NCBI GenBank assembly: GCA_029781975.1
Contig: JAKOVQ010000033.1
Coordinates: forward strand, 124,001-188,000
Direction of reading: 5' to 3'
Source of the DNA: Acidobacteriota bacterium
Lineage (GTDB): Bacteria; Acidobacteriota; Thermoanaerobaculia; UBA5066
Length of the DNA stretch: 64,000 nucleotides
Shown: piece after piece, positions 1 through 64,000 of the stretch
How the letters are laid out: each line of letters opens with the position of its first letter
Position numbering within the stretch: the first letter of the stretch is position 1
Notes under the pieces: model-generated
Databases searched by the model: none
What the model saw: the letters and a program-made list of their open reading frames with translations, nothing else
What the model was told of the DNA's origin: nothing
Program-made: the position numbers and the translations under genes

Positions 1-492
1 AGCTATCGGGACGCGTTGGCCGCGTTCCGCTCGCTCGAGCGGAGCCCCTTCCTCGGCCAGCCGGCTTGCTACTCCAGCGCCGGGGCCGATCCCCGGATGC
101 TCGTGACGAACGAGGGGATCCTCGACGTCTTCTTTCCGGACGCCGATCCCGAGCGGGGCGACTACGCGGGCGTCACGTTCCCCCTCGAGGGCCTCGAGAA
201 GGGACGAAGGTACCGGTTGAGCCTCGAGGTCGTCGACCCGTACACCGGCACGTTCCCCGGCCGATTCCTCCAGGTGCTGTGGCTGGACGACCGGATGATC
301 GAAAGCTACGACCTCGGGGCAGGTGCCTCGAGCGGGCCGCGTCGCGTGACGTACGAGTTCCGGGCCCTCGCCCGGGACGTGACGCTGAAGGCCGAGCTGC
401 GCGCGGTGGGTACCCCGGAAAAGGGCTGGGGCTGGGGCAATTCCGCAGGGGTCGGGATTCGCGACATCCGGCTGGAGGCGATCGGTCCCTGA
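1..492 (+). CDS. C-terminal part of an unrecognised protein (5' end outside window)
   Basis: The reading frame is open from the first base of the window and ends at the TGA at 490-492, so this is the last ~163 residues of a longer protein. The piece begins SYRDALAAFRSLER and runs into a beta-rich stretch with alternating hydrophobic residues (YRLSLEVVD, RFLQVLWLDD) and ends in GVGIRDIRLEAI. This looks like a C-terminal beta-sandwich of the kind appended to surface-glycan membrane proteins. The family is not recognised and no catalytic motif is visible. A TTG at 16 could act as a start, but the open frame upstream makes truncation by the window edge more likely. It converges on the NoeA-like methyltransferase with 120 nt between stops; that gap holds short GC-rich inverted repeats but no U-tract. 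Confidence 0.7.
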   Translation, partial: SYRDALAAFRSLERSPFLGQPACYSSAGADPRMLVTNEGILDVFFPDADPERGDYAGVTFPLEGLEKGRRYRLSLEVVDPYTGTFPGRFLQVLWLDDRMIESYDLGAGASSGPRRVTYEFRALARDVTLKAELRAVGTPEKGWGWGNSAGVGIRDIRLEAIGP

Positions 493-612
493 AGGGGCCC
501 TCCGGCCTCACGATCGAGGACGATCGGGACCGCGCCAGCCCGGCTCAGCCGGGACTCGTGCCGCCGTCCGCGCGGCGGGAGCCCGCCCCGGCGCCCCACG
601 GGGAGGCGATTC

Positions 613-2025
613 TCAGGAAGCGCCGCCGTCCCGCGACCGGCTCTCGCAGACGAGGAGGACGCGCGTCCCGCCGCAGAGGACGTGCCTCTCCGAGATCCGG
701 CCGCGCCGCTCGAGCGCCGACTCGAAGGCCCGGACGTCGTAGTCCTCGAACTGGTCCTCGCGGTTCAGGAGGAGGCGCCTCGCCATCGGGTCGTCCTTCG
801 TGACGAACTCGACGACGAGCCGGGATCCCAGGCTCATCAGCCAGTCGGCGAGCTCCTCGGTCCGGATGTTCCCGTGGAGGACGAGGTGGTGGACGAGCGC
901 GAGGGCGAGGACGACGTCGGGCTTCCCCCGGGCCTCGAGCGGACCGCGCTCGCGGAGCCGCCAGCCGAGGCCGGGGGAAGGGTCCGCGACGTCCCCGATC
1001 AGGGGGAGGATCCGCCGGTCGCCCGCCCGCCGCAGGTCGGCGTAGAGGCGTCCCACGCAACCCGTGTCGGAGTCGATCGCGACGACGCAGGCGGCCGACT
1101 CCGCCGCGATCCTCGAGTAGTGCCCGGTGTTCGCGCCGAGGTCCCAGACGAGGCCGGCGCCGGGCGCCGAGGTCGCCTTCCGGACGACCTCCTCCTTGAG
1201 CCTGGTGTCGTCCTCCGTGTACGAGGTGCTCGTTTCGTAGCCTTCCCACGCCGACTCCCGGCGCGGCTCCGGAAGCGCCTCGATCGCCCGCCGCAGCGAC
1301 CGGCTGTTCCGCTTCACGAGCTCCTCCGAGAACCCCGCCATCGCGAGCTCGGACCGGACGTTCTCTCCGGTGCCGCGATAGCGCGTGTCGGCCTTCGCGT
1401 GCAGCCAGACGTGGGTGAGGACCCCGCGGCGGAGCAGGTCGCGCGTCGTGAGCGCCCCGGCGCAGACGCCCGGCGGGACGCCGCCGAGGGCGCCTCGCAG
1501 CAGGACGTGCGCGGGGATCGACCGGACGCTCTCGAGGAGGAGGGGGTTCAGGAGCTCCGAGCAGAATTGCCTGTATCCGGCCCACGCCTCCCCCGCCCGA
1601 TAGGGCCCGATCGACGGCACGTCGATGAAGACGGGCCGCGAGCCGAGGAACTGCACGTTGTGGGCCGTGCCGTCGCGCAGGATCATCCCCTTCGCGAGCG
1701 CCTCGTCGAGGACGTCGAGCTCGAGGAGCGCCGCGTCGCGCAGCATCTCGAACGGCCACTCCCACGGGTGCGAGACGAACGGGACCGCGTCGTGCTCGAG
1801 GACGGCGCTCCAGCCGAGCGCCGCGAGCGCGGGAGGCACCTCCGGGGCCGGGAGGAGCCTCGTGCCGACGATCCGCTCGCCTTCGCGCAGCTTCGCGTAC
1901 AGACCGGACGTCTCGAGCTGCAGCCAGCTCTCGAGCGCGGCTCCGGAGAGCCCGCGGAGGACCCTCCCGTCCTCGCGGTAGACGCGCCCCGATCGATCCC
2001 GGAACGAGCCGGGATCGGGATTCAT
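613..2025 (-). CDS. NoeA-like SAM-dependent methyltransferase
   Basis: This 470-residue protein resembles the NoeA family, first named from rhizobial nodulation loci and common in surface-glycan clusters. The N-terminal half carries the family signature: FVSHPWEWPFEMLRDAALL near residue 85, then GMILRDGTAHNVQF and PVFIDVPSIGPY. The C-terminal half has a class I methyltransferase core: VWDLGANTGHYSRIAA (motif I, near residue 290), VVAIDSDTGCV and VLALALVHHLV. The likely role is methylation of a surface glycan or its precursor in the cytoplasm; the acceptor is unknown. The ATG at 2023-2025 overlaps the stop of the upstream small membrane protein gene by 4 nt (ATGA), so the two are probably translationally coupled. 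It is the last gene of the minus-strand run that starts at 11672. Confidence 0.85.
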   Translation of the reverse strand: MNPDPGSFRDRSGRVYREDGRVLRGLSGAALESWLQLETSGLYAKLREGERIVGTRLLPAPEVPPALAALGWSAVLEHDAVPFVSHPWEWPFEMLRDAALLELDVLDEALAKGMILRDGTAHNVQFLGSRPVFIDVPSIGPYRAGEAWAGYRQFCSELLNPLLLESVRSIPAHVLLRGALGGVPPGVCAGALTTRDLLRRGVLTHVWLHAKADTRYRGTGENVRSELAMAGFSEELVKRNSRSLRRAIEALPEPRRESAWEGYETSTSYTEDDTRLKEEVVRKATSAPGAGLVWDLGANTGHYSRIAAESAACVVAIDSDTGCVGRLYADLRRAGDRRILPLIGDVADPSPGLGWRLRERGPLEARGKPDVVLALALVHHLVLHGNIRTEELADWLMSLGSRLVVEFVTKDDPMARRLLLNREDQFEDYDVRAFESALERRGRISERHVLCGGTRVLLVCESRSRDGGAS

Positions 2026-2393
2026 CGTGGAGGACCGGACCCGGCCTGCGTGTCGTCGCCCGGCACGGGCTCCCGCCGCACCCAGCGACGGATCCGGCGC
2101 CAGAAGAGCCGCAGGAAGACGCCGAGACCGGCGAGGCCTCCCAGGATCACCTGGAGGATGAGGCTCGAAGCAGCCGGGTCGACGTACGCGAGCGCCGGCA
2201 GCGCGACCGGGACCGACGTCAGCGCGAGGAGGAGAAGCGCCGCCGGCCCGCGAAGGGAAAGGCCGGGCCGGGGAACGGCAGCCGGGACCGGACGGCGGAG
2301 GCGAGCCGCCGCGTCACCCCTTCGGCGCGCACCGTCGGCCCGTCCCGGGGCGGGCGCATCCGGAGGTCGAAGGCGGCGGGCAGAACGTTGCAC
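2022..2393 (-). CDS. small membrane protein next to NoeA-like methyltransferase
   Basis: The C-terminal ~80 residues look like a genuine small membrane protein: a hydrophobic segment (PAALLLLALTSVPVALPALA), then AYVDPAASSLILQVILGG as a second segment, then a basic tail (RLFWRRIRRWVRRE) and a polar end. Proteins of this AYVDP type often neighbour NoeA-like methyltransferases in glycan loci; their function is unknown. The start is uncertain. The only in-frame canonical start is GTG at 2391-2393, which adds an Arg/Pro-rich N-terminus of about 40 residues before the hydrophobic part and has no clear ribosome binding site. The stop overlaps the next start by 4 nt. The gap to the preceding large GT gene is 63 nt. 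Confidence 0.6.
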   Translation of the reverse strand: MQRSARRLRPPDAPAPGRADGARRRGDAAARLRRPVPAAVPRPGLSLRGPAALLLLALTSVPVALPALAYVDPAASSLILQVILGGLAGLGVFLRLFWRRIRRWVRREPVPGDDTQAGSGPPR

Positions 2394-2456
2394 GACAAAG
2401 CTCCCTGGCGAAGATCCGTGGGGATGATCGCACGGGGCAACCGTCCCGTGAAGCGA

Positions 2457-5400
2457 TCAGCCGTCCCCCTGCCGTCGCGCCGCCGGCACGACCGGGACCT
2501 TCCGGCAGGTGAAGAGCTCGGTCGCGTGGATGCAGAGCTCCGGGTGGTCCTCCCCGGAGTAGTCCACCGAGAAGCCGAGGGACGCGAGGAAGTCGTCGAG
2601 GTCGGTGCCGTAGGCGCGATAGGCGAGGGCCTCGCCCTCGGCGGAATTCGCGTCGCCGTGGTATTCCGGCGGGAGCAGGTCTTCGTCGCGGGTGGGGTCT
2701 TCCGGGACGACCACGCGCCGTCTCACGACCGTTCGGGGCCAGGCCCGGCAATGCGGCACGGTGAAGAGGTACTGGCCTCCGTCCCGCAGCACCCGGTGGA
2801 TCTCCCGGTGCGCGGCGTCGTCGCGGCGGACGTGCTCCATCACGTCGCTCGTGACGACCACGTCGAAGGAGCCGCTCGGGAACGAGAGGGCCTGAAGGTC
2901 CTGGTTCGTGATCCGGGGCCCGTACCGGGTCCCCGGCGGGTCGGACGGCCTGAAGAGCCCGATCTCGAGGTCGATCCAGTCGCAGGCCGCGAGGAGGTCG
3001 GGAATCGGGTAGGCGCACGAAGGCGCCTGGAACGGCCGCTGCGTGTCGAACACGCGGAGCCTCGGGCCGGCGTGCTGCCTCGGAAGCCCTGCGAGGCTGT
3101 CCGCTCGAGGCCCGCCGAGCTCCGCGATCGCCCGGAGGAGCCCGCGCGCGAGGGACCGATACCGGCTCGTCGCCCCGCAGCACCGGCAGACGAGAGATTC
3201 CCGAAGGGTGGACGGGTCGCCGAAGGTGAACTGCGTCGCCTCGCCGCAGGCGCAGCAGCGCCCGACGCGGTGCCCTCCCTGGTAGGCGAACCGCTCGGCT
3301 CGGCGAGGCGCTTCCGGGACGCTCTCGACCGGCCACGGAGGCGTCGCCCCCGGGTCGAGCGCGGCGGCGACCGCCTCGACGCGCGCCGTCCACGAGTTCT
3401 CGACGGCCACCCGGCGAAGGCGGGCCCGGTGGCCGGGGTCCCGCGAGTCGAGACGAGCGGCGTCGAGGGCGGAGGCGAGCTCCTCGCCGTTCCGGACGAT
3501 CCTCACCTCGGGGAAGGCGGCGCACTCCGGCATCGGCGTCGAGATGACGGGCTTGCCCCCCGCGAAGTACTCGAAGAGTTTCAGCGGCGAGGTGGCGTGG
3601 GTGATCTCGTTCACCACGAACGGGATGAAGGCCACGTCGAAGCAGGCCAGGACCGCGGGAATGTCCCGGTACGGCTGCGGCGGAAGGACGAAGACGTTCG
3701 GGAGCCGCTCGAGCTCCTCCAGGGACGGCGCGTCGGCGAGCTGGATCCCGAGGAGGACGAAGCTCCAGTCCGGGCGAAGGCGCGCGGCCGACGCGACGAG
3801 CCCGACGTCGAGCCACGAGGCGATCGCGCCGTAGTAGCCGACGACCGGCCGCCGCGCGTCGAGGACCGGCCGGAGCGCCTCGGGAGCGCCGTCGGAGGCC
3901 GCCGTCTCGAAGTGCTCGACGTCGACGGCGTTCGGGAGGTAGATCGCGTCGGGCCGCGCCCGCCGGCATTCCTCCAGGAGCGGACGCGAGACGCAGGCGA
4001 CGACGCTCGCCTCGCGGAGCATCCGCTCGTGGCTCGCCCGCAGGACCTCCTGGTTGTACGGGAAGACCGCGAGGTCGTCGATGCAGTCGTAGACGATGCG
4101 CCGGGTCGGCCAGGAGTCGACGAGCCCGGCGTTGTACGGCAGCGTCCAGAGGATCGGGGACGGAAGCCCGGTGAGGATCTCGACGGGACCCCGGAACAGG
4201 AGGAGGTTCTTCTCCACCTCCTGGAACCCGCCGAAGCTCTCGGCGGCGCTGTTCGAGCAGTCGAAGACGACGAAGGATCCGCTTCGGGCCAGGGCCCTCG
4301 CGAGGTGGTGGGGGCGCTGGACGAGCGCGATGTTCCACCCGATCGTCGGGAGGAAGACGACGACGCGCGAGGGGTCGGCGCCCGCCTGCGCCATCCGGTG
4401 GGCGAGCTCCTGCCGGAAGGCGGGGACCATCTTCTGCGCCTCGGGCGCGACGTGCGGGAGCCACAGCCCCCACTTCCGCTCGTAACGGGCCTTGTTCCGG
4501 TTGAAGATGTCGAGGTAGCGAGCCTCGCCGAGGGCGCCGAACGAGAGGCGTCCCGCGTGGTGGACGAAAGCGTCGCGGGCGCAGACCGTCCGGAGGCCGA
4601 GCGCCTTCACGCGCCGCGAGTAGTCGTCGTCCTCGAACATCCCGACCTCGAACTGCTCGTCGAGGGGGCCCGTCCGGCTCCAGGTGTCCCGGGTCATGGC
4701 GAGGCAGAACATGGCCAGCATCGCCGTCTCGACGAGCTCGCCGTCGTGCTCCCGCACGAAGGCCGCGGCCCACGCCGGGAGGTCCTCCAGCGAGGAGTAG
4801 CCGACCGGCACCCGCCCCTCGTTCGCGATCTCGTTCGTGGACGGCCCGAGGAGGCCGATCGTCGGGTCGGCGTGAAGGTGGCGGACGAGGGCGGCGAGGG
4901 CGCCGCGGGTCATCACGGTGTCGTTGTTGAGGAGGACGAGGACGTCCCCGGTGGCGAGGGCGAGCCCCTGGTTGTTCGCCGCGGCAAACCCGGCGTTCGT
5001 CTCGTTGAGGACGACGCGGACCCGCCCGTCGCGGGCCGCCTCCTCGCGGAGGAGCTCGGGAGTCCCGTCCGTCGACCCGTTGTCGACCACGATCACCTCG
5101 AGGTTCGGCCAGTCGTTCCGGTCCCTCAGGCTCGCGAGGCACCGCGCGTTCCACTCGCGGTTGTTCCAGGTGACGACCACCACCGAGACCCTCGGGAAGC
5201 ACCCCTCGAGGGCCGGAGCGAGGGCCTCGACGCGGTGAGCCCACGTCTGCTCGCGGGCGAACGCCCGTCTTCGCTCGCGCTCCTCCGGCGTGTCGCCGGA
5301 GAGGGCCGAGAGGACCTCGCGCTCCATCTCCTCGGGGGTCTCGGCGAGGCGCACCAGGTCGCCGAGGGCGACGACCTCGGGGAGGGGGACCGAGACGAGC

Positions 5401-6854
5401 GGGCGTCCCGCCGCGAGGATCTCGTAGGCCTTCACCGGGTTCGTCGCCTCGGTGAGGGGCGTCCGTCGGAACGGGATGAGGAGGACGTCCATCCTCGCGA
5501 TCCACCCGGGGAGGTCCGCGTAAGGGACCTCGCCGGGCATCTCGACGTTCGGGAGCGTCGAGAGCCGCGACGTGTCGGCGGTGTAGGTCGAGCCGACGAG
5601 CAGGAAGCGCCAGTCCGGTCTCCGCTGGGCGAGGTCGGCGACGAGGTCGGAGTCGAACCAGTCCGCGATGGCGCCGTAGTAGCCGATCACGGGGGCCGGC
5701 TTCGACGCCGGGGCCGGGACGGCCGCGAAGGGATCGAAGTCACATGCGTTCGGGACCCGGACGACTCGCCGGGCGAGCGGCGCGGCCTCGCGCTCGAGGA
5801 AGCCGGAGGAGACGACGACGAGGTCGGACCCCGTGAGGAGCTGCCGCTCCCGCGCGAGCATCGCGGGCTCGTTCGTCGAGAAGCCCGCGTGGAAGTCCAT
5901 GCAGTCGTAGACGATCGGCCAGGCGAGGCGGGAGCGGGCCGCCTCGACGAGGGGCGCCCAGAACGGCAGCTGGGCGAAGGAGACCGTCGCCCCGAGCCCC
6001 TCCTGGCGTCGGAGGGCGTCCAGCGACTCGAAGAGGGCGTCGACCTCGCCGGGCGCGAGGTCCTCCCGGTAGACGTTCTTCCGGGGGCCCCGCAGCGAGG
6101 CCTCGTAGACGTTCGCCCGGATCCTCCGGAGCGTGACGGCCGGCCCCTCGGATCTGAAGCTCTGGCTCACGTAGAAGACGCGGTGGCCCCGGTCGGCGAG
6201 CCGGCTCAGCAGCTGCTGGGGGCGCTGGAACCGGAAGTCCCACTCGATGATCGGGAAGCAGACGACGTCGAACGCCGCGCCGCCGGGGAGCGGGTGGGCC
6301 TCCGGATCCGGGGCCTCCGACGGCGGCGCGCTCTGCGCCGCCGGCTGCGTCGCCGCGAGAGGGAGCTCGCGGGGCGGGGCCGGAGGCGGGGTGGTCGGGG
6401 GGACGACGGCGCCGGGAGGCGGTCCCGGCGGTGTCCGGACGAGGCCGAGCGCCCGCAGGAGCCGCCAGTAGGCGGCGCCGAAGCGCCAGAGCCTCGAGCC
6501 GTGGATCCTCTGGAGCTCGGCCCGCAGGTCGTCGCGCTCGCGCGCGAGGGCGGCGAGCACCTCGTCCCTCGACGCGGCGTCCGCCGCCGAGGCCCGGAGC
6601 GCCGCGTCGGGCTCGGCCGCGGGCGCGACGCCCCGGCGGGCCGCCCTTCGCTCCCGCCTCCGTTCCTCCGCCTCTCGCCGGAGCTCGCCCTCGTCTCCCC
6701 TCCTCTCGGCCGCCTCGAGCTCTCGCCGCCGGAGCTGGAGCCGGAGGGCCCGGAGACGAGTCCGGCTGCGCTCCACGTGCTCTCTCAGAGCCTCGAGCTC
6801 GAGGAGCCTCTCGTCCGGCGGGTCCGGGGGCCGTTCGTCTCGCGTCGGGCTCAT
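2457..6854 (-). CDS. four-module enzyme: coiled coil, GT4, GT2, GT4, methyltransferase
   Basis: The protein has 1465 residues. Approximate layout: charged coiled coil 10-115 ending in IHGSRLWRFGAAYWRLLRAL; Pro/Ala linker; GT4-like module 194-550 (QRPQQLLSRLADRGHRVFYV, later ANPVKAYEILAAGRPLVSVP); GT2 module 553-810 (VSVVVVTWNNREW, IVVDNGSTDGTPELL, LLNNDT as the metal-binding site, FEDDDYSRRVK); second GT4-like module 828-1175 (FVVFDCSNS, SPLKLFEYFAGGKPVIST); and a methyltransferase 1188-1465 opening with two CxxC pairs (RCCACGE, CRCCGA) and containing FDVVVTSDVMEHV. It probably adds several sugars to a glycan and methylates a product. The start is the ATG at 6852-6854, overlapping the previous stop by 4 nt. 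The first GT4 module is closely similar to the whole GT encoded just upstream, which suggests duplication and fusion. Substrates cannot be inferred. Confidence 0.88.
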   Translation of the reverse strand: MSPTRDERPPDPPDERLLELEALREHVERSRTRLRALRLQLRRRELEAAERRGDEGELRREAEERRRERRAARRGVAPAAEPDAALRASAADAASRDEVLAALARERDDLRAELQRIHGSRLWRFGAAYWRLLRALGLVRTPPGPPPGAVVPPTTPPPAPPRELPLAATQPAAQSAPPSEAPDPEAHPLPGGAAFDVVCFPIIEWDFRFQRPQQLLSRLADRGHRVFYVSQSFRSEGPAVTLRRIRANVYEASLRGPRKNVYREDLAPGEVDALFESLDALRRQEGLGATVSFAQLPFWAPLVEAARSRLAWPIVYDCMDFHAGFSTNEPAMLARERQLLTGSDLVVVSSGFLEREAAPLARRVVRVPNACDFDPFAAVPAPASKPAPVIGYYGAIADWFDSDLVADLAQRRPDWRFLLVGSTYTADTSRLSTLPNVEMPGEVPYADLPGWIARMDVLLIPFRRTPLTEATNPVKAYEILAAGRPLVSVPLPEVVALGDLVRLAETPEEMEREVLSALSGDTPEERERRRAFAREQTWAHRVEALAPALEGCFPRVSVVVVTWNNREWNARCLASLRDRNDWPNLEVIVVDNGSTDGTPELLREEAARDGRVRVVLNETNAGFAAANNQGLALATGDVLVLLNNDTVMTRGALAALVRHLHADPTIGLLGPSTNEIANEGRVPVGYSSLEDLPAWAAAFVREHDGELVETAMLAMFCLAMTRDTWSRTGPLDEQFEVGMFEDDDYSRRVKALGLRTVCARDAFVHHAGRLSFGALGEARYLDIFNRNKARYERKWGLWLPHVAPEAQKMVPAFRQELAHRMAQAGADPSRVVVFLPTIGWNIALVQRPHHLARALARSGSFVVFDCSNSAAESFGGFQEVEKNLLLFRGPVEILTGLPSPILWTLPYNAGLVDSWPTRRIVYDCIDDLAVFPYNQEVLRASHERMLREASVVACVSRPLLEECRRARPDAIYLPNAVDVEHFETAASDGAPEALRPVLDARRPVVGYYGAIASWLDVGLVASAARLRPDWSFVLLGIQLADAPSLEELERLPNVFVLPPQPYRDIPAVLACFDVAFIPFVVNEITHATSPLKLFEYFAGGKPVISTPMPECAAFPEVRIVRNGEELASALDAARLDSRDPGHRARLRRVAVENSWTARVEAVAAALDPGATPPWPVESVPEAPRRAERFAYQGGHRVGRCCACGEATQFTFGDPSTLRESLVCRCCGATSRYRSLARGLLRAIAELGGPRADSLAGLPRQHAGPRLRVFDTQRPFQAPSCAYPIPDLLAACDWIDLEIGLFRPSDPPGTRYGPRITNQDLQALSFPSGSFDVVVTSDVMEHVRRDDAAHREIHRVLRDGGQYLFTVPHCRAWPRTVVRRRVVVPEDPTRDEDLLPPEYHGDANSAEGEALAYRAYGTDLDDFLASLGFSVDYSGEDHPELCIHATELFTCRKVPVVPAARRQGDG

Positions 6855-8482
6855 GTCCCCTCCCCCGGCCGGGTCGGCCCGGGGTCCTCTCGGTCTCCGA
6901 GGGAGGAGACGAGCTCCTCGAGCTGGAGAGCGCGCGCGTCCCACGAGTTCCGCCGCGCGAACGCGCGGCGGCGCTCCGCGATCGCCGGATCGTCTTCCCG
7001 AAGCGCCTCGTCGATCCGTTCCTCGAACTCCGCCGGCCCGGTGCCGAAACGGACGAGGTCTCCGAACGGCTCGAGCTCCGGGAGCGGAACCGAGACGAGA
7101 GGCCTTCCCGTCGCCATGATCTCGTACGCCTTGACGGGGTTGGCCGCCATCGTGAGCGAGGTCCGCCGGAACGGCAGGATGAAGACGTCGACGCCGTCGA
7201 TCCGGCCGACGAGCTCCCCGTAGGGCACCACCCCCGGGAACGAGACGTTCGGGAGCGCCGGGAGCCGCGTCAGGTCGGCGAGGTACGTCGGGCCGATCAG
7301 GAGGAAGTCCCACTCGGGCCGTCGCTGCGCCACGTCGGCCACGAGGTCCGAATCGAACCAGTCCGCGATGCAGCCGTAGAAGCCCACCGTGGGGCGCGCG
7401 CCCCGGGATCTCCGCGTGACCGTCGAGAAGTACTCCACGTCGCAGCCGTTCGGGACGAGCGTCACCCGCCGGCCGGCGAGACGCGCCCTCGCTTCGAGGG
7501 CCCGCGAGCTGACCACCACGCCGTCGGCGCTCCCCAGGATCCCCCGCTCCACGCCCTCCACCGCCGAGGCGTTCGTCAGGAAGCTCGCGTGGTCGTCCAT
7601 GCAGTCGTAGAGGACCTTCCAGCCGAGGGCGCGCCGCGCCCTCTCAGCCACCGGCCACCAGAACGGCTGATGGACGACCGAGACGGCGGAGGCGATCCCC
7701 TCGCGCTCGCCCAGCATCGCGAGCGACGCGAAGACCGCCTCCGCGTCGGTCGACGTCAGCTCCCCCGAGAAGAGCCTCGCGGCGCTGCCGTGGAGCCGAA
7801 GCGCGTAGACGCGCGGGCGGAGGCGGTGGACCTCGGGCGCTCCCGGGGCCGGCTCGAGGAACTGGCTGACGTAGAAGACGCGGTGCCCCAGGTCCGCCAG
7901 CCGGCTCAGGAGCTGCTGGGGACGCTGGAACAGGAACTCCCACTCCACGATGGAGAAGCAGACGACGTCGGGCAGACCCGGAACGACCGGATCGCGGCGG
8001 AGCCCGAAGGTCCGGGCCGGCGCCTCGACGGGCGGGGGAGCCGCCGACAGCGACGTCCCCGCGAGCACCGGATCCGCCGGGGCGGGGGCCGCCGGCGCGA
8101 GGGGGGGATCGGGCGCCGGCCCGGTCTCTCCTTCGGCCCTCGCCGGGAGGAGGCCGAGCCGGCGAAGGAACCGCCAGTAGAGGTTCCCGAGCCGCCACAC
8201 GCGCGTCGAGCAGACCTCCTGGAGCTTCCTGGCCGCCTCGTCCCTTCCGCGCCGCGCCGCCTCGAGCTCGGCCCGGAGGGTCGCCGTCACCCGGGCCACC
8301 TCGTCGTGAGAGGCGGCGATCGCGGCGCCCGCGTCCCGGAGGCGCTCGGACGTGGCACGGAACGCCGAGGCGAGGGCCTCGTACTCCTCCGAGGCGCGGC
8401 GCAGCTCGAGCGAGGTCTGCAGGAGGTCGGTCTCGAGCGCGGCGATCGTCCTCGCGGGAGAGGTGGGCGCCGGACCGGTCAC
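6851..8482 (-). CDS. coiled-coil GT4-type glycosyltransferase
   Basis: The 543-residue protein has an N-terminal coiled coil (residues ~10-90, AALETDLLQTSLELRRASEE and on) closed by the motif STRVWRLGNLYWRFLRRLG, then a Pro/Ala linker and a GT4-like domain. The domain carries EFLFQRPQQLLSRLADLGHR, LYDCMDDHASF, LVPNGCDVEYF, YGCIADWFDSDLVAD and ANPVKAYEIMATGRPLVSVP, matching the first GT4 module of the next gene almost element by element. I chose the GTG at 8480-8482 because it gives the protein starting TGPAPTSPARTIAALE and lies 13 nt after the wecB stop. Longer frames upstream run antisense-like through wecB. It is likely a cytoplasmic glycosyltransferase of a surface glycan; donor and acceptor are unknown. 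Confidence 0.85.
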   Translation of the reverse strand: MTGPAPTSPARTIAALETDLLQTSLELRRASEEYEALASAFRATSERLRDAGAAIAASHDEVARVTATLRAELEAARRGRDEAARKLQEVCSTRVWRLGNLYWRFLRRLGLLPARAEGETGPAPDPPLAPAAPAPADPVLAGTSLSAAPPPVEAPARTFGLRRDPVVPGLPDVVCFSIVEWEFLFQRPQQLLSRLADLGHRVFYVSQFLEPAPGAPEVHRLRPRVYALRLHGSAARLFSGELTSTDAEAVFASLAMLGEREGIASAVSVVHQPFWWPVAERARRALGWKVLYDCMDDHASFLTNASAVEGVERGILGSADGVVVSSRALEARARLAGRRVTLVPNGCDVEYFSTVTRRSRGARPTVGFYGCIADWFDSDLVADVAQRRPEWDFLLIGPTYLADLTRLPALPNVSFPGVVPYGELVGRIDGVDVFILPFRRTSLTMAANPVKAYEIMATGRPLVSVPLPELEPFGDLVRFGTGPAEFEERIDEALREDDPAIAERRRAFARRNSWDARALQLEELVSSLGDREDPGPTRPGEGT

Positions 8483-8495
8483 GTCGGGTCGCCCC

Positions 8496-9662
8496 TCACG
8501 TCGCCCCGACCTCCGATCGTCCCGGACGGCCCGGACCGGGGCGCTCGCCGCACTCGGCCGAGAGGACGTCCGCGATCCGCCGGGCCGCGAGCCCGTCGCC
8601 GAAGGGGTTCGGCCCGGAGCGGCGGACCTGGTAGGCGGCGTCGTCGTCGAGCAGCAGGCGCGACTCGTGCAGGATCCGATCCGGGTCGGTGCCGACCAGG
8701 ATCCCCCAGCCCGATTCGAGCACCTCCGGCCGCTCGGTCGTGTCGCGCGCGACGAGGACGGGGACCCCGACGGTCGGGGCCTCCTCCTGAACGCCCCCAG
8801 AGTCCGAGAGGGCGAAGCGTGACGACGAGAAGAGCTCGAGGAACTCGGGATAGTCGAGCGGGAGGCGCAGCTCGACGTTCGGAAGGTCCCCGAGGAGCCG
8901 GCGGGCGGGTCCCGCGACGTTCGGGTTCGGGTGGACCGGAAAGACGATCCGCAGCCTCTCGCCCCGCTCCTGCGCGAGACGGCGGATCGCTCCGAAGGCC
9001 CTCTCGAGCGGCGGGCCGAAGCTCTCGCGTCGATGGAGGGTGACCAGGACGGTCGCACGATCCGGATCCGGCTCCTGCCGGCGGCGGCCCGAGAGGATCC
9101 GCGCGACGGCGTCGACGATCGTGTTCCCCACGACGAAGATGCTGCCGGGCGCGACCCCTTCCCGGAGGAGGTTGTCGCGCGCTCCGGCGGTCGGCGCGAA
9201 GTGGAGCGAGGCCGCCACCGAGACCCCGCGGCGATTGAACTCCTCCGGGAAGGGGGAGTCGGCCCTCCCGCTCCGGAGCCCGGCCTCCACGTGGACCACC
9301 GGGATCCCGGAGTAGAAGGCGGCCCATGCAGCGGCCAGGGCCGTCGTCGTGTCGCCCTGCACGACGACGAACGCCGGCGCCAGCTCGGCGAGCGGACGCT
9401 CGATCCTCTCCAGGACCCGGGCCGCGACCCCGATCGGAGACTGCCCGGAGGTCATCACCTCGAGATCGAGCTCTGGCTCGACCCCGAACGGAGCGAGGGC
9501 CTGGACGAGCAGCTCCCGGTGCTGGGACGTGGCCAGGACCACCGGGCGGAGGACCCGCGAGCTCCGGAGCGCCTCGACGACGGGCGCGAGCTTGATCGCC
9601 TCCGGACGCGTTCCGACCACGATCAGGACGCGAGCGCGCGCATCGCTCGTGGCCCCGCTCAT
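8496..9662 (-). CDS. wecB: UDP-N-acetylglucosamine 2-epimerase (non-hydrolysing)
   Basis: The 388-residue length is normal for WecB/MnaA, which interconverts UDP-GlcNAc and UDP-ManNAc in the cytoplasm. Family motifs are present in order: VVGTRPEAIKLAPVVEAL near residue 15, VVVQGDTTTALAAA, VHVEAGLRSGRADSPFPEEF, NTIVDAV, TLHRRESFG, FPVHPNPNV, SDSGGVQEEAPTVGVPVLV and RDTTERPEVLESG. The ATG at 9660-9662 is preceded by a GGGAGGGCCGTGG stretch that can serve as ribosome binding site. It sits 171 nt downstream of the csaB-like gene and 13 nt before a GT gene. The product UDP-ManNAc is the building block of the ManNAc-containing glycans that CsaB enzymes pyruvylate in Firmicutes. No UDP-ManNAc dehydrogenase (WecC) is visible in the window. 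Confidence 0.95.
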   Translation of the reverse strand: MSGATSDARARVLIVVGTRPEAIKLAPVVEALRSSRVLRPVVLATSQHRELLVQALAPFGVEPELDLEVMTSGQSPIGVAARVLERIERPLAELAPAFVVVQGDTTTALAAAWAAFYSGIPVVHVEAGLRSGRADSPFPEEFNRRGVSVAASLHFAPTAGARDNLLREGVAPGSIFVVGNTIVDAVARILSGRRRQEPDPDRATVLVTLHRRESFGPPLERAFGAIRRLAQERGERLRIVFPVHPNPNVAGPARRLLGDLPNVELRLPLDYPEFLELFSSSRFALSDSGGVQEEAPTVGVPVLVARDTTERPEVLESGWGILVGTDPDRILHESRLLLDDDAAYQVRRSGPNPFGDGLAARRIADVLSAECGERPGPGRPGRSEVGAT

Positions 9663-9833
9663 CCACGGCCCTCCCGTGCGCGGAGCCGGACGCGCGGACG
9701 GCGCGCCGGCGCCAGTCGGTCACCGACGACCGCCGGGTGCGAGTCGGTCGCCCCTCCTCGAGGCTCTCTGGCGCCGGGCCGGGTCACGGCCGGCAACTTT
9801 AGCAGCCTCCCAGGCCGCGATTCGGGCTTCCGG

Positions 9834-11672
9834 CTAGCCCTTCCGGCCCGGCAGGCGGCCGATCAGCTCGAGGAACCGCCAGTAGCGGGTAGCAACCTTC
9901 CACAGCCGCGACCGGTGGATGCGAGACAGCTCGTCGTCGAGCTCGGCCACCCTGTCGCGGAGCCGGGCCTCCCCGGCGTGGGCGCGCTCGAGCGCCTCGT
10001 CCTGCACCGAGAGCTCGGCCTCCGTCCGCTCCAGCTCCGCGGTCTCCGCCTCGAGGTCGGCGCGGAGCCGCCTCAGCTCCTCGGCCCGGGCCTCGAGGTC
10101 GGAACGGAGCTGCCGAACCTCCGCCGTCCGCGCCTCGAGGTCGGCGCGGAGCCGCCTCAGCTCCTCGGCCCGGGCCTCGAGGTCGGCGCGGAGCTGCTGG
10201 AGCTCCGCGCCACGCCGCTCGGTCGCGCTCCTCGCCTCGGCCAGCTCGCCGTCCCGGCGCGACAGCTCCTCCCGCTCCCGCCGCAGCTCCGCCGCCGCCT
10301 CCTCGCGGGCCGCCTCCGCCGCGGTGCGAGCCCGCTCCCGATCCGCGGCCGCGGCGCCGGCCCGAGCGATCTCCTCGCGGAGCGCGGCTTCCACCTCGAA
10401 TCGGGCCGTCACGGCGCGCGTGACGACCTCCGACAGGGTCGGGCTCAGCGTCGGCGGCGCCGGGCCGCGGTCGAGCAGCTCGACCGCCGCAACGGCATCG
10501 CTCCTCGCCAGCTGCGCCAGGCGGTCCACCCGCTCTCGCAGCTCCCGGCGGCGGGCCTCTTTCCCCGCCAGCGCCTCCTCCATCAGCCGCGCCACGGTCC
10601 GGCCCTCGATGTCCGGGAGAGGCACGACGAACCTCTCCGCCCCCACCTGGCGCATCGACAGCTCGACCTTGGGGTCGTACGACAGGGCCACGCAGGGGAC
10701 GCCGGAGACGGCGGCCAGGATCGTCGCGTGGAGGCGCATCCCGACGACGAGGTCGCAGCTGCCGAGGACGGCCGCCAGCAGGTTTGGATCGGGGTCGCCC
10801 GGGAGCACGGCGGCCCGCTCGGGATGCCGCAGGAGGGCGCGGACCCGCTCCGCCACCCGGGCGTCGTTCTCGGACGCGCGGTCGAGGCCCTGGAACGGGA
10901 CGAACAGGAGACGAGCGTCGTGCGCCGCCAGGAACGCGTCGAGCCCGGCGGCCACCTCCTTCTCCCAGAAGTAGGAGGCGACCCCGACGTCCCAGGGCCG
11001 CAGCGAGACGCCGACGAGGGTCCCCGCCCCCGGGAGGAGCGCGTCGACGAGGCGCTCCTGCGCCCCCGCGCCCCCCGCGGTGGCGAGGGCGAAGACGGGG
11101 TCCGCGGTCACGCGCACCCGCGCCGGGTCGACGCCGAGGGAGGCGACGAGGCGCGCCGACTCCTCGTCCCTCACGGTGACGACCCGGGCCGCCTCGCACG
11201 CGGCGCGGACCGTGCGCCGCCCGTGCTCGGAGACGAGCGGTCCGACGCCGATCGCGTAGAGCATGACGGGCCGGCCGCAGAGGGCGCCGAGGATCGCGGG
11301 CTCGGCGTAGAACGTGATGGCGTAGTGCTGGGGGCTGAACAGGCTGTCGCGGTCGATCCCCGCGTACTCCTGGAAGAGGCCGCCTCCGCCGACCACGACG
11401 AGGTCGGCGTCGCGGACGCCGGCGACGATCGCCGGGACGTCCTGCCAGTGGACCGCGTCGACCCCGTGGCTCGCCCGGGTCGAGACGGGATCGCCGGAGA
11501 CGACGGTCGCGGCGAGGCCGGGCCGGAGGCTCCTCAGCCCCTGGAGGATCCCGGCGAGGATCAGCTCGTCGCCGGCGTTCCCGAACCCGTAGTAGCCGCA
11601 GATCGCCACCCGCGCCCGGGACGGCTCCGCTGCCGGACCCCCTCCGCCGAAGCCGTCGCGACGCTCCCTCAA
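9834..11672 (-). CDS. csaB: CsaB-like polysaccharide pyruvyltransferase fused to a coiled coil
   Basis: Residues ~20-370 form a polysaccharide pyruvyltransferase domain of the CsaB type: VAICGYYGFGNAGDELIL, ADLVVVGGGGLFQEY, PVMLYAIGVGPL, VTVRDEESARL, RVTADPVFAL, VGMRLHATILAAVSGVPCVA and SYDPKVELSMRQV. CsaB enzymes transfer a ketal pyruvate to surface-polysaccharide sugars; in Bacillus and Paenibacillus the pyruvylated ManNAc is the ligand for SLH domains. Unlike those enzymes of about 360 residues, this one continues with a ~200-residue coiled coil (~390-590) that includes four near-identical 14-residue units and ends in IHRSRLWKVATRYWRFLELI. The same ending is found in the two GTs of this run. 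The start is TTG at 11670-11672; a GTG 21 codons later would also give a full enzyme domain. It is the first gene of the leftward run and is divergent from the GNAT gene. Confidence 0.85.
   Translation of the reverse strand: MRERRDGFGGGGPAAEPSRARVAICGYYGFGNAGDELILAGILQGLRSLRPGLAATVVSGDPVSTRASHGVDAVHWQDVPAIVAGVRDADLVVVGGGGLFQEYAGIDRDSLFSPQHYAITFYAEPAILGALCGRPVMLYAIGVGPLVSEHGRRTVRAACEAARVVTVRDEESARLVASLGVDPARVRVTADPVFALATAGGAGAQERLVDALLPGAGTLVGVSLRPWDVGVASYFWEKEVAAGLDAFLAAHDARLLFVPFQGLDRASENDARVAERVRALLRHPERAAVLPGDPDPNLLAAVLGSCDLVVGMRLHATILAAVSGVPCVALSYDPKVELSMRQVGAERFVVPLPDIEGRTVARLMEEALAGKEARRRELRERVDRLAQLARSDAVAAVELLDRGPAPPTLSPTLSEVVTRAVTARFEVEAALREEIARAGAAAADRERARTAAEAAREEAAAELRREREELSRRDGELAEARSATERRGAELQQLRADLEARAEELRRLRADLEARTAEVRQLRSDLEARAEELRRLRADLEAETAELERTEAELSVQDEALERAHAGEARLRDRVAELDDELSRIHRSRLWKVATRYWRFLELIGRLPGRKG
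10049..10186. repeat. 84-nt period direct repeat inside the csaB-like coiled coil
   Basis: The 54 nt at 10049-10102 recur exactly at 10133-10186, an offset of 84 nt. On the protein this equals two 14-residue coiled-coil units (LRADLEARAEEL type), so the period keeps the heptad register. Such repeats can expand or contract in frame. Confidence 0.9.
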
Positions 11673-11681
11673 GGCTCGCCG

Positions 11682-11687
11682 AGTCTA
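11682..11687 (-). promoter_or_regulatory. candidate -10 element for the csaB-like gene
   Basis: The minus strand reads GCTAGACTCGGCG here, with a TAGACT hexamer ending 10 nt before the TTG start at 11672. The message would be nearly leaderless. No good -35 is visible, so this rests on the hexamer and its position between divergent genes. Confidence 0.3.
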
Positions 11688-11734
11688 GCTCCGGTCCGCC
11701 CGGAATTCGCCCGGGCTCTCGTCGAGCCCCACGC

Positions 11735-11740
11735 TAGAAT
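11735..11740 (+). promoter_or_regulatory. candidate -10 element for the GNAT gene
   Basis: The plus strand reads ACGCTAGAATCGCCGCG, with a TAGAAT hexamer 79 nt before the ATG at 11820. It resembles the GCTAGACTCG element facing the other way 50 nt to the left. The -35 region is GC-rich and unconvincing. Confidence 0.35.
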
Positions 11741-11819
11741 CGCCGCGTGCTCAGCTTCCTCTTCCGCCCCTCTCGCCGGGCGAGGAGGAGGTCGACGCCG
11801 TGAAGGACTCCCCCGCGGA

Positions 11820-12320
11820 ATGAAGGTGAGCCTGCGCCCCCTCGCGGAGGGCGACCTCGGCAGGCTCGCGGCGTGGCGCAACGACCCCCGCGTCCATCCC
11901 TTCTTCTTCTTCGACGGCCGGATCGACCCGGAGAGGCAGGGCGCCTGGCTCGACTCCGTGCGCCGGGACGAAACGCGACGCTTCTTCGCCGTCGAGGCCG
12001 ACGGGGACTTCGCCGGGACGCTCTCCCTCGACCGGATCGATCGGCGCCACCGGTCGGCCGAGCTGGGAAACGTGCTCGTCGACCCTGATCGCCAGGGGGC
12101 CGGGATCGGCCGCCGCGCCGTCGAGCTCCTCCTCGCCCTGGCGTTCGAATCCGCGGGCCTCGACCGCGTGGAGCTGCGCGTCTTCACGGACAACGCCGCC
12201 GCGATCCGGCTCTACGAGGCGTGCGGGTTCCGCCGGGAGGGGGTCGAGCGCGGCGCGGTCGTGCGGGACGACAGGCGTCGCGACGTCCTGCGGATGGCCA
12301 TCCTGAAGGGAGACCGGTGA
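11820..12320 (+). CDS. GNAT-family N-acetyltransferase
   Basis: The 166-residue protein is a RimJ/PseH-like GNAT: it opens with VSLRPLAEGDLGRLAAWRND, and has the acetyl-CoA loop at VLVDPDRQGAGIGRRAVELL followed by DNAAAIRLYEACGFRREG. It transfers acetyl from acetyl-CoA to an amine. Beside a sugar aminotransferase gene in a glycan locus, the likely target is an amino sugar nucleotide, though ribosomal protein or antibiotic acetylation cannot be excluded. The start is ATG at 11820-11822. The stop overlaps the GTG of the next gene by 4 nt (GTGA). Confidence 0.9.
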   Translation: MKVSLRPLAEGDLGRLAAWRNDPRVHPFFFFDGRIDPERQGAWLDSVRRDETRRFFAVEADGDFAGTLSLDRIDRRHRSAELGNVLVDPDRQGAGIGRRAVELLLALAFESAGLDRVELRVFTDNAAAIRLYEACGFRREGVERGAVVRDDRRRDVLRMAILKGDR

Positions 12321-13357
12321 GCGCCGCTTCCGTCACGCCTGGCATCCGCGCGCCGATGAAGACGCTTCTCTTCGGGAACGTCACCCAGCCCCCGTACCAG
12401 AACAACCTCCTTCCGGCCGTCCGGGCGCTCGAACGGAGCGGACCGACGAAGGTGGTCGAGCCCCGCTTCATCGAGGGCTTCGTCCCGACCGGCGCGGCCC
12501 GGCCGGCGCTGATTCCCGCTGCCGCGGTCGCGGAGACCCTCGCCTCCTTCCAGCCGGACGTCGTCGTCTGCCTGGCGGGCGGGCTCTACCTGGCGCGTGA
12601 GTCGCGGCGGCTCTTCCCCGCCGGGACGGTCTTCGCGGGGCTCGCCCTCTCCGATCCGCTCGGGCTCGACGCTTCGCTCGAGATCGCGCCGGAGTTCGAC
12701 CTCTACTACACGCAGGACCCGCAGACCCTCCCCTTCTACGCCGCGCGCGGGATCGCGGCCCGGCGCTGCGACCCAGCGACGGACCCCGAGCTCTACCGCC
12801 CGCTCGGCCTCCCGCCGGAGGACGACGTCCTCTTCCTCGGCAAGTGGACGCCTCACCGGGACGAGGTCGTCCGGCACCTCTCGGACAAGTTCCGGGTGGC
12901 GGTGCACGCGCACGCGGGAGACTCCCGCTGGACGATCCCGGCCCGGCCGCCGCTCGAGAGCCCGGCCGAGCTCTGCGCGGGGATCAACCGGACGCGCCTG
13001 ATGCTGGAGTTCACCCTGCTCGACGACGCGGACGGTCCCTTTCGGGGGACTTCCCGGATGACCAACCGCCCGCAGTTCGCTGCGGCCTGCGGCGTGCCCA
13101 CGCTGATCGACCCGTTCGATCACCTCTCCGACTTCTTCGAGCCTGGCGTCGAGATCGAGGTCTACCGATCCCGGGAAGAGGCGGCGGCGAAGGCGGCAGC
13201 CCTTCTCTCGGACGAGCCCCGTCGCCGCGAGATGGGACGTCGGGCGCGGGAGCGGGTCCTGCGGGAGCAGACCTGGGACCACCGGGTCGAGATGCTCCGC
13301 AACGACGTCCGGGAGCTCCGCGCCCGGAGGGTCGAGTCCCGGACCGCTCCGGATTAG
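12317..13357 (+). CDS. CgeB-type glycosyltransferase
   Basis: The protein has 346 residues from the GTG at 12317, or 333 from the ATG at 12356, which begins the conserved MKTLLFGNVTQPPYQNNL. Features are a GT-B-like fold with LASFQPDVVVCLAGG, the core VLFLGKWTPHRDEVVRHLS, a C-terminal nucleotide-sugar region (RPQFAAACGVPTLIDPFDHL, FEPGVEIEVY) and the tail REQTWDHRVEMLRNDV. This matches CgeB/YkvP-like glycosyltransferases (Glyco_trans_1_2), which lack the classic EX7E spacing. The 4-nt overlap with the GNAT gene suggests coupled translation. The sugar specificity is unknown. Confidence 0.78.
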   Translation: MSAASVTPGIRAPMKTLLFGNVTQPPYQNNLLPAVRALERSGPTKVVEPRFIEGFVPTGAARPALIPAAAVAETLASFQPDVVVCLAGGLYLARESRRLFPAGTVFAGLALSDPLGLDASLEIAPEFDLYYTQDPQTLPFYAARGIAARRCDPATDPELYRPLGLPPEDDVLFLGKWTPHRDEVVRHLSDKFRVAVHAHAGDSRWTIPARPPLESPAELCAGINRTRLMLEFTLLDDADGPFRGTSRMTNRPQFAAACGVPTLIDPFDHLSDFFEPGVEIEVYRSREEAAAKAAALLSDEPRRREMGRRARERVLREQTWDHRVEMLRNDVRELRARRVESRTAPD

Positions 13358-13413
13358 GCGCCGCGCCGCTCCTCCCCGGCAGGGACCCCTCCCCGGGCCG
13401 CGAGCACCGGTGT

Positions 13414-13421
13414 TGTATCGT
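13414..13421 (+). promoter_or_regulatory. candidate -10 element for the aminotransferase gene
   Basis: TGTATCGT lies in the 185-nt gap between the CgeB-like GT and the DegT aminotransferase, about 120 nt before the chosen start. A TATCGT hexamer also precedes the SLH-protein gene on the other strand. The rest of the gap (13358-13542) shows no gene. Confidence 0.3.
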
Positions 13422-13542
13422 CTCCGTCGCCGATGTCTCCGTTCCTTCCATCCAGCCCGGCCGCTGCCCGGCCGGCCGTGCGCGGAGACCGGGATCCCCG
13501 GTGTCGGACGGCGAGGCCCCCGGGGGCGACGGCGGAACACCC

Positions 13543-14694
13543 GTGAGCGAGAAGCCGATCCACCTCTTCGTCCCGACCTTCCGGGTGGACGAGACGCTCG
13601 CGGCGATCCGCGAGTGCCTCGAGTGCGGCTGGACGGGGCTGGGCTTCAGGACGCTCGACATCGAGGCGGCATGGCGCACCTACACCGGCTTGCCGCACGC
13701 GCACTTCCTGGCCTCGGCGACGGCGGGCCTCCACCTGGCGTGGCGCCTCCTCGGGGAGGCGGACGGCTGGAAGCCGGGCGACGAGGTGATCACCACGCCC
13801 CTGACCTTCGTGTCGACCAACCACGTCCTCCTCTACGAGGGCCTCGTCCCCGTCTTCGCGGACGTCGACGACACCCTCTGCCTCGACCCGTCTTCCGTGG
13901 CGGAACGGATCGGCCCACGCACGCGAGCCGTCTGCTTCGTCGGGCTGGGCGGAAACCCGGGCCGGTTCCGCGAGATCCGCGACCTGTGCCGCCAGCGCGG
14001 CCTGAGGCTGGTCCTCGATGCCGCCCACATGGCCGGCACGTGGCAGGACGGGGTCCATGCCGGCAGCGGCGCGGACGTCTCGGTCTTCTCCTTCCAGGCG
14101 GTGAAGAACCTGCCGAGCGCCGACGCCGGCATGATCTGCTTCGCGGAGGAGCGCTTCGACGAGGCGGCCCGGGAGTGGTCCTGGCTCGGCATCAACAAGG
14201 ACACCTACTCGCGCACGCACGGGCAGGGGCTCTACAAGTGGCACTACGACGTCGAGCACGTCGGCTTCAAGTACCACGGCAACTCGATCATGGCGTCCAT
14301 GGCCCTCGTCGCGCTGCGCTACCTCGAAGAGGACAACGATCACCGCCGCATGCTCGCCGATCGGTACGACAACCTGCTGGCGGGCGACCCGAGGATCGAG
14401 CGCGTGGCGATCACCCCCGGCTGCGTGCCGTCGCGGCACCTCTATCAGGTCCTCGTCGACGCGCGCGACGAGGTGATCGTGGAGCTCAACCGCAGGCTCA
14501 TCTACCCGGGTGTTCACTACCGCGACAACACCCGCTATCGGATGTATCGACACGGCGAGGGCACCTGCCCCCGCGCCCACCGGGCGAGCGAGCGGATCAT
14601 CTCCCTGCCGCTTCACCTGCGCCTCGCCGCGCCGGACGTCGACCGGGTCGCCGCGGCGCTGGTCGAGGCCGTGGCCCTGCGCGCGCCGGGCTGA
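13543..14694 (+). CDS. DegT/DnrJ/EryC1-type sugar aminotransferase
   Basis: This PLP-dependent enzyme has 383 residues from the GTG at 13543. An in-frame GTG at 13501 would add 14 Gly/Pro-rich residues and is not excluded. Motifs: ASATAGLHLAWRLL (phosphate-binding turn), GDEVITTPLTFVSTNHVLL, VLDAAHMAGTW (aspartate to the PLP pyridine) and FSFQAVKNLPSADAGMI, where the lysine (codon 14104-14106, residue ~188) forms the Schiff base. The C-terminus has YPGVHYRDN and ERIISLPLHLRL. The family aminates keto sugars on nucleotide carriers, usually with glutamate as donor. The nearby GNAT could acetylate the product, giving an N-acetylated amino sugar. The stop abuts the GTG of the next gene with no spacer. 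Confidence 0.92.
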   Translation: MSEKPIHLFVPTFRVDETLAAIRECLECGWTGLGFRTLDIEAAWRTYTGLPHAHFLASATAGLHLAWRLLGEADGWKPGDEVITTPLTFVSTNHVLLYEGLVPVFADVDDTLCLDPSSVAERIGPRTRAVCFVGLGGNPGRFREIRDLCRQRGLRLVLDAAHMAGTWQDGVHAGSGADVSVFSFQAVKNLPSADAGMICFAEERFDEAAREWSWLGINKDTYSRTHGQGLYKWHYDVEHVGFKYHGNSIMASMALVALRYLEEDNDHRRMLADRYDNLLAGDPRIERVAITPGCVPSRHLYQVLVDARDEVIVELNRRLIYPGVHYRDNTRYRMYRHGEGTCPRAHRASERIISLPLHLRLAAPDVDRVAAALVEAVALRAPG

Positions 14695-17600
14695 GTGTCG
14701 GACGCCGAACGGCCGGACCCTCGGCGCCTGCGGGTCGCGGACCTGCTCGGGGAGACTCGCCTCGTCCGCGCGGCGCGCTCCCCCCTGCAGCCCCGGGCCT
14801 CGGTGGTCCTCGACGCCGGGAGCGGTCCGGTGGCAGCGATCGAGCAGACTCTCGGCGACCTCCTCGGACAGACGGTCGCCGACCTCGAGGTCGTCGTCGT
14901 CGACGACGGGCCCGAGGAGGGGCTCTCGCAGTGGCAGGAGGACCTCCACCGCCGGGACAGCCGGCTCGTCTCGATCCGACATGACCGCAGCCTCGGGATC
15001 CCGGCGGTGCGCTTCGACGAGGGGATCGAGGCGGCCCGCGGGCGGTGGATCGCGTTCCTCTCCGCCGGGGCGCGCTGGGAGCCGAAGGCGCTCGAATCGC
15101 TCCTGGCCACGGGAGAGGGTAGCGGGGGCTCCTGCCTCGTCGTGGCCCGGACGCTCGGCGGGGGAGACGGACCCGGGCCGGCGGGAGCACCGCGCGTTCC
15201 GGTCAACGCTCTCACCCTGACCTTCGGCAATCCGGTCGGGCGCACCGGCGCGCTCGTCGAACGGACCCTCCTCGAGCGGTGCGGCGTCTTCGACTGTCAC
15301 CTCTCCCTGGTCCGACTCTTCGATTGGGACCTCTGGCTGCGATTGGCGCAGCGGGCGCCGCTGGCGGTCCTGGAGGACGTCGTGGGCCGCGAGCCCCGGG
15401 GCGTGGCGACCGGCCACGACCCGGCGCAGCTGCCGCCGGCGGTCCGGGCCGGCTTCCGCATCGCCGCCGCGATCCCCCGCGATCACGAGCTGACGCCGCC
15501 GCGCTGGCGGGAGCGGCGACCGCTCGCGGCGGAGCTCGGCGGATTCCCGCTGCCGCCGGGGTATCGCCGGGTGCTCGAGGAGTCGATCGACGGGTGGCTG
15601 CGGGAGCACCACCTCCCCGGCCGGCAGGGGGAGCCGGGGAGTCCCTCGGAGGCCGGGCACGGGCCGGAGCCGCCGGGCGTGACGACCCTCCTGCTGGTGG
15701 GCGACAGCGCCTACCCGGCCCTGGAGCTCTGCTTCCCGCCCCATCCGTCGGCCGCCCCGGACAGCCCGGCGCTGCTGCCCGTCTACGAGCCGGCGGTCCA
15801 GGTCGGCGCCGAGAGCCTGCGATGGTCGGACGGCGTGGTCCTCTTCCGGACCGTCACCGAGCCGGGCTTCCGGGTGCTCGAGAACGCGCAGGCAGCGGGA
15901 CGGCCGGTCGCCTACTTTCTCGACGACGATCTCCTCCACCTCCACCTGCTGGGCCCTCCGTGGGACGTCATGGCCCCGGGAAGCGCTCGCGACCTGGAGC
16001 TCAGGCGTCAGCTCTCGGCCGCCGACGCCGTCTGGTCGACGAGCCCGCGGATCACGGAGGTCGTCGCTCCGCTGAATCCCAGGGTGGTCGCGCACCAGGA
16101 TGCGGTCGACGAGTCGTTTCTCCCCGAGGCGCCGCCTCCGAGGGCGCGGCGCGGAGCCCTTCGGATCGGGGCCGTCGGCTCCGGCTACCAGAAGCTCGAG
16201 TTCTCGGTGATCTGGCCGGCGCTGCTGGAACTGGCGAAGCGATTCGGTCCCGGGATCGAGCTCGAGTTCTGGGGGATCGACGTCGGGGACCTCCCGCCCC
16301 TGGGCGTTCCCGTGACCGCGCGTCCCTACCGGTACGGGTATCGCGGGTTCCTCGCGGACCTCGGTGCCGCACAGTTCGACATCCTGCTCTGTCCCCTCCT
16401 CGACCAGCCCGCGCCGAGACGCGCCAAGTCGCCGAGCGAGTACTTCCACGCCGCTGTCGCCGGCGCGCTCGGGGTCTTCTCGGACGTGGAGCCCTTCGAG
16501 GAGCTCCCCCACGGCCTGACCTGCCTGAAGGTCGCCAACTCGCCGGAGGCCTGGCTCGCGGGGCTGCTCGAGGCCTGCACCATGCCCGCCGAGCGCTTCG
16601 ACACGATGCGCTCGGCGATGCTCGCCCACGTGAAGCGCGAGTACTCCGTGAGGGCGCAGGCGGACCTGCACCATGCCGCGTGGCTCGCGACCGTCTGTCA
16701 CGCCCGGACGCGGACGCGTCGAGGTGCGGACGGACGTCCCGCCATCGCGTTCTGCTGCCTCGGCGAGGGCGCGTGGGACGAGGAGCTCGTGGATGCGGCC
16801 GCCGTCGCCGAGAGGTACGGGATCCGCCCTCTCCTGGTCGGCGAGGAGCGGGTCGGGGTGCCCGCGCGCGCCGCGCGCTTCGGCTATCCCGTCTGGCTCA
16901 GGGGCGGCGAGGGGATGAAGGCCCTCGAGGCCCTCCTGGCGTCGCAGCCGGTGAGCCTCGTCCATGCGACACGCGCCGTCGAGGGGCTGGAGCCGGCCTG
17001 CCGGCGGGTCGGGGTCCCGCTCGTCGTCGGGGCCGGGGCCGAGGCGCGCCTCCGGCGTCCGGGCCGTGTCTCCAGGGAGCTGCTCCAGCGGTACGTGAAC
17101 GCGCTCGCCGAACCCCGGGAGCCGGAGTGCGGTCCTCGCGACGTCGCCGGACCCGGCTCCGCCGAGACCCCCCCCCCCGCGGGAGGTCCGGCTGCCACGC
17201 CGACGACCGCACCTGCCGTCGGCCCGGCCGGGGCGCCGCGCGACGAGGCCGCGCACGCGCTCCGGCGGGGCGGCCTGCTGCGGTCTCTCGCCCGAGCCCG
17301 GTGGATCGTGAAACGAAAGCCCGTGCTCGTCGTGTTCGACACCGATCTCGTTTCCGTGGACCTCTGCTTCCGGTCGGTCCGCGGCGCCCTCGAGAGAGCG
17401 ACCGGGCGGGACTGGGTCCTCCGTCCCGCCGGCGAGGTGAGCGCCCAAGACCTCCGCTCGGCCCGTGCCGTCTTCTTTTCCCGGGCGCTCTCCCGCCGCT
17501 CGGTCGACCTGATGGAGGCGGCCAGGAAGGCCGGCTGCCCGACGGTTTACGACGCCGACGACAACCTGCTCCTCATCGACCAGCTGATCGCCGACCCCGA

Positions 17601-18324
17601 GAACCCCTGGCGGCGGGTGTTCGGGGAGGCGAGGACGGAGATCGAGGCGCTGACCCGGGGGGCCGATCTCGTCAAGGTCTACTCGCGAAGCGCGGTGCCG
17701 ATCTTCGAGCGCCTCAACCGGAACGTCGTCTGCATCAGGCCTCCGCGGCCGCCGGTGGAGCCGGGGGTCGAGCCCCTGACGGTCGCCGCCCCGGCCCGCT
17801 TCGGGTTCTTCGGCAGCGCCTACAAGGACGACGAGTTCCCGGCCGTGGCCGCCGCCGTCGAGCGGCTGGTGCGGGCAGGAGGCGGTCCTGGCTTCGAGGT
17901 CGTCGGCTTCGTGCCGCGACCGCTCGCGCAGGTGCCGGGCGTCCGCTGGTTCCCGTGGCGATCCCGGTATCCCGAGTTCCGCCGTTTCCTGGCCACCCGC
18001 GGCTGGGCCGCGGGGCTCGCTCCCCTGCGCGACACCGAGTTCAACCGCTGCAAGGCCGCCGCGAAGTACCTCGAGTACGCCTCGCTCGGGATCGCCGGCA
18101 TCTACTCCGACGTCCCGACCTATCGCGAGGCCGTGAGCCACCGGATCACCGGCCTGCTCGTGGAGCACGAACGGCCCGAGGCCTGGGAGGAGGCGATCGA
18201 CCTCCTCGTGCGGGATCCCGAGCTCGCGCGCGGGATCGTCCAGCGCTCGCGCGAGGACCTGCTCGCCAGCTACTCGCCGGAGCGCTACGCGGAGGAGGTG
18301 GCCAGCCTCCTCCGCCACGCCTGA
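14695..18324 (+). CDS. multi-module glycosyltransferase (degenerate GT2 plus GT4-like modules)
   Basis: The protein has 1209 residues. Residues ~35-240 form a GT2-like domain (ASVVLDAGSG, LEVVVVDDGPEEG, DWDLWLRLA), but where active GT2 enzymes have a DxD/DDD metal site before W-x-P this one reads IAFLSAGARWEPKAL, so it may be inactive. Residues ~340-680 form a GT4-like module (VAYFLDDDLLHLHLL, RAKSPSEYFHAAVAGALGVF). Residues ~680-815 hold a smaller alpha/beta stretch. After a Pro/Ala linker encoded across a run of 11 C, residues ~865-1205 form a second GT4-like module (CPTVYDADDNLLLID, FGFFGSAYKDDEF, CKAAAKYLEYASLGIAGIYS). The GTG start directly follows the aminotransferase stop. The gene converges on a GT4 gene with only 4 nt between stops. 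Likely role: glycan assembly, donors unknown. Confidence 0.85.
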   Translation: MSDAERPDPRRLRVADLLGETRLVRAARSPLQPRASVVLDAGSGPVAAIEQTLGDLLGQTVADLEVVVVDDGPEEGLSQWQEDLHRRDSRLVSIRHDRSLGIPAVRFDEGIEAARGRWIAFLSAGARWEPKALESLLATGEGSGGSCLVVARTLGGGDGPGPAGAPRVPVNALTLTFGNPVGRTGALVERTLLERCGVFDCHLSLVRLFDWDLWLRLAQRAPLAVLEDVVGREPRGVATGHDPAQLPPAVRAGFRIAAAIPRDHELTPPRWRERRPLAAELGGFPLPPGYRRVLEESIDGWLREHHLPGRQGEPGSPSEAGHGPEPPGVTTLLLVGDSAYPALELCFPPHPSAAPDSPALLPVYEPAVQVGAESLRWSDGVVLFRTVTEPGFRVLENAQAAGRPVAYFLDDDLLHLHLLGPPWDVMAPGSARDLELRRQLSAADAVWSTSPRITEVVAPLNPRVVAHQDAVDESFLPEAPPPRARRGALRIGAVGSGYQKLEFSVIWPALLELAKRFGPGIELEFWGIDVGDLPPLGVPVTARPYRYGYRGFLADLGAAQFDILLCPLLDQPAPRRAKSPSEYFHAAVAGALGVFSDVEPFEELPHGLTCLKVANSPEAWLAGLLEACTMPAERFDTMRSAMLAHVKREYSVRAQADLHHAAWLATVCHARTRTRRGADGRPAIAFCCLGEGAWDEELVDAAAVAERYGIRPLLVGEERVGVPARAARFGYPVWLRGGEGMKALEALLASQPVSLVHATRAVEGLEPACRRVGVPLVVGAGAEARLRRPGRVSRELLQRYVNALAEPREPECGPRDVAGPGSAETPPPAGGPAATPTTAPAVGPAGAPRDEAAHALRRGGLLRSLARARWIVKRKPVLVVFDTDLVSVDLCFRSVRGALERATGRDWVLRPAGEVSAQDLRSARAVFFSRALSRRSVDLMEAARKAGCPTVYDADDNLLLIDQLIADPENPWRRVFGEARTEIEALTRGADLVKVYSRSAVPIFERLNRNVVCIRPPRPPVEPGVEPLTVAAPARFGFFGSAYKDDEFPAVAAAVERLVRAGGGPGFEVVGFVPRPLAQVPGVRWFPWRSRYPEFRRFLATRGWAAGLAPLRDTEFNRCKAAAKYLEYASLGIAGIYSDVPTYREAVSHRITGLLVEHERPEAWEEAIDLLVRDPELARGIVQRSREDLLASYSPERYAEEVASLLRHA
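17168..17178 (+). repeat. homopolymer run of 11 C inside the multi-GT gene
   Basis: Eleven consecutive C residues lie in the coding strand at codons ~825-828, encoding the prolines of an inter-domain linker. It is the longest mononucleotide run I found. Slippage would separate the last GT4-like module from the rest. Confidence 0.9.
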
Positions 18325-18328
18325 CCGG

Positions 18329-19645
18329 TCAGGACCCGGTCGGCGGGATCCCCGCGCGGAAGAGGACCTCGCGTGCCAGGAGCGGGGCCAGCCGCCGACG
18401 CCCCGCGACGCAGCCTGCCGCGGCTCCGGGGCGAGCGTCGAGCACGTCCTCGTAGATCCGGCCGATGGCCGTGGCCGTGCTCCTCGCGTCGAAGGAGGCT
18501 GCCCGGCGCGCGGCGGCCTCGCCGATCCGGCGGGCGCGCTCCCGGTCGCCGAGCAGGCTGGCCAGCGCCCGCGCGAGGGCGGGAGGATCGGCCGGCGGCA
18601 CGAGCAGCCCGGAGACGCCGTCCTCGAGGACCTCCTCGGGGCCCCCGCAGCGCGTGGCGACGACCGGGCGGGCCGCCGCAGCGGCCTCCAGGACCCCGAG
18701 TCCGAAGCCTTCCGAGAGGGACGGCTGAACGACCACCTCGGCGGCGCGCAGGAGCGACAGGGGATCGGGAAGGGCGCCGGGGAGCGAGACGCGATCGGCC
18801 AGGCCGTGGCGCGACAGCGCCTCGACGATGGCCCGGACGTACTCCTCGTCGTTGTGACCGCCCGCGAGGACGAGGCAAAGGTCGGGAAAGCGACCAGCCA
18901 GCGAGGCGAAGGCGTCCACGAGGTCCAGCTGGCCCTTGCGGCGTTGCAGCCCCCCCAGCGAGGCCACGACCCGCGCGGTCGGGGGAAGGCCGAGCCGGCG
19001 CAGCAGCGCCTCGCGCCCGACCGCGGGCGAGGCGAGGAAGCCCGCGAGGTCGAACCCGTCGTGGACCACGTGGCGGGGCGCGAGAGCGCAATACCGGTCG
19101 GCCTGGGCCTGCACGGTTCGCGAGACGCAGATCACCCCGTCGGAGAGGAGGTCGACGACGCCGAAGATGAACTCGAGGTCGGAGAAGAACGGCGGCGGGA
19201 AGCCGGTGTCGAGAAGGCCCCGGCTGTGCCAGAGATGGGGGATTCCCAGGCGCGCGGCGGCGAGGGCGCCCTCGAGCGTCACCAGCGTGTTGGTGTGGAC
19301 GAGCGCGACCCTCTCCGTCAGCAGCCAGTCGGCGATCCGGTCGGTCCGCTCCTCGAGCCCGGCGAGCTGGGCGATGAAAGTGGCCGGAGACCAGTGCGTC
19401 GCAGGCATCCACCAGGCCGTCGGCAGGATCGCGAGGTCGACGCCCCGCGCGGCGAGGCTCTCCCGCAAGGGCCCGTCCGCGGGCAGCACCACCGTCGCGC
19501 GGAAGCGCTCCGGGTCGAGGCCCTCGACGAGCCGGACGATCGCCAGCTCGCTTCCGGCCATCGAGGAGTGGGAGACGATCGCGACGCGGGCGGGGTCTCC
19601 CCCCGGTGCTCCCCGCCGCGGCCCCTGAGCGACGGCGCCGGTCAT
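18329..19645 (-). CDS. GT4 family glycosyltransferase
   Basis: This 438-residue GT-B enzyme is close to textbook GT4: VAIVSHSSMAGSELAIVRLV at the N-terminus, HTNTLVTLEGALAAARLG, CVSRTVQAQADRY, VVASLGGLQRRKGQLDLVDAF, and the donor-site EX7E motif in PSLSEGFGLGVLEAAAAARP. It moves a sugar from an NDP donor to a growing glycan in the cytoplasm; the sugar is unknown. The ATG at 19643-19645 overlaps the stop of the upstream GT gene by 4 nt, so the two form a coupled pair. Confidence 0.9.
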   Translation of the reverse strand: MTGAVAQGPRRGAPGGDPARVAIVSHSSMAGSELAIVRLVEGLDPERFRATVVLPADGPLRESLAARGVDLAILPTAWWMPATHWSPATFIAQLAGLEERTDRIADWLLTERVALVHTNTLVTLEGALAAARLGIPHLWHSRGLLDTGFPPPFFSDLEFIFGVVDLLSDGVICVSRTVQAQADRYCALAPRHVVHDGFDLAGFLASPAVGREALLRRLGLPPTARVVASLGGLQRRKGQLDLVDAFASLAGRFPDLCLVLAGGHNDEEYVRAIVEALSRHGLADRVSLPGALPDPLSLLRAAEVVVQPSLSEGFGLGVLEAAAAARPVVATRCGGPEEVLEDGVSGLLVPPADPPALARALASLLGDRERARRIGEAAARRAASFDARSTATAIGRIYEDVLDARPGAAAGCVAGRRRLAPLLAREVLFRAGIPPTGS

Positions 19646-20745
19646 CCGCGCGCCGACACCGCGGCCGTGGTCCTCGAGAGCATCCGGGCGAAGGCAGGAA
19701 TCGCTCCCGCAACCGAGAACCGCTCCTCTACCACCCGGCGGGCCGATCGGACGATCCGTTCCCTCAGGTCGGAGTCGACGAGGAGTCGGCCGATCTCAGC
19801 CTGCCAGGCCTCGACCGAGTTGTCGGCGAGGAGCCCGTCGGCTCCGTGGCGTACCAGCCCGGAGTACGGAGGGACGGCGGAGTAGACGCCGGGGACCCCG
19901 GCGGCGGTCGCGTCGAGGAACTTGAGTGGGCACTTCGAGGCGGAGAACCGCGTGGCGTCGAGAGGCGCCACGAGGACGGTCGGACGGAGGGCGGCGAGGC
20001 GCGCCGCGTAGTCGGCCATGCTCGCCCGGAACGGCTCGAAGCGCACCCGGCCGGGCGGGAGGGAGGCGAGCTCGCCCGGGACCTCGTGCCCCATCACCAG
20101 GACCTGCAGCTCCGGCCACCCTGCGGCCAGCCGAGCCATCGCCGCGAAGGCGCTGGGCTCGAAACGCGGGGAGCCGGCATAGCCGACCGAGAGCCCGAGC
20201 TCCGGAGCGCGGGACGGGTCACCGCCGAACCGCCCCATGTCGAAGGGGATCGGGAGGACCTCGACCGAACGGCTCAAGGGGCGGAGGTCCTCGGCGAGGA
20301 CGGCGTTGAAGACGACCGTGGCGTCCGCGTCGCGCACGCACGCGAGGAAGCTCTCGTAGTCGGGTCGGCCGGGGAGGAAGAGGGCTGAATACCGCGCGTA
20401 CTCCCTCCCGGCGGCGATCCAGTTGTCGTCGATCATCACGATCGTGGGCCGTCCGGAGGCCTTCCGGGCAGCCACGACCTCGGGCGCCGCGGGGAAGCGG
20501 GGGCGGCAGAGGATGACGAGCTCCTCGGCCGCCAGGGCCTCCACGGGCTCGTCGTAGCTCGCGCAGCGCCAGGTGCCGGCCTGCCGCGGGTACAGTCCGT
20601 CCAGGAGCGGCCGCAGGAAGATCTCGACGTGGTGGACGTCCCCCGGGGCATGGACCACCGCGATCCGCTCGGGAAGGCGTTCGCCCGCGACCGGCCTTCC
20701 CGCCCGCCCGAAGGCGCTCCCCGGAAGAGCGAACCGACGATTCAT
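19642..20745 (-). CDS. GT4/CgeB-like glycosyltransferase
   Basis: The 367-residue protein has the layout of Glyco_trans_1_4 enzymes: ERIAVVHAPGDVHHVEIFL, ELVILCRPRFPAAPEVVAAR, PTIVMIDDNWIAAGREYA, VEVLPIPFDMGRF, LSVGYAGSPRFEPSAF and KCPLKFLDATAAGVPGVYS in the donor-binding region. The MIDDNW element recurs as YDADDN and YFLDDD in the multi-GT protein at 14695-18324, so these modules are related. The start is ATG at 20743-20745 with a poor ribosome binding site. Its upstream region lies next to two hairpins that should isolate it from the SLH-protein gene. Confidence 0.8.
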   Translation of the reverse strand: MNRRFALPGSAFGRAGRPVAGERLPERIAVVHAPGDVHHVEIFLRPLLDGLYPRQAGTWRCASYDEPVEALAAEELVILCRPRFPAAPEVVAARKASGRPTIVMIDDNWIAAGREYARYSALFLPGRPDYESFLACVRDADATVVFNAVLAEDLRPLSRSVEVLPIPFDMGRFGGDPSRAPELGLSVGYAGSPRFEPSAFAAMARLAAGWPELQVLVMGHEVPGELASLPPGRVRFEPFRASMADYAARLAALRPTVLVAPLDATRFSASKCPLKFLDATAAGVPGVYSAVPPYSGLVRHGADGLLADNSVEAWQAEIGRLLVDSDLRERIVRSARRVVEERFSVAGAIPAFARMLSRTTAAVSARG

Positions 20746-20820
20746 GACGCGATCTCGCGGAATCGTACCGCGGCCCCCGCGACCTCCGCCGCTCGGCCGG
20801 GCGTCGTGCCCGACGCATCG

Positions 20821-20854
20821 AAGGAAAAGGGCCGGGCGCCTTCGCGCCCGGCCC
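20821..20854 (-). terminator. rho-independent terminator of the SLH-protein gene
   Basis: GGGCCGGGCGC at 20829-20839 pairs perfectly with GCGCCCGGCCC at 20844-20854 across a 4-nt loop. On the minus strand the 11-bp stem is followed by TTTTCCTT. It lies 64 nt past the stop of the gene ending at 20918. On the plus strand no T-run follows. Confidence 0.85.
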
Positions 20855-20868
20855 TCGGTGAGGACGAG

Positions 20869-20899
20869 GACCGGGGGGGAGGGTTCCTCCCCCCCGGTC
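20869..20899 (-). terminator. second hairpin just upstream of the main terminator
   Basis: A perfect 14-bp stem (GACCGGGGGGGAGG at 20869-20882 with its complement at 20886-20899) closes a 3-nt loop. It lies 19 nt after the stop at 20918 on the minus strand. It has no U-tract of its own, so it may be an mRNA 3'-end stabiliser or the first half of a double terminator. Confidence 0.6.
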
Positions 20900-20917
20900 G
20901 GCTAGGAAAGACGGGGT

Positions 20918-23900
20918 TCAGGGATGGATGTAGTAGGGGATCCCGAGCCCGGTCACGAGCCAGACCGAGAGCTGGGCGCGGGTGATGGTCGTCGCCGGGC
21001 AGAAGATGTGATCGCCGCAGCCTGCGGTGATCCCGGCGTTGAAGAGCGCCTCGGCGAACGGCGCGGCCCAGTCGTACGGGCCGCCCGTCACGTCGGTGAA
21101 GTACCCCGTCGGGGGAACGACCGGCGTCATGTTGAGGCCGGCGACGATGAAGACCGACATCTGCGCCCGGTTCACGAGGTCGTTCGGGCAGTAGAGCCGC
21201 GGGGGGCCGGCCTGGCAGCCGGCGACGATGCCGTCGTTGTAGAGCTGCTCGATGTAGTCGGCGGTGTTGTCGGTGTCGGAGATCACCACGTCCGCGAAGA
21301 TTCCGACCGCGGGAGGCGGCGCGAAGTCGGGGCCGTGGATGGCCCGGACCATCGTGACCGCCATCTCGGCGCGGGTGACGCCGGTGTCCGGGCAGAAGTT
21401 GCCGCTGCCGCAGCCGCGGGTGATCCGCGCACCGGCCAGCGCGTGGATGAAGGCGTCGGCCCAGTAGCCGTGCGGGACGTCCCAGAACGCCTTGGTGAAG
21501 TAGACCGGGATGTCGGGCAGCGGGACCGGCGTGTCGTTGGTGGACTTGATCACGGCGCGGAAGAGCCCGAAGTGCGCCGGCGCCACTCCCTCAGGGAAGA
21601 ACTCGCCGAGGACGTCGAGCTGGCCACCGGCCGGGACGGGACCCTCCGTCGGGGTCATCGTGAACCACGGGAGGTTCGGGTTGCAGGGGTACGCCTCGCC
21701 GGCGTCCACGAGGTAGGCCTTGCCGTCGTTCTGGTTGATCGCCCAGAGCCCGTCGCAGCCGAACTCGATACCTGCTCCGCTGTAGTTGCCGAAGCCCGCG
21801 ATGGTGAAGGCGCCGAAGACCGAGTAGCCGTTGGCCACGTCGAGGACGTGGACGGTGTCGGTCGGGGAGTTCTCCATCACGAACAGGTGCTGGGTCGCCG
21901 GGTTGTAGGCCAGACCGGACACGGAGTAGCCCGAGTTGACCTGCTGGAGGATCGTGCCGGCCCGGTTGAACCGGTAGATCGTGGTATCCGTCCAGTTGCC
22001 GGCGAAGAAGGTGTCGGTGTCCGGATCGTAGGCCAGCCCGCGCTGGGAGGTGGCGAACGCCGGGCAGATCTTGTTGCCCGTCGCTCCGACGTTGGGGTTG
22101 ACCTCGTAGATGCAGTTGTCGCCGCCGACGTTGACCTGCCAGAGCATCCCGTTGCCGTCGGCCCGCGTCATGTCGGCGGCCCAGGACCCGCCGAACACGG
22201 CCTGGACCTTACGGCCGGTCGGCGTGCCCGCGGCGGTGTACTCGTGGTCGTAGTCGTCGCCGCCGCCCGCGCCCGGGTTGGAGGCCCAGACGGTGGCACC
22301 GGTGATGCCAGCGCCCCACGGGAGCGCCAGGCCGGTGGACCAGCTCGCCAGGACGTCGCCCGCGGTGAGCCTCGGCGGGGTCGGCTTGGCGGGGCGCGGA
22401 GTCTGCGGCACGCCCTTCAGGCTGAAGAGGTTCTTGGCCACGTACAGCGGGGCCAGGACGCTCTCGCCGCGCGGCTGCAGCGGCCTGGGCGGAACGTAGC
22501 CGCTCCCCAGGGCCTGCGCCTGCAGCTTCACGTTGGCGCCGAGGCCTCCGGTGTTGAGGATGGAGAAGAGCTGCGTCTTCTCGGAGACGGGCTGACCATC
22601 CGGGGTCAGGCGTCCGTCGACGACGAACGGCCACCCGGCGAGGCTCAGCGACGCCGCGGGGAGGGCGAAGTCGAGCCGGTTGATGGTGTCGGGGACGAGG
22701 TTGACGGACTGCTGGACCGTGCCGTAGCCCGTCTTGCTCGCCGTGAACGTCCGCGTGGACGGGCCGTTCGGCGCCGCCGGCGCGGGGGTCGGGGAGAACA
22801 TGTAGTAGAAGCCGGCCGGCAGGTTGCCGGTGGCCGGCGCGGTGTTGGCCGTGCCGCCCAGGTCGCGCACGACCTGCGCGCCGACGACGCCGTTGGTCGT
22901 GTTGGCGTCCGTGACGAAGCCGGCGACGAGCGAGCCGCCGACGGCGTTGCAGAGGAGGGTCGGGTTGTCGACGACCGCCGGCGTGACCGCCGCTCCGAGC
23001 AGGAACTGGACGTCGTCGACGTGGATGTCGTTGCCGAAGGCGCTGACCGCGTTGAGGCCGATCCGGACGCTGGCGCCGGAGACGCCCGTCAGGACCACCT
23101 GGTGCTGTGCCCAGCCGGTGGTACCGGTGCACCGGGCTACAGGGGACCCGGCGTTGACCCAGGTCGTCCCGCCGTCCGTGGAGGTCTGCACCTGGACCGT
23201 GTCGCTGGCGGACAGGCCGCACTCGTGGTACATCCAGAAGCTGACGTAGCCCGTTCCGGTCGAGATGTCCTCGCCGGTGTTCTTCTGGAGCCGCGTCGCG
23301 TTACCCGTGGACGCGGTCCAGGAGTTGAAGATCGCCATGTTGGCGGCGGAGTGGGGGGTGACGCCGGTCGGGTGGACCGACGTGGTTGCGTTGGTCCAGT
23401 TGCCCGCCGTGCCGCTCGTGTCGACGACCGACCAGTTGGCCGGCCACGCCGGAGCCGTCACGCCGTCGAAGTTCTCGGTCCAGACGAGCGCCGGCGGCGG
23501 CGGCGGCGGCGGAATGGTCTCCGTCCGGACGTCGTCGATCTGCCAGTACCACGCCCAGCTCGTGGAGACATAGTGCCACCGCAGCATGATCGTCTGGTTG
23601 GCGTAGGCAGACATGTTGATGGTCTGCTCGGCGGTGTTGTCGGCCGTGAACGTCAGGAGGTTCGTCCAGGTCGCGCCGCCGGTCGTGGAGACGTCGACCG
23701 TGGCCACGTCACCCGAGGCGATCCAGTTGAAGTTCTGCTTGAACTTCAGGTTGCGCGGCGTGGCCGGCATGTGGATCGGCGGGGTCCAGAGCTCGGTGTC
23801 GAAGCCCGGGGAGCCCGAGCCCGCCTTGTCGGAGTCCGCGTCGGCCGAGAAGCCGGTGCCGCCCGTCAGGTTCGCGGAGCCCCACTGGTCATTGCGCTTC

Positions 23901-26194
23901 CAGACGTTGCCGGGACCGGCGCCGTTGTTCTTGACGGTCCAGCCGAGCGGCGGGAAGCCGCCTTCGAAGCTCTCGTTGATCCCGCCGTCGAGGTAGCAGG
24001 TGTACGCCGGGTTGCCCGACGCCGCCAGGAGGGTGAAGTTCTGGCTCTGGTCACCGGACGTGAGCGTGACGGACCGCACCTCGTCCTGGTAGCCGTCGTA
24101 CATCGAGTGGACGGTGAAGTCGTAGGTGTAGCCGTTGGGAAGGCCCGGCGTCTCGTAGTACCCGTTCCAGGGCGAGGTGTAGATGGTGTTGACGAGGTTC
24201 CCGGCCTGCCGGATCTCGATCCTGGCCCAGAGGGGCCAGTTGTGGTCGGCCGCGGTCACGAAGCCGTCGACGGCGTAGGTGCCGACCGGCGTCAGCATGA
24301 GGTCGGCGACGGTCGTCGTGCCGCCGTCGGTCACGTCCTGGCCCGTGATGGTGGCCGGGTCGTAGCCGAACTTCGAGGCCGTCACGTCGTAGGTCCCGAC
24401 GGGAACGGTGAGCTGGTAGAAGCCGGCGGCGTTGGTGGTCGTCGAGATGGACGGACCCACCTGCACGTGCGCGCCCGGGATCCCGGCGCCGCCCGCGGTG
24501 CTCTTCACGTACCCTTCGATGACGCCGCTGGGTCCGGCGACGCAGCCGGGGAACTTGAACGTCCCGATGCGCGTCTGCCAGTTCGCGCTCCCGGTCGTCT
24601 GGTAGTACTCCTGCGTGTACCAGAAGGTGCACTCGTCGGTCGGGTCGACCGACAGCGCGCTGTAGTCACCCCAGCGGCTCGACGAGTGGGTCTGCGAGCC
24701 GGTGCCGGCGATGAGCGTCGCCTCGGCGCCGAGCGTCCCGGCGGGGTCCCCCGCCAGCCGTCCGTTGTAGCGGATCGAGGGGAAGGTCGTGGCGCTCGCG
24801 GCGCTGTACCCGACCGCCATGTTCCCCTGGACGTCGAGCGCGGCGGAGCCCATCCACCGGCTGTCGGTGTCGCCGGGGTCGCCGGCGAAGGTCCCCTGAT
24901 CGGCCAGCGTCCAGCCGGTGCCCGAGTCCGCGAGCTGGTACCACCGGACGCCGGCGCGGCCGCTCCCCGCGTCGACCGTCATGTTCGTCGTCAGCCTCGG
25001 GACGCCCCCGACGAGCCTGTACTGGAGGCGCTGCATGAGGCGGTCGCCGATCGCGTCGAGCTTCGCCGTCGTGCCGGGCTGCGAGATGCAGGCCCTGTTG
25101 TTGATGCAGAGCGGCACGGCGTCAGCCGTCGCGAGCTTGAAGTTCGGGTCGTACGACGCATTGGTCCCGAACGTCGAGTTCGCCGGGTTGGTCCAGTCGG
25201 CGTGGACCTCCCAGATCCGCAGCGTGTCCGTCGGGTCCCCGATCCAGGTGGAGTCGTCCCACTCCATCACGTAGCCGGGGGTCCCGGGGGGCGGAGCGAG
25301 CCCGTCGAGGTCGGCCGGGGTCGCGCCCCCGTAGTTCCCCGTCACGGCGCCGGTGTCGAAGTAGATCTGGCGGGCCACGCCGCCGGTGAGCATCTGGTCG
25401 CGCTCGTAGACGAAGACGCCGAGGCCGCCCCAGTTGCCGGCCGGCATGACGAACTGGTTGACGGTCATGTAGTAGCCGTCGGGCCAGACGCCGATCTTCG
25501 GGTAGTCGTTCAGCTTGGTCGCGCTGACCGTGTACTGGTAGCGGTACCACTGGCCGAGCGGGTCAGGCGTCTGAGAGACGGCGAAGCACTGGTAGAAGGG
25601 ACCGTTCGGGTAGTTGGGGAGCGCGAACTGCGACATGACCCAGCGGTCCGCCAGGTGGTCGTAGTTCGTCTGCGGGTCGCCGTCGTTGTCCGCCTCGCAC
25701 GGTCCGCCGAAGCCGGTCCAGATCGTGTTGCCGAGGGCGGAGCCGCTCGCCGGGTAGAGTTGGGCCCCCGTCTTGTCGAAGATGGCGAAGCCGAGGTTCA
25801 CCCACTGGATGTAGTGGTTCGGCCCGACGTCGCCCTGCGTGTCCGGCGGGAGGACGCCGAAGGTGTTGTGGACGCCCTCGAAGCTGGACAGGGGCGCCGG
25901 CATGTTCGTCGCGCCGGGCGCCTGCTGGAGCGCCGCGTCCACGCCGGTCGCGCCGTTTCCGATCGCGCGGTCCTTCCTGGGAATGGGCGGGTTCTCGGGC
26001 GCCTTCTTACCCTCGGGGACCACCTTGAGAGGGGGAATGCTCCGGAGAGCCGGGGAGACGTCCATCTTCACCGGCGCCGATACCTGCGCAGGGTGGCGAA
26101 TCGGCGTGGCTGCCGCTCGCGCCTCGGGCGGCGCGGCCAGTCCCGCCGCCGCCAAGAGCGCAACCAGGAACGTTGTGGGTCGAGGCCATCTCAT
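20918..26194 (-). CDS. giant secreted multi-domain protein with three C-terminal SLH repeats
   Basis: The protein has 1758 residues. A signal peptide ends near residue 28 (FLVALLAAAGLAAPPEARAA). Residues ~85-550 form a large N-terminal domain (PDTQGDVGPNHYIQWVNLGF). Two carboxypeptidase-regulatory-like domains follow (~555-725, IEGYVKSTAGGAGIPGAHVQ), then two choice-of-anchor/MAM-like domains (~735-890 and ~902-1065, each opening with ESFEGG or ENFDG and closing with DDV), another regulatory-like domain (~1090-1180) and a propeller-like region (~1290-1500). The end carries three SLH repeats (~1565-1758): GCGSGNFCPDTGVTRAEMAV, then LYCPNDLVNRAQMSV, then HIFCPATTITRAQLSV, each with a Cys pair. 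SLH domains attach proteins to cell-wall or surface glycans, so this is probably a cell-surface protein. The ATG is preceded by AAAAGGAGTGTACGAGC, a strong ribosome binding site. Confidence 0.88.
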   Translation of the reverse strand: MRWPRPTTFLVALLAAAGLAAPPEARAAATPIRHPAQVSAPVKMDVSPALRSIPPLKVVPEGKKAPENPPIPRKDRAIGNGATGVDAALQQAPGATNMPAPLSSFEGVHNTFGVLPPDTQGDVGPNHYIQWVNLGFAIFDKTGAQLYPASGSALGNTIWTGFGGPCEADNDGDPQTNYDHLADRWVMSQFALPNYPNGPFYQCFAVSQTPDPLGQWYRYQYTVSATKLNDYPKIGVWPDGYYMTVNQFVMPAGNWGGLGVFVYERDQMLTGGVARQIYFDTGAVTGNYGGATPADLDGLAPPPGTPGYVMEWDDSTWIGDPTDTLRIWEVHADWTNPANSTFGTNASYDPNFKLATADAVPLCINNRACISQPGTTAKLDAIGDRLMQRLQYRLVGGVPRLTTNMTVDAGSGRAGVRWYQLADSGTGWTLADQGTFAGDPGDTDSRWMGSAALDVQGNMAVGYSAASATTFPSIRYNGRLAGDPAGTLGAEATLIAGTGSQTHSSSRWGDYSALSVDPTDECTFWYTQEYYQTTGSANWQTRIGTFKFPGCVAGPSGVIEGYVKSTAGGAGIPGAHVQVGPSISTTTNAAGFYQLTVPVGTYDVTASKFGYDPATITGQDVTDGGTTTVADLMLTPVGTYAVDGFVTAADHNWPLWARIEIRQAGNLVNTIYTSPWNGYYETPGLPNGYTYDFTVHSMYDGYQDEVRSVTLTSGDQSQNFTLLAASGNPAYTCYLDGGINESFEGGFPPLGWTVKNNGAGPGNVWKRNDQWGSANLTGGTGFSADADSDKAGSGSPGFDTELWTPPIHMPATPRNLKFKQNFNWIASGDVATVDVSTTGGATWTNLLTFTADNTAEQTINMSAYANQTIMLRWHYVSTSWAWYWQIDDVRTETIPPPPPPPALVWTENFDGVTAPAWPANWSVVDTSGTAGNWTNATTSVHPTGVTPHSAANMAIFNSWTASTGNATRLQKNTGEDISTGTGYVSFWMYHECGLSASDTVQVQTSTDGGTTWVNAGSPVARCTGTTGWAQHQVVLTGVSGASVRIGLNAVSAFGNDIHVDDVQFLLGAAVTPAVVDNPTLLCNAVGGSLVAGFVTDANTTNGVVGAQVVRDLGGTANTAPATGNLPAGFYYMFSPTPAPAAPNGPSTRTFTASKTGYGTVQQSVNLVPDTINRLDFALPAASLSLAGWPFVVDGRLTPDGQPVSEKTQLFSILNTGGLGANVKLQAQALGSGYVPPRPLQPRGESVLAPLYVAKNLFSLKGVPQTPRPAKPTPPRLTAGDVLASWSTGLALPWGAGITGATVWASNPGAGGGDDYDHEYTAAGTPTGRKVQAVFGGSWAADMTRADGNGMLWQVNVGGDNCIYEVNPNVGATGNKICPAFATSQRGLAYDPDTDTFFAGNWTDTTIYRFNRAGTILQQVNSGYSVSGLAYNPATQHLFVMENSPTDTVHVLDVANGYSVFGAFTIAGFGNYSGAGIEFGCDGLWAINQNDGKAYLVDAGEAYPCNPNLPWFTMTPTEGPVPAGGQLDVLGEFFPEGVAPAHFGLFRAVIKSTNDTPVPLPDIPVYFTKAFWDVPHGYWADAFIHALAGARITRGCGSGNFCPDTGVTRAEMAVTMVRAIHGPDFAPPPAVGIFADVVISDTDNTADYIEQLYNDGIVAGCQAGPPRLYCPNDLVNRAQMSVFIVAGLNMTPVVPPTGYFTDVTGGPYDWAAPFAEALFNAGITAGCGDHIFCPATTITRAQLSVWLVTGLGIPYYIHP
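23492..23512. repeat. (CGG)7 trinucleotide repeat encoding a proline linker
   Basis: Seven CGG units on the plus strand encode PPPPPPP on the minus strand, between the two choice-of-anchor-like domains of the SLH protein. Changes in unit number stay in frame and would only alter linker length. Confidence 0.85.
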
Positions 26195-26232
26195 GCTCGT
26201 ACACTCCTTTTCCGGCTCTCCCGTAGATCAGA

Positions 26233-26238
26233 ACGATA
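26233..26238 (-). promoter_or_regulatory. candidate -10 element for the SLH-protein gene
   Basis: The minus strand reads TCTTCTATCGTTCTG, with TATCGT 39 nt before the ATG at 26194, leaving a leader of about 30 nt that contains the AAAAGGAG ribosome binding site. The -35 region is not recognisable. Confidence 0.35.
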
Positions 26239-26764
26239 GAAGACACGATGCTGCCGATGTGACTCGTGAGCGTCACGACGAGTTGTCTGGGTCAGCCTCA
26301 GCTCGATGGCTCCGGAGGACGAGTCCGGCCCGGGAGAAGACGCGATCGGCGGCGGGCACGGGCAGTCCATGCGCAGAGCCTGTGCCACCGTTGAACGAGC
26401 CTTTCCGCCGCGCCGCCCAGTCACCACGGGGACTCCTCCCTCCCGAACCAGGAAAACCGTTGAACGCCGCCTAATCGAGTGGACCTCGAGCCCGTGGACG
26501 GTCTCGAGTCCGACAATTCCGAGGCCCGGTTCCTACCCGGCCGATGTACCGCACCGACGCAACATATTCTCGCGACCGGACCGCGTCAAGCAAAAGACCG
26601 CCATTCTCAACGCCTCGGTGAAAAAAGGCGGCGGCCTGCCGCTGGCCGGGCGCGCCCGCGGACCACCACCCGGCCCGCGGTGGGCGTCCGGACGGAGGCG
26701 ATCGGCTCCTCTTGCCCCGCCTCTGACGGGACGGCACCTCCCCGGCAGCCCACGAGGGTCTCCC

Positions 26765-26793
26765 TTGCCCGCTCGCGCGAAGGGAACTATAAG
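26765..26793 (+). promoter_or_regulatory. candidate sigma-70-like promoter for the GT4 gene at 26846
   Basis: TTGCCC (26765-26770) and TATAAG (26788-26793) are separated by 17 nt, the optimal spacing. Transcription would start near 26800, giving a ~45-nt leader. It is the best-looking promoter in the window. Confidence 0.5.
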
Positions 26794-26845
26794 GCAGCGG
26801 GGCTCTTTCGCCCGTCCTGCGCTCTCTTTCTCGGGCGTCCAAGCG

Positions 26846-28078
26846 ATGAGGATCCTCCAGGTGTGCCCCCGGGTCCCCTGCCCCGCCGTCGACGGCGGGA
26901 GGGTGGCGATGTGGGCGCTCGCGACCGGGCTCCGGAGCGCCGGACACGAGGTCCACCTCTTCTGCCTCAACCCGGCGAAGCACCGGGTCGACCTCCCTGG
27001 CGGGCCGCCGGGGGCGCCCGAGCCTTCGATCGAGGCGGTGGACGTCGAGACGAGCTTCCACCCGGCGGTCTTCCTCCGAAACCTCGGCTCGCGCATCCCG
27101 TATCACGCCGCCCGGTTCCGTTCGGAGGTCGCCGAGGAGCGGCTCCGCGAGGCCGTCCGGCGCTTCGCCCCGGACGTCGTCCAGCTCGAAGGGCTGTTCC
27201 TGGTCCCTTACGTCGCCGCCGTCCGCGGCGCCACCCGGGCGCCGATCGTCCTTCGGGCGCTGAACGTCGAGGCGGAGATCTGGGCGACGCTCGCATCCCG
27301 CGGCGGGCTTCGCCCCGCGAGGCTCCTCTACGCTCTCGCCGCCCGGCGCCTCGCCTCCTACGAGAGGCGCGCCTTCGGCGACGTGGACGGCGTCGTCGCG
27401 GTCACGCGGCGCGACGCCGAGGCCTTTCGCGCGCTCGGCAGCCGGCTCCCCGCGCACGTCGCCCCCGTCGGGATCGACACCGCGGCCGTCGTCCCCCTCG
27501 GCGCGCCGGCGGAGCCCTCGGCCGTCTGCTTCCTCGGCGCGCTCGACTGGCGGCCGAACCGCGAGGCAGTGGAATGGTTCGTCCGGCGCGTCTGGCCGGG
27601 CGTGATCCGGCGCCGGCCCGGGGCCCGCTTCGTCGTCGCCGGCGTCGCCGCTCCGGCGGGGTTCGCCGAGCAGATCGCCGCGCCCGGAGTCACCTTCGCC
27701 GGCGCCGTCCCCGACGCGCACGCGTTCGTCTCCCGGCACCGTGCGCTCGTCGTTCCGCTCCTGTCGGGAAGCGGCATCCGCGTCAAGATCCTCCAGGCGC
27801 TCGCGGCGGCGCGGCCGGTCGTGACGACGAGTCGCGGCCTCGCCGGCATCGAGGCGACGGCCGGAGAGGAGCTCCTCGTCGCCGACTCGCCCGGACCGTT
27901 CGCGCGGGAGGTCGCGACGGTCCTTCAGGACGACGCGCTCGCCGCGCGTCTCGGCGAGAGGGCGCGCGCCCTCGCCGAGAGGAGCTACGACGCGGCGCGG
28001 ATCGGCCGCGACCTCGCGGCCTTCTACGAGAGGACCTTCCTCCGCTCCTCAGGGACGCGAGACACCCTCCCCGCCTGA
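26846..28078 (+). CDS. GT4 family glycosyltransferase
   Basis: This GT-B enzyme has 410 residues from the ATG at 26846-26848. Motifs: MRILQVCPRVPCPAVDGGRV, DVVQLEGLFLVPYVAAV, LNVEAEIW, FGDVDGVVAVTRRDAEAF, VGIDTAAVVP, VCFLGALDWRPNREAVEWF, and a donor-side region reading PLLSGSGIRVKILQALAAAR then PVVTTSRGLAGIEA. The GSGxRxKxL element resembles the second GT4 module of the protein at 43197-46658 (GSGTNIKMLDF). It is transcribed alone. Its last 30 nt overlap the 3' end of the convergent GT2 gene, so the two messages could pair at their tails. The specificity is unknown. Confidence 0.9.
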   Translation: MRILQVCPRVPCPAVDGGRVAMWALATGLRSAGHEVHLFCLNPAKHRVDLPGGPPGAPEPSIEAVDVETSFHPAVFLRNLGSRIPYHAARFRSEVAEERLREAVRRFAPDVVQLEGLFLVPYVAAVRGATRAPIVLRALNVEAEIWATLASRGGLRPARLLYALAARRLASYERRAFGDVDGVVAVTRRDAEAFRALGSRLPAHVAPVGIDTAAVVPLGAPAEPSAVCFLGALDWRPNREAVEWFVRRVWPGVIRRRPGARFVVAGVAAPAGFAEQIAAPGVTFAGAVPDAHAFVSRHRALVVPLLSGSGIRVKILQALAAARPVVTTSRGLAGIEATAGEELLVADSPGPFAREVATVLQDDALAARLGERARALAERSYDAARIGRDLAAFYERTFLRSSGTRDTLPA

Positions 28079-29035
28079 GCTCTCCTCGAGCGACCGCCGG
28101 GCCGCCGCGAGCGCGTCCGTCACGAGGGCCCAGGCCCTTCGCCTCTCGCGGGAGACGAGCGGGAGCGCGACGAGCCGTGCGGCGACCCGCAGGCCCGCGC
28201 CGGCGCGGATCGCCCTTCGGCAGCGCCGGGACCATACGGGGCCCCGGTGCTTCTCGGCCCACACGAGGAGGTCCGCCCAGTGGCGCGCGGGCTCGAGGTG
28301 GTTGTCGACGGCCGCCGCCTCCAGGGCGATCGTCACGCCGTGCCGGTGAGCGACCCGGAGCTCGGGGACGAGGGCGACGCGCCAGCCCCCTTCGGCCGCA
28401 CGTGCGCAGAGGTCGAGGTCCTGTGCGTAAAACCGGAAGGAAGGATCGAAGGGTCCGACGGCGTTCCAGACGGCGCGTCGAACCCCCAGGGCGGCTCCCG
28501 AGACCCAGTCCACCTCCCCGCTGGCCGGCCGGACCGGCTTGAGCCGCCGATAGAGGGGGAGGCGGCCGAGGAGCGGCGGGAGGCCGGTCGCCTGCGCGAA
28601 GAGCCAGAGGGGGGTCGGGAGCCGCCCCCCGCTCCACTGAGGGGTCCCGTCCGGGTACGCCAGGTACCCGCCCGCGATCCCGAGCCGCGGGTCGGCGTCG
28701 AAGGCCCGGACGAGGGCGACGAGCGCACCCGGCTCGACCTCGGCGTCGCTGTTCAGGAGGAGCAGCAGCTCGCCCGACGCCTCGGCCATCCCCTCGTTCG
28801 CCGCGATCGTGAAGCCGCCCGATCGCCCGCGACGGACGACGCGGGCCGCGGGGAACCGGGCGTGGACGGCCGACTCCGTTCCGTCCGAGCTCCCGTCGTC
28901 CACCACGACGATCTCGAGCCCCGTCCCTTCCGGAAGCGTCGCCGCCGTCACCGAGCCGAGGCACCCGAGCGTCAGGTCACGCGTGTCCTTCGTCGGGACG
29001 ACGACCGAGAGGAGCCGCTCCCGGGCCCCCGTCAC
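28049..29035 (-). CDS. GT2 family glycosyltransferase
   Basis: The 328-residue protein is a rhamnosyltransferase-like GT2 enzyme: LLSVVVPTKDTRDLTLGCL, IVVVDDGSSDGTESAVHARF, ANEGMAEASGELLLLLNSDA (the NSD metal site), GALVALVRAFDADPRLGIAG, VDWVSGAALGVRRAVW and FYAQDLDLCARAAEGGW. The GTG at 29033-29035 overlaps the stop of the preceding gene (GTGA). The C-terminal ~60 residues are basic and helical, perhaps for membrane association. It overlaps the convergent GT4 gene by 30 nt at the 3' ends. Confidence 0.9.
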   Translation of the reverse strand: MTGARERLLSVVVPTKDTRDLTLGCLGSVTAATLPEGTGLEIVVVDDGSSDGTESAVHARFPAARVVRRGRSGGFTIAANEGMAEASGELLLLLNSDAEVEPGALVALVRAFDADPRLGIAGGYLAYPDGTPQWSGGRLPTPLWLFAQATGLPPLLGRLPLYRRLKPVRPASGEVDWVSGAALGVRRAVWNAVGPFDPSFRFYAQDLDLCARAAEGGWRVALVPELRVAHRHGVTIALEAAAVDNHLEPARHWADLLVWAEKHRGPVWSRRCRRAIRAGAGLRVAARLVALPLVSRERRRAWALVTDALAAARRSLEESSGGEGVSRP

Positions 29036-30354
29036 GCCGTCCCCCGCGCGGCCGCGCCCAGCTCCGCATAAACGCGGCACCAGGCGTCCCCCACTGCCTC
29101 CGGCCCGGGCTCCGGCTCGGGGAGCGCGTGGGGCGGGACCTCCAGCTCGCCGCGCGCCACGCGCTCGAGGAGCGCCGTCAGCTCCTGCTCGGCACGGGCC
29201 GGGTCGAGGAGGTGCCCGCTCCCCTCGGCCCCGACCCGCTCGCCCGGCGCTCCCATCGCGAGGACCGCCACCGGCACGCCCGCCTGGCGGCACTCGGTGA
29301 GGGTGATCGAGTAGGCCTCGGGCCAGATCGAGAGGATCAGGGCGAGGTCGACCCGTCGACGGCGGAGGAGCGACGGCAGGGAGCCGAACCGGTAGTAGCC
29401 GAGGACGTGGACGCCGAGACGCCGGGCACGACGGAGGAGGGCGGGATCCCCCCCTCCGAAGACGGACCAGCGAACGCGGGCGCGGAGGCTCGGATCGAGC
29501 CGACCGAGCGCCGCCTCGAAGAGGAGCGCCCCCTTGTGCGGACGGTAGGCGCCCACGAAGGCCACGTGGGGCGGACGGCCGGACCGGGGCGCCCGCTCCG
29601 CGCCTCCGGGAAGGAGCCCCGACGGCACCGCGGGCGGTATCACTCGCCCCCGCCCTGCCCAGGGGCCCGGGAAGAGCGTCCGGTGCCGGTCGAGGAGGAA
29701 CCTCGAGGCGAAGACGACCGCGTCGGACCGCTCGAGGAGGGCGGCCGCGGCCCGGCGCCACCGGCCGATCAGGCGCTCCTCCACCGTCCAGCTGGCTCGG
29801 AGGCACCGGCCGCAGCGAGCGTCGTCGATCGAGTAGCCGCAGAACGCGCCGGACGGCTCCTCGACGAGGTGCGGGCGCGGACAGAAGAGAGCGAAGTCGT
29901 GGACCGAGAGGACGAGGCGCGTGGCCCCCGGAAGGACGGCTGCGACTCCTTCGAGTGGCCAGCCCGCCGCCCCTTCCAGGTGGAGGACCCGGGCTCGCGT
30001 CGCGCCGAGGGCCGCCTCGAGCGCGCCCTCCGCGCCGGCGTCGCGGAGGGCGGGCGGCCCGGGGTCCGTGGCGGGGCCGAGAGGCGCGGCGACCCGCGTG
30101 GTGCCGTCGGTGACGTACAGGACGTACCGCCGCCCCGCCCTCGCCAGGAGCGCGACGGGCCGTCGGGACTCCTCGACCTCGAGCCGGACCCGCAGCTGGC
30201 CGGGGACGCCGCCCCCGCGGGGGTCGAGCGGAACGGGAAGGGCATTCAGGATCGGAGGATCGCCCCCCGGAGCCCGCAGGCGGGCGATCGGGACGGGCCG
30301 GAACCTCCTGTGCGCGGAGGCGCTGCGGGCCCGCTCGGCGAGACGCTCCCGCAC
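29032..30354 (-). CDS. GT4-type glycosyltransferase with cysteine-rich insert
   Basis: This is a GT-B enzyme of 440 residues from the GTG at 30352-30354. It has LVLSVHDFALFCPRPHLV followed by a cysteine cluster (AFCGYSIDDARCGRCLRA), VFASRFLLDRHRTLF, VAFVGAYRPHKGALLFEAAL, WSVFGGGDPALLRRARRLG and ILSIWPEAYSITLTECRQAG in the donor site. The second half of the neighbouring GT2-GT4 protein has a comparable cysteine insert. The start is unclear: the frame continues upstream through TGLRTALDVLSGEGIRGVRE to a CTG at 30406-30408 that would overlap the preceding stop by 4 nt, matching the coupling seen elsewhere in the locus. Confidence 0.8.
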   Translation of the reverse strand: MRERLAERARSASAHRRFRPVPIARLRAPGGDPPILNALPVPLDPRGGGVPGQLRVRLEVEESRRPVALLARAGRRYVLYVTDGTTRVAAPLGPATDPGPPALRDAGAEGALEAALGATRARVLHLEGAAGWPLEGVAAVLPGATRLVLSVHDFALFCPRPHLVEEPSGAFCGYSIDDARCGRCLRASWTVEERLIGRWRRAAAALLERSDAVVFASRFLLDRHRTLFPGPWAGRGRVIPPAVPSGLLPGGAERAPRSGRPPHVAFVGAYRPHKGALLFEAALGRLDPSLRARVRWSVFGGGDPALLRRARRLGVHVLGYYRFGSLPSLLRRRRVDLALILSIWPEAYSITLTECRQAGVPVAVLAMGAPGERVGAEGSGHLLDPARAEQELTALLERVARGELEVPPHALPEPEPGPEAVGDAWCRVYAELGAAARGTA

Positions 30355-30404
30355 GCCCCGGATCCCTTCCCCGGAGAGGACGTCGAGGGCTGTCCGGAGG
30401 CCCG

Positions 30405-32519
30405 TCAGGGGCGGCCTCCGGGGCCCAGGAGGCGGTCGTACAGCTCGTCCACGTCCCGGGCATTCTCGGACAGCGGCCGGACTCGCGGTAGCGCGCGCCT
30501 CCACGCGTCGATGCGGGCCGGCTCGGACGAGAGGAGCGCGACCCACCCCCGGAGCGCCGCGACGTCTCCGGGCGGAAAGAAGCCCCCGCACGATTCGTCG
30601 TAGCGCTCGACGAGGGCGCCGTCGCGGCTGGCGACCACCGGGACCCCGCGCGCCATCGCCTCGTCCACCGCGATCCCGTAGGACTCCAGGCCCAGCGAAG
30701 GGACGAGGAGGACGTCCATCGAATCGAAGGCCTCGTCCCTCCTCCCCTCCTCGAAGCGTCCGCGGAACTCCACCGGGCCGCCGGACGCCGCTCTCCGGAG
30801 CTCCTCGCCGTAGGGTCCGGCGGCCGACGGGTCCCCCCAGACGACGAGCCGCGCCGCGGTCGCCGGAAGGCCCCGGAAGGCCTCCACCGCCACGAGCGCC
30901 CCCTTGTGGGGCATGAGAGGGCCGACGAATCCGAAGCGAACGGGGCGCCTCGCAGGAGGGTGGGCGGCGCGTTCTCCCGCGGGAACGTCGGCGCCGTAGG
31001 GCAGCACCCGAACCGCCGCTCCTCCCGGGAGCCAGCCGAGTCTCCGGTAGCTCTCCGCGAGGAAGCGCGAGCCGCACAGGCACGCTCCGGCGGCGTCGAG
31101 GGCCCGGCGCTGGAGCGCGGCGCGGACGGCGTGGAGGACCGCGCTCCAGCCCCCGGCGGGAGGGATCGACGTCAGAGGCATGCAGCGCGCGCACTTCAGC
31201 GGGGACGGGCCCGTGCAGCGCCTCCCCTCGTGGTCGAGGAGGTTCACCCGCGCGCAGGGCGCCCACCAGTCCTGGAGCTGGAAGACGATCGGGATCCCGA
31301 GCCGCCGCGCTACGCCCGGGAGGGTCGCGGCGGTCCCCGCGAGGTGGTGGACGTGGAGGACGTCGGGACGGAGCCCCTCGAGGAACCTTTCGAAGTCGCG
31401 CGCGAGGCGGCGGTCGTGAAGCGCGTTCCGCGAGAGCGGATCGCGCTGGGAGAAGTTGTTGACGACGAGCCGGACGCGCACCCCGCCGTCGACGAGCTCG
31501 AGCGCGTCCCCCAGCGCGCGCCGCGGCTCCTCGAGCCGCGCGTAGACGGCGACGTCGTGGCGACCGGCCTGCGCGAGCGCCAGGGTCCGCGCGTAAACCT
31601 CGGTCCCCCCCGAGGCGAAGGGGGGCCAGCCGTGGACGAGGTGAGCGACCCGCCGCGCCGGCCTCTTCCCGGCGAGCCGTCGGGGCGGAGTCAGGGCGGC
31701 CAGCACCCTCTCCCGCAGCGGCCGCAGCGGGTCCTCCCGGATGAAGCGGGCGACCGCGGGGAGGAAGGCCGGGTGGCGGCGCGCCAGGACCCGCTCCGCC
31801 CGTCGGGCGCGCCCCCTCCCCTCCGCCCCGAAGCTCCCCCGGCCGGCGTGATAGACGAACGTCGCGTCGTCGAGGACGTGCCGGTAGCCACGGCGCGCGG
31901 CCCGCTGGCAGAGGTCGTCCTCCTCGCCGTACCCCAGGCCGAACGCGCCCTCGTCGAGGAGCCCGACCGTCTCGAGGACCTCCCGCTTCACGTAGAGGCA
32001 GAAGCCCACACCCGTCGGCAGGACCGGATAGAGCCGCGGGGAGACCCTCTCGACGAGCGCCCCGAACGAGTCGACCGTGTGGCCCGCGGGGACCAGGTTC
32101 TCCTCGAGGAAGCGGGGGAGCGAGCAGATCGTGGCGTTGTTCGAGAAGGGAGTGGCCGTCGCCACGTCGGAGGCCGAGTACGCGGCTTGGTGGAGCTTCT
32201 CCAGCCACCCTTCCGTCACCTCCGTGTCGCTGTTGAGGAGGACGACGTCGCGCCCCGAGGCGCGGATGCCGGTGTTCGCGGCCGCCGGGTATCCCCGCCG
32301 CTCCGGATGGGCGAGGCGGACGACCGCCCGCGGCAGCCGCTCGGCCATGCCCGCGACGAGCCGCTCGGGCCCCTCGGGGAGGGGACCGTCGGCCACCACC
32401 AGGAGGCGGTGGCGGTCGAACCGGGTGTGACGTTCGACGGCGGAGAGGCACCGCTGCAGGTCGGGTGACGGACCGTGAACGGCGAGGACCACGTCGGACG
32501 GCCCGGTGGGTCCCTTCAC
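30405..32519 (-). CDS. bifunctional GT2-GT4 glycosyltransferase
   Basis: The protein has 704 residues from the GTG at 32517-32519. Residues ~10-290 form a GT2 domain: DVVLAVHGPSPDLQRCLSAV, LLVVADGPLPEG, NTGIRASGRDVVLLNSDTEV, PTGVGFCLYVKREVLETVG and GYGEEDDLCQRAARRGYRHV. Residues ~315-700 form a GT4 domain: RVAHLVHGWPPFASGGTEVY, DVLHVHHLAGTAATLPGVA, QDWWAPCARVNLL with a cysteine cluster ending KCARCMPL, FGFVGPLMPHKGALVAVEAF, and PSLGLESYGIAVDEAMARGV in the donor site. Two successive transferases in one chain suggest sequential sugar additions. It is the first gene of a three-gene minus-strand run (30405, 29032, 28049) and is divergent from the coiled-coil gene at 32767. Confidence 0.88.
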   Translation of the reverse strand: MKGPTGPSDVVLAVHGPSPDLQRCLSAVERHTRFDRHRLLVVADGPLPEGPERLVAGMAERLPRAVVRLAHPERRGYPAAANTGIRASGRDVVLLNSDTEVTEGWLEKLHQAAYSASDVATATPFSNNATICSLPRFLEENLVPAGHTVDSFGALVERVSPRLYPVLPTGVGFCLYVKREVLETVGLLDEGAFGLGYGEEDDLCQRAARRGYRHVLDDATFVYHAGRGSFGAEGRGRARRAERVLARRHPAFLPAVARFIREDPLRPLRERVLAALTPPRRLAGKRPARRVAHLVHGWPPFASGGTEVYARTLALAQAGRHDVAVYARLEEPRRALGDALELVDGGVRVRLVVNNFSQRDPLSRNALHDRRLARDFERFLEGLRPDVLHVHHLAGTAATLPGVARRLGIPIVFQLQDWWAPCARVNLLDHEGRRCTGPSPLKCARCMPLTSIPPAGGWSAVLHAVRAALQRRALDAAGACLCGSRFLAESYRRLGWLPGGAAVRVLPYGADVPAGERAAHPPARRPVRFGFVGPLMPHKGALVAVEAFRGLPATAARLVVWGDPSAAGPYGEELRRAASGGPVEFRGRFEEGRRDEAFDSMDVLLVPSLGLESYGIAVDEAMARGVPVVASRDGALVERYDESCGGFFPPGDVAALRGWVALLSSEPARIDAWRRALPRVRPLSENARDVDELYDRLLGPGGRP

Positions 32520-32648
32520 GGGCGGCGCTCGCCCCCTACGCCCCGTCGCCTCGCGCCGCTCATGCACCTCGAGCGTACACCTCGAGGCCCCCGGGACGCA
32601 CCCGATGTCCCGGTCTCTGCCCACCTCCGGCCCGCCAGCCCCCGTGCC

Positions 32649-32657
32649 TGCTATCCT
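32649..32657 (+). promoter_or_regulatory. candidate extended -10 promoter for the coiled-coil/GT run
   Basis: TGCTATCCT has the TGn plus hexamer form of an extended -10 element. Transcription would start near 32664, about 100 nt before the ATG at 32767. It lies in the 247-nt gap between divergent genes, which otherwise shows nothing. Confidence 0.4.
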
Positions 32658-32766
32658 CGCGTGGCAGACCCGGATTGCCCCCCCTCGACGCCCGACTCCC
32701 TTCGACCCGTCGGTCGAGCGACGGGGCAGCGCACCGGCGGGGGAGGGTCGGGGTCCGATTCGAACG

Positions 32767-33039
32767 ATGCCGAACGAAAGCCCCAGCCCACCCGTCGAGG
32801 CGTCCTCCCCCCCGAGCCGCGAGGCCCTCGTCTCCGACCTGGCCCTCGCGCGCGAGGCGGCCCGGCGGCTCGAGGCCGAGGTCCGACGCCTCGAGGTGAG
32901 GCTGAGCCAGGGCCGGGCCGAATCCGTCAGCCTTCGCCACCAGCTCGAGGAGCGGGAACGATACGTGGCCGCGATCCACGGCTCCCTTCCCTGGCGCCTC
33001 GCCCAGGCGCTCCGCGGGCTCGTCGGCCGCCGGTGGTGA
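32767..33039 (+). CDS. small free-standing coiled-coil protein with WRL motif
   Basis: The 90-residue protein has a polar Pro/Ser-rich start, then a predicted coiled coil (residues ~20-65: LALAREAARRLEAEVRRLEV and on), then AAIHGSLPWRLAQALRGLVG. This last part lines up with IHGSRLWRF, STRVWRL and IHRSRLWKV, which end the coiled coils of three larger enzymes in the window, but here no enzyme follows. No enzymatic motif is visible; an adaptor or oligomerisation role is inference. The start is ATG at 32767-32769. The end overlaps the next gene's GTG by 4 nt. It is too regular in heptads and too well coupled to its neighbours to be a chance frame. Confidence 0.7.
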   Translation: MPNESPSPPVEASSPPSREALVSDLALAREAARRLEAEVRRLEVRLSQGRAESVSLRHQLEERERYVAAIHGSLPWRLAQALRGLVGRRW

Positions 33040-33329
33040 CGCGGCCGCCCGCCGGGGCCGATGACGGGACCGGGGAGGCGTCAGGCGAGGTCGAGGCCCT
33101 GCGCGCCGAGGTAGCGCGCCTGAGGCGACGGCTCCTCGCCCTCGTCCGGGTCGTCCCCCTCGAGCTGCTCCCCTTCGTGGTCTCCGACGCTCCGTCGGAC
33201 CTCGACCTTCCCGGCGACCTGCAGGAGGTCCTCGCCGGGCTCGAGAGCTCCACGACCCTTCACCCGGGCCACGTCGGCGCCGAGCTCGAGGCGCTCTGGC
33301 AGCGTCTCCCCCGGCGGGAGCGGACATGA
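33036..33329 (+). CDS. small coiled-coil protein of unknown function
   Basis: The protein has 97 residues from the GTG at 33036; a second GTG sits one codon earlier at 33033. It has a short coiled coil (EVEALRAEVARLRRRLLALV) followed by an acidic, conserved-looking segment (DAPSDLDLPGDLQEVLAGLE) and ends ELEALWQRLPRRERT. I do not recognise the family. It overlaps the previous stop and the next start by 4 nt each, so the three genes 32767, 33036 and 33326 should be translated in concert. The likely role is as a partner or scaffold of the GT2-GT4 enzyme that follows; this is inference from context. Confidence 0.65.
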   Translation: MTRPPAGADDGTGEASGEVEALRAEVARLRRRLLALVRVVPLELLPFVVSDAPSDLDLPGDLQEVLAGLESSTTLHPGHVGAELEALWQRLPRRERT

Positions 33330-35179
33330 CCGGTCGCCGCGTTACGCTGGTCGTCCTCTGCTGGAACCGCTGGGATCTGACGCGGCGGTGCCTGGAGACC
33401 GTCCGGCGGCACACGTCCCTCGAAGAGGTGGACGTCCTCGTCGTGGACAACGGCTCCACCGACGAGACGCCCGAGCGTCTCCGGGAGCTCGACTGGCTGC
33501 GGGTCCTCTCGACCGGCAGGAACCTCGGCTTCGTCCGCGGGAACAACGCCGGGATCCGGGCGGCGGACCCGGCGACCGACGTCCTCCTCCTGAACAACGA
33601 CGTCGAGGTCCTGACCGACGGGTGGGTGGATCGCCTGCGGGACGCCGCTCACGCCTCCCCGGACGTCGGCATCGTCGGCTGCCGCCTCGTCCTGCCGGAC
33701 GGCCGGCTCCTGCACGCCGGGACGTTCGTCCTCCCCGACACCGTCTGGGGACAGCAGATCGGCTCGCTCGAGACCGACGTCAACCAGTACTCCCGCAGGC
33801 GTGACGTCCAGGGGATCGTCTTCGCCTGCGCCTACCTTCGACGGGAGACGCTCGATCGCGTAGGCCTCCTCTCGGAAGAGTTCGAGTCGTACTTCGAGGA
33901 CACAGACTACTGTCTCCGGGCGGCCGGCGCGGGCCTGCGGACGGTCTGCGCCGGCGACGTCACCCTCGTCCACGCCGAGCACGGCTCGACCGACCGGGAC
34001 CCCGCGCACTTCAGCCGGCTCTTCCACGAGAGCAGGAAGACCTTCCGGAAGAAATGGCTCGACACCCTCGAGAGCCGCTATCGCCTCGACCTCTCCTGGC
34101 AGTCGATCCTCAACTTCGCGAGCGGCTACGCGATGAGCTCGCGGGAGATCCTGCGGGCGCTCGACGGGCTCGGCGTGCGGTGCCGGTACGAGTACGTCTA
34201 CGGTCCCGGGACGCCGTTCCCTCCCCTCGAGGCGGAGGGGACGGGGGACTATCTCCTCGAGGTCATCGCGAAACGGAAGGTCCCGCGCCGTCCCGAGGTC
34301 TCCGTCGTCTACGGCCAGGGGGACGTCTTCCGCAGGAACCGCGGGCGGCGGCGGATCGGCTACACGATGCTCGAGGTGGACGGCTTTCCGGCCGAATGGG
34401 TCCGCCAGGCCAACGAGATGGACGAGGTCTGGGTCCCGACCGCCTTCAACAGGGACGGCTTCCTGGCCTCGGGTCTGAGGAGGCCGGTCCACGTCATGCC
34501 GCTCGGCGTCGACGTCGACCACTTCCACCCCGGGATCACCGGCCATCCGAATCCCCACGGGGACTTCGTCTTCCTCTCGAACTTCGAGTGGGGCGAGCGC
34601 AAGCAGCCCGAGCTCCTCCTGAAGGTCTTCAACCAGACCTTCCGGCGCTCCGACCCGGCCGTCCTCGTCTGCAAGGTGATCAACCGCAACGCCGCTCTCG
34701 ACCTCCGGCGAGAGGTCGCGTCCCTCGCGCTCGCGCCGGCGGGCGGGAGGATCGCGTTCCTCTACAACCGCGAGCTCCCCTACTCCGAGCTCGGCTCGCT
34801 CTACCGCTCCGCCGACTGCTACGTCTCGGCCGGCCGGGGCGAAGGATGGGACATGCCGCTGATGGAGGCGATGGCCTGCGGCCTGCCGACCATCGCCACC
34901 GACTGGGGCGCCCACACCGAGTTCGTCCACGCCGGCATCTCGTACCCGCTCCGCGTCCGCGGCACCGTCCCGGCCCAGGCCCTCTGCCCGTACTACGACG
35001 GCTTCTCCTGGGCCGATCCCGACCCGGAGCACCTCGCGTTCCTCCTCCGGCACGTCTTCGAGCGACGCGAGGAGGCGGCCGCCGTCGGCCGCCGCGCCGC
35101 GGCCGAGATGGCCGAGAGGTGGACGTGGGAGCGAGCCGCGGAGAGGATCCGGGCACGGCTGGCCGAGCCGGCCGCCTGA
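33326..35179 (+). CDS. bifunctional GT2-GT4 glycosyltransferase
   Basis: The protein has 617 residues. Residues 1-270 form a GT2 domain of the rhamnosyltransferase type: VTLVVLCWNRWDLTRRCLET, VLVVDNGSTDETPERLREL, GFVRGNNAGIRAADPATDVL then LLNNDVEVL, and YFEDTDYCLRAAGAGLRTVC. Residues ~285-610 form a GT4-like domain: IGYTMLEVDGFPAEWVRQAN, VWVPTAFNRDGFLASGLRRP, VHVMPLGVDVDHFHP, FLSNFEWGERKQPELLLKVF and AGRGEGWDMPLMEAMACGLP, which supplies the EX7E donor site. Unlike the GTs at 2457-8482 it lacks a fused N-terminal coiled coil; that part is encoded by the two small genes coupled to it upstream. The start is ATG at 33326-33328. It converges on the NHL protein gene with a 28-nt gap. Confidence 0.9.
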   Translation: MTGRRVTLVVLCWNRWDLTRRCLETVRRHTSLEEVDVLVVDNGSTDETPERLRELDWLRVLSTGRNLGFVRGNNAGIRAADPATDVLLLNNDVEVLTDGWVDRLRDAAHASPDVGIVGCRLVLPDGRLLHAGTFVLPDTVWGQQIGSLETDVNQYSRRRDVQGIVFACAYLRRETLDRVGLLSEEFESYFEDTDYCLRAAGAGLRTVCAGDVTLVHAEHGSTDRDPAHFSRLFHESRKTFRKKWLDTLESRYRLDLSWQSILNFASGYAMSSREILRALDGLGVRCRYEYVYGPGTPFPPLEAEGTGDYLLEVIAKRKVPRRPEVSVVYGQGDVFRRNRGRRRIGYTMLEVDGFPAEWVRQANEMDEVWVPTAFNRDGFLASGLRRPVHVMPLGVDVDHFHPGITGHPNPHGDFVFLSNFEWGERKQPELLLKVFNQTFRRSDPAVLVCKVINRNAALDLRREVASLALAPAGGRIAFLYNRELPYSELGSLYRSADCYVSAGRGEGWDMPLMEAMACGLPTIATDWGAHTEFVHAGISYPLRVRGTVPAQALCPYYDGFSWADPDPEHLAFLLRHVFERREEAAAVGRRAAAEMAERWTWERAAERIRARLAEPAA

Positions 35180-35207
35180 TCCCCGTGGGCGGCGCCGGCG
35201 GGGCCGC

Positions 35208-38200
35208 TCAGAACCCGATGGCCGCCCCGCCGCTCCCCGTCGCGGCCACCCCGCCCGACGGCGACAGGAGCGCGGTCCGGGTGTCGCCCGTCCTGTTGTC
35301 GATCGTGGTCACCACCGCGGCCGCCAGGCCGTTCCCCGACGTCGCGGTCACGACGCAGAGGACGTTCGTCCGGTCCTTGCGGCGCAGGGTCGAGTCCAGC
35401 CCCAGGTCGCGGAAGACCGTCGAGAGCTGCTTCTTCTCGTAGGCGGCGAGCGAGTAGGTCCCCTCCCCGATCGGCCGGCTCCGGTTCCCCGCCTCGTACA
35501 GCTTCACGTCCACCGTGACCGGCTGCCCCCCGACCTCGGTCAGGATCAGGTTCGACCGCGTGCCGCGCGAGGAATCCGTCGACTGCTCGAGCCCGTCGAC
35601 GTAGACCGGGAGCGACCGGCCGGCCCCGGTCAGCGACTCGGCGTCGAGCGGGACCACCGGGAAGCCGTCGCCGAGGGACCCCGAGTCGAGGAGCGAGTAG
35701 ACCCTGCAGAAGACCTGCCCGATGCCGGTGACCTCCACGAAGAGGGGACCCTGCGACGGCTGACCGCTCGGGATGCCGAAGAGCTCGACCAGGACGTTGT
35801 CGCTGTGATACGTCCCCCGGGCCGGGACCGTCACGTCCCGGAGGATCGTGTTCCGGACCGCCCCGGTGCCCGGGTCGCTGTCGAGGTAGCGGAGCGAGAA
35901 GGTGGCCGGTGTGGCGCTCCCCGCGGTCAGGGTGAGGGCGGAGCGGAACTCGTACGGGAGGTTCGTCCCCGGGAACGTCCGATAGCCGGACACGACGGCG
36001 GGGATCGCGAGCTGCCGCGGCGACGCCGCGCTCCCCCGGCTCGACCGGCCCGGGAGGCGCGCCCGGACCGCGCCGGCGGGCGACTCCGTCAGCGGCTGCG
36101 CGACGAGCGTGGAGGCGTCGTCCGTCGCGTTGTCGATGACGGTGGCGACGCCCGCGACGGTCCCCCCTCCCGCCGTCACGGTCAGCTCGATCCGGCCGTA
36201 GTCGACGTCGGCCCCGCCGAGCGCGCCGACCACGTCGTTCACCTGGACCTGGCCGTAGCGCGGCACCTGGTAGGCGGCGCTTCCCCGCGGCGCCCCGGCC
36301 GTGTCGTAGAGGGCCGCCTGGACCGTGGCCGCGTCGGCCCCGGTCGTCTCCACGAGGATGAGGTTGCTCCGGTAGGCGGCGGAGCGCCGCAGTCCCGAGA
36401 AGAAGGACGGACGGCCCAGCTTGGCCCCCTCTCCCCTGAGGAGCGTCGGCATCTGGAAGCCGAAGGAGCCGCCGTTCTTCCCCGGGGCGTCGACGCCCGA
36501 GGTGACGGTCAGCGAGCCGATTCGCTCCGGTGCGGCCCGGACCTCGAGGTCCCCGGAGCCGGACGGGAGGCCGAAGAGCTGGGTCACCGGGTCGGTGAGG
36601 GCGACGGCGTCGCCCGGCGGGACGAGGACCGTCGCGGACCGGACGCCGCTCCCGAAGCCGTCCGTCTGCGGCGGGGTGAAGACGAGCGTCGTCTGGACCG
36701 CCTGGCTCGCGGCGTTCGTGATCCTCACGCGCGAGACGAAGCGCCCGCCCGTCCGGGACGTCACGCTCGCGATCGACGGGACGATGAACGACCGGTCCGC
36801 CGGCCCGAGCGCCGAGGCGCGGCCGGAGGTCGTGGTGGTGAGGTCGTCGTCCTGGACGAGGAGGCGCGCCGAGGCGCCCCCGCGCGTCCTCACCGTGAAG
36901 TAGGTGTAGCGGGGCAGCGCGGAGCCGTTCGGCGCCTGGCTCCTTCGGGTGTAGAGCCGGACGGTCCGGGTCGCCCCCGGGGCGATCGGCGTGGCGTTCC
37001 ACCCGGTCTCCGGCTCGAGCCAGACCTCGGGGGCGATCTCCGCCGCCAGCTCCATCGGCGCGGATCCCGGGTTGCGGATGCCGACCGAGATCGGGTCCCG
37101 TCCCCGGTCGTCGCCGGATGCGAAGCCCGGGAAGAACGCCGACTCCGTCGGCGTCCCGTTGGCGTCGACGAACTGCGGGGCGACGGTCTCCGTCGCGCCG
37201 ACCTTGAGGTTGACGAAGCCGTACGGCGCGATGGCGAGGGGCTGGAAGTTCGACTGCAGGACGATGACGAGCCCCTGCAGCGAGGCGGGCACGGAGGTGT
37301 CGACGCCCTGGAACCTCACCTCGAAGGTCTTCGGCCTTCTTGGCTCGAGCGTGAACGTGTCGGTGCCGCCTCCCTGCGGGTCCCGCAGGACGAAGAAGGC
37401 GACGGGGTCGCCGCCGGCGTTCGGGAGGAACTGCTGGGTGAGCCTCAGCGACACGGGCGCCACGCCGATGTTCTCGAGCGTGAAGCTGCTCGACTTCGTC
37501 TCGACCTTCTCCCCGAGGGCGACCAGGACGGCGGCGGGCGCCACGCTCAGGACGACGTTCGGCGCGCCGTCGACGACCTCGACGGTCGCCGTCGCGGACG
37601 GCGTTCCCTGCGCGCACGGCCGGACCGCACGGACACGATGGTAGTAGGTCCCCGCGGCGCCGGCCGTGAACGACGCGAACCGCGCGGTCGTCTCCTGGGA
37701 GTCGAGGAGGGGGCTGAAGGAGACGTTGGTCGACCGTTCGACGACGTAGCTCGCCGCACCGTCGAGGCCCGCCGGCTCGGACCAGGAGACGACGTAGGTC
37801 TGGCCCGCGCCGACCGAGCCGGGCGGCGTGAACGTGAACGCGGGCGCCGACGGGGGGATGCAGGCCCCGCCGACCGTGAAGCTCGCGACCGGCGACGCCA
37901 CCTTCTTGGTCGGGTCACAGGGCACCTTCGCGACGACCTGCCAGTAGTACGTCGTCCCGGAGGCCAGGCCGGAGAGGGGGGCCGTCGTCGCCGTGAGGTC
38001 GACGAGGTAGAGCGCCGGAGGGTTCGACGGCCCGAGGTAGACGTCGTACGCGGCCGCGCCGGAAGAGGCGGCCCACGCGAGGGTCGGGTTCGCCGCGACC
38101 GCGCCCGATCCCGGAGGAGGGGAGAGAAGGGAGAACGAGGCCGGCGCCGAGCAGAGCCCCCCGAGGGTGAACGCCCTCGTCGCGGTCGAGGTCGTCTTCG

Positions 38201-40838
38201 TCGGGTCGCACGCCGCGTGCGAGACGACGAACCAGGTGTAGGCCGAGCCCGGCGCGAGCCCCTGAGGGGCGAACGAGGTCGAGCTCAGGCCCGCCGCGAA
38301 GAGCGCCGGCGGGCTGGAGGGGCCGAGGTAGAGGTCGTACGTCCCTGCGCCTTCCGCCGCCTGCCACGAGATCAGGGGCGAGGTCAGGCCGGTCGCCCCG
38401 TCCGACGGGGCCGTCCCGGCGAAGGGCGCCGGTGCCCGGCACGCGGCGCCCGTGACGAACGAGGAGACCGCCGAGGACGCGGAAGCCGCCGACGGGCAGA
38501 ACGGGTCCCCCTTCGCGACGACCCGCCAGAAGTACCGGACGCCCGGGTCGAGGTTCGAGGCGTCGAACGAGGTCGCGCCCAGGTCTCCCGCGAGGAGCCG
38601 GGCCGGCGGGTTGGCGGTGTCCACGAAGAGGTCGTAGCGGAAGGCCCCGGGGACGGCGCTCCACGAGAGAGTCAGCGGGAGGGAGACGCCCGTCGCGCCG
38701 TTCGAGGGAAGCGAGAGGGCGGGGGGGGACACGGAGACGCAGGCGAGGATCGACCGGATCCGGCCGTTCTGCTGGTCGGCGACGAACGCGTCGCCCCCCG
38801 GGGAGACGGCGATCTGGAGCGGCGTGTTCAGGGCGGCCTCCGCCGCCGGGCCCCCGTCCCCGGAGAAGCCCGGGGAGCCCGTCCCCGCGACGGCGAGGAT
38901 CCGGCCGTCGACGGTGACCCTCCGGATCGTGTGGTTCCCGCGCTCGGCGACGAGCACGTTCCCCGCAGCGTCGACCGCGACGCCCGTCGGCTTCGAGAGA
39001 GTCGCCTGCGTCGCGGCGCCGCCGTCGCCGGTGTGTCCCGCGACGCCGGTCCCGGCGAGCGTGCGGATGATCCCGCCGGGCGTCACGTAGCGGATCTTGT
39101 TGTTCTCCTGGTCCGCGATGAGGAGGCCGCCCGAAGCGTCCAGGGCGAGTCCGGCGGGACCGGCGAGAAGGGCCCGGGTCGCGGGTCCGCCGTCCCCGGT
39201 CGATCCGACGACGCCACAGGACCCGGCGTAGGGCGTGATCGTCCCGCCCGCGGAGATCCGACGGACGCACGTGTTGCCGAAGTCGGCGACGTAGACGTTG
39301 CCTGCCGGGTCGACCACGACGTCGGTCGGATAGTTGATGGCGGCCTGGGTCGCGGGGCCGCCGTCGCCGGAGAGCCCGCGGGTCCCCGTTCCCGCGAACC
39401 GCGAGATGAGCCCCGTCTGCACGTCGACTCGACGGATCCGGTTCCCCTGGGTCTCGGCGATGTAGAGGTTTCCGGCGCCGTCGACGGCGACCGCCCCGGG
39501 GATCTCGAGCTGCGCCTGGGTCGCCGGCAGGCCGTCCCCCTCCCCGCCGCGGACCCCCGTCCCCGCGACCGTGGTGATCCGTCCCGAGCCGGCCGCGATC
39601 CTCTTCACGGTGTCCGCCGAGAAGTTGGCGATGAAGAGGTTCCCCGCGGAATCGCGGGCGACGTCCGCGGGCTGGCTCAGTCCGGCGGCGACCGCCGGCC
39701 CTCCGTCCCCGGAGTTGGGCGACCCGTTGCCGGCGAAGGTGGCAATGAGCCGGGTGCCGGCGTCGACCCTCCGGATCCTGAAGTTCCTGAGGTCGAAGAC
39801 GTAGAGGCTCCCGCTCGAGTCGACCGCCAGGCCGGAGGGCTCGTTGAGGGCCGCGAGGGAGGCCGGACCGCCGTCGCCCGAGTAGCCCGCGGCGCCGGTC
39901 CCGGCCACGAGATCGATCGACCCGCCGGGTGTGATCCGCCGGACGCTGTTGCTGAAGCGGCAGGAGACGTAGACGTTTCCCGAGCCGTCGGCGGCGAGGC
40001 TGCTGGGGCCGTTCAGCGTCGCCTGCGTCGCCGGGCCGCCGTCGCCGGCTGCCCCCGTGGCCCCGGTCCCGGCGATCGTCCGGATCTGCCCCGTCGCCCG
40101 GTCGATCCTCCTCACGCGCTGGTTGTCGCGGTCGGCGACGACGAGGTTCCCCGCTCCGTCGAGCGCGATCCCGAGCGGCGTCCGGAGCGGGCTCTGGGTG
40201 GCCGGCACGTTCTCGAGCGGGGCGCCCGCCGCCCCCGTCCCGGCGTAGGTCGTGATCAGCCCGGTCGTCAGGTCGACGCGCCGGACCCTGTTGTTGCCCG
40301 CATCGGCGATGAAGAGGTTGCCGGCCCCGTCGACGGCGATCGCGCTCGGGAAGCTGAGCTGAGCCTGCGTGGCGGGGACGTTCTCGCCGCCCTGGGAGCC
40401 CGCCGCGCCGGTACCCGCCACCGTCGAGATGATGCCGCTCGGCGAGATCCGCCGGACCGCGGCGTTTCCGAGGTCGGCGACGAAGACGTTCCCCTGCGGG
40501 TCGACCGCGATCCCGAAGGCGGCGTTGACGGCGGCGAGGGTCGCCGGTCCTCCGTCGCCCGTGAACCCGGCCGACCCGTTCCCGGCCACCGTCGTCACGC
40601 CGCCGTCCGCCGCCGAGATCCGGCGCACCCTGTTGTTGTCGGCGAACAGCAGGTTCCCGTTCGCGTCGAACGCCCCCGCGTACCCCGTCATGGAGGCGAG
40701 CGTCCGGAACCGCCCCTCGTCGGCGCCCCCTCCGGCGATGGTCTGAATCGACTGGGCTCGCCCCGCACCGGGGACCAGGGCGAGGAGGAGGACGGCCGCA
40801 GCAGCCGTCCGAAGAACGGAGGAGCCGAGTCGGTTCAT
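35208..40838 (-). CDS. giant secreted NHL-repeat / FnIII protein
   Basis: The protein has 1876 residues. A signal peptide ends near residue 28 (AAAAVLLLALVPGAGRAQ). About 12 NHL repeats follow (~30-700), marked by turns of the AGTG/AGNG kind, GDGGPAT and GN-x-x-VAD-x-x-N-x-x-RR, which should fold as one or two beta-propellers. Then come three related FnIII/Ig-like modules (~705-965, each with YDLFVD or YDLYLG and a cysteine) and a fourth (~970-1070, VVERSTNVSF). The last ~800 residues are beta-rich domains rich in Ser/Thr/Gly with repeated YRSNL/RTRSNL, GIPSG and VVTTIDN elements. No catalytic motif is seen. It is likely an exported surface or extracellular binding protein; the ligand is unknown. 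The start is ATG at 40836-40838 with GAGG 9 nt upstream. Confidence 0.85.
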   Translation of the reverse strand: MNRLGSSVLRTAAAAVLLLALVPGAGRAQSIQTIAGGGADEGRFRTLASMTGYAGAFDANGNLLFADNNRVRRISAADGGVTTVAGNGSAGFTGDGGPATLAAVNAAFGIAVDPQGNVFVADLGNAAVRRISPSGIISTVAGTGAAGSQGGENVPATQAQLSFPSAIAVDGAGNLFIADAGNNRVRRVDLTTGLITTYAGTGAAGAPLENVPATQSPLRTPLGIALDGAGNLVVADRDNQRVRRIDRATGQIRTIAGTGATGAAGDGGPATQATLNGPSSLAADGSGNVYVSCRFSNSVRRITPGGSIDLVAGTGAAGYSGDGGPASLAALNEPSGLAVDSSGSLYVFDLRNFRIRRVDAGTRLIATFAGNGSPNSGDGGPAVAAGLSQPADVARDSAGNLFIANFSADTVKRIAAGSGRITTVAGTGVRGGEGDGLPATQAQLEIPGAVAVDGAGNLYIAETQGNRIRRVDVQTGLISRFAGTGTRGLSGDGGPATQAAINYPTDVVVDPAGNVYVADFGNTCVRRISAGGTITPYAGSCGVVGSTGDGGPATRALLAGPAGLALDASGGLLIADQENNKIRYVTPGGIIRTLAGTGVAGHTGDGGAATQATLSKPTGVAVDAAGNVLVAERGNHTIRRVTVDGRILAVAGTGSPGFSGDGGPAAEAALNTPLQIAVSPGGDAFVADQQNGRIRSILACVSVSPPALSLPSNGATGVSLPLTLSWSAVPGAFRYDLFVDTANPPARLLAGDLGATSFDASNLDPGVRYFWRVVAKGDPFCPSAASASSAVSSFVTGAACRAPAPFAGTAPSDGATGLTSPLISWQAAEGAGTYDLYLGPSSPPALFAAGLSSTSFAPQGLAPGSAYTWFVVSHAACDPTKTTSTATRAFTLGGLCSAPASFSLLSPPPGSGAVAANPTLAWAASSGAAAYDVYLGPSNPPALYLVDLTATTAPLSGLASGTTYYWQVVAKVPCDPTKKVASPVASFTVGGACIPPSAPAFTFTPPGSVGAGQTYVVSWSEPAGLDGAASYVVERSTNVSFSPLLDSQETTARFASFTAGAAGTYYHRVRAVRPCAQGTPSATATVEVVDGAPNVVLSVAPAAVLVALGEKVETKSSSFTLENIGVAPVSLRLTQQFLPNAGGDPVAFFVLRDPQGGGTDTFTLEPRRPKTFEVRFQGVDTSVPASLQGLVIVLQSNFQPLAIAPYGFVNLKVGATETVAPQFVDANGTPTESAFFPGFASGDDRGRDPISVGIRNPGSAPMELAAEIAPEVWLEPETGWNATPIAPGATRTVRLYTRRSQAPNGSALPRYTYFTVRTRGGASARLLVQDDDLTTTTSGRASALGPADRSFIVPSIASVTSRTGGRFVSRVRITNAASQAVQTTLVFTPPQTDGFGSGVRSATVLVPPGDAVALTDPVTQLFGLPSGSGDLEVRAAPERIGSLTVTSGVDAPGKNGGSFGFQMPTLLRGEGAKLGRPSFFSGLRRSAAYRSNLILVETTGADAATVQAALYDTAGAPRGSAAYQVPRYGQVQVNDVVGALGGADVDYGRIELTVTAGGGTVAGVATVIDNATDDASTLVAQPLTESPAGAVRARLPGRSSRGSAASPRQLAIPAVVSGYRTFPGTNLPYEFRSALTLTAGSATPATFSLRYLDSDPGTGAVRNTILRDVTVPARGTYHSDNVLVELFGIPSGQPSQGPLFVEVTGIGQVFCRVYSLLDSGSLGDGFPVVPLDAESLTGAGRSLPVYVDGLEQSTDSSRGTRSNLILTEVGGQPVTVDVKLYEAGNRSRPIGEGTYSLAAYEKKQLSTVFRDLGLDSTLRRKDRTNVLCVVTATSGNGLAAAVVTTIDNRTGDTRTALLSPSGGVAATGSGGAAIGF
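38735..40750 (-). repeat. tandem NHL-coding repeats
   Basis: About 12 degenerate units of roughly 165 nt encode the NHL repeats of the protein at 35208-40838. The recurring plus-strand words are CCGCCGTCGCC, GTCCCGGCGA and GTCGACCGCGA variants. They are coding repeats, not CRISPR, since unit length and codon phase follow the protein. Confidence 0.8.
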
Positions 40839-40944
40839 GTCCCAGACCTCGAGGGAAGTCTACCCGCAGAGATGTCGTCTCAACAAACAGGACGATCGGC
40901 TCGCTCCGCCCGCAGGCCCGGGGACCCGGATCGGGACGCTCGCC

Positions 40945-42684
40945 TCAGTCCCACCTGACGAGGAGGACCTCCACGTCCTCGATCGGATCGAAGCTCGTCA
41001 CCTCGCGGGCGTGCGCGAGGAGCTGGCGGACGATCCGGTCCCGCGGCTCGCTCGCGAGGAGCCTGCGATCGAGAAGGACCCGCGTGACGCCGAGGCGCCG
41101 GAGGAGGAGAGCCTGCTCCGCTCCCCAGCCACGCTGCGCCAGGAGGTCGAAGGCACGTCCGTTGGAGGGCGGCAGGTAGCCGGAGACCCCGTTGAGGAGC
41201 GGCCGGAACGCCCCTGCCGATGCGGCGGGCGCCGCATAGTTGAGCCGCCGGTCGAGCGGCAGGACCACGTCGGCGCCGCGCGCGGCCCGGGACGCCGTCG
41301 CGGCCATGGCGCTCCGGAGCCGGAGGTACTCGGTGGCCCTGAGGTACGGGAGGGGGTGCGGCCAGACGTCGAGGAGGACGAGCGCACAGCCCCCGACGAC
41401 GACCGCGTGACGGACCGGTCCCGTCGTCCGCGCCCTGAGGGATTCCAGGAGCAGACCGAAAAGCGCCGCCCCGGCCAGGCCGACGAAGAACGAGGCGCGC
41501 GCCGGCACCCGAAGCGCCGAGAAGCCGGGAAGGAGCCTGTAGAGGAGCTCGTAGGGTCCCGGGACCGGGAGCCGATGTCCCGCCGCGTGGACGACCGGGC
41601 CGAGGGAGACGAGGGCCAGGAAGAGCCCGGCGAGCGTGAAGGCCGTTACCGGGCCCCCCCGGGGTCCCGTCCCGTCGCGCCGCGTCAGGCCACGGAGCGC
41701 GACGACGATGCCCGCGGCGAGGGCGCAGAGGGGAAGCACCCCGGGGAATGCGTGCATCTCCCACGGGACGTCGCTGTACGGGTGCCCCTCCTGCCCGAAG
41801 CGGCCCCAGACGAGCGAGAGGGAGGAGGGATTCAGGTAGTCGAGGAGGTCCGCCCCGCGCCGCGCGAGAAGGCCGAGGGGGTTGACCTCCCCGAGCTCGG
41901 CCTTCATCGCCCGGTAGGCGAGGAGCGACGGGGCCAGGACGACGCCCGCTCCCGCGGTCGCGAGGAGCCCGTGGAGAGACAGCCTGCGGCCCGCTCCCGC
42001 CTCTCCGCTCCCCGGGCGCTTCCTCAGCCTCGCGGGGACGTAGACCGCCAGGAAGAGGAAGAAGGCGTACCCGTGGTAGGCCGAGGCGAGGAACGTCGAC
42101 CCCGCGATCGCTCCGAAGGCCGCGGAGCGTCCCGCGGCGGGACGTTCCCGCCACGCCTCGAACGCGACGAGAGCGAGGGGAAGCCACCCGGTCTGCAGGA
42201 GCTGCGGGTGGCCGACCTGCCCGAGACGCCACGGAAGGAAGGCGAAGAGGAGCCCCGAGGCCCAGGCGACGCCCGGCGAGACCGACAGTCGCCGGAGGAG
42301 GAGGAAGGACCCGAGCCCCGACGCGACCAGCCCGATCAGGGTCGCGAGGTTGTGGGCGAGGAGCGGGTCGCCGAGGGCCGCCAGGGGGACGAGCGGCCAC
42401 GAGACCGCGAGGTAGTGATCCGAGAGCGAGAGCGCGTTCGGCGTCGGGAAGAGGAAGGAGGCGTCGAAGACGTGCAGCGGGTCCGTCAGCAGGGCGTGCT
42501 GTCCCCAGGCGAGGAGGTAGACGTAGAGGACCGGATCGCCCCACCCCAGCTCGATCGTCGTCCTCGGCGAGACGACCAGGGGATAGGTGAGGACCAGAGC
42601 GGCCACGAGGTACCCGAGCCCCGCCAGCAGGACCGTCCGAAGCCCCCCTCCCGGGCTCCGCCCCTCCGTCGCGGCGAGAGTCAC
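40945..42684 (-). CDS. polytopic membrane protein, GT-C / YfhO-like
   Basis: The protein has 579 residues from the GTG at 42682-42684, with about 10-12 hydrophobic segments. The N-terminus reads LLAGLGYLVAALVLTYPLVV, then WGDPVLYVYLLAWGQHAL and FLFPTPNALSLSDHY, an acidic first extracytoplasmic loop like that of GT-C enzymes, which use polyprenyl-phosphate sugars on the outer face of the membrane. The C-terminus is a soluble alpha/beta part (VSGYLPPSNGRAFDLLAQRG, LGVTRVLLDRRLL) common in YfhO-like proteins. The substrate is unknown and enzymatic activity is not certain. The start overlaps the stop of the lipoprotein gene (GTGA), so the two are probably co-expressed. The 106 nt to the NHL gene contain a weak TTGAGA-15-TAGACT pair on the minus strand. 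Confidence 0.75.
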   Translation of the reverse strand: MTLAATEGRSPGGGLRTVLLAGLGYLVAALVLTYPLVVSPRTTIELGWGDPVLYVYLLAWGQHALLTDPLHVFDASFLFPTPNALSLSDHYLAVSWPLVPLAALGDPLLAHNLATLIGLVASGLGSFLLLRRLSVSPGVAWASGLLFAFLPWRLGQVGHPQLLQTGWLPLALVAFEAWRERPAAGRSAAFGAIAGSTFLASAYHGYAFFLFLAVYVPARLRKRPGSGEAGAGRRLSLHGLLATAGAGVVLAPSLLAYRAMKAELGEVNPLGLLARRGADLLDYLNPSSLSLVWGRFGQEGHPYSDVPWEMHAFPGVLPLCALAAGIVVALRGLTRRDGTGPRGGPVTAFTLAGLFLALVSLGPVVHAAGHRLPVPGPYELLYRLLPGFSALRVPARASFFVGLAGAALFGLLLESLRARTTGPVRHAVVVGGCALVLLDVWPHPLPYLRATEYLRLRSAMAATASRAARGADVVLPLDRRLNYAAPAASAGAFRPLLNGVSGYLPPSNGRAFDLLAQRGWGAEQALLLRRLGVTRVLLDRRLLASEPRDRIVRQLLAHAREVTSFDPIEDVEVLLVRWD

Positions 42685-43190
42685 CTCACATCCACCGTGA
42701 GGACGAGGGCCTTGCCGTCGAGCCAGCCGACCCGCTCGATGAGCGGGGCGATCACGAGCTTCGCCCTCGCCGCAGCTCGGGGCATCGGGCGGACCCCGAG
42801 GAGCAGCTCTGCCGCGCCCCCCGGCGGGAGGTCGCGCGGAAGCGAGGTGCGGGCCCCGTCGTCCCAGACGACCGAGTCCCAGCTCCCCGTCCCCTCGGGG
42901 TCCGACCAGTGGTAGCCGAACCGGACGGCGTCCGGTCCGCCGGCGCGCCAGGTGCAGGGCCCCGCGTTCAGGACCCGGAACCGGACCCGCGCGACCTCCC
43001 CCGCCGCGATCGAGGAAGGGGCCTCGACCGGCTCGAATCGCGGTTCGATCTCGCCGGGCGTGGCCGCGACGCATCCCGCTCGCGACTCGAGCGACACGGG
43101 CTTCGGCTCGCCGGCGGCGGGGACCTCCGGTGCCCGGCCGCAGGATCCGGCGAGCAGGACGGAGAGGAGAGGCACGAGCCGTCTTCTCAA
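42681..43190 (-). CDS. predicted lipoprotein with NBR1-like beta-sandwich
   Basis: The 169-residue protein starts with a short signal (RRRLVPLLSVLLAGSC) whose cysteine at residue 17 looks like a lipobox acceptor (AGSC; an imperfect match at -3). The mature part is one Ig/NBR1-like domain: IAAGEVARVRFRVLNAGPCT, FGYHWSDPEGTGSWDSVVWD, RTSLPRDLPPGGAAELLLGV and KLVIAPLIERVGWLDGKALV. The same layout occurs as the C-terminal domain of the membrane protein at 55931-57820. The start is TTG at 43188-43190 with GAGGTGA 7 nt upstream; it lies 6 nt after the triple-GT stop and overlaps the next membrane gene by 4 nt. The likely place is the periplasmic face, in complex with that membrane protein; this is inferred from coupling. 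Confidence 0.7.
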   Translation of the reverse strand: MRRRLVPLLSVLLAGSCGRAPEVPAAGEPKPVSLESRAGCVAATPGEIEPRFEPVEAPSSIAAGEVARVRFRVLNAGPCTWRAGGPDAVRFGYHWSDPEGTGSWDSVVWDDGARTSLPRDLPPGGAAELLLGVRPMPRAAARAKLVIAPLIERVGWLDGKALVLTVDVR

Positions 43191-43196
43191 GAGCCG

Positions 43197-46100
43197 TCAC
43201 CTCGCCGTTGAGAGGGACGCGCCGTTCGTGCCGGACCGCCGTGCGGCCTCGCCGGCCGGCTGCGCCTCCCCACCTGCGGACGCGAGCGCCCTCAGGTCTC
43301 CCCAGAGGCTCGCCGCCACGCGAGGCCAGGTCCGGCGCGCCGCGAAGCGGGTGACCCGGTCGCAGCAGGAGCTGCGGCGGTCCCGGTCGGCCAGGAGGTC
43401 GGCGATCTCCGACGCCAGGGCGCCGGGCTCCGGATCCGCCACGAACTCCGCCGTCCCCTCCAGCTCGAGGAAGATCCCGGAACGGCTGACGAGGACCGGC
43501 CGGCCGGCCGCGAGCGCGAGGCGGACGGCGGCGCTGGAGGACTCCTGTGACGGACCGTAGGGGAAGACGACGAGGTCGCAGGCCTGGAGCAGGAGACCTG
43601 CCGTCGGGAGGGAAAGGTGATCGGCGGAGGCGTGGATCCGGTCTCGGAACGGGCTGCAGGCGATCCGCCGGGCGCAGGCGGCGAGATAGTCCCGGGAGTC
43701 GCCGCTGGGGTACTCCGAGGTGAGGAGCAGGAGCTCGAGGGCCGGCAGCGCCGGCGCGAGCCAGTCGAACGCGCCGATCAGCTCGAGGGTCCCCTTGTGA
43801 GGCCGGGCGAAGCCGAAGTGCCCGACGACCGTCCTCCCGTCGAGGCCGAGGACCCGTTTCGCGTCGTCGATGGAGCGCGGAGGGAGCCGCGGGATCCCTT
43901 GCGCGAACGCGCGGATCGGCGCGGCGACGCCCCGGTCCCGCAGCCAGGCCGCGTCCTCGACGCGGTGGACGTACAGCCGGTCCGCCGTCGCGAGCGGGGA
44001 GCCGGGAATCCGGCCGGGATCGAGGAACCGCGCGGCGTGAAGCGTGACGACCAGCTTGACGGCGTGCTCCCGGCAGGCCCTGGAGACCAGCTCCAGGCCC
44101 GTCTCGTCCAGCAGGCCCGGGTTGTGCTGCACGAGGAGGACGTCGGGGCGGTCCGTCGCGAGGTCTTCCGCGAGCGCCCGCGTTTCCCGCGCCCCGAGCG
44201 TCCAGTTCTTCCGGACGCGCGGGCCGTCCGGTGCCCCGCACGCCGTCCGTTCGGCGTAGATGACGACGTCCGCCCCGACCGGCAGGGACCCCACGAGCAT
44301 CTCCGTGTAGTCGGCGATGCCGCACCGCGTCCGCCACGTGGAGAGGATGGCCACCTTCGGAGGGCGCACGGCTCCGCGCCGAGCCCTCGGCGGGTGCGCC
44401 CGGGACCGCAGGAGGAGCGCCCGCACGGCGCCGCCGGCCTCGCGGCCAAGGTCGCTCCAGTCGTACCTCGTCTCGGCCAGGGCGCGCGCGGCGGCGGCGG
44501 TCCGGGCTCGGAGGTCCGGGTCGCCGATCAGCCGCGCCACGCTCGCGGCGAACTCCGTCAGGTCGGCGACCAGCCAGGCCGTGCCCCTCCCCTCCTCGAG
44601 ACCGCGGGCGCCGGCCGGTGTCGTCACGCAGGGGAGCCCCGCCGCGAGGAAGTCCAGCATCTTGATGTTCGTCCCCGACCCCCGGCTCATCGGGTTGAGC
44701 GCGACGTCCGCGGCGGCGTAGCAGGCGTCCCTCACGTCGGGAGGGACCTCCCCCGGGGCGACGACGTTCGCGGGGAGGGTGAATCGCTCCAGGAGGTCGG
44801 TGCAGCCGCCCACGAGGAGGAAACGGACGTGCGGCAGCGCCGGGGCGAGGGACTCGACGACGAAGCGCGCTGCCTCGACGTTCGGGGGATAGCGGCTGCC
44901 GACGAAGACGGCGGCCCTCTCGTCCGGGCCGATCCCGAGCCGGAGTCGCGCGGCCCGGCGTCCGGCCTCGGTCGCTGGGCGGATCGACCGGGTGTCGACG
45001 CCGTTCGGGATGACCCGGATCTTTCCCGCCTCGATCCCGTAGTCCGCGCGGAACGCCTCCGCGTCCTCCGCCGAGCACGCGAGGACGAGGTCCGCGTCGC
45101 GGCAGAGCTCGCCTTCGAGCTCCGCGCACGCCGCGGCGAGGTCGCCGGCGACGCCTTCGCCGCCCAGGAGCTGCGCCTTCAGCCGCCCCTCGACGTTCTG
45201 CGCGTCGTAGACGAGCGGCTTCGCGCCGCGTTCGGCCACACGCCTGACGCCGGGGTACGCCCACGGGTGGCTGACGATCACCGCGTCGGCGCGGGCCACC
45301 TCGTACGCGAGCCTCTCCGAGAAGGCCGTCGAGAGGACCGAGAGGAGGGGAAACGTGACGTCGGGGGTCAGCGCGGGCGCCTCGGCCTGCAGCGCCTCGT
45401 GGGCCGCGAAGTGCGCCGCGCTCTGCGGCACGGTGACCTCGGTCAGGCGCCCGTGGGAGACGCACCGGTACCCCGGCCCGCGCCAGTCGTAGGTCCCCAG
45501 GTAGACCGGGTCGAGGTCCGCCGGGAGGTGGGAGTAGAGGCCGTGCAGCCGGAGCCGGCCCCCTCCGACCGGAGGCTCGATCGGCTGGTTGTCGACGACG
45601 AGGACCCGCGGGCGGCGCAGGCCCTTCCCCGCCGCGGTCCGCGCGGGGCGCTCGAGCGCCCCCAGCAGCGTCCCCGCCACGCGGTCCCACCGGACCCCGA
45701 TCGCCCACGACCGCCCGCGCGATCCCATCGCGGCGGCCGCGCCAGGGTCCTCGAGGAGACGGGAGAGATCCCGCGCGAGGGCCTCCGGCCGCGGCTCGGA
45801 GACGACCCCGGAGCCCTCCCGCGCGACGACGCGGGCCGGCTCGCCGGAGTCCCGGCACGTCAGGACCGGCTTGCCCGCGAGGCCGGCCTCGAGGACGACG
45901 TACCCGAAGTCCTCGCGAATCGGCGTGACGAGGACGGCGCGGGCGCGGGCATAGAGCGACCGCAGCTCCGCGCGGTCCACCTCGCCCAGGAAGCGGATCC
46001 TCGGGTCCTCCCGCGCGAGCTCGCGAAGGCGCCCCTCCTCGGAGCCCGTCCCCGCGACGAGGAGGGGAACGTCCGCCGGGCACCGCCGGAACGCCTCGAG

Positions 46101-46658
46101 GGCGAGGTCGACCCGCTTCCACGCGTGGAGCCGACCCACGTGCAGGACGTGCTCGTAGGGCCCCTGCCGGAAAAGGGACGAGTCCCGGAGGCCCGGATGG
46201 AGCGGCCGAGCCCGCAGGCCGATCTGCCGGTGGAGCCGTTCCCCGGGCTCGACCCCGATGACGAACCGGCGGTCGTCGGGAATCCGGCCGAGGGAGCGGA
46301 AGTCCCTCGCGTGGACCTCGTCCCTCATCGCCCGGCTCGCGGCCGACCCGTCCGTCCACGACTCGAACATGTCGTAGAAGACGCGGATGGTGTGGACGAG
46401 GTACGAGACGTGCCTCGGGTGATGGAGCGCGAACGACGGCGCCTTCGTGGAGATCACGGCGTCGAACGCGCTCAGGTCGAGGGCCTCGGCGGCCCGGTAT
46501 CCCTCCCGGATCCCCTCGAAGGTCGACTCGTCGCAGGCGACCGGGACCACCTCGACCGCGTGACCCGCCCCACGGAGCGCGTCCTCGAGGCCCTCGTAGA
46601 AGACCTCCGCGCCTCCCCGTGCCGACGGGTGAGGCACCGTGACGAGCGCGATCCGCAT
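43197..46658 (-). CDS. triple GT4 glycosyltransferase
   Basis: The protein has 1153 residues with three complete GT-B/GT4 units in one chain. Unit 1 (1-355): ALVTVPHPSARGGAEVFYEG, VLHVGRLHAWKRVDLALEAF, TPIREDFGYVVLEAGLAGKP (EX7E). Unit 2 (~365-735): VLVVDNQPIEPPVGGGRLRL, YDAQNVEGRLKAQLL, VIPNGVDTRSI, VFVGSRYPPNVEAARFVVES, NPMSRGSGTNIKMLDFLAAG. Unit 3 (~745-1130): VAILSTWRTRCGIADYTEML, LLVQHNPGLLDETGLELVSR, VVGHFGFARPHKGTLELIGA, VVFPYGPSQESSSAAVRLAL. The three units differ clearly, so they probably carry different specificities and may build a trisaccharide block. The start is ATG at 46656-46658, 14 nt after the coiled-coil protein gene. Donors and acceptors are unknown. Confidence 0.9.
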   Translation of the reverse strand: MRIALVTVPHPSARGGAEVFYEGLEDALRGAGHAVEVVPVACDESTFEGIREGYRAAEALDLSAFDAVISTKAPSFALHHPRHVSYLVHTIRVFYDMFESWTDGSAASRAMRDEVHARDFRSLGRIPDDRRFVIGVEPGERLHRQIGLRARPLHPGLRDSSLFRQGPYEHVLHVGRLHAWKRVDLALEAFRRCPADVPLLVAGTGSEEGRLRELAREDPRIRFLGEVDRAELRSLYARARAVLVTPIREDFGYVVLEAGLAGKPVLTCRDSGEPARVVAREGSGVVSEPRPEALARDLSRLLEDPGAAAAMGSRGRSWAIGVRWDRVAGTLLGALERPARTAAGKGLRRPRVLVVDNQPIEPPVGGGRLRLHGLYSHLPADLDPVYLGTYDWRGPGYRCVSHGRLTEVTVPQSAAHFAAHEALQAEAPALTPDVTFPLLSVLSTAFSERLAYEVARADAVIVSHPWAYPGVRRVAERGAKPLVYDAQNVEGRLKAQLLGGEGVAGDLAAACAELEGELCRDADLVLACSAEDAEAFRADYGIEAGKIRVIPNGVDTRSIRPATEAGRRAARLRLGIGPDERAAVFVGSRYPPNVEAARFVVESLAPALPHVRFLLVGGCTDLLERFTLPANVVAPGEVPPDVRDACYAAADVALNPMSRGSGTNIKMLDFLAAGLPCVTTPAGARGLEEGRGTAWLVADLTEFAASVARLIGDPDLRARTAAAARALAETRYDWSDLGREAGGAVRALLLRSRAHPPRARRGAVRPPKVAILSTWRTRCGIADYTEMLVGSLPVGADVVIYAERTACGAPDGPRVRKNWTLGARETRALAEDLATDRPDVLLVQHNPGLLDETGLELVSRACREHAVKLVVTLHAARFLDPGRIPGSPLATADRLYVHRVEDAAWLRDRGVAAPIRAFAQGIPRLPPRSIDDAKRVLGLDGRTVVGHFGFARPHKGTLELIGAFDWLAPALPALELLLLTSEYPSGDSRDYLAACARRIACSPFRDRIHASADHLSLPTAGLLLQACDLVVFPYGPSQESSSAAVRLALAAGRPVLVSRSGIFLELEGTAEFVADPEPGALASEIADLLADRDRRSSCCDRVTRFAARRTWPRVAASLWGDLRALASAGGEAQPAGEAARRSGTNGASLSTAR

Positions 46659-46672
46659 CGGCGCGAACGCCC

Positions 46673-47257
46673 TCAGCGAGGCTCGGGGTCCTTCGCCGTC
46701 CGGCCCGGCCTCGGCGAGGAGGTCGATTCGCCGAGGGGGGCGAGGCGGGCCGCCAGCGACTCGAGGCGCCTCCGGTCCTCGTCCCTCTCGGCGAGAGCTT
46801 CGGAGAGGTCCGCCTCGAGCGAGGCGATCCGGCTCTCGAGGCTCTCGAGACGACCCAGGAGCCGGCCCTCCAGGACGATCGACCGCTCGTCGCGGAGCTC
46901 CCGAAGGCGGGCCCAGCGCTCGTCCAACGCGCTCGCGTGTCGGGCCAGGGCCGGCCCGAGCGACTCGAGATGGCCGCGCCAGGCGTTCAGGACCCGCACC
47001 ACGGCCCCGTTGTAGGAGGTCTGCCCCGTCGTGTAGGGCCGGAGGACCCACTGCACGAGCCTCTTCAGGGTCCCGGCGCGGCTCCCGGAGGGGACGGACC
47101 GGCTGTCCCAGCAGGCGTTTGCGATCTCGAGCTCCCGATCGACGGCCGGTGGAGGGGCGACGGCGGGCATCGGCGGAAGGAGATCCGCCCCGTCCGTCGC
47201 CAGAAGGGACTCCTCGCGGTCGAGCCTCTCCGCCGCCCTGTCGAAAACCGTCGCCAT
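46673..47257 (-). CDS. coiled-coil protein of glycan loci, function unknown
   Basis: The protein has 194 residues from the ATG at 47255-47257, which has AGGAGG about 10 nt upstream. The N-terminal half contains a pattern I associate with hypothetical proteins of GT clusters: LVQWVLRPYTTGQTSYNGAV then VRVLNAWRGHLESL. The C-terminal half (~100-180) is a coiled coil (LESLESRIASLEADLSEALA and on) and the end is charged. No catalytic motif or signal peptide is visible, so a cytoplasmic, possibly scaffold-like protein is likely. It directly precedes the triple-GT gene (gap 14 nt), which fits a partner role. Confidence 0.7.
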   Translation of the reverse strand: MATVFDRAAERLDREESLLATDGADLLPPMPAVAPPPAVDRELEIANACWDSRSVPSGSRAGTLKRLVQWVLRPYTTGQTSYNGAVVRVLNAWRGHLESLGPALARHASALDERWARLRELRDERSIVLEGRLLGRLESLESRIASLEADLSEALAERDEDRRRLESLAARLAPLGESTSSPRPGRTAKDPEPR

Positions 47258-47406
47258 CGCGCTCGTTCCTCCTGGATGAGCTCCGAACCGCCGCCGGGGC
47301 AGGACACGGGTCGGCGCGCCGGGTCCGGACTCCTTCGCGATCCGGGCCACGGCCCCTACGGGTCGACGCTCCTCACCGTCGAGAAGCGAGTGGGGAGGTC
47401 GCCGCA

Positions 47407-47412
47407 ATCATA
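47407..47412 (-). promoter_or_regulatory. candidate -10 element for the coiled-coil/triple-GT run
   Basis: The minus strand reads GTCGGTATGATTGCGG, with TATGAT about 150 nt before the ATG at 47257. It lies in the 213-nt gap after the methyltransferase stop at 47471. No clear -35 is seen. Confidence 0.35.
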
Positions 47413-47470
47413 CCGACTGGCCCCGGCGTCCTGTTCCGCGGAGCGCGGCTCCCCGCCGACGCAGGCGGCC

Positions 47471-48478
47471 TCACGCCGGAGCCGGCCGGTCGGCTCCGCC
47501 CGGCGTGGCCGGGTCCGCCGCACCCGGCCGGAAGACGAAGAGCGACTGATCCGCGGGAAGGGCGAGGAGCAGGATCCGCGCGACCACGAGGGCCGCCGCG
47601 AGAAGGCAGCTCGCCGGGCTCACGGGGCGGTCCATGTGCAGGCGCTGCCAGAGGCCGCGCAGCGTCAGGGTCGCGAGACTCCGCGACGTCACGAACGCGA
47701 AGCCGGACCCGGCCGCAAGGCGGCGGAGCGTCGTCTCGTCGAAGTACGAGACGTGCGGGCTCGGGTAGCCCGCCTGCCACAGCCTCTCCCACGGTCCCGT
47801 CCACCCGGCGAGGCGGAGGAGCGAGGCGGCCCGGAAGAGCGTGCCGTCCGCGTCGGGTACGGAGACGGCCAGGAGGCCTCCGGGTCGGAGGCGTTCGCGG
47901 CAGGCAGCCAGCGCCGACCCGACGTCGACGATGTGCTCGAGGACGTCGTTGAAGCAGATGACGTCGTAGGTCGCGCCCTCGGGAAGCGCCTCCGGAAAGT
48001 ACCCGACCGTAACGGTCCGGCCGGACTCGACGGCCCGCGCCGCCACTCCCGGATCGGGCTCGATCCCTTCGGCCTCGGCGCCCCTTCGCGCGGCCGCGTC
48101 GACGAACCACCCGTGCCCGCTCCCGACGTCGAGGATCCGCAGACCGCGGATCCCGCGAATCCCCGCGATCGCGTCCAGGACCGTCTCGTTGTTCCTTTCG
48201 CGAAGGGGCTTCAGCCCGGCCGCCCGCCTCCCCTCGTCGAGGCAGCCCTGATCCAGGAGCCGCCCGTCCCGCGATCCCAGGCTCGAGCGCCAGAGGCCGC
48301 ACGAGCCGCAGCGGAGGGTCCACTCCGGACGGGACCCCTTCAGGGCGTCTTCACCGCAGGCCGGGCACCGGTCCCCCGCCGCAGCCGGTCCGACGGCCCT
48401 TCCGCTCCGCCCGGTCGCCGAGCGGCCGACCGACGCGGGCGCGCCCGGCTCCGCCGGTGGACCGTGTCGGGAGATCAT
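47471..48478 (-). CDS. zinc-ribbon class I methyltransferase
   Basis: The protein has 335 residues from the ATG at 48476-48478, which follows GGGAGGAGGGG. A short disordered start leads to a zinc ribbon (RCPACGE, then RCGSCGLWRSS), then a Methyltransf_11/23-type domain (~105-270): LRILDVGSGHGWFVDAAARR (motif I), AEGIEPDPGVAARAVE, YDVICFNDVLEHIVDVGSAL and RLRPGGLLAVSVPDADG, followed by SPHVSYFDETTLRRLA. The C-terminus has a hydrophobic stretch (ASCLLAAALVVARILLLALP) that may touch the membrane. Related enzymes methylate glycan or lipid-linked sugars. It is divergent from the methyltransferase gene at 48754. Confidence 0.85.
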   Translation of the reverse strand: MISRHGPPAEPGAPASVGRSATGRSGRAVGPAAAGDRCPACGEDALKGSRPEWTLRCGSCGLWRSSLGSRDGRLLDQGCLDEGRRAAGLKPLRERNNETVLDAIAGIRGIRGLRILDVGSGHGWFVDAAARRGAEAEGIEPDPGVAARAVESGRTVTVGYFPEALPEGATYDVICFNDVLEHIVDVGSALAACRERLRPGGLLAVSVPDADGTLFRAASLLRLAGWTGPWERLWQAGYPSPHVSYFDETTLRRLAAGSGFAFVTSRSLATLTLRGLWQRLHMDRPVSPASCLLAAALVVARILLLALPADQSLFVFRPGAADPATPGGADRPAPA

Positions 48479-48629
48479 TCCCCTCCTCCCATCGCCCCGG
48501 GGTCGCCGGAGCCGCCGCGTCTCCATCCTTCGAGCAGGATATCGAGGGCCGTTCCGGACCCGGTCCCTCTCCTCGCTCCGCACCGGGGGCGCTTCACGAG
48601 GACCGACTCCGGGAGCCGGGGCCGACCAC

Positions 48630-48637
48630 AGTATATT
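48630..48637. promoter_or_regulatory. overlapping -10-like elements between divergent methyltransferase genes
   Basis: AGTATATT contains TATATT on plus (48632-48637) and TATACT on minus (48635-48630). It is the only AT-rich spot in the 275-nt gap 48479-48753 and could drive both genes. On plus, transcription would begin near 48644, exactly at an ATG that opens a 37-codon frame. Confidence 0.35.
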
Positions 48638-48643
48638 GTCGGC

Positions 48644-48757
48644 ATGAAGCCGTCGCCCTCTTCGTCGAGGCGCTCTCCCGGCTCGATGGCTGGAGGTCGA
48701 CGCGCAACCGGTCGCCGGGATCGCGCTTTCCGGCACCCCGTCCGGGTGAGGGTTTGA
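48644..48757 (+). CDS. possible 37-residue leader peptide
   Basis: This small frame starts with ATG 7 nt after a TATATT element and stops with a TGA overlapping the TTG start of the next gene by 4 nt (TTGA). The product is basic and Ser/Arg-rich (MKPSPSSSRRSPGSMAGGRR and on). It resembles no family. The overlap matches the stop/start coupling used throughout the locus, but in DNA this GC-rich a short frame can also arise by chance. Confidence 0.25.
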   Translation: MKPSPSSSRRSPGSMAGGRRATGRRDRAFRHPVRVRV

Positions 48758-49431
48758 CGGATCCGGCTCGGGACGGCTGGGAGGCTCACTGGAGCGTCCT
48801 CTCGGGGCCGGGAAGCCTCTTCGGAAGGATCGCGTCAACGGTGCGGCGGCTCGTGATCAGCCGGGCCGTGGCGGGCTACGCCGAGCGGTTCTTCTCTCCC
48901 GACGGAGTCCACGTGGAGATGGGGTGCGGCACGGCGGAGTCGTCCCGGAGGATCGCGCCCGCGCGTCGCCTCCTCGTCGGGCTCGACTTCTCCTCGGGGG
49001 CGCTGCGCGCCGCCCGAAGAGCCGCGAACCTCGGCGGCCACGTGCAGGCCGACATCGGGCGCCTCCCCTTTCGCGACGCCTCGCTGGGAGGGATCTGGAA
49101 CCTGGGCGTCATGGAGCACTTCGAGGAGGAGAAGGGCCTCGGGATCCTCCGCGAGTTCGCGCGGGTCCTCCGTCCGGGCGCCTGTGCGGTCCTCTTCTGG
49201 CCGCCCGAGTTCGGGTCGTCCCGGCTCGTCCTCGCCCCGATCGAGGCCGTGCGCTCCGTCCTGACCCGGCGTCGCTTCCGCTTCTTCCCGGACGAGGTGA
49301 ACCGGCTCCGCTCGCCCTCGCATGCGCGCCGCGTCCTCCGCGCGGCCGGGCTCGAGGCGGCCGCGATCGAGTTCTCGGTCCGGGACGCCTTCATCCACCT
49401 CGTCGTCGTCGGCCGCAAGCCCGCCTCGTGA
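48754..49431 (+). CDS. class I SAM-dependent methyltransferase
   Basis: The protein has 225 residues from the TTG at 48754-48756. Core motifs: VHVEMGCGTAESSRRIAPAR (motif I), LLVGLDFSSGALRAARRAAN, VQADIGRLPFRDASLGGIWN, LGVMEHFEEEKGLGILREFA and RVLRPGACAVLFWPPEFGSS. I chose the TTG because it keeps the N-terminal DGWEAHWSVLSG; no other in-frame start sits close upstream, and the next candidate (GTG ~48841) would remove it. Its stop overlaps the GTG of the DPM1-like gene (GTGA), so it probably methylates something in the same lipid-linked sugar pathway. The substrate is unknown. Confidence 0.8.
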   Translation: MTDPARDGWEAHWSVLSGPGSLFGRIASTVRRLVISRAVAGYAERFFSPDGVHVEMGCGTAESSRRIAPARRLLVGLDFSSGALRAARRAANLGGHVQADIGRLPFRDASLGGIWNLGVMEHFEEEKGLGILREFARVLRPGACAVLFWPPEFGSSRLVLAPIEAVRSVLTRRRFRFFPDEVNRLRSPSHARRVLRAAGLEAAAIEFSVRDAFIHLVVVGRKPAS

Positions 49432-51704
49432 AGCTCTCCGTCGTCATCGCGGCGTACAACGAGCGCGAGAACGTCCTGCCTCTGACGCGACGGCTGGTCG
49501 ACACGCTTCGGGCGATGCCCTCCGTCTCGTGGGAGCTGGTCTTCGTCGTCGAGGGGACCGACGGGACCCGCGAGGCCCTGGAGACCTTCCGCGGCGAGGT
49601 CCCGTCGCTCCGGGTCCTCTGGGCCCGGGAGCCGGCGGGACTGGGCGCGGCGTTCCGGAAGGGGTTCGCCGCGGTCTCGGCGGATTCCGACCTCGTCGTG
49701 ACCATGGACGCGGACCTCAACCACCAGCCCGAGGAGATTCCGCGCCTCGTCGAGGCCTCGATCCGGACGGGGGCGGACGTCCTCATCGGCTCGCGCTTCG
49801 TCCCGGGCGGGCGGATCGAGGGGACGCCGGCCTGGAAGCGTCTGCTCAGCGGGAGCATGAACGTGGCGATGCGCTTCCTCTGGGGACTCCCGGTCCGGGA
49901 CAAGACGTCCGGCTACCGCGTCTACCGGGCCTCGGCCCTCAGGACCCTCCAGCATCGCCTCGACGACTTCGCGTTCCTCCCGGAGCTCCTCATCCAGGCC
50001 CACCGGCAGGGCCTTCGCCTCGCCGAGGAGCCGATCCTCTTCCGGTACCGCGTGCACGGCGTCTCGAAGATGGGGATCCTGAAGACCAGCCGCAGCTACC
50101 TGTCGCTGCTCCGGTCGCGGGTCGACCGCTGGACCCTGGCCGCCCTTCTCTTCCTCGCGAGCGGCGCCGCGGTCCGCCTCGTGTCGACCTTTCCGGTCCG
50201 CCGCTGGCCCACCGAGCCCGACGCCCTCCTCCCGGGCATGACCGCGGTCAAGATCCTCTCGGGAGACGTCCGCGTCTTCTCCTCCGGCGTGAGGATCGGC
50301 GCCCTCGAGAGCTACGCCCACGCCCTGGTCTTCGCCGTCGCGGGCCCGACGAGAGCCGCCTCGGGGGTCGTGCCGCTCGTCGCGGGGGTTCTCTCGACCG
50401 TGGTCTTCTTCGCCCTCGCCCGGGCGCTGATCGGGCGATCGGCGGCGTGCGTGGCGCTGGCCGTCTTCGCGATCCCGCCTCCCGCGTTCCTCTACTGGAC
50501 GTACCAGCCGAACGGCTATCCCCTCGCGGTCCTCCTCTGGCTGACGGTCCTGCTGGTGGCCGAGCGGCTGGCGCGGGGACCCTCCCGCGGACCCCTCCTC
50601 GTGCTCGCCTTCGGCCTGGTCTCCGGCCTGGCCTGGTGGACGACGCTCCAGTCGGTGGCGGTCCTCCTCCCCGCGACCCTCTGGATCGCCCTCCACAGGC
50701 CACGGGCCCTCCTCACGGGGAGGAGGCTGTCCCTCGCGGCCCTCGGGTTCGCGCTCGGCGCGTCGCCGTGGATCGGCTACAACGTCCGGTACCCCCTCGC
50801 GACCTTCCACGCGAACTTCGCCGTCCGGCCCGTGGGAACCAGCGAGGGGATCGTCGCGAACGCGGCGTTCCTCGTGCGCGACAGCCTCCCCGAGCTCTTC
50901 GTCTCGCTCGATCCCGAGCAGGGGCCCAACCCTGCCGGACCGCTGCGCCGGGCCCTGCGGCTCCCGGTGGCGGCCGTCTGGGCCGCGGGAACGGCATACG
51001 CCTTCGTTCGCGTGGCGCGCGCGCTGTCCGCCCGCGTCCGCGGAGCCCGGAGCCCGCTCCCTGGCGAGCTGCTCCTGCTGCTCGTGGCGGCGGTCATGCT
51101 CGCCGTGACGGCTCTCTCGGAGGCCGGCTCCTACAGGAATCCCAACGTCCGTTACATCCTCCCCTGCTTCTTCCTCGGTGCCGCCGGCGTCGGCGTGCTG
51201 CTGTCGTCGCCGTCCCGGAGGGCCGGCGCCGCTTTCGCCGGTGCGGCGCTGCTGGCCGTCGTCGCGTTCGACCTGGCCGGGGTCCCGTGGCCCGGGTCCC
51301 CGCTGCGGCAGAGGCTGGCCCGGGACGCACGCGACGAGGGCCGGCTCCTCGCGCTCCTCCGGGAGAGGAGGATCGACGCCGTCTACGGCGACTACTGGTG
51401 GGTCTACGGCCTCAACTTCGTGGCTGGCGGCTCTCCGGCGGGGATCCCGGACCGCGAGGACCTGGACTACTACCGCTACGCGGGCGCGCTCCCCGACCGT
51501 CCCGTCCGTTGGGCCCTCCTCACCCTCCGTCCCGAGGAGATCGCCGCGTGGCAGGTCGCGTTCGGCGGGTCCGGCGAGGTCCTCGAGGCAGGGTCGAGGT
51601 ACCGCCTGTTCCTCCCGGCCCCCTCGACGATCCCGCCGGTCCCGGCGCAGGCGCAGGCGGAGTGGATTCGCACGACCGCTTCCGCCGCCCGTCCGCCCCC
51701 CTGA
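49428..51704 (+). CDS. DPM1-like GT2 fused to polytopic membrane domain
   Basis: The protein has 758 residues. Residues 1-225 form a polyprenol-phosphate glycosyltransferase of the DPM1 type: LSVVIAAYNERENVLPLTRR, LVVTMDADLNHQPEEIPRLV (DAD metal site), GADVLIGSRFVPGGRIEGTP, LPVRDKTSGYRVYRASAL and FRYRVHGVSKMGILKTS. Residues ~235-650 hold about 10 membrane segments arranged like a GT-C enzyme or its membrane anchor, and the C-terminus is a soluble tail (RIDAVYGDYWWVYGLNFVAG). The first half would charge a polyprenyl phosphate with a sugar; the membrane half may transfer it or simply hold the enzyme at the membrane. The GTG at 49428-49430 overlaps the methyltransferase stop by 4 nt. It is followed after 143 nt by a secreted protein gene. 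Confidence 0.88.
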   Translation: MKLSVVIAAYNERENVLPLTRRLVDTLRAMPSVSWELVFVVEGTDGTREALETFRGEVPSLRVLWAREPAGLGAAFRKGFAAVSADSDLVVTMDADLNHQPEEIPRLVEASIRTGADVLIGSRFVPGGRIEGTPAWKRLLSGSMNVAMRFLWGLPVRDKTSGYRVYRASALRTLQHRLDDFAFLPELLIQAHRQGLRLAEEPILFRYRVHGVSKMGILKTSRSYLSLLRSRVDRWTLAALLFLASGAAVRLVSTFPVRRWPTEPDALLPGMTAVKILSGDVRVFSSGVRIGALESYAHALVFAVAGPTRAASGVVPLVAGVLSTVVFFALARALIGRSAACVALAVFAIPPPAFLYWTYQPNGYPLAVLLWLTVLLVAERLARGPSRGPLLVLAFGLVSGLAWWTTLQSVAVLLPATLWIALHRPRALLTGRRLSLAALGFALGASPWIGYNVRYPLATFHANFAVRPVGTSEGIVANAAFLVRDSLPELFVSLDPEQGPNPAGPLRRALRLPVAAVWAAGTAYAFVRVARALSARVRGARSPLPGELLLLLVAAVMLAVTALSEAGSYRNPNVRYILPCFFLGAAGVGVLLSSPSRRAGAAFAGAALLAVVAFDLAGVPWPGSPLRQRLARDARDEGRLLALLRERRIDAVYGDYWWVYGLNFVAGGSPAGIPDREDLDYYRYAGALPDRPVRWALLTLRPEEIAAWQVAFGGSGEVLEAGSRYRLFLPAPSTIPPVPAQAQAEWIRTTASAARPPP

Positions 51705-51847
51705 GGGACCAGCGGGGGCCGGGCGAGGCGGCGGCCAGGTTGCGGCCGGGCCGCGGATGCGCCGAGAATGAGAGGTCTCCGACGCAGCCGGCGCCGTCCC
51801 TCCACCTCGGGGTGACCGGTCGGCCTCGGCGCCGGCAGGAGGGCATC

Positions 51848-53773
51848 ATGGGCCGACCGGCAGCTCCCCCCACAGCCCAGAGGCGGCTCCTGCCGGTCCT
51901 CTGCGTCCTCATCGCTCTCCTCGGCTTCGACCGCGCGTCCGCCGCCGCGCCGTGCGTCCCCGGGGGCCAGCCCTGTCCGCCCCCTGGCGGCTTCCGGGCC
52001 GGCTTCGGCCCGCTGACCCTCGCGGGCGGTGGCACCTCTCGCGGGGGACACCCCGTCGTCGCGGACCTCGGCCTGACGCCGGGGCACAAGTCGATCGTCT
52101 TCGGGACGTCGAACGGCCGTCTCTACGTGGTGAAGCACGACGCCACGGTGGCAGCGGGCTTCCCCGTCACGCTGCCCCGCGAGATCGTCTCGAGCCCGGC
52201 GGTCGGGACGCTGACGAAGCAGGACGGAACCACGGTCACGGCGATCGTCGTCGGCTACGGGTCGAACTTCCCCGGCCAGGTCGACGCCGGCGGGATCCGC
52301 GCGTACCTCCCGAACGGCACGCTCCTCTGGGAGAGGACGTCGGGACCGTACGTCGGCGCGACGGCCCCCGTCGTCTCGGCGCCCGCGATCGGCGACGTCG
52401 ACGGCGACGGGAAGAACGAGGTCGTCTGGACCTCCTTCGACGAGTTCGTTCACGTCTCGGACGGGGCCACGGGTGCCGAGAAGCAGGGGTGGCCCTACCG
52501 GACGTACGACACGATCTGGTCCTCTCCGGCCCTCGCGGACCTCGACGGGAACGGCAAGCTGTCGGTGATCGTCGGGTCCGACCAGCACTTCCAGGCGGCG
52601 CCGATCGCGACGCCGAACGGAGGCGGGCTCCACGTCATCGACTCCACCGGGACCCCTCGCCCCGGGTTCCCCGTCTACATCGACCAGGTGATCTCCGGGG
52701 CCCCTGCCGTCGGCGACATCAACGGAGACGGGGTGCCCGAGATCGTCTTCGGGACCGGCGGGTTCTGGGCGGGCGCCGCTCACCGGGTCTACGCGTACCG
52801 CTGCGACGGCACGCCGGTCGCCGGGTGGCCGGTGACGGTCCAGGGCCAGGTCGTCACCTCGCCGGCGCTCGCCGACCTGACCGCGGACGGGACACCGGAG
52901 GTCGTCGTCACGGACGACGCCTCGAGCCCCGACGGCCTGAGACGCCTCTACGCCTTCCGCGGGAACGGCTCGTCGCTCTTCACGCCCGTCGTCATCCGCG
53001 ACTTCTTCGGCGCGAACCTGAGCGCGGGGGACCCGATGGTGGCGGACGTCCTCGGCGATTCCGCCCCCGAGCTCCTGGTCCCGACCAACGGTGAGATCTG
53101 CGTCGTCTCCAGCGCCGGGGTCCAGCTCACGGACAACGGGAGCCACGCTGCGGGGACGTTCTCGTTCATGGTCACGAGCTCGCTCTCGAACGCGACGGTG
53201 GCCGACCTCGACTCGGACGGAGCGGCGATCGAGGTCATTGCCGTCACCGGCATCGGGACGTCTCCCGACATCGGAGTCTGGGTCTGGAACCCGAAGGCCC
53301 CGACGCTCCCCGTTCCGTGGGGGCTCTTCCACCAGAACGCCGCCCGGACCGGCGTCGTCCCGGGCACCCCGCCGTGCGCGGCGGCCGTCGGGCTGAAGTT
53401 CCACACGCTCCCGCCCTGCCGGCTCATCGACACGCGAGGCGTGACGCCGGGCGCCATCGGGGGCCCCCCGCTGACGGCGAACGAGGTCCGGACCTACTCT
53501 CTCGGAGGTCGCTGCGGCATCCCGTCCACCGCGAAGGCCCTCGCCGTCAACGCCGCCGTGGTCAACCCCGGGGCCAGCGGGTTCATCACGATCTTCCCCG
53601 GAAACCAGTCGGCCACGCCGGTCGCCTCCGTGCTCGCCTTCGGCCCCGGCGTCACCCGCGCGTGCAACTCGGTCGTCCGCCTTGCGACCGACGCGTCGGT
53701 TCGCATCTCGGTCGCGAACGTGGCCCCCGCGGGGACCGATTTCCTGCTGGACGTGAGCGGCTACTTCCAGTGA
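51848..53773 (+). CDS. secreted VCBS/FG-GAP propeller protein with C-terminal PCR-DTR module
   Basis: The protein has 641 residues. A signal peptide covers ~12-33 (RRLLPVLCVLIALLGFDRAS). Residues ~45-515 contain about eight FG-GAP/VCBS blades with calcium-binding loops: APAIGDVDGDGKNEVVW, SPALADLDGNGKLSVIVGSD, APAVGDINGDGVPEIVFGTG, SPALADLTADGTPEVVVTDD. Residues ~517-641 form a separate module starting FHTLPPCRLIDTRG, with GGRCGIPSTAKALAVNAAV and ending LLDVSGYFQ. Three other proteins downstream end in the same kind of module. The ATG follows AGGAGGGCATC, a good ribosome binding site. Probably an extracellular or surface binding protein; the ligand is unknown. It converges on the next gene with a 9-nt gap. 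Confidence 0.88.
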   Translation: MGRPAAPPTAQRRLLPVLCVLIALLGFDRASAAAPCVPGGQPCPPPGGFRAGFGPLTLAGGGTSRGGHPVVADLGLTPGHKSIVFGTSNGRLYVVKHDATVAAGFPVTLPREIVSSPAVGTLTKQDGTTVTAIVVGYGSNFPGQVDAGGIRAYLPNGTLLWERTSGPYVGATAPVVSAPAIGDVDGDGKNEVVWTSFDEFVHVSDGATGAEKQGWPYRTYDTIWSSPALADLDGNGKLSVIVGSDQHFQAAPIATPNGGGLHVIDSTGTPRPGFPVYIDQVISGAPAVGDINGDGVPEIVFGTGGFWAGAAHRVYAYRCDGTPVAGWPVTVQGQVVTSPALADLTADGTPEVVVTDDASSPDGLRRLYAFRGNGSSLFTPVVIRDFFGANLSAGDPMVADVLGDSAPELLVPTNGEICVVSSAGVQLTDNGSHAAGTFSFMVTSSLSNATVADLDSDGAAIEVIAVTGIGTSPDIGVWVWNPKAPTLPVPWGLFHQNAARTGVVPGTPPCAAAVGLKFHTLPPCRLIDTRGVTPGAIGGPPLTANEVRTYSLGGRCGIPSTAKALAVNAAVVNPGASGFITIFPGNQSATPVASVLAFGPGVTRACNSVVRLATDASVRISVANVAPAGTDFLLDVSGYFQ

Positions 53774-53782
53774 GGGGCGACG

Positions 53783-55825
53783 TCACTCGACGAACGCGAC
53801 CTCGTAGAGCTGGACGGTGAGCTCACGGTCGTCGGTCGCCCCCGGGAGGACGTCCCGGGGCTTCCAGGTCGGGCTTCCGTCGAGGTAGACCAGGACCTCC
53901 CGGTTCGCCAGCCGCGACGCGAGCGGCGGAGGGATCGGAAGCACGTAGTCGGTCACGCCGTCCGAGACGATCCTCAGGCGGCCGATCTCTTCCCTCCCTC
54001 CGGCCGCCCGATCCGCGAGGCTCACGGAGACGTCCACCCCTGGAAGGCCGGGGCGCCACCGACGGAGGGCCGACACGGGGACGGCCAGCCTCAGGCGGAG
54101 CCGGTCTGACGAGGCGACGAGCCCGAGCGTCGCATGGCTTCCCATCCAGCGGCAGACCCCTTCCCACCCGTAGAGCCCTCCCACGACCGCCCAGTCCTCC
54201 GGGCCCAGGCCGAAGCGGACCGCGCCGCCGTGACGGACGTCGCGAAGGACGCCTCCGACGACCCGGAACGTCGGCGCCGGCTCGCCGATCTCCCGCTCCC
54301 ACCGCTCGAGGACACCGTTGACGAGGGCCTCGTCGCGTCCACCCACCGTCGGGCCGCCGAGCCGGACCCGCGGCGAGCGGGGACGGGTCGCGACGAAGAG
54401 GAGGAAGCGGGTGGACAAGCGGCCGTTGTGGACGTCGGAGAAGAAGAGGTTGCCGTCGGGGACCTCGATCGGCGGCGCGCCCGTCGGGAGGCGCTCCGCG
54501 GCCTCGCCGAGGAGCGCACCGAGCCGCGCGAGCTGCCCGAACCGCCTCTCGTGCCGGGCGTAGACCTCCGCCGGAGCCCGGCGCCTGACGGCCACGGCGT
54601 GGATCGGGACCTCCGCGGCCACGGTCGCGAGCGCGAGGACCGCCAGCGCCCGCCTCCGTCCTCCCGGCAGGTTGCGGGCCGCGTCGATCGCGCTCGCGAC
54701 GAATGCGGCCGTCAGGAGCGAGAGGGGGATGAGGAGCGGGAAGAAGTAGCGGTCCGCGTCGAACATCTCCTCCGACGAGTTGCTGGAGCGGCCGAGGGCG
54801 ACGAGCGCGACGAAGCCGAGGGGCCCGGCGGCCGACGCGAGGGCTGCGAGCGAGAGGGGCCGGGCCCGCGGGGCGAGGACCGCGGTGACGAGGGCCGCCC
54901 CTCCCAGCCAGACGACGAGGCCGAAGGCGCCCGCCAGGCCTGGAGAGCCGGCCGGATCGCCGAGCAGACGGGGAAGGTGCTGCGCCGGGAAGACGAGCCG
55001 GAAGGGCGCGACGACGAGGAGGAAGGCGGCGCGCGTGGCGGCGCGCCCGAGGTCGAGGTGAATGCTGGCCCCGGTGAGCCGCCCGTAGGCCCAGGAGGTC
55101 GCCGCCGCCGCGGCTCCCACCGCCACGAGCAGGGAGACCGAGAACGTCCCTGGAAGGAACCCCTTCCGCGTCCCCTCGTGTCGCGTCTCCCACTCGTCGA
55201 GGAGCGCGGGGCAGGCGGCGAGAGGGAGGAGGGCGTTCTCGAAGAGGACCGCAATCGCCACCCCCACCGAGGCGACCGCCAGGGCCCGCCTCCGCCCGAG
55301 GACCCCTTGTCGCGCCACCGCCAGCATCGCGCCGGTGATCGCGGCGATGCCGAGCGGAACGCAGCCGCCGCTCGGGAACCAGATCCACATCGAGGAGAAG
55401 CCCGCCGGGAGGACGTAGGCGAGCGCCGCCGTCGCCGGCGCGGTCCTGCCCGGCAGGTACCTCGAGGCGACCCCCGCGAGGAAGAGCGCCGACGCGACGT
55501 GCGAGAGGAGGACGAGCAGCCGAAGGGGGAACGCGTCCGGCCCGAACAGTTGGGCGTTCGCGGCGATCAGGAGCCTGAGGGCCGGCAGGAAGTGCTCGCC
55601 CTGGGGACGGAAGAGGATCGTCGCGAGCGGGACCCTCCCCGAGAGGTGATCCGCCGCGGCGTTGAGGTAGTCGATGTCGTCGTACGCGAAGGACATCCGC
55701 AGGGTGGGCCCGTAGAGGGCGACGGCCGCCGCCCCGGTCACGACGGCGAGGACGAGGAAGAACCGGCGCGCCGACCTCCGGCTCGCCTCGCCTTCCGTCG
55801 CCTCGCGGCTCCTCACCGTCGCCAT
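53783..55825 (-). CDS. polytopic GT-C-like membrane protein with C-terminal beta domain
   Basis: The protein has 680 residues from the ATG at 55823-55825, preceded by GAGAGGAGACGCG. It begins with a polar N-terminus and a hydrophobic segment, then GPTLRMSFAYDDIDYLNAAA: an acidic pair in the first outer loop, as in GT-C transferases that use polyprenyl-phosphate sugars. About 10-11 membrane segments extend to residue ~430. The remainder is soluble: PIEVPDGNLFFSDVHNGRLS, then a beta domain with LYGWEGVCRWMGSHATLGLV and REVLVYLDGSPTWKPRDVL. This kind of appended domain is common on surface-glycan membrane proteins but its role is unknown. It may transfer a sugar on the outer face of the membrane. 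It stands 105 nt after the next membrane gene upstream. Confidence 0.75.
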   Translation of the reverse strand: MATVRSREATEGEASRRSARRFFLVLAVVTGAAAVALYGPTLRMSFAYDDIDYLNAAADHLSGRVPLATILFRPQGEHFLPALRLLIAANAQLFGPDAFPLRLLVLLSHVASALFLAGVASRYLPGRTAPATAALAYVLPAGFSSMWIWFPSGGCVPLGIAAITGAMLAVARQGVLGRRRALAVASVGVAIAVLFENALLPLAACPALLDEWETRHEGTRKGFLPGTFSVSLLVAVGAAAAATSWAYGRLTGASIHLDLGRAATRAAFLLVVAPFRLVFPAQHLPRLLGDPAGSPGLAGAFGLVVWLGGAALVTAVLAPRARPLSLAALASAAGPLGFVALVALGRSSNSSEEMFDADRYFFPLLIPLSLLTAAFVASAIDAARNLPGGRRRALAVLALATVAAEVPIHAVAVRRRAPAEVYARHERRFGQLARLGALLGEAAERLPTGAPPIEVPDGNLFFSDVHNGRLSTRFLLFVATRPRSPRVRLGGPTVGGRDEALVNGVLERWEREIGEPAPTFRVVGGVLRDVRHGGAVRFGLGPEDWAVVGGLYGWEGVCRWMGSHATLGLVASSDRLRLRLAVPVSALRRWRPGLPGVDVSVSLADRAAGGREEIGRLRIVSDGVTDYVLPIPPPLASRLANREVLVYLDGSPTWKPRDVLPGATDDRELTVQLYEVAFVE

Positions 55826-55930
55826 CGCGTCTCCTCTCGTCCGTGCCCGGTCGCCTTCGTGGGCGTCGCCGCCCGCCTTGCGTCGAATCGCCCGTCGAGG
55901 ACGCATTCCCGGGCGGTGAAAGCAGGCACT

Positions 55931-57820
55931 CTAGCGAACCTCGATCGCCACCGGGTAGTCGACGCCCCCGAGGTCCCGGAACCAGTCGACCCCTTCGTGG
56001 ACGAGCCCGACCTGCAGGACGTACCTTCCCGGACCCGGCGGGGGGACCAGCGGGACGACGACCCGCGCCGCGGCGCCCGGGGGCAGCTCGCGGCCGGGAT
56101 ATCCCCGCGCCGCCATCTCCACGCCCCTGCCGGTCTCGCCGTCCCGGACCCAGTGCGCACCGAGGTGGACCGCATTCGTCCACGTCCACGCGCTCGCGTT
56201 GCGGTAGGTCGCCTCGAGGCGGCCGGGGCTCGAGCGATCCACGACGTCGGGCACCCGGACCCGCTCCCAGTCGACGCGGTAGGCGGACGGCGGCATGGGG
56301 AGGGAGAGCGCCCGCGAGAGGACGGCCACCGTCTCCGACGGGAGCTCCCGGTAGATCGAGTAGCCCGAGGCGTCGACCCGGCTCGCGGAGCACCCCGTCT
56401 CCCTCAGGTACGCGTCGAAGGAGCTCGCGAGGTCGGCCGGCAGGACGAGCGCGGGGTGGACCGCCGCCTGGACCGCCGCCTGGTAGGGCGGGTACCGGAG
56501 CATCTGGTCCGACGCGAGAGGCGTGGCCACGACCCGCTCGCGGCTCTCGAACGAGATCCGGTACGCCGCCCAGTAAGTCGTCCAGACGTGCCGGACCCCG
56601 GCGTGATCGAGCGCCGCGAGGAGGTCTCCCAGCGGAGCGACGCACCGCCCTCGGCTCGGCGCGAGAGAGCCGCAGCGAGGGGCCGCCGCGAGGCTCGAGA
56701 CGTCGAGGATCAGGACGGCGGCGCCGGCGCCGACGGCGACGGCGCGCAGCCCCGGTCGCGACCAGAGCTCGTGGAGGAGCGCTCCGAGGAGCGGTGCCAC
56801 GGTGACGTACAGCGCGACCAGGAACCGCGGTTCGCGGGGATCCAGGCGCGCGGGAAGCGCCGCCGCCGCCACCAGCGCGAGGGAGACCAGCGAGAACAGC
56901 GCCACGCCCGGGTCGCGGCGGAGGAGCCGGCTCACGCCAAAAACGGCGAGGACGGCGCCGAATGCGCCCCCGATCACCACGGCAGCCGCGCCCGCCACCC
57001 GATGGGGCGCCGTCGCGCCGACCAGGATGGGGAGCGATTCGCGGACCAGGGCGACGAGGTTCACCAGGTAACGGTCAACCGAGACCGTGGACAGCTCGGG
57101 CGCCTTCAGGCTCGCCCAGCCGTGACGAGCGTTCCAGAACCACCAGGGGAAGCTCCCCGCGGCGAACCCCGCCCCCGCCGCGAGGAGGGGAACAGGACGA
57201 CGGCCGGGGCCCGATGCGAGAAGGACCCAGAGGACCACGGCCAGGAACGCGGGAGGCGTCACCGGGCTCACCCAGAGCCCGAAGCCCCCGGCGAACCCGA
57301 GCAGGCCGAGAGAGACGACACGCGAACGCCCCGCAACCGCCCGCTCTCGATCCCACAGGGCCACCAGGAGGAGAGCCGCCGTGACGAGACACGCCGAGGC
57401 GTAATGCCCGTCCGAGGTCAGCACCTTGTAGGGGAAGAAGAACGGCGGACAGCAGAGGTACAGGGCTGCGAGGAGCGCGGGGACCGCGCTGAACGCCTTC
57501 CGGGTGGCCGTGGCCACGATCCCGACGGTCGCGGCGGAGAAGAGCACGAGCAGGCCCCTCAGCGCCGCGAACGAAGAGCCGAAGATCGCAAAGACGACGG
57601 CGAGGAGGTGCGCCTCGAACGTCCCCCCGTAGGTCGCCCCGTAGTAGAAGACGGGGTGGCCCTTCCCCTGGAGGATGTGTCGCGCCATCAACCCCACGAT
57701 CGCCTGGTCGGCGCTCGGAGGGATCCTGTCCGCGACGACGAGGAAGCCCGCCGAGAGAGCGAAGGCGGCCGCGATCAGGACGAGAGCGGCGCCGACGAGG
57801 CGATCGCTCTCCCGCCTCAA
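55931..57820 (-). CDS. GT-C-like membrane protein with C-terminal NBR1-like domain
   Basis: The protein has 629 residues. About 10 membrane segments follow an N-terminus with DRIPPSADQAIVGLMARHIL and HPVFYYGATYGGTFEAHLLA, an arrangement seen in PMT/ArnT-like GT-C proteins. After residue ~390 it is soluble: LLAALDHAGVRHVWTTYWAA and RVVATPLASDQMLRYPPYQA, then at ~530-629 an Ig/NBR1-like domain (GRLEATYRNASAWTWTNAVH, LGAHWVRDGETGRGV, YVLQVGLVHEGVDWFRDLGG). That last domain matches the lipoprotein at 42681-43190 in layout. The start is TTG at 57818-57820, 19 nt after the stop of the small secreted protein gene, with GAGGG just upstream. The reaction is unknown; transfer of a lipid-linked sugar is the best guess. 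Confidence 0.75.
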   Translation of the reverse strand: MRRESDRLVGAALVLIAAAFALSAGFLVVADRIPPSADQAIVGLMARHILQGKGHPVFYYGATYGGTFEAHLLAVVFAIFGSSFAALRGLLVLFSAATVGIVATATRKAFSAVPALLAALYLCCPPFFFPYKVLTSDGHYASACLVTAALLLVALWDRERAVAGRSRVVSLGLLGFAGGFGLWVSPVTPPAFLAVVLWVLLASGPGRRPVPLLAAGAGFAAGSFPWWFWNARHGWASLKAPELSTVSVDRYLVNLVALVRESLPILVGATAPHRVAGAAAVVIGGAFGAVLAVFGVSRLLRRDPGVALFSLVSLALVAAAALPARLDPREPRFLVALYVTVAPLLGALLHELWSRPGLRAVAVGAGAAVLILDVSSLAAAPRCGSLAPSRGRCVAPLGDLLAALDHAGVRHVWTTYWAAYRISFESRERVVATPLASDQMLRYPPYQAAVQAAVHPALVLPADLASSFDAYLRETGCSASRVDASGYSIYRELPSETVAVLSRALSLPMPPSAYRVDWERVRVPDVVDRSSPGRLEATYRNASAWTWTNAVHLGAHWVRDGETGRGVEMAARGYPGRELPPGAAARVVVPLVPPPGPGRYVLQVGLVHEGVDWFRDLGGVDYPVAIEVR

Positions 57821-57839
57821 CGGCCCTCGGAGGCGCGGG

Positions 57840-58370
57840 TCACTGGAAGTAGCCGGTGACGTCGATCAGGAGGTGGTAGGTGAACGTGTTCGGGCACTGA
57901 AAGACGCCGCCGATCACGCCGCAGCCGGCCCCGAGGACCTGGAAGTCCGGGTCGGTCCCCGGGGACGCGACGGTCCCGAGCGGGACGATCGCGCCGTTCG
58001 CGATGGTCTCGTTCTGGTAGTAGTTCGAGGTCGAGACGTTGGGAAAAGTCCCCGGGTAGGGCGCAATCCTCAGGTCGCCACCCGGCGCGTTCGGAGTGAC
58101 GATCGTGAGGTTGAGGGAGAGCGCGGTCGCGGTGGTCGGGATGCCGCAGAGGCCCCGCAGCCGGAAGGTCCGGATCGTCGCCGAGTTGATGATCCCGCCG
58201 CCCGTGCCTCCCGCCGAAGGTTGACCGGTGCGCGTGTCGTAGACGCGGCACGGGGTGACGGCGAAATACTGGTACGGCCCCGTCTGCGCGACCGCTTCCG
58301 CGGGGACCAGCACCGCCAGCAAGAGTCCGCCCACCAGGACACCGGCGTTCCGCTTCAGGCTCTCGAACAT
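57840..58370 (-). CDS. small secreted protein made of one PCR-DTR module
   Basis: The protein has 176 residues from the ATG at 58368-58370, which has AAAAGGAG 6 nt upstream; an in-frame ATG at 58391 lacks this. A signal peptide covers residues ~1-30 (GVLVGGLLLAVLVPAEAVAQ). The rest is one module: YFAVTPCRVYDTRTG, FRLRGLCGIPTTATALSLNL, and ending LLIDVTGYFQ. Compared with the other three copies in the window it carries an extra ~20-residue insertion with two more cysteines (VLGAGCGVIGGVFQCPNTFT). It shows that the module can be exported alone. The function is unknown. Confidence 0.8.
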   Translation of the reverse strand: MFESLKRNAGVLVGGLLLAVLVPAEAVAQTGPYQYFAVTPCRVYDTRTGQPSAGGTGGGIINSATIRTFRLRGLCGIPTTATALSLNLTIVTPNAPGGDLRIAPYPGTFPNVSTSNYYQNETIANGAIVPLGTVASPGTDPDFQVLGAGCGVIGGVFQCPNTFTYHLLIDVTGYFQ

Positions 58371-58400
58371 GGCAGGCTCCTTTTCAGGCAAAGGGAATTC

Positions 58401-59822
58401 TCATTTGAAGTAGCCGGCGACGTCAATCAGGACGTCCGCGGCCCCTGCCGAAGACTCGTTCCGGAGCGCGATCGTCCCCGACCCGGACGAGCTCAGCATG
58501 ATCACGGCGTTGTTGGCGCGGGTCCGCCCGGCCCTGAAGCTCAGGAGAGTCGCGTCGGACGGTGAACCGTCCCCCGGAAACCCTTTGAGGGCTCCGGGGC
58601 CGGGGGCGTTGACCGATGTGACGTTCAGGGCCACCGCCTTCGCGTCGGCAGGGACACCGCAGATCCCCGCGACCGCCACGACCCTCTCGGTCGAGGCGAG
58701 GAGGGCGGGTCCTCCCCTGGGACCCGGAGGGTCACGGGTGTCGAGGAGCCGGCACGGCGTCAGCGGCTGGAAGGACCCCGGCCCGGACACGCCCGCCACC
58801 GCGGGCTTCCACCCCAGCTGGATCACCTCGAAGTCCGAGGCGTGGAGGCTGGCGAACGCCGGGTTCAGGACGCCGTTGTCCCACCGTGTGTCGTAGGTCC
58901 CCTGGATGTACATGTCCGACCCGTTGTCCGCCAGGATCAGGCCGTAGGTCTTCATCGCCTGGAAGATCTTCCGGACCGGGGCGGCGAAGCCGGAGATGTC
59001 CACCGCCTGCTTCAGCCGGAGCCTGAGGCCGAGCGGGGGGCGAGCGGAGCCCGAGCCGGACGGGGCGTTGTGCGAGGCGGGGAAAACGTAGCCGTTCGAC
59101 GTCTGGAGGGTGAACCGGAGCGCGTGGCGGATCGGGTCGGTGCCGAAGGCCTCGTCGTACCGGACGAGCCCGGGGAGGATGGCCAGGCCGGCCGCGTCGG
59201 CGCTCGTCCAGCCGTCGGGCCTCCTCTGGATCGAGTCGAGGGGGAAGACCGCCCCCGAGCCGGCCTGCCACGAGCACGAGGGGGAGGTCGCCGGCCGGCA
59301 GCGTGTGTTCCAGGTCTCGAACAGGAGCCGGTGGTCCACGTCGACGATCAGCATGTGCTTGTCGCCGCCGACGTTCGCGTTCCCCGGATATCCCCCTTCG
59401 ATCCACTTCGACTGCGTCTTCGCGGCGGCCGGAATCGGGTAGCCGGCCGGGCGGCCGGGCGCCCCGACGTCGCTCTCGTCCACGTAGTCGAAGGCCACCG
59501 GCTCGAGGGCCTCCGCCGCCGCCCCCGACACGGTCACGTAGACCATCCCGTAGATCTCCGGCGACGGGCTCGAGTCCCCTCCGAAGTCGGGGTGGAGCGC
59601 GGCGTTGCGGGAGAAGAAGTCGAAGCGCGTCCCGTTCGGCTCGAGGGGGGCCGAGGAGACGTCGACGTTCCACCAGCTGTCGGGGGGGAAGAGAGGAAGA
59701 GGGCCGGGCAGGCTTCCGCCACGCGTGGCCTGGGCGGCCGCCGGCGGGGCCAGCGCGAGCGCCGCCGCGAGGAGGAGACCCCGCGGCACCGCTCCGCTAC
59801 GGGGTCGGGACGTAATACCCAT
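58401..59822 (-). CDS. secreted protein: conserved SWWN domain plus PCR-DTR module
   Basis: The protein has 473 residues. A signal peptide lies at ~14-31 (GLLLAAALALAPPAAAQA). The N-terminal domain (~35-345) belongs to a family I know only as hypothetical: LPLFPPDSWWNVDVSSAPLE, LHPDFGG, SKWIEGGYPGNANVGGDKHM, WQAGSGAVFPLDSIQRRPDG, WTSADAAGLAILPGLVRYDE, HALRFTLQTSNGYVFPASHN, LGLRLRLKQAVDISGF and LILADNGSDMYIQG. The many invariant-looking His, Asp, Trp and Gly residues hint at an enzyme. The module at ~349-473 starts FQPLTPCRLLDTRD and ends LIDVAGYFK. The ATG at 59820-59822 lies inside the 3' end of the protease gene (26-nt overlap); a GTG at 59787-59789 would avoid the overlap and still keep the signal peptide core. 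Confidence 0.8.
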   Translation of the reverse strand: MGITSRPRSGAVPRGLLLAAALALAPPAAAQATRGGSLPGPLPLFPPDSWWNVDVSSAPLEPNGTRFDFFSRNAALHPDFGGDSSPSPEIYGMVYVTVSGAAAEALEPVAFDYVDESDVGAPGRPAGYPIPAAAKTQSKWIEGGYPGNANVGGDKHMLIVDVDHRLLFETWNTRCRPATSPSCSWQAGSGAVFPLDSIQRRPDGWTSADAAGLAILPGLVRYDEAFGTDPIRHALRFTLQTSNGYVFPASHNAPSGSGSARPPLGLRLRLKQAVDISGFAAPVRKIFQAMKTYGLILADNGSDMYIQGTYDTRWDNGVLNPAFASLHASDFEVIQLGWKPAVAGVSGPGSFQPLTPCRLLDTRDPPGPRGGPALLASTERVVAVAGICGVPADAKAVALNVTSVNAPGPGALKGFPGDGSPSDATLLSFRAGRTRANNAVIMLSSSGSGTIALRNESSAGAADVLIDVAGYFK

Positions 59823-62238
59823 TCACGTCCAGGATGAAGTGGACCGAGGCGGCCGCGCCGTTGAAGACGTTGAACGTCTGGGTCCCGTTGGTCGACAGGA
59901 GGAGGTGCGCGTTGTTCGCGATGGTCCTCCCGGCCGGGAACGAATTGGCGCTCGGCCGGGGACTGGGGAGAAGGCCGTTGCCCGGGAAGAGGACCAGCTC
60001 TCCGGCGGCACCGGGCTGGGTGACGGTGACGTTGACCGACAGCGCCGTCGCGTTCGCCGGGACCGAGCAACGGCCGGGGACGGAGAAGAGCCTCGTCGCC
60101 CCCGCGACGAGGGCCGGCGAGGCGGCGTCCGACCCGGTCGTGTTGCGCGTGTCGAAGAGCCGGCACGGGGGCAGGGTGTAGAAGCGCGACGCCGATGGGA
60201 CGGGGGTGTAGAAGAACGCGTTGGTCAGGGTCGCCGGAGAGAGGCCCGACACGGTGACGACGACGTCGACGAGCTGCGAGGTCGCGTGGGGCGGCGTCAC
60301 CGCCGTGATCGTCGTCGCGTTGACGACGACGACCGAGGTCGCGCTCGCCCCTCCGATCGAGACGGTCGTGGGAGCGGCGAAGCCGGAGCCGGTGATCGTC
60401 ACGGCCGTCCCTCCCGTGAGGCGCCCGGTGTTCGGGGAGATCGCGGAGACGCTCGCGCCGGCGCCGTAGCTGAACCCGCCGGCCTTCGTCGCGGTCTGGA
60501 AGTCGGGGTTCATCACGACGACGTCGACGGCGCCCGCGTTCGTGGCCGAGGGCGTGGTCGCCGTGAGCTGCGTCGAGCCGTTGAAGACGACGCTCGCGGC
60601 AGCCTTCGCGTTCACCGACGCCCCGAAGACGTCGTTCGACGGCAGGTCGACGAAGGCGACGGCCGCGCCGTTGACGAAGTTGGTCCCGGTGATGGTCACC
60701 GACGTCCCGCCGGCGAGGCCCCCCGAGGAGGGCGAGACCGTCGAGATCGTCGGGGCGGCCGGGACGACGCCGCCGCTCAGGGTGGCGAGGCAGGAGGCGG
60801 TCGCCACCTCGGTCAGGACCGAGTCGATGCCGAACGGGTCGGCGGGGTTGTCGGTGATCGATCGCGAGTGGAAGACGAGGTTGCGGGGCGTGCAACCGAT
60901 CATGTGGCAGTAGCTCATCAGCGTCCCGTTCGTCTGGACGCCGTTGAAGGTGAGGGTTCCCGGGCAGCCGAGCGCCGACCCGCAGGAGGGACCGCCGTTG
61001 GTCTCCGGGGTGAGGCACGAGTCGATCGGCGGCGTTCCGTAGTAGCAGTTATGCGTGTGGAAGTCGCCGAAGTTGTGCCCCACCTCGTGGGCCAGGATCC
61101 CGAGGTCCGCCGTGACGCCGAAGGCCCCCGTGAAGAGCTGGTCGACGCTGTACCCCGAGCCGGAGCAGAGGGCCGCGATCCAGCCGATCCCCGAGGCCGA
61201 GTTGCTGCTCCCCTGCTTCCCGGAGAGGAGCGCCGCCACCGCGCGCCGGACCACCGTCCGCGGGTAGTTCGTCTCCCAGTAGCTGGTGAACTCGTTCAGC
61301 TTCGCGGTGTCGGCGGTTCCCATGGTGTCGGCGTACGGGTCGCTCGGTTCCCCCACGCGGAGGATCGTGTAGCCCTGCAGGACCTTGACCCCGTTCCCGC
61401 TCCCGGAGCCGACGTCGCGTTCGTAGATGACGGACATGCCCGCGACGAGCGAGGCGATGTAGTTCGTGGCATCGGTGGTGTTGTTCCCGAATCGGAGGTT
61501 GAGATACTCGGCATCGGTGTCGAACGCGATCACGGCCGACTTCGTCAGGGTACCGAGCGCCCCGACCGTCTGGCTCGGCCTCTCGTCCGACACCCGCTCC
61601 TTCGCGACGCCCCGCCTCCCCCGCTCCAGGAAGGCGAGGTCGCTTTCGTCCACGGAGCAGCGCCACTCCGGGACCATGCCGTCCACCCGGAAGGCGGCCA
61701 CCGGGGCGAGGCGCGAACGAATCCCCGACCCGCGCTCAGGCGGCTCGAGCGCGAGCGTGCCCTCCGGCCCCGTCGTCAGGCCGCCCACCGAGAGCGTGTC
61801 CGGATCGACCCAGACGGTCAGGGACGCTCCCTGCCGGCCTCCGCCGACGACCGCGCCTCGATAGAAAGCCAGCCGCGAGCAGGGGGCGTCACGCTCGACA
61901 CCGTTCTCGATCACGACGATCCGGGCGTCCGGCGCGTAGACGTCGAACCGGCGCAGGAGGACCGGTGCGCGAACCCCCGGCGCGATCGGCCACGAGTCGG
62001 CCTGGATCGACTCCTCCGGCGCGAGCGCGAGGAGCGACGCGACCGTCAGGTCGTCGAACGCGACGAGCTCCATCGGGGAACGGCCGTCCGGGGCGTCGAC
62101 GATCGGGCCGAGCGGGACTTCGGGAAGCCGATCGAGGCGGTCGGCCGGCGGGGACGCCTGGACGGAAGCGGGACACAGGACGAGGACGGCCGCAACCCAG
62201 AGGGCGGCCGCGCACCTCGCGATTCTCTCTCGAGCCAT
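59797..62238 (-). CDS. secreted M12B-type zinc metalloprotease with IPT/TIG and PCR-DTR domains
   Basis: The protein has 813 residues. A signal peptide is at ~8-28 (CAAALWVAAVLVLCPASVQA), with a propeptide-like region to ~235. The catalytic domain (~240-490) opens SAVIAFDTDAEYLNLRFGNN and carries the zinc motif HEVGHNFGDFH (residues 384-394, codons from 61089 down) and the metzincin Met-turn LMSYCH, as in reprolysin/ADAM-like peptidases. Several cysteines (NCYYGTPPIDSCLTPETNGG) suggest disulfides. Two IPT/TIG domains follow (~500-680: SGGLAGGTSVTITGTNF and TGRLTGGTAVTITGSGF), then the C-terminal module (~683-813: LPPCRLFDTRN to LDVNGYY). Probably an exported peptidase. The ATG is preceded by GGGGAGGGGACC. 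It is the first gene of a minus-strand run of secreted and membrane proteins. Confidence 0.9.
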   Translation of the reverse strand: MARERIARCAAALWVAAVLVLCPASVQASPPADRLDRLPEVPLGPIVDAPDGRSPMELVAFDDLTVASLLALAPEESIQADSWPIAPGVRAPVLLRRFDVYAPDARIVVIENGVERDAPCSRLAFYRGAVVGGGRQGASLTVWVDPDTLSVGGLTTGPEGTLALEPPERGSGIRSRLAPVAAFRVDGMVPEWRCSVDESDLAFLERGRRGVAKERVSDERPSQTVGALGTLTKSAVIAFDTDAEYLNLRFGNNTTDATNYIASLVAGMSVIYERDVGSGSGNGVKVLQGYTILRVGEPSDPYADTMGTADTAKLNEFTSYWETNYPRTVVRRAVAALLSGKQGSSNSASGIGWIAALCSGSGYSVDQLFTGAFGVTADLGILAHEVGHNFGDFHTHNCYYGTPPIDSCLTPETNGGPSCGSALGCPGTLTFNGVQTNGTLMSYCHMIGCTPRNLVFHSRSITDNPADPFGIDSVLTEVATASCLATLSGGVVPAAPTISTVSPSSGGLAGGTSVTITGTNFVNGAAVAFVDLPSNDVFGASVNAKAAASVVFNGSTQLTATTPSATNAGAVDVVVMNPDFQTATKAGGFSYGAGASVSAISPNTGRLTGGTAVTITGSGFAAPTTVSIGGASATSVVVVNATTITAVTPPHATSQLVDVVVTVSGLSPATLTNAFFYTPVPSASRFYTLPPCRLFDTRNTTGSDAASPALVAGATRLFSVPGRCSVPANATALSVNVTVTQPGAAGELVLFPGNGLLPSPRPSANSFPAGRTIANNAHLLLSTNGTQTFNVFNGAAASVHFILDVNGYYVPTP

Positions 62239-62468
62239 GGTCCCCTCCCCGGGCCCTAAGGGACGATCCAGCCGGTCATCGGGTCCGATACCCGTAGTGT
62301 AGTGCCGCGAGGGAAGCGGATTCCAACGCGGCCCGGTGCCGCCGGAGGATCCCCGCTTTCCCCCTGCGCGTCCATGCGACCGGGGGCGAGGCGGCGCCCG
62401 CCGGGTCTAGCCCGGCCTCGACCCCGGGCCAGTGTTCCCCGGCGCCGGCCGCGCATACTCTCGTCCGC
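62239..62468. other. intergenic region between divergent protease and GH44 genes
   Basis: This 230-nt stretch shows no gene. It should hold the promoters of both flanking genes. Minus-strand ACTACACTACGGGTAT and plus-strand GCATACTCTCG are weak -10 candidates; the latter ends about 10 nt before the GTG at 62469, so the GH44 message could be nearly leaderless. Confidence 0.5.
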
Positions 62469-64000
62469 GTGACCACACTGAGCAATCGCGCCCGACCCCG
62501 GGCGCTGCGGGCGGAAGCAGCCGGCGCACGCGTGCGCCGGCTGCTGGGTTTCGCCTTCGTGGCGGTCGCCATCGTCGCGCGGGGGCCACGCGCCCTGGCC
62601 CAGTCGCTCACCGTCTACGACGACGCCCTCCGGAACGGGTTCTCCGACTGGTCGTGGGCAACCCACTCCCTGAACCAGACTCTGGTCATCCACGGCGGCA
62701 CCGCCGCGATGTCGTTCGAACCCGACGTATGGGCCGGCCTCTTCCTCCACCGGGACGCGGGCTTCTCGGTCGCCGACTACGAGTCGATCGAGCTCTGGGT
62801 CCGCGGGGCGAGCCCCGGCGGGCAGCAGGTCACGGTCGCGGTGACGAGCGGCGGGAGCCCGGCGGGGTCGGCCGCGTTCGCGGCCTTCGTCGCGGGCGGG
62901 TCGATCCCGGCGGGGAGCTGGGCGAAGGCGACGGTGCCGTTCTCGGCGCTCGGCCTGACGTCGGGGACGTACGACGGCTTCTGGCTCCAGGACGCCACCG
63001 GGGGCGACCAGCCGACCCTCTACGTCGACGACGTCCGTCTCGTCGCCCGGACGTCTCCCCCTCCACCGCCGCCGGTCGGCGGGGCCGTGACGATCTCTGT
63101 GGACCCCTCCCTCGACCGCCGCGCCGTCAGCCCGCAGATCTTCGGCGTGAACTTCGGGTCGACCGCCCAGGCGAACCGCCTCCACTGGCCCGTCCGCCGC
63201 TGGGGCGGGAACGCGACGACCCGCTACTCGTGGCAGAACGACACGTCGAACAAGGGGTCGGACTGGTTCTTCATGAACGTCCCGGAGGACAACCCGGACC
63301 CCGGGTCGCTCCCGAACGGCTCGGCCGCCGACCGGTTCCTCGCCGAGACCCGCGGGGCGGGGGGGGAGCCGATCCTGACGGTCCCCCTCATCGGCTTCAC
63401 GCCGCTCGACCGGTCGAAGAGGTGGGGCTTCTCCGTGTCGAAGTACGGCCCGCAGACGGCCACCGAGTGCACGGCCACGGGCAACGCCTCCTGGTGCCAG
63501 CCCGACGCGGGGAACGGCGAGAGGGCGGGGGGCGGTTTGGTGACCGGGAACGACCCGGCAGACACCTCCGTGGCGATCGGGCCGTCGTTCGTCACGGCCT
63601 GGATGGACCACCTCGCGCAGCAGTTCGGGACGGCAGGGAACGGAGGCATCCGCTCCTTCGCCCTCGACAACGAGCCGGCCCTCTGGAACTCGACCCACCG
63701 CGACGTCCACCCGCAGCCGCTCACGTACGACGAGCTCTGGCAGAAGAGCCGTGACATGGCCGCCGCGATGAAGGCCAAGGACCCTGCGGCGCGGATCTTC
63801 GGCCCCGTCTCGTGGGGATGGTGCGAGTACTTCTACTCCGCGGCGGACGGCTGCTCGGCGTCCGGGTCCGACTACGTCGCCCACGGGCAGGTCCCGCTGA
63901 CCCAGTGGTACCTGCGGCAGGTCGCGCAGTACCAGCAGGCGCACGGCGTCCGGCTGGTCGACGTCCTCGACGTCCACTACTACCCGCAGGCGAACGGCGT
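62469..64000 (+). CDS. glycoside hydrolase family 44 enzyme (3' end outside window)
   Basis: The frame stays open to the window end (510 codons seen). From the GTG at 62469 the protein has a signal peptide (LLGFAFVAVAIVARGPRALA), an N-terminal carbohydrate-binding-like domain (~46-196, LTVYDDALRNGFSDWSWATH to LYVDDVRLV), a Pro linker, and a GH44-like catalytic domain from ~205: ISVDPSLDRRAVSPQIFGVN, RRWGGNATTRYSWQND, DWFFMNVPE, and FALDNEPALWNSTHRDVHP, where Glu402 (codon 63672-63674) is the expected acid/base. GH44 enzymes cut beta-1,4-glucans such as xyloglucan and cellulose. The nucleophile Glu would lie past the window edge. A GTG at 62532 gives a more typical signal peptide (RRLLGFAFV) and is an alternative start. 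No clear ribosome binding site is visible for either. Confidence 0.88.
   Translation, partial: MTTLSNRARPRALRAEAAGARVRRLLGFAFVAVAIVARGPRALAQSLTVYDDALRNGFSDWSWATHSLNQTLVIHGGTAAMSFEPDVWAGLFLHRDAGFSVADYESIELWVRGASPGGQQVTVAVTSGGSPAGSAAFAAFVAGGSIPAGSWAKATVPFSALGLTSGTYDGFWLQDATGGDQPTLYVDDVRLVARTSPPPPPPVGGAVTISVDPSLDRRAVSPQIFGVNFGSTAQANRLHWPVRRWGGNATTRYSWQNDTSNKGSDWFFMNVPEDNPDPGSLPNGSAADRFLAETRGAGGEPILTVPLIGFTPLDRSKRWGFSVSKYGPQTATECTATGNASWCQPDAGNGERAGGGLVTGNDPADTSVAIGPSFVTAWMDHLAQQFGTAGNGGIRSFALDNEPALWNSTHRDVHPQPLTYDELWQKSRDMAAAMKAKDPAARIFGPVSWGWCEYFYSAADGCSASGSDYVAHGQVPLTQWYLRQVAQYQQAHGVRLVDVLDVHYYPQANG
62516..62545. repeat. perfect 30-bp palindrome at the 5' end of the GH44 gene
   Basis: Each 15-nt arm reads AGCAGCCGGCGCACG on its own strand, and there is no spacer. 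It lies 47 nt into the gene if the GTG at 62469 is the start, or overlaps the alternative GTG at 62532. No U-tract follows on either strand, so it is not a typical terminator. Confidence 0.85.

Follow-up and report, generated by a model that had tools for sequence, protein, structure and literature searches.

A run of eleven cytosines in a glycosyltransferase gene of a GC-rich Acidobacteriota genome is probably a product of composition rather than a maintained phase-variation switch

Introduction

Does a run of eleven cytosines inside a glycosyltransferase gene of a GC-rich bacterium mark a switch of its surface glycan, or is such a run simply what the composition of the genome delivers? Poly-G/C contingency loci are known with glycan examples in Neisseria and Campylobacter, and an earlier note on this DNA had proposed phase variation at the run. 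We examined the tract within its window (the whole stretch of 64,000 bases that was analysed, located on contig C6), within the genome that carries it (a 5.37 Mb draft in 54 contigs with 73% GC) and in genomes of the same family and class. A literature search on phase-variable glycosyltransferases in Acidobacteriota found none, one on homopolymer phase variation in Acidobacteria listed two papers, and a broader listing held no paper on this lineage by title.

Results

The host gene and its neighbourhood

The tract lies in a gene at 14695-18324 (+ strand, as are all its parts below) which, on the evidence of its ORF, coding frame and Pfam matches, encodes a multi-module glycosyltransferase (GT) of 1209 aa and has a GTG start immediately 3' of the stop of an upstream aminotransferase ORF. 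A GT2 domain (PF00535, residues 48-155, positions 14836-15159, E 9.8e-13) is followed by a middle GT4-like module from residue 331 (15685-16557) and a last GT4-like module from residue 877 (17323-18321; PF00534, E 2.2e-7; PF13692, E 1.1e-6). PF00535, PF00534 and PF13692 each exceed the curated cut-off and fall in one reading frame, which places the protein among the multi-module GT2/GT4 enzymes. The middle module, for which the Pfam search gave no match of its own, was recognized by its homology to the last (30% identity over approximately 305 aligned positions in a pairwise comparison), and a stand-alone neighbour at 19642-20745 resembles the last module in the same kind of comparison.

The surrounding cluster holds a UDP-GlcNAc 2-epimerase, a polysaccharide pyruvyl transferase, a DegT aminotransferase, many GTs and an SLH-domain protein. 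Together with the GT2 and GT4 matches within the protein, these neighbours support the GT context that the earlier note had assigned to the tract. As in the multi-module GT2/GT4 proteins of surface polysaccharide clusters, Glycos_transf_2 and Glycos_transf_1 are combined in one protein, and epimerase, pyruvyl transferase and aminotransferase genes lie nearby. The three-module protein had no end-to-end match in 39 other genomes (13 of the same family, none congeneric); matches beyond its own genome were to single modules, the best being approximately 32-45% identical. A search of a wider genome-contig collection found no homologue of the protein, and a search of solved structures gave none at E ≤ 0.01. 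Of the 80 MnmG matches kept from that collection, the closest (68% identity) belongs to an 'uncultured Acidobacteria' MAG and the rest are at 50% or lower, which makes an acidobacterial origin of the genome probable. Elsewhere in the window, a 1618-aa protein at 2457-7313 (- strand) combines GT4, GT2 and methyltransferase domains, with a linker containing a stretch of 30 residues of which 14 are Pro.

Position of the tract and consequences of an indel

C11 occupies positions 17168-17178 on the + strand, and no longer homopolymer occurs in the window, where two runs of G8 come next and then runs of 7; the coordinates, the length and the ranking (the longest, with the next at about 8) match those of the earlier note exactly. 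The codons ACC CCC CCC CCC GCG encode T-P-P-P-A at residues 825-829, the tract itself falling in the T-P-P-P codons (residues 825-828), within a Pro/Ala/Gly-rich linker at 17110-17304 whose limits, set by composition, are approximate. Pro, Ala and Gly make up 65% of residues 821-860, and the tract is approximately 49 residues N-terminal to the start of homology in the last module; composition and pairwise module alignment thus confirm a linker ahead of the last GT4-like module. A single coding frame was found on either side of the tract (GC3 0.85-0.96), with the best codon score in the same frame to left and right.

Translation of the altered frames showed that loss of one C gives 827 residues plus 43 more (870 aa), ending at a TGA at 17309-17311 (+), whilst gain of one C gives 828 residues plus 424 out-of-frame residues, ending at a stop at 18453-18455 (+). 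Either indel removes the last module and keeps the GT2 and middle modules, so the mechanical part of the earlier proposal, that gain or loss of a single C removes the terminal GT module, is right. The codons from which translation of the last module might be rescued were listed with their preceding bases, and by eye none had an evident ribosome-binding site.

C11 is thus a long homopolymer in which indels shift the frame, as is expected of a contingency locus. Under that explanation, slipped-strand mispairing at the tract would reversibly add or remove the last GT module and thereby alter the surface glycan. The length of the tract, the GT gene and glycan cluster in which it sits and the frameshift that drops the last module all favour phase variation, but the run comes late in the gene, inside a linker, and the truncation spares the GT2 and middle modules. 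A long in-frame homopolymer, and an 870-aa product that ends soon after the tract upon a one-base loss, would also suit transcriptional or translational slippage on the C run, by which full-length and truncated protein would be made from one DNA sequence; the best-known cases of such slippage involve A/T runs, and we regard it as very improbable here.

G/C runs in relation to genome composition

Runs were counted by matching 7, 8 and 9 Cs against each strand and then subtracting (for runs of at least 7, 2017 minus 392). The genome contains 1625 G/C runs of at least 7, 328 of at least 8, 45 of at least 9, nine of at least 10, five of at least 11 and three of at least 12, and the longest is 14. 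The five runs of at least 11 rule out the possibility that a run of this length is unique to the GT locus. Markov models were fitted on the 64-kb window rather than on the whole genome, with the second order following the choice made for Bordetella in PMC1891110. The second-order expectation was 105 runs of at least 9, 29 of at least 10, 7.8 of at least 11 and 2.1 of at least 12, giving observed/expected ratios of 0.43, 0.31, 0.64 and 1.4, respectively. At lengths of at least 11 the ratio was 0.15, 0.64, 0.61 and 1.32 for Markov orders 1 to 4, and the fourth-order model gave 3.2 at lengths of at least 12, which points to a possible slight excess in the far tail.

Synonymous codons were also resampled in 18 window genes (45 kb, 2000 sets). 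A run of at least 11 arose in 630 of the 2000 sets (32%), and within the 14695-18324 gene itself in 78 of 2000; coding runs of 5-9 were fewer than this resampling expects. Long G/C runs in this genome are, if anything, avoided rather than in excess. Contingency tracts should be longer or commoner than composition predicts, whereas here five runs of at least 11 stand against an expected 7.8, and lengths of at least 12 are borderline. Since long runs are not in excess, C11 requires no special cause, and this lack of excess is evidence against phase variation. In part of the text of PMC2831843, poly-G/C runs are described as generally underrepresented across the 99 genomes studied there. The portion of PMC1891110 consulted for Bordetella reports an excess of C/G runs longer than 8 over expectation, and differences between three species at 74% of the 69 loci selected there; in contrast to that account, runs of at least 9 to at least 11 fall below model expectation here.

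Other long runs in the genome

We inspected each of the nine runs of at least 10 and each of the 36 that are exactly 9 long. Besides the GT tract, the runs of at least 11 comprise a C11 in tpiA, G12 at loci L052 and L058, and G14 at L053. The tpiA run (L054:3262-3272; C24:182261-182271) is an in-frame C11 in a Pro-rich stretch of a gene with a TIM match at E 7.8e-82. Its presence in a housekeeping gene counts against phase variation as the reason for such a tract, and with the lack of excess it leaves unsupported a view of the GT tract as exceptional for the genome or as a marker of a contingency locus. An apparent frame change at L054 was dismissed, since the sequence to its left belongs to the end of the preceding gene and tpiA itself is uninterrupted. 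The tpiA run is a useful internal control for slippage.

At L052:3192-3203 (C8:6391-6402) a sense-strand G12 lies exactly at a frame change from a methyltransferase to a DUF4214 match, both Pfam-supported; this frame break is a candidate for either a genuine OFF state or an error in the homopolymer count, and so lends itself to phase variation and to miscounting alike. The G14 at L053:3247-3260 (C14:79246-79259), the longest in the genome, encodes poly-Gly near the N-terminus of a methyltransferase and is in frame provided that translation begins at the upstream ATG. The G12 at L058:3168-3179 (C37:56767-56778) coincides with, or slightly precedes, the start of a methyltransferase gene, beside a gene judged by eye to be GT2-like, with GT matches nearby at C37:58400-63887.

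The runs of 10 fall at a cNMP-binding/TPR protein, the start of a Ser/Thr kinase, a secretin and one site with no Pfam match. ORFs at runs of 9, for which 40 ORFs were searched against Pfam for the 36 tracts, include MnmG, fumarase, MutL, ValRS, PBP2, RibD and a MoaA-like protein, and further runs of 9 lie at the Obg/cytidylyltransferase and S10/L3 junctions. A GT or methyltransferase family covers the tract in two of the 36 (GT2 at L083, Methyltransf_20 at L070). L087, a further run of 9 flanked by a methyltransferase ORF and a chaperonin gene, is not included in that count. The G9 within mutL (L069:2446-2454) concerns a mismatch repair gene, and slippage there could raise homopolymer instability genome-wide.

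GT or methyltransferase genes thus hold, within them or at their start, four of the five runs of at least 11 vs two of the 40 runs of 9-10 (Fisher p 0.0005, with the grouping made post hoc). The p value is 0.003 without the GT tract that was given at the outset, 0.007 without counting L058 and 0.036 without both, against a genome-wide background of 61 Methyltransf_25 and 32 Glyco_trans_1_4 matches. This four-of-five share favours phase variation, for which concentration in surface-structure genes would be expected, although the numbers are small, the grouping is post hoc and one of the five runs is in tpiA. The clustering is predicted by a small phase-variable set and also by relaxed constraint, and a methyltransferase domain is no proof of glycan function.

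The same runs bear on whether the tract was miscounted in sequencing or assembly, the true run having another in-frame length (C8 or C14), or the population being mixed and the assembler having chosen C11. A warning in the part of PMC9187656 drawn upon, that recorded G-tract lengths may differ from true ones, fits a miscount, as does the frame break at the L052 G12. Against this, C11 preserves one coding frame across the GT gene, and 24 of the 36 runs of 9 are flanked on either side by clear coding signal that stays in frame (all 24 of the interior coding runs). Three further runs of 9 resemble gene junctions, as which the frame changes at L075, L082 and L086 were read, and there was no intragenic break. 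G/C runs of 9 are therefore not a general weakness of the assembly, and we consider a miscount of the GT tract quite improbable.

Genomes of the same family and class

In the 13 same-family genomes 43 runs of at least 11 were listed; 10 at contig starts were excluded and 33 examined. One, in a response regulator gene (L097), sits within a single coding frame whose signal is present to its left and right; for most of the 33, coding signal is missing on at least one side, as judged with a codon model trained on the organism of the window, which may weaken coding calls in these genomes. Tracts so placed argue against phase variation, and the position of several same-family runs of at least 11 at contig ends is compatible with miscounting. 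At one C11 (L102:1563-1573) the frame of a ketoacyl-synthase (PKS-like) gene changes. Pfam, run on 10 of the 27 flanking ORFs, matched a methyltransferase once (L108) and a GT in none. Very long or clustered poly-C was also seen in two same-class genomes (G028, C7:156027-156192; G024, C10:725931 onward), with others at contig ends; these stretches may be real arrays or assembly artefacts.

Discussion

We consider it probable that C11 is a composition-driven run in an unconstrained linker which is prone to slippage and is not a maintained regulatory switch. At a GC content of 73%, three Pro codons and the preceding Thr codon would simply happen to be CCC and ACC, in a Pro/Ala/Gly linker that appears free of constraint between two homologous GT modules of one putative surface-glycan glycosyltransferase. 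From precedent, C11 would slip in replication more than average sequence, and a minority of cells may carry versions of the protein without the last module. The excerpted text of PMC9187656 describes mixed G11/G12 populations for G-tract pilus genes of Bifidobacterium breve; by analogy, the C11 tract probably slips here as well, and the same precedent speaks for phase variation. Slipping is distinct from a maintained switch, and the absence of evidence for one suggests that this slippage is not maintained as regulation.

So far as the B. breve pilus contingency loci are described in that source, they share with this locus an intragenic G/C run of 10-12, a frame-changing indel and a surface-structure context. 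They differ in that the run here is in a late linker, that truncation spares the GT2 and middle modules and that the genome holds no excess of such runs. The earlier reading as phase variation therefore stands in part: the tract and its coordinates, the linker, the GT context and the effect of an indel hold, whereas an exceptional tract and a contingency-locus marker are not supported. Taking both sides together, we judge a phase-variable contingency locus at C11 to be unlikely. A broader version, in which a small set of G/C tracts of 11-14 stochastically switches surface-glycan GTs and methyltransferases, with the GT C11 as an ON state and the L052 G12 as an OFF state, and in which the GT switch would remove one module and so edit the glycan rather than silence the enzyme, is likewise doubtful.

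If switching were true, it would bring a very GC-rich, uncultivated lineage into the known range of homopolymer phase variation and would represent module-level editing of a glycan-building enzyme. If, as we think probable, there is no switch, the locus is a caution for the interpretation of such tracts, because a C11 would be expected several times in a genome of 73% GC and may be harmless even in a housekeeping gene.

Follow-up and report, generated by a model that had tools for sequence, protein, structure and literature searches.

Introduction

Several described systems come close. Exoproteins with SLH or CWB2 modules have three of them in tandem, CWB2 at either end of the protein, and these modules bind wall polymers; the SLH triplet is a pseudo-trimer, and loss of any single CWB2 repeat abolishes anchoring (PMC4973711). 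The tip of Bd2133, a fibre of Bdellovibrio, is a previously uncharacterised β-sandwich that forms a trimer and has ions along its three-fold axis; MAT fibres of this type are thought to point adhesive tips at prey, and glycan binding has been shown for Bd2439, another fibre in the family of Bd2133 (PMC10769870).

Here we describe a module of ~125 residues that is shared by the C-termini of four proteins in a 64 kb window (the whole stretch of DNA that was analysed, C6:124001-188000 of a 5.37 Mb genome in 54 contigs). We think it reasonably likely that the module is a trimer-forming head which attaches exported cargo to a surface, the working unit being a three-fold assembly.

The module in the window

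The first-pass annotation had proposed that four proteins end in a common module, and all four copies were found where it had placed them, each followed by 0-4 residues (Table 1). BLASTP among the excised modules gave 32-44% identity over the full length with E values of 1e-14 to 1e-31, which excludes chance and makes the similarity one of homology; that the module is a family with homologous members is close to certain. There are 23 alignment columns that are invariant across the four copies, including P7 C8 R9, D12 T13 R14, G38, C40, P43 and N52 and, at the C-terminal end, D119 V120 x G122 Y123; the cysteines in PCR and GxC[GS]xP and the terminal DVxGY, described in the first pass as shared, are among them.

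Each of the four proteins begins with a signal-peptide-like stretch. The first had been called a VCBS propeller; it is a propeller, although the Pfam name is FG-GAP. The standalone protein plausibly starts at the ATG at 58370, which has AAGGAG just 5' of it. The SWWN-type gene and the protease gene overlap by 26 nt, and the NCBIfam choice-of-anchor Z repeat matches the protease (2.9e-12). The secreted SWWN-type domain ahead of the module is nameless in Pfam and NCBIfam. A fifth copy lies beyond the window end (C6:188659-189024) on the protein that starts at 62469, for which the putative GH44/EpsB assignment draws on the sequence and on a protein set including this locus (L012), in which each name was matched by two of 35 proteins. 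The whole genome contains seven copies, all C-terminal, five of them inside 12 kb.

Table 1. Genes that carry or adjoin the module, and the module copies, in the window.
Feature	Position	Strand	Remarks
Secreted FG-GAP β-propeller protein, module at end	51848..53773	+	Pfam FG-GAP_3 1.4e-18; signal-peptide-like N-terminus
Multi-spanning GT-C (PMT_2-like) glycosyltransferase	55931..57820	-	PMT_2 1.6e-5, just under cut-off
Standalone module protein (signal peptide and one module, no cargo)	57840..58370	-	ATG at 58370
Secreted SWWN-type protein, annotation without function, module at end	58401..59822	-	No significant Pfam/NCBIfam match
Secreted M12B-like metalloprotease, two TIG domains, module at end	59797..62238	-	Pfam Reprolysin_5 1.4e-12, TIG 4e-23
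GH44 (EpsB-like) glycoside hydrolase, runs past window end	62469..64000	+	Putative assignment
Module copy 1	53396..53770	+	Last 125 residues of propeller protein; HMM E 8e-57
Module copy 2	57843..58271	-	Longer form, insertion precedes DVTGYF; HMM E 1e-52
Module copy 3	58404..58775	-	End of SWWN-type protein; AlphaFold2 pLDDT 95, pTM 0.87
Module copy 4	59800..60186	-	End of M12B-like protease; HMM E 5e-58

Distribution and cargo

No Pfam or NCBIfam model matched the module above cut-off in the individually scanned proteins (from the window, from relatives with an N-terminal module and from relatives with three copies), and only scattered sub-threshold matches fall inside it. A literature search, by motif strings as well, found no paper describing the domain. 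The profile search that had been proposed in the first pass did find homologues, some of them with the module at the N-terminus or in tandem. In a search of a contig collection the nearest named relatives were Acidobacteriota MAGs (ACB1, Holophagales UBA5704 and Thermoanaerobaculia). Within the same family and order the module occurs in 18 of 61 relatives, patchily and expanded, with 0 to 51 copies per genome; a shallower look at the phylum at large found it to be rarer (10 of 297 genomes). Part of one actinobacterial class also has it commonly (18 of 100 genomes), one Ilumatobacteraceae MAG having 110 matches, and tblastn with a window module found plasmid genes of Streptomyces, Curtobacterium, Arthrobacter and Aeromicrobium. 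By the tblastn and actinobacterial genome matches, the actinobacterial LLDTR...DVxGYF domains to which the first pass had pointed belong to the same family. The module family is thus present both in diderm Acidobacteriota and in monoderm Actinobacteria.

The cargo varies widely and is of an extracellular type. Scans of 35 cargo proteins, which inform on the cargo and not on the module, gave NHL, SBBP and FG-GAP propellers, GH44, S8 proteases, PhoX, β-helix and Vps10 domains; a DUF1800 protein, RCC1 propellers and a cutinase were also found. A choice-of-anchor domain stands ahead of the module in the window protease, in L215 and in a few of 35 relatives. The name choice-of-anchor denotes domains that occur together with a variety of anchors; it is suggestive here and does not amount to a test. 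RHS/YD-repeat proteins of L056 and of the plasmids NZ_CP094490 and NZ_CP094491 hold a module, which in the L056 protein is internal, ahead of the core end. In another acidobacterial group (L123-L129; genomes G111 and G233) a conserved C-terminal domain of ~90 residues (VTRVAG...GGACPAGTQLIGGE) follows the module.

Copy number

Complete open reading frames (n = 277, a sample of the strongest matches rather than a census) carry one module in 168 cases, three in 106, two in 3 and four or more in none. Among the two-copy cases, L290 has a diverged middle copy that is still recognisable; the two genuine two-copy proteins are both in L303 (genome G383), less than 15 kb apart, and no others were found. 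One reading frame cut by a locus edge has five modules, which we read as two triplets. The repeat period in multi-copy proteins has a median of 127 residues, with linkers of 5-13 residues, and the Streptomyces and Curtobacterium plasmid proteins are triple in 6/6 cases.

The Terriglobales copies are positional paralogues, with higher identity at the same position across proteins (64%) than within a protein (48%), which suggests a single old triplication as judged from the sequences. The pattern is reversed in the actinobacterial genome G331 (58% within the protein, 42% between proteins, with single proteins reaching 92-95%). The three copies are monophyletic in 26 of the 114 triples placed in a tree, 19 of them with support ≥0.9; this, together with the near-identity in G331, indicates that triplication recurs and halts at three. 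Gene conversion could also make the copies within a protein alike, but it would not fix their number at three.

Predicted fold and trimeric stalks

AlphaFold2, given 44 aligned modules from the window and its relatives, predicted copy 3 as a β-sandwich of eight strands with the scores listed in Table 1. The best PDB match of this model in Foldseek was the Bd2133 fibre tip (E = 7e-5, probability 1.00), and VIA-align superposed the two with a Z-score of 10.6 and an r.m.s.d. of 2.8 Å over 108 residues, the next unrelated row having a Z-score of 8.4. Sequence searches of solved structures, with 4 and with 44 sequences, turned up no relative, the matches to UbiX, flagellin and S-layer proteins being due to chance; the 44-sequence profile reported neither 8ok3 nor 8ond among PDB chains at E values of up to 10. 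Phage tail-fibre proteins were among the top matches in viral predicted structures; in phage records, neither the triple nor a collagen-type module had a relative by sequence.

A natural triple (L064), predicted from eight aligned sequences, had a pLDDT of 79 and a pTM of 0.82, which is beyond the normal range for three independently floating domains; by its pTM alone, the model implies that the triple folds as one body in a fixed arrangement. Its first module matches the Bd2133 tip with a Z-score of 10.2, and 211 residues spread over the triple weakly match an engineered single-chain APRIL-BAFF trimer of the TNF type (Z = 6.3). No triple of the module family came up among solved structures when the triple model was searched with Foldseek.

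Both the collagen helix and the S74 fibre are trimeric. Of 24 proteins with a single module on the N-terminal side, 12 have a collagen-like stretch or a fibre ending in S74 after the module, compared with 0 of 21 with a triple there (Fisher p = 1e-4, in a test framed after the first examples had been seen and with counts that take in contig-cut reading frames). The stalks were called by Pfam in L113 and L115 (Peptidase_S74) and in L176 (collagen), and by pattern in the others. Single modules are therefore joined to trimeric partners, and triples lack them. The fold match to the tip, the occurrence of one or three copies, the stalks and the pTM of the triple are indirect signs, which taken together make a three-fold assembly very probable.

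The standalone version and its neighbours

In the tree, ten of the 14 standalone proteins fall in one clade of 12 with a support of 0.93, and the one-module protein of the window is a member of this clade of small secreted proteins. A second module gene lies alongside on the same strand at 9 of the 10 loci of this clade that were examined, and propeller genes similar to that of the window adjoin the standalone gene in L138 and L025. The GT-C glycosyltransferase gene is directly downstream of the standalone gene in the window, and a PMT_2-type homologue directly follows the standalone gene in L147 (2e-77) and L171 (9e-97), making three genomes. A link of this glycosyltransferase to the module is uncertain, and a general link between module genes and PMT_2 glycosyltransferases was dropped, a similar gene being present at 4 of 101 relatives' loci. 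In the window (48457-57820) module genes stand amid a methyltransferase, a GT2 protein that is continuous with a PMT_2-like region, and a pair of multi-spanning proteins of the PMT_2-like kind, a gene set that resembles a glycan-building locus; the whole genome has 28 PMT_2 matches.

The main rival to the surface-attaching head is a pure trimerisation domain, which would bring three cargo enzymes together to gain avidity or stability and would have no ligand of its own. The fold match to the Bd2133 tip and the trimeric stalks fit such a domain equally well. However, over 100 proteins have three copies in one chain, at least 19 of them through triplications that look recent, an arrangement that preserves the head with no need for oligomers of the cargo; and the standalone clade has no cargo to cluster. 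Since triples retain the head without needing oligomers of the cargo, selection appears to act on the head itself, and we judge pure trimerisation to be unlikely.

Position in the protein

Of the 274 complete proteins that carry one or three copies, 232 have the module or triplet at the C-terminus, with at most 10 residues after it; in 29 it lies on the N-terminal side, a short way after the signal peptide, and the remaining 13 have it elsewhere. The 106 complete triples include 87 that are C-terminal and 15 that are on the N-terminal side, and a triple necessarily has two of its three DVxGY motifs, the first and the second, at internal positions. The terminal position is thus a habit rather than a rule and either end serves; the constant C-terminal placement put forward in the first pass holds for the window genome and fails in general.

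These positions bear on the possibility that the module is a C-terminal signal for sorting or secretion which a dedicated exporter recognises, as with the T9SS C-terminal domain and PEP-CTERM. The prevalence of the extreme C-terminal position, the unrelated cargo and the adjoining choice-of-anchor domains would all suit such a signal. Against this, the module can lie on the N-terminal side, tandem copies make DVxGY internal, and no transmembrane or processing motif follows the module. The occurrence of the family in diderms and in Actinobacteria also means that an outer-membrane exporter is not a universal partner, which disfavours a sorting tag; we consider it improbable. The T9SS sorting-domain model was not among the NCBIfam matches shown, and SprA was not found in the 61 relatives in a search whose control was equally silent. 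Secretins are present in the genome of the window and do not discriminate between the readings; no S74 protein of its own was detectable in that genome. The first-pass annotation had offered surface attachment, glycan binding and sorting as roles for the tag, and the first two survive as the best guess.

Ordinary carbohydrate-binding modules, strung as independent beads and numbering three by common ancestry, would agree with the weaker structural matches, which include CBM36, CBM35 and CBM6 (Z-scores of about 7-8), and with the glycan-active nature of some cargos. Matches between β-sandwiches at a Z-score of about 8 or below are non-specific. Bead modules normally vary in number, whereas here two and at least four copies are nearly absent; triplication has been repeated, collagen and S74 stalks accompany singles and never triples, and the pTM of the triple model implies a fixed arrangement. 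This arrangement as beads we hold to be, if anything, slightly less probable than a sorting signal.

Cysteine pairs

Among 546 modules, the PCR and GxCGxP cysteines are both present in 255, one is present in 41 and neither in 230. Another pair, formed by the cysteines of YPCG and xVCxY, is complete in 147 of the 546 and represented by one cysteine alone in three; the two pairs practically never occur together in one module, and from the sequences we infer that they are alternative disulfides. In L067 and other triples of G308 the first cysteine of the PCR motif has gone and a new cysteine is found in the next loop (CTPG), possibly keeping the pair. The existence of two sites for a cysteine pair that exclude each other hints at selection for stability, as for an end cap that neither binds a ligand nor oligomerises, but such a cap leaves the occurrence of one or three copies, the trimeric stalks and the standalone clade unexplained and is very improbable.

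A proposed three-fold surface head

The reading that we favour, a trimer-forming surface head, can be set out as follows. The module would be a β-sandwich head at one end of exported proteins, mostly the C-terminus. Three chains would build the head in single-copy proteins, and one chain would supply the whole of it in three-copy proteins, so that the assembled three-fold head rather than the lone module would be the working unit. The head would fix its cargo (hydrolases, proteases and propellers) to a surface in the manner of SLH and CWB2. Given a three-fold assembly, attachment to a surface or glycan is fairly probable, with less support than trimerisation itself. The surface bound would most likely be a glycan belonging to the envelope or matrix of the cell itself, and we are about evenly divided between the cell's own envelope and an external substrate as the target.

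Some genomes of Acidobacteriota and Actinobacteria contain dozens to more than 100 copies of this module on proteins of an exported type, and it is nameless in Pfam and NCBIfam. If the reading is correct, the head would give a location and an assembly rule for many uncharacterised exoproteins of soil bacteria and would connect the exoenzymes of bacteria with the fold at the tip of a predator's fibres. Given the rule of one or three copies, a single small protein is enough for a direct test of the oligomeric state.

Comparison with known systems

Like the T9SS C-terminal domain, PEP-CTERM and MYXO-CTERM, the module is terminal, changes cargo and occurs many times per genome; unlike these tags, it has N-terminal and tandem forms, and none of their models is among the NCBIfam matches shown. 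C1q/TNF-type heads and S74 tips are trimeric β-rich heads on collagen or β-helix stalks, and some single modules are fused to such stalks, although the module lies on the N-terminal side of the stalk and belongs to another sequence family.

The Bd2133 tip (PDB entries 8ok3 and 8ond) is a β-sandwich of similar length at a protein terminus and the published tip is trimeric; the identity to the module is only 12% and a profile search gives no link. Bd2133 has one copy per chain on the β-helix fibre of a predator, and its description (PMC10769870) is without secreted-enzyme or tandem-triple forms. MAT tips stand at the end of a long trimeric β-helix, whereas the cargo in the window consists of a propeller, a protease and domains without a name; only L113 and L115 among the relatives are S74 fibres, and their module is at the opposite end to the MAT layout.

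CWB2 (PF04122) and SLH (PF00395) resemble the module triples in being three tandem copies at one end of unrelated exoproteins. The single-copy members of the window type do not have three copies within one chain, there is no sequence relation (PF00395 and PF04122 were absent from the Pfam matches of those single- and triple-copy proteins that were scanned one by one), singles are as common as triples and diderms also have the module. It is with slightly less than even confidence that we propose an undescribed class of three-fold surface-attachment heads, found in diderms and monoderms, which would switch between a homotrimer and a covalent pseudo-trimer and have a standalone version beside the cargo genes. 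If this is true, the head would be another case of three-part anchoring beside SLH and CWB2.
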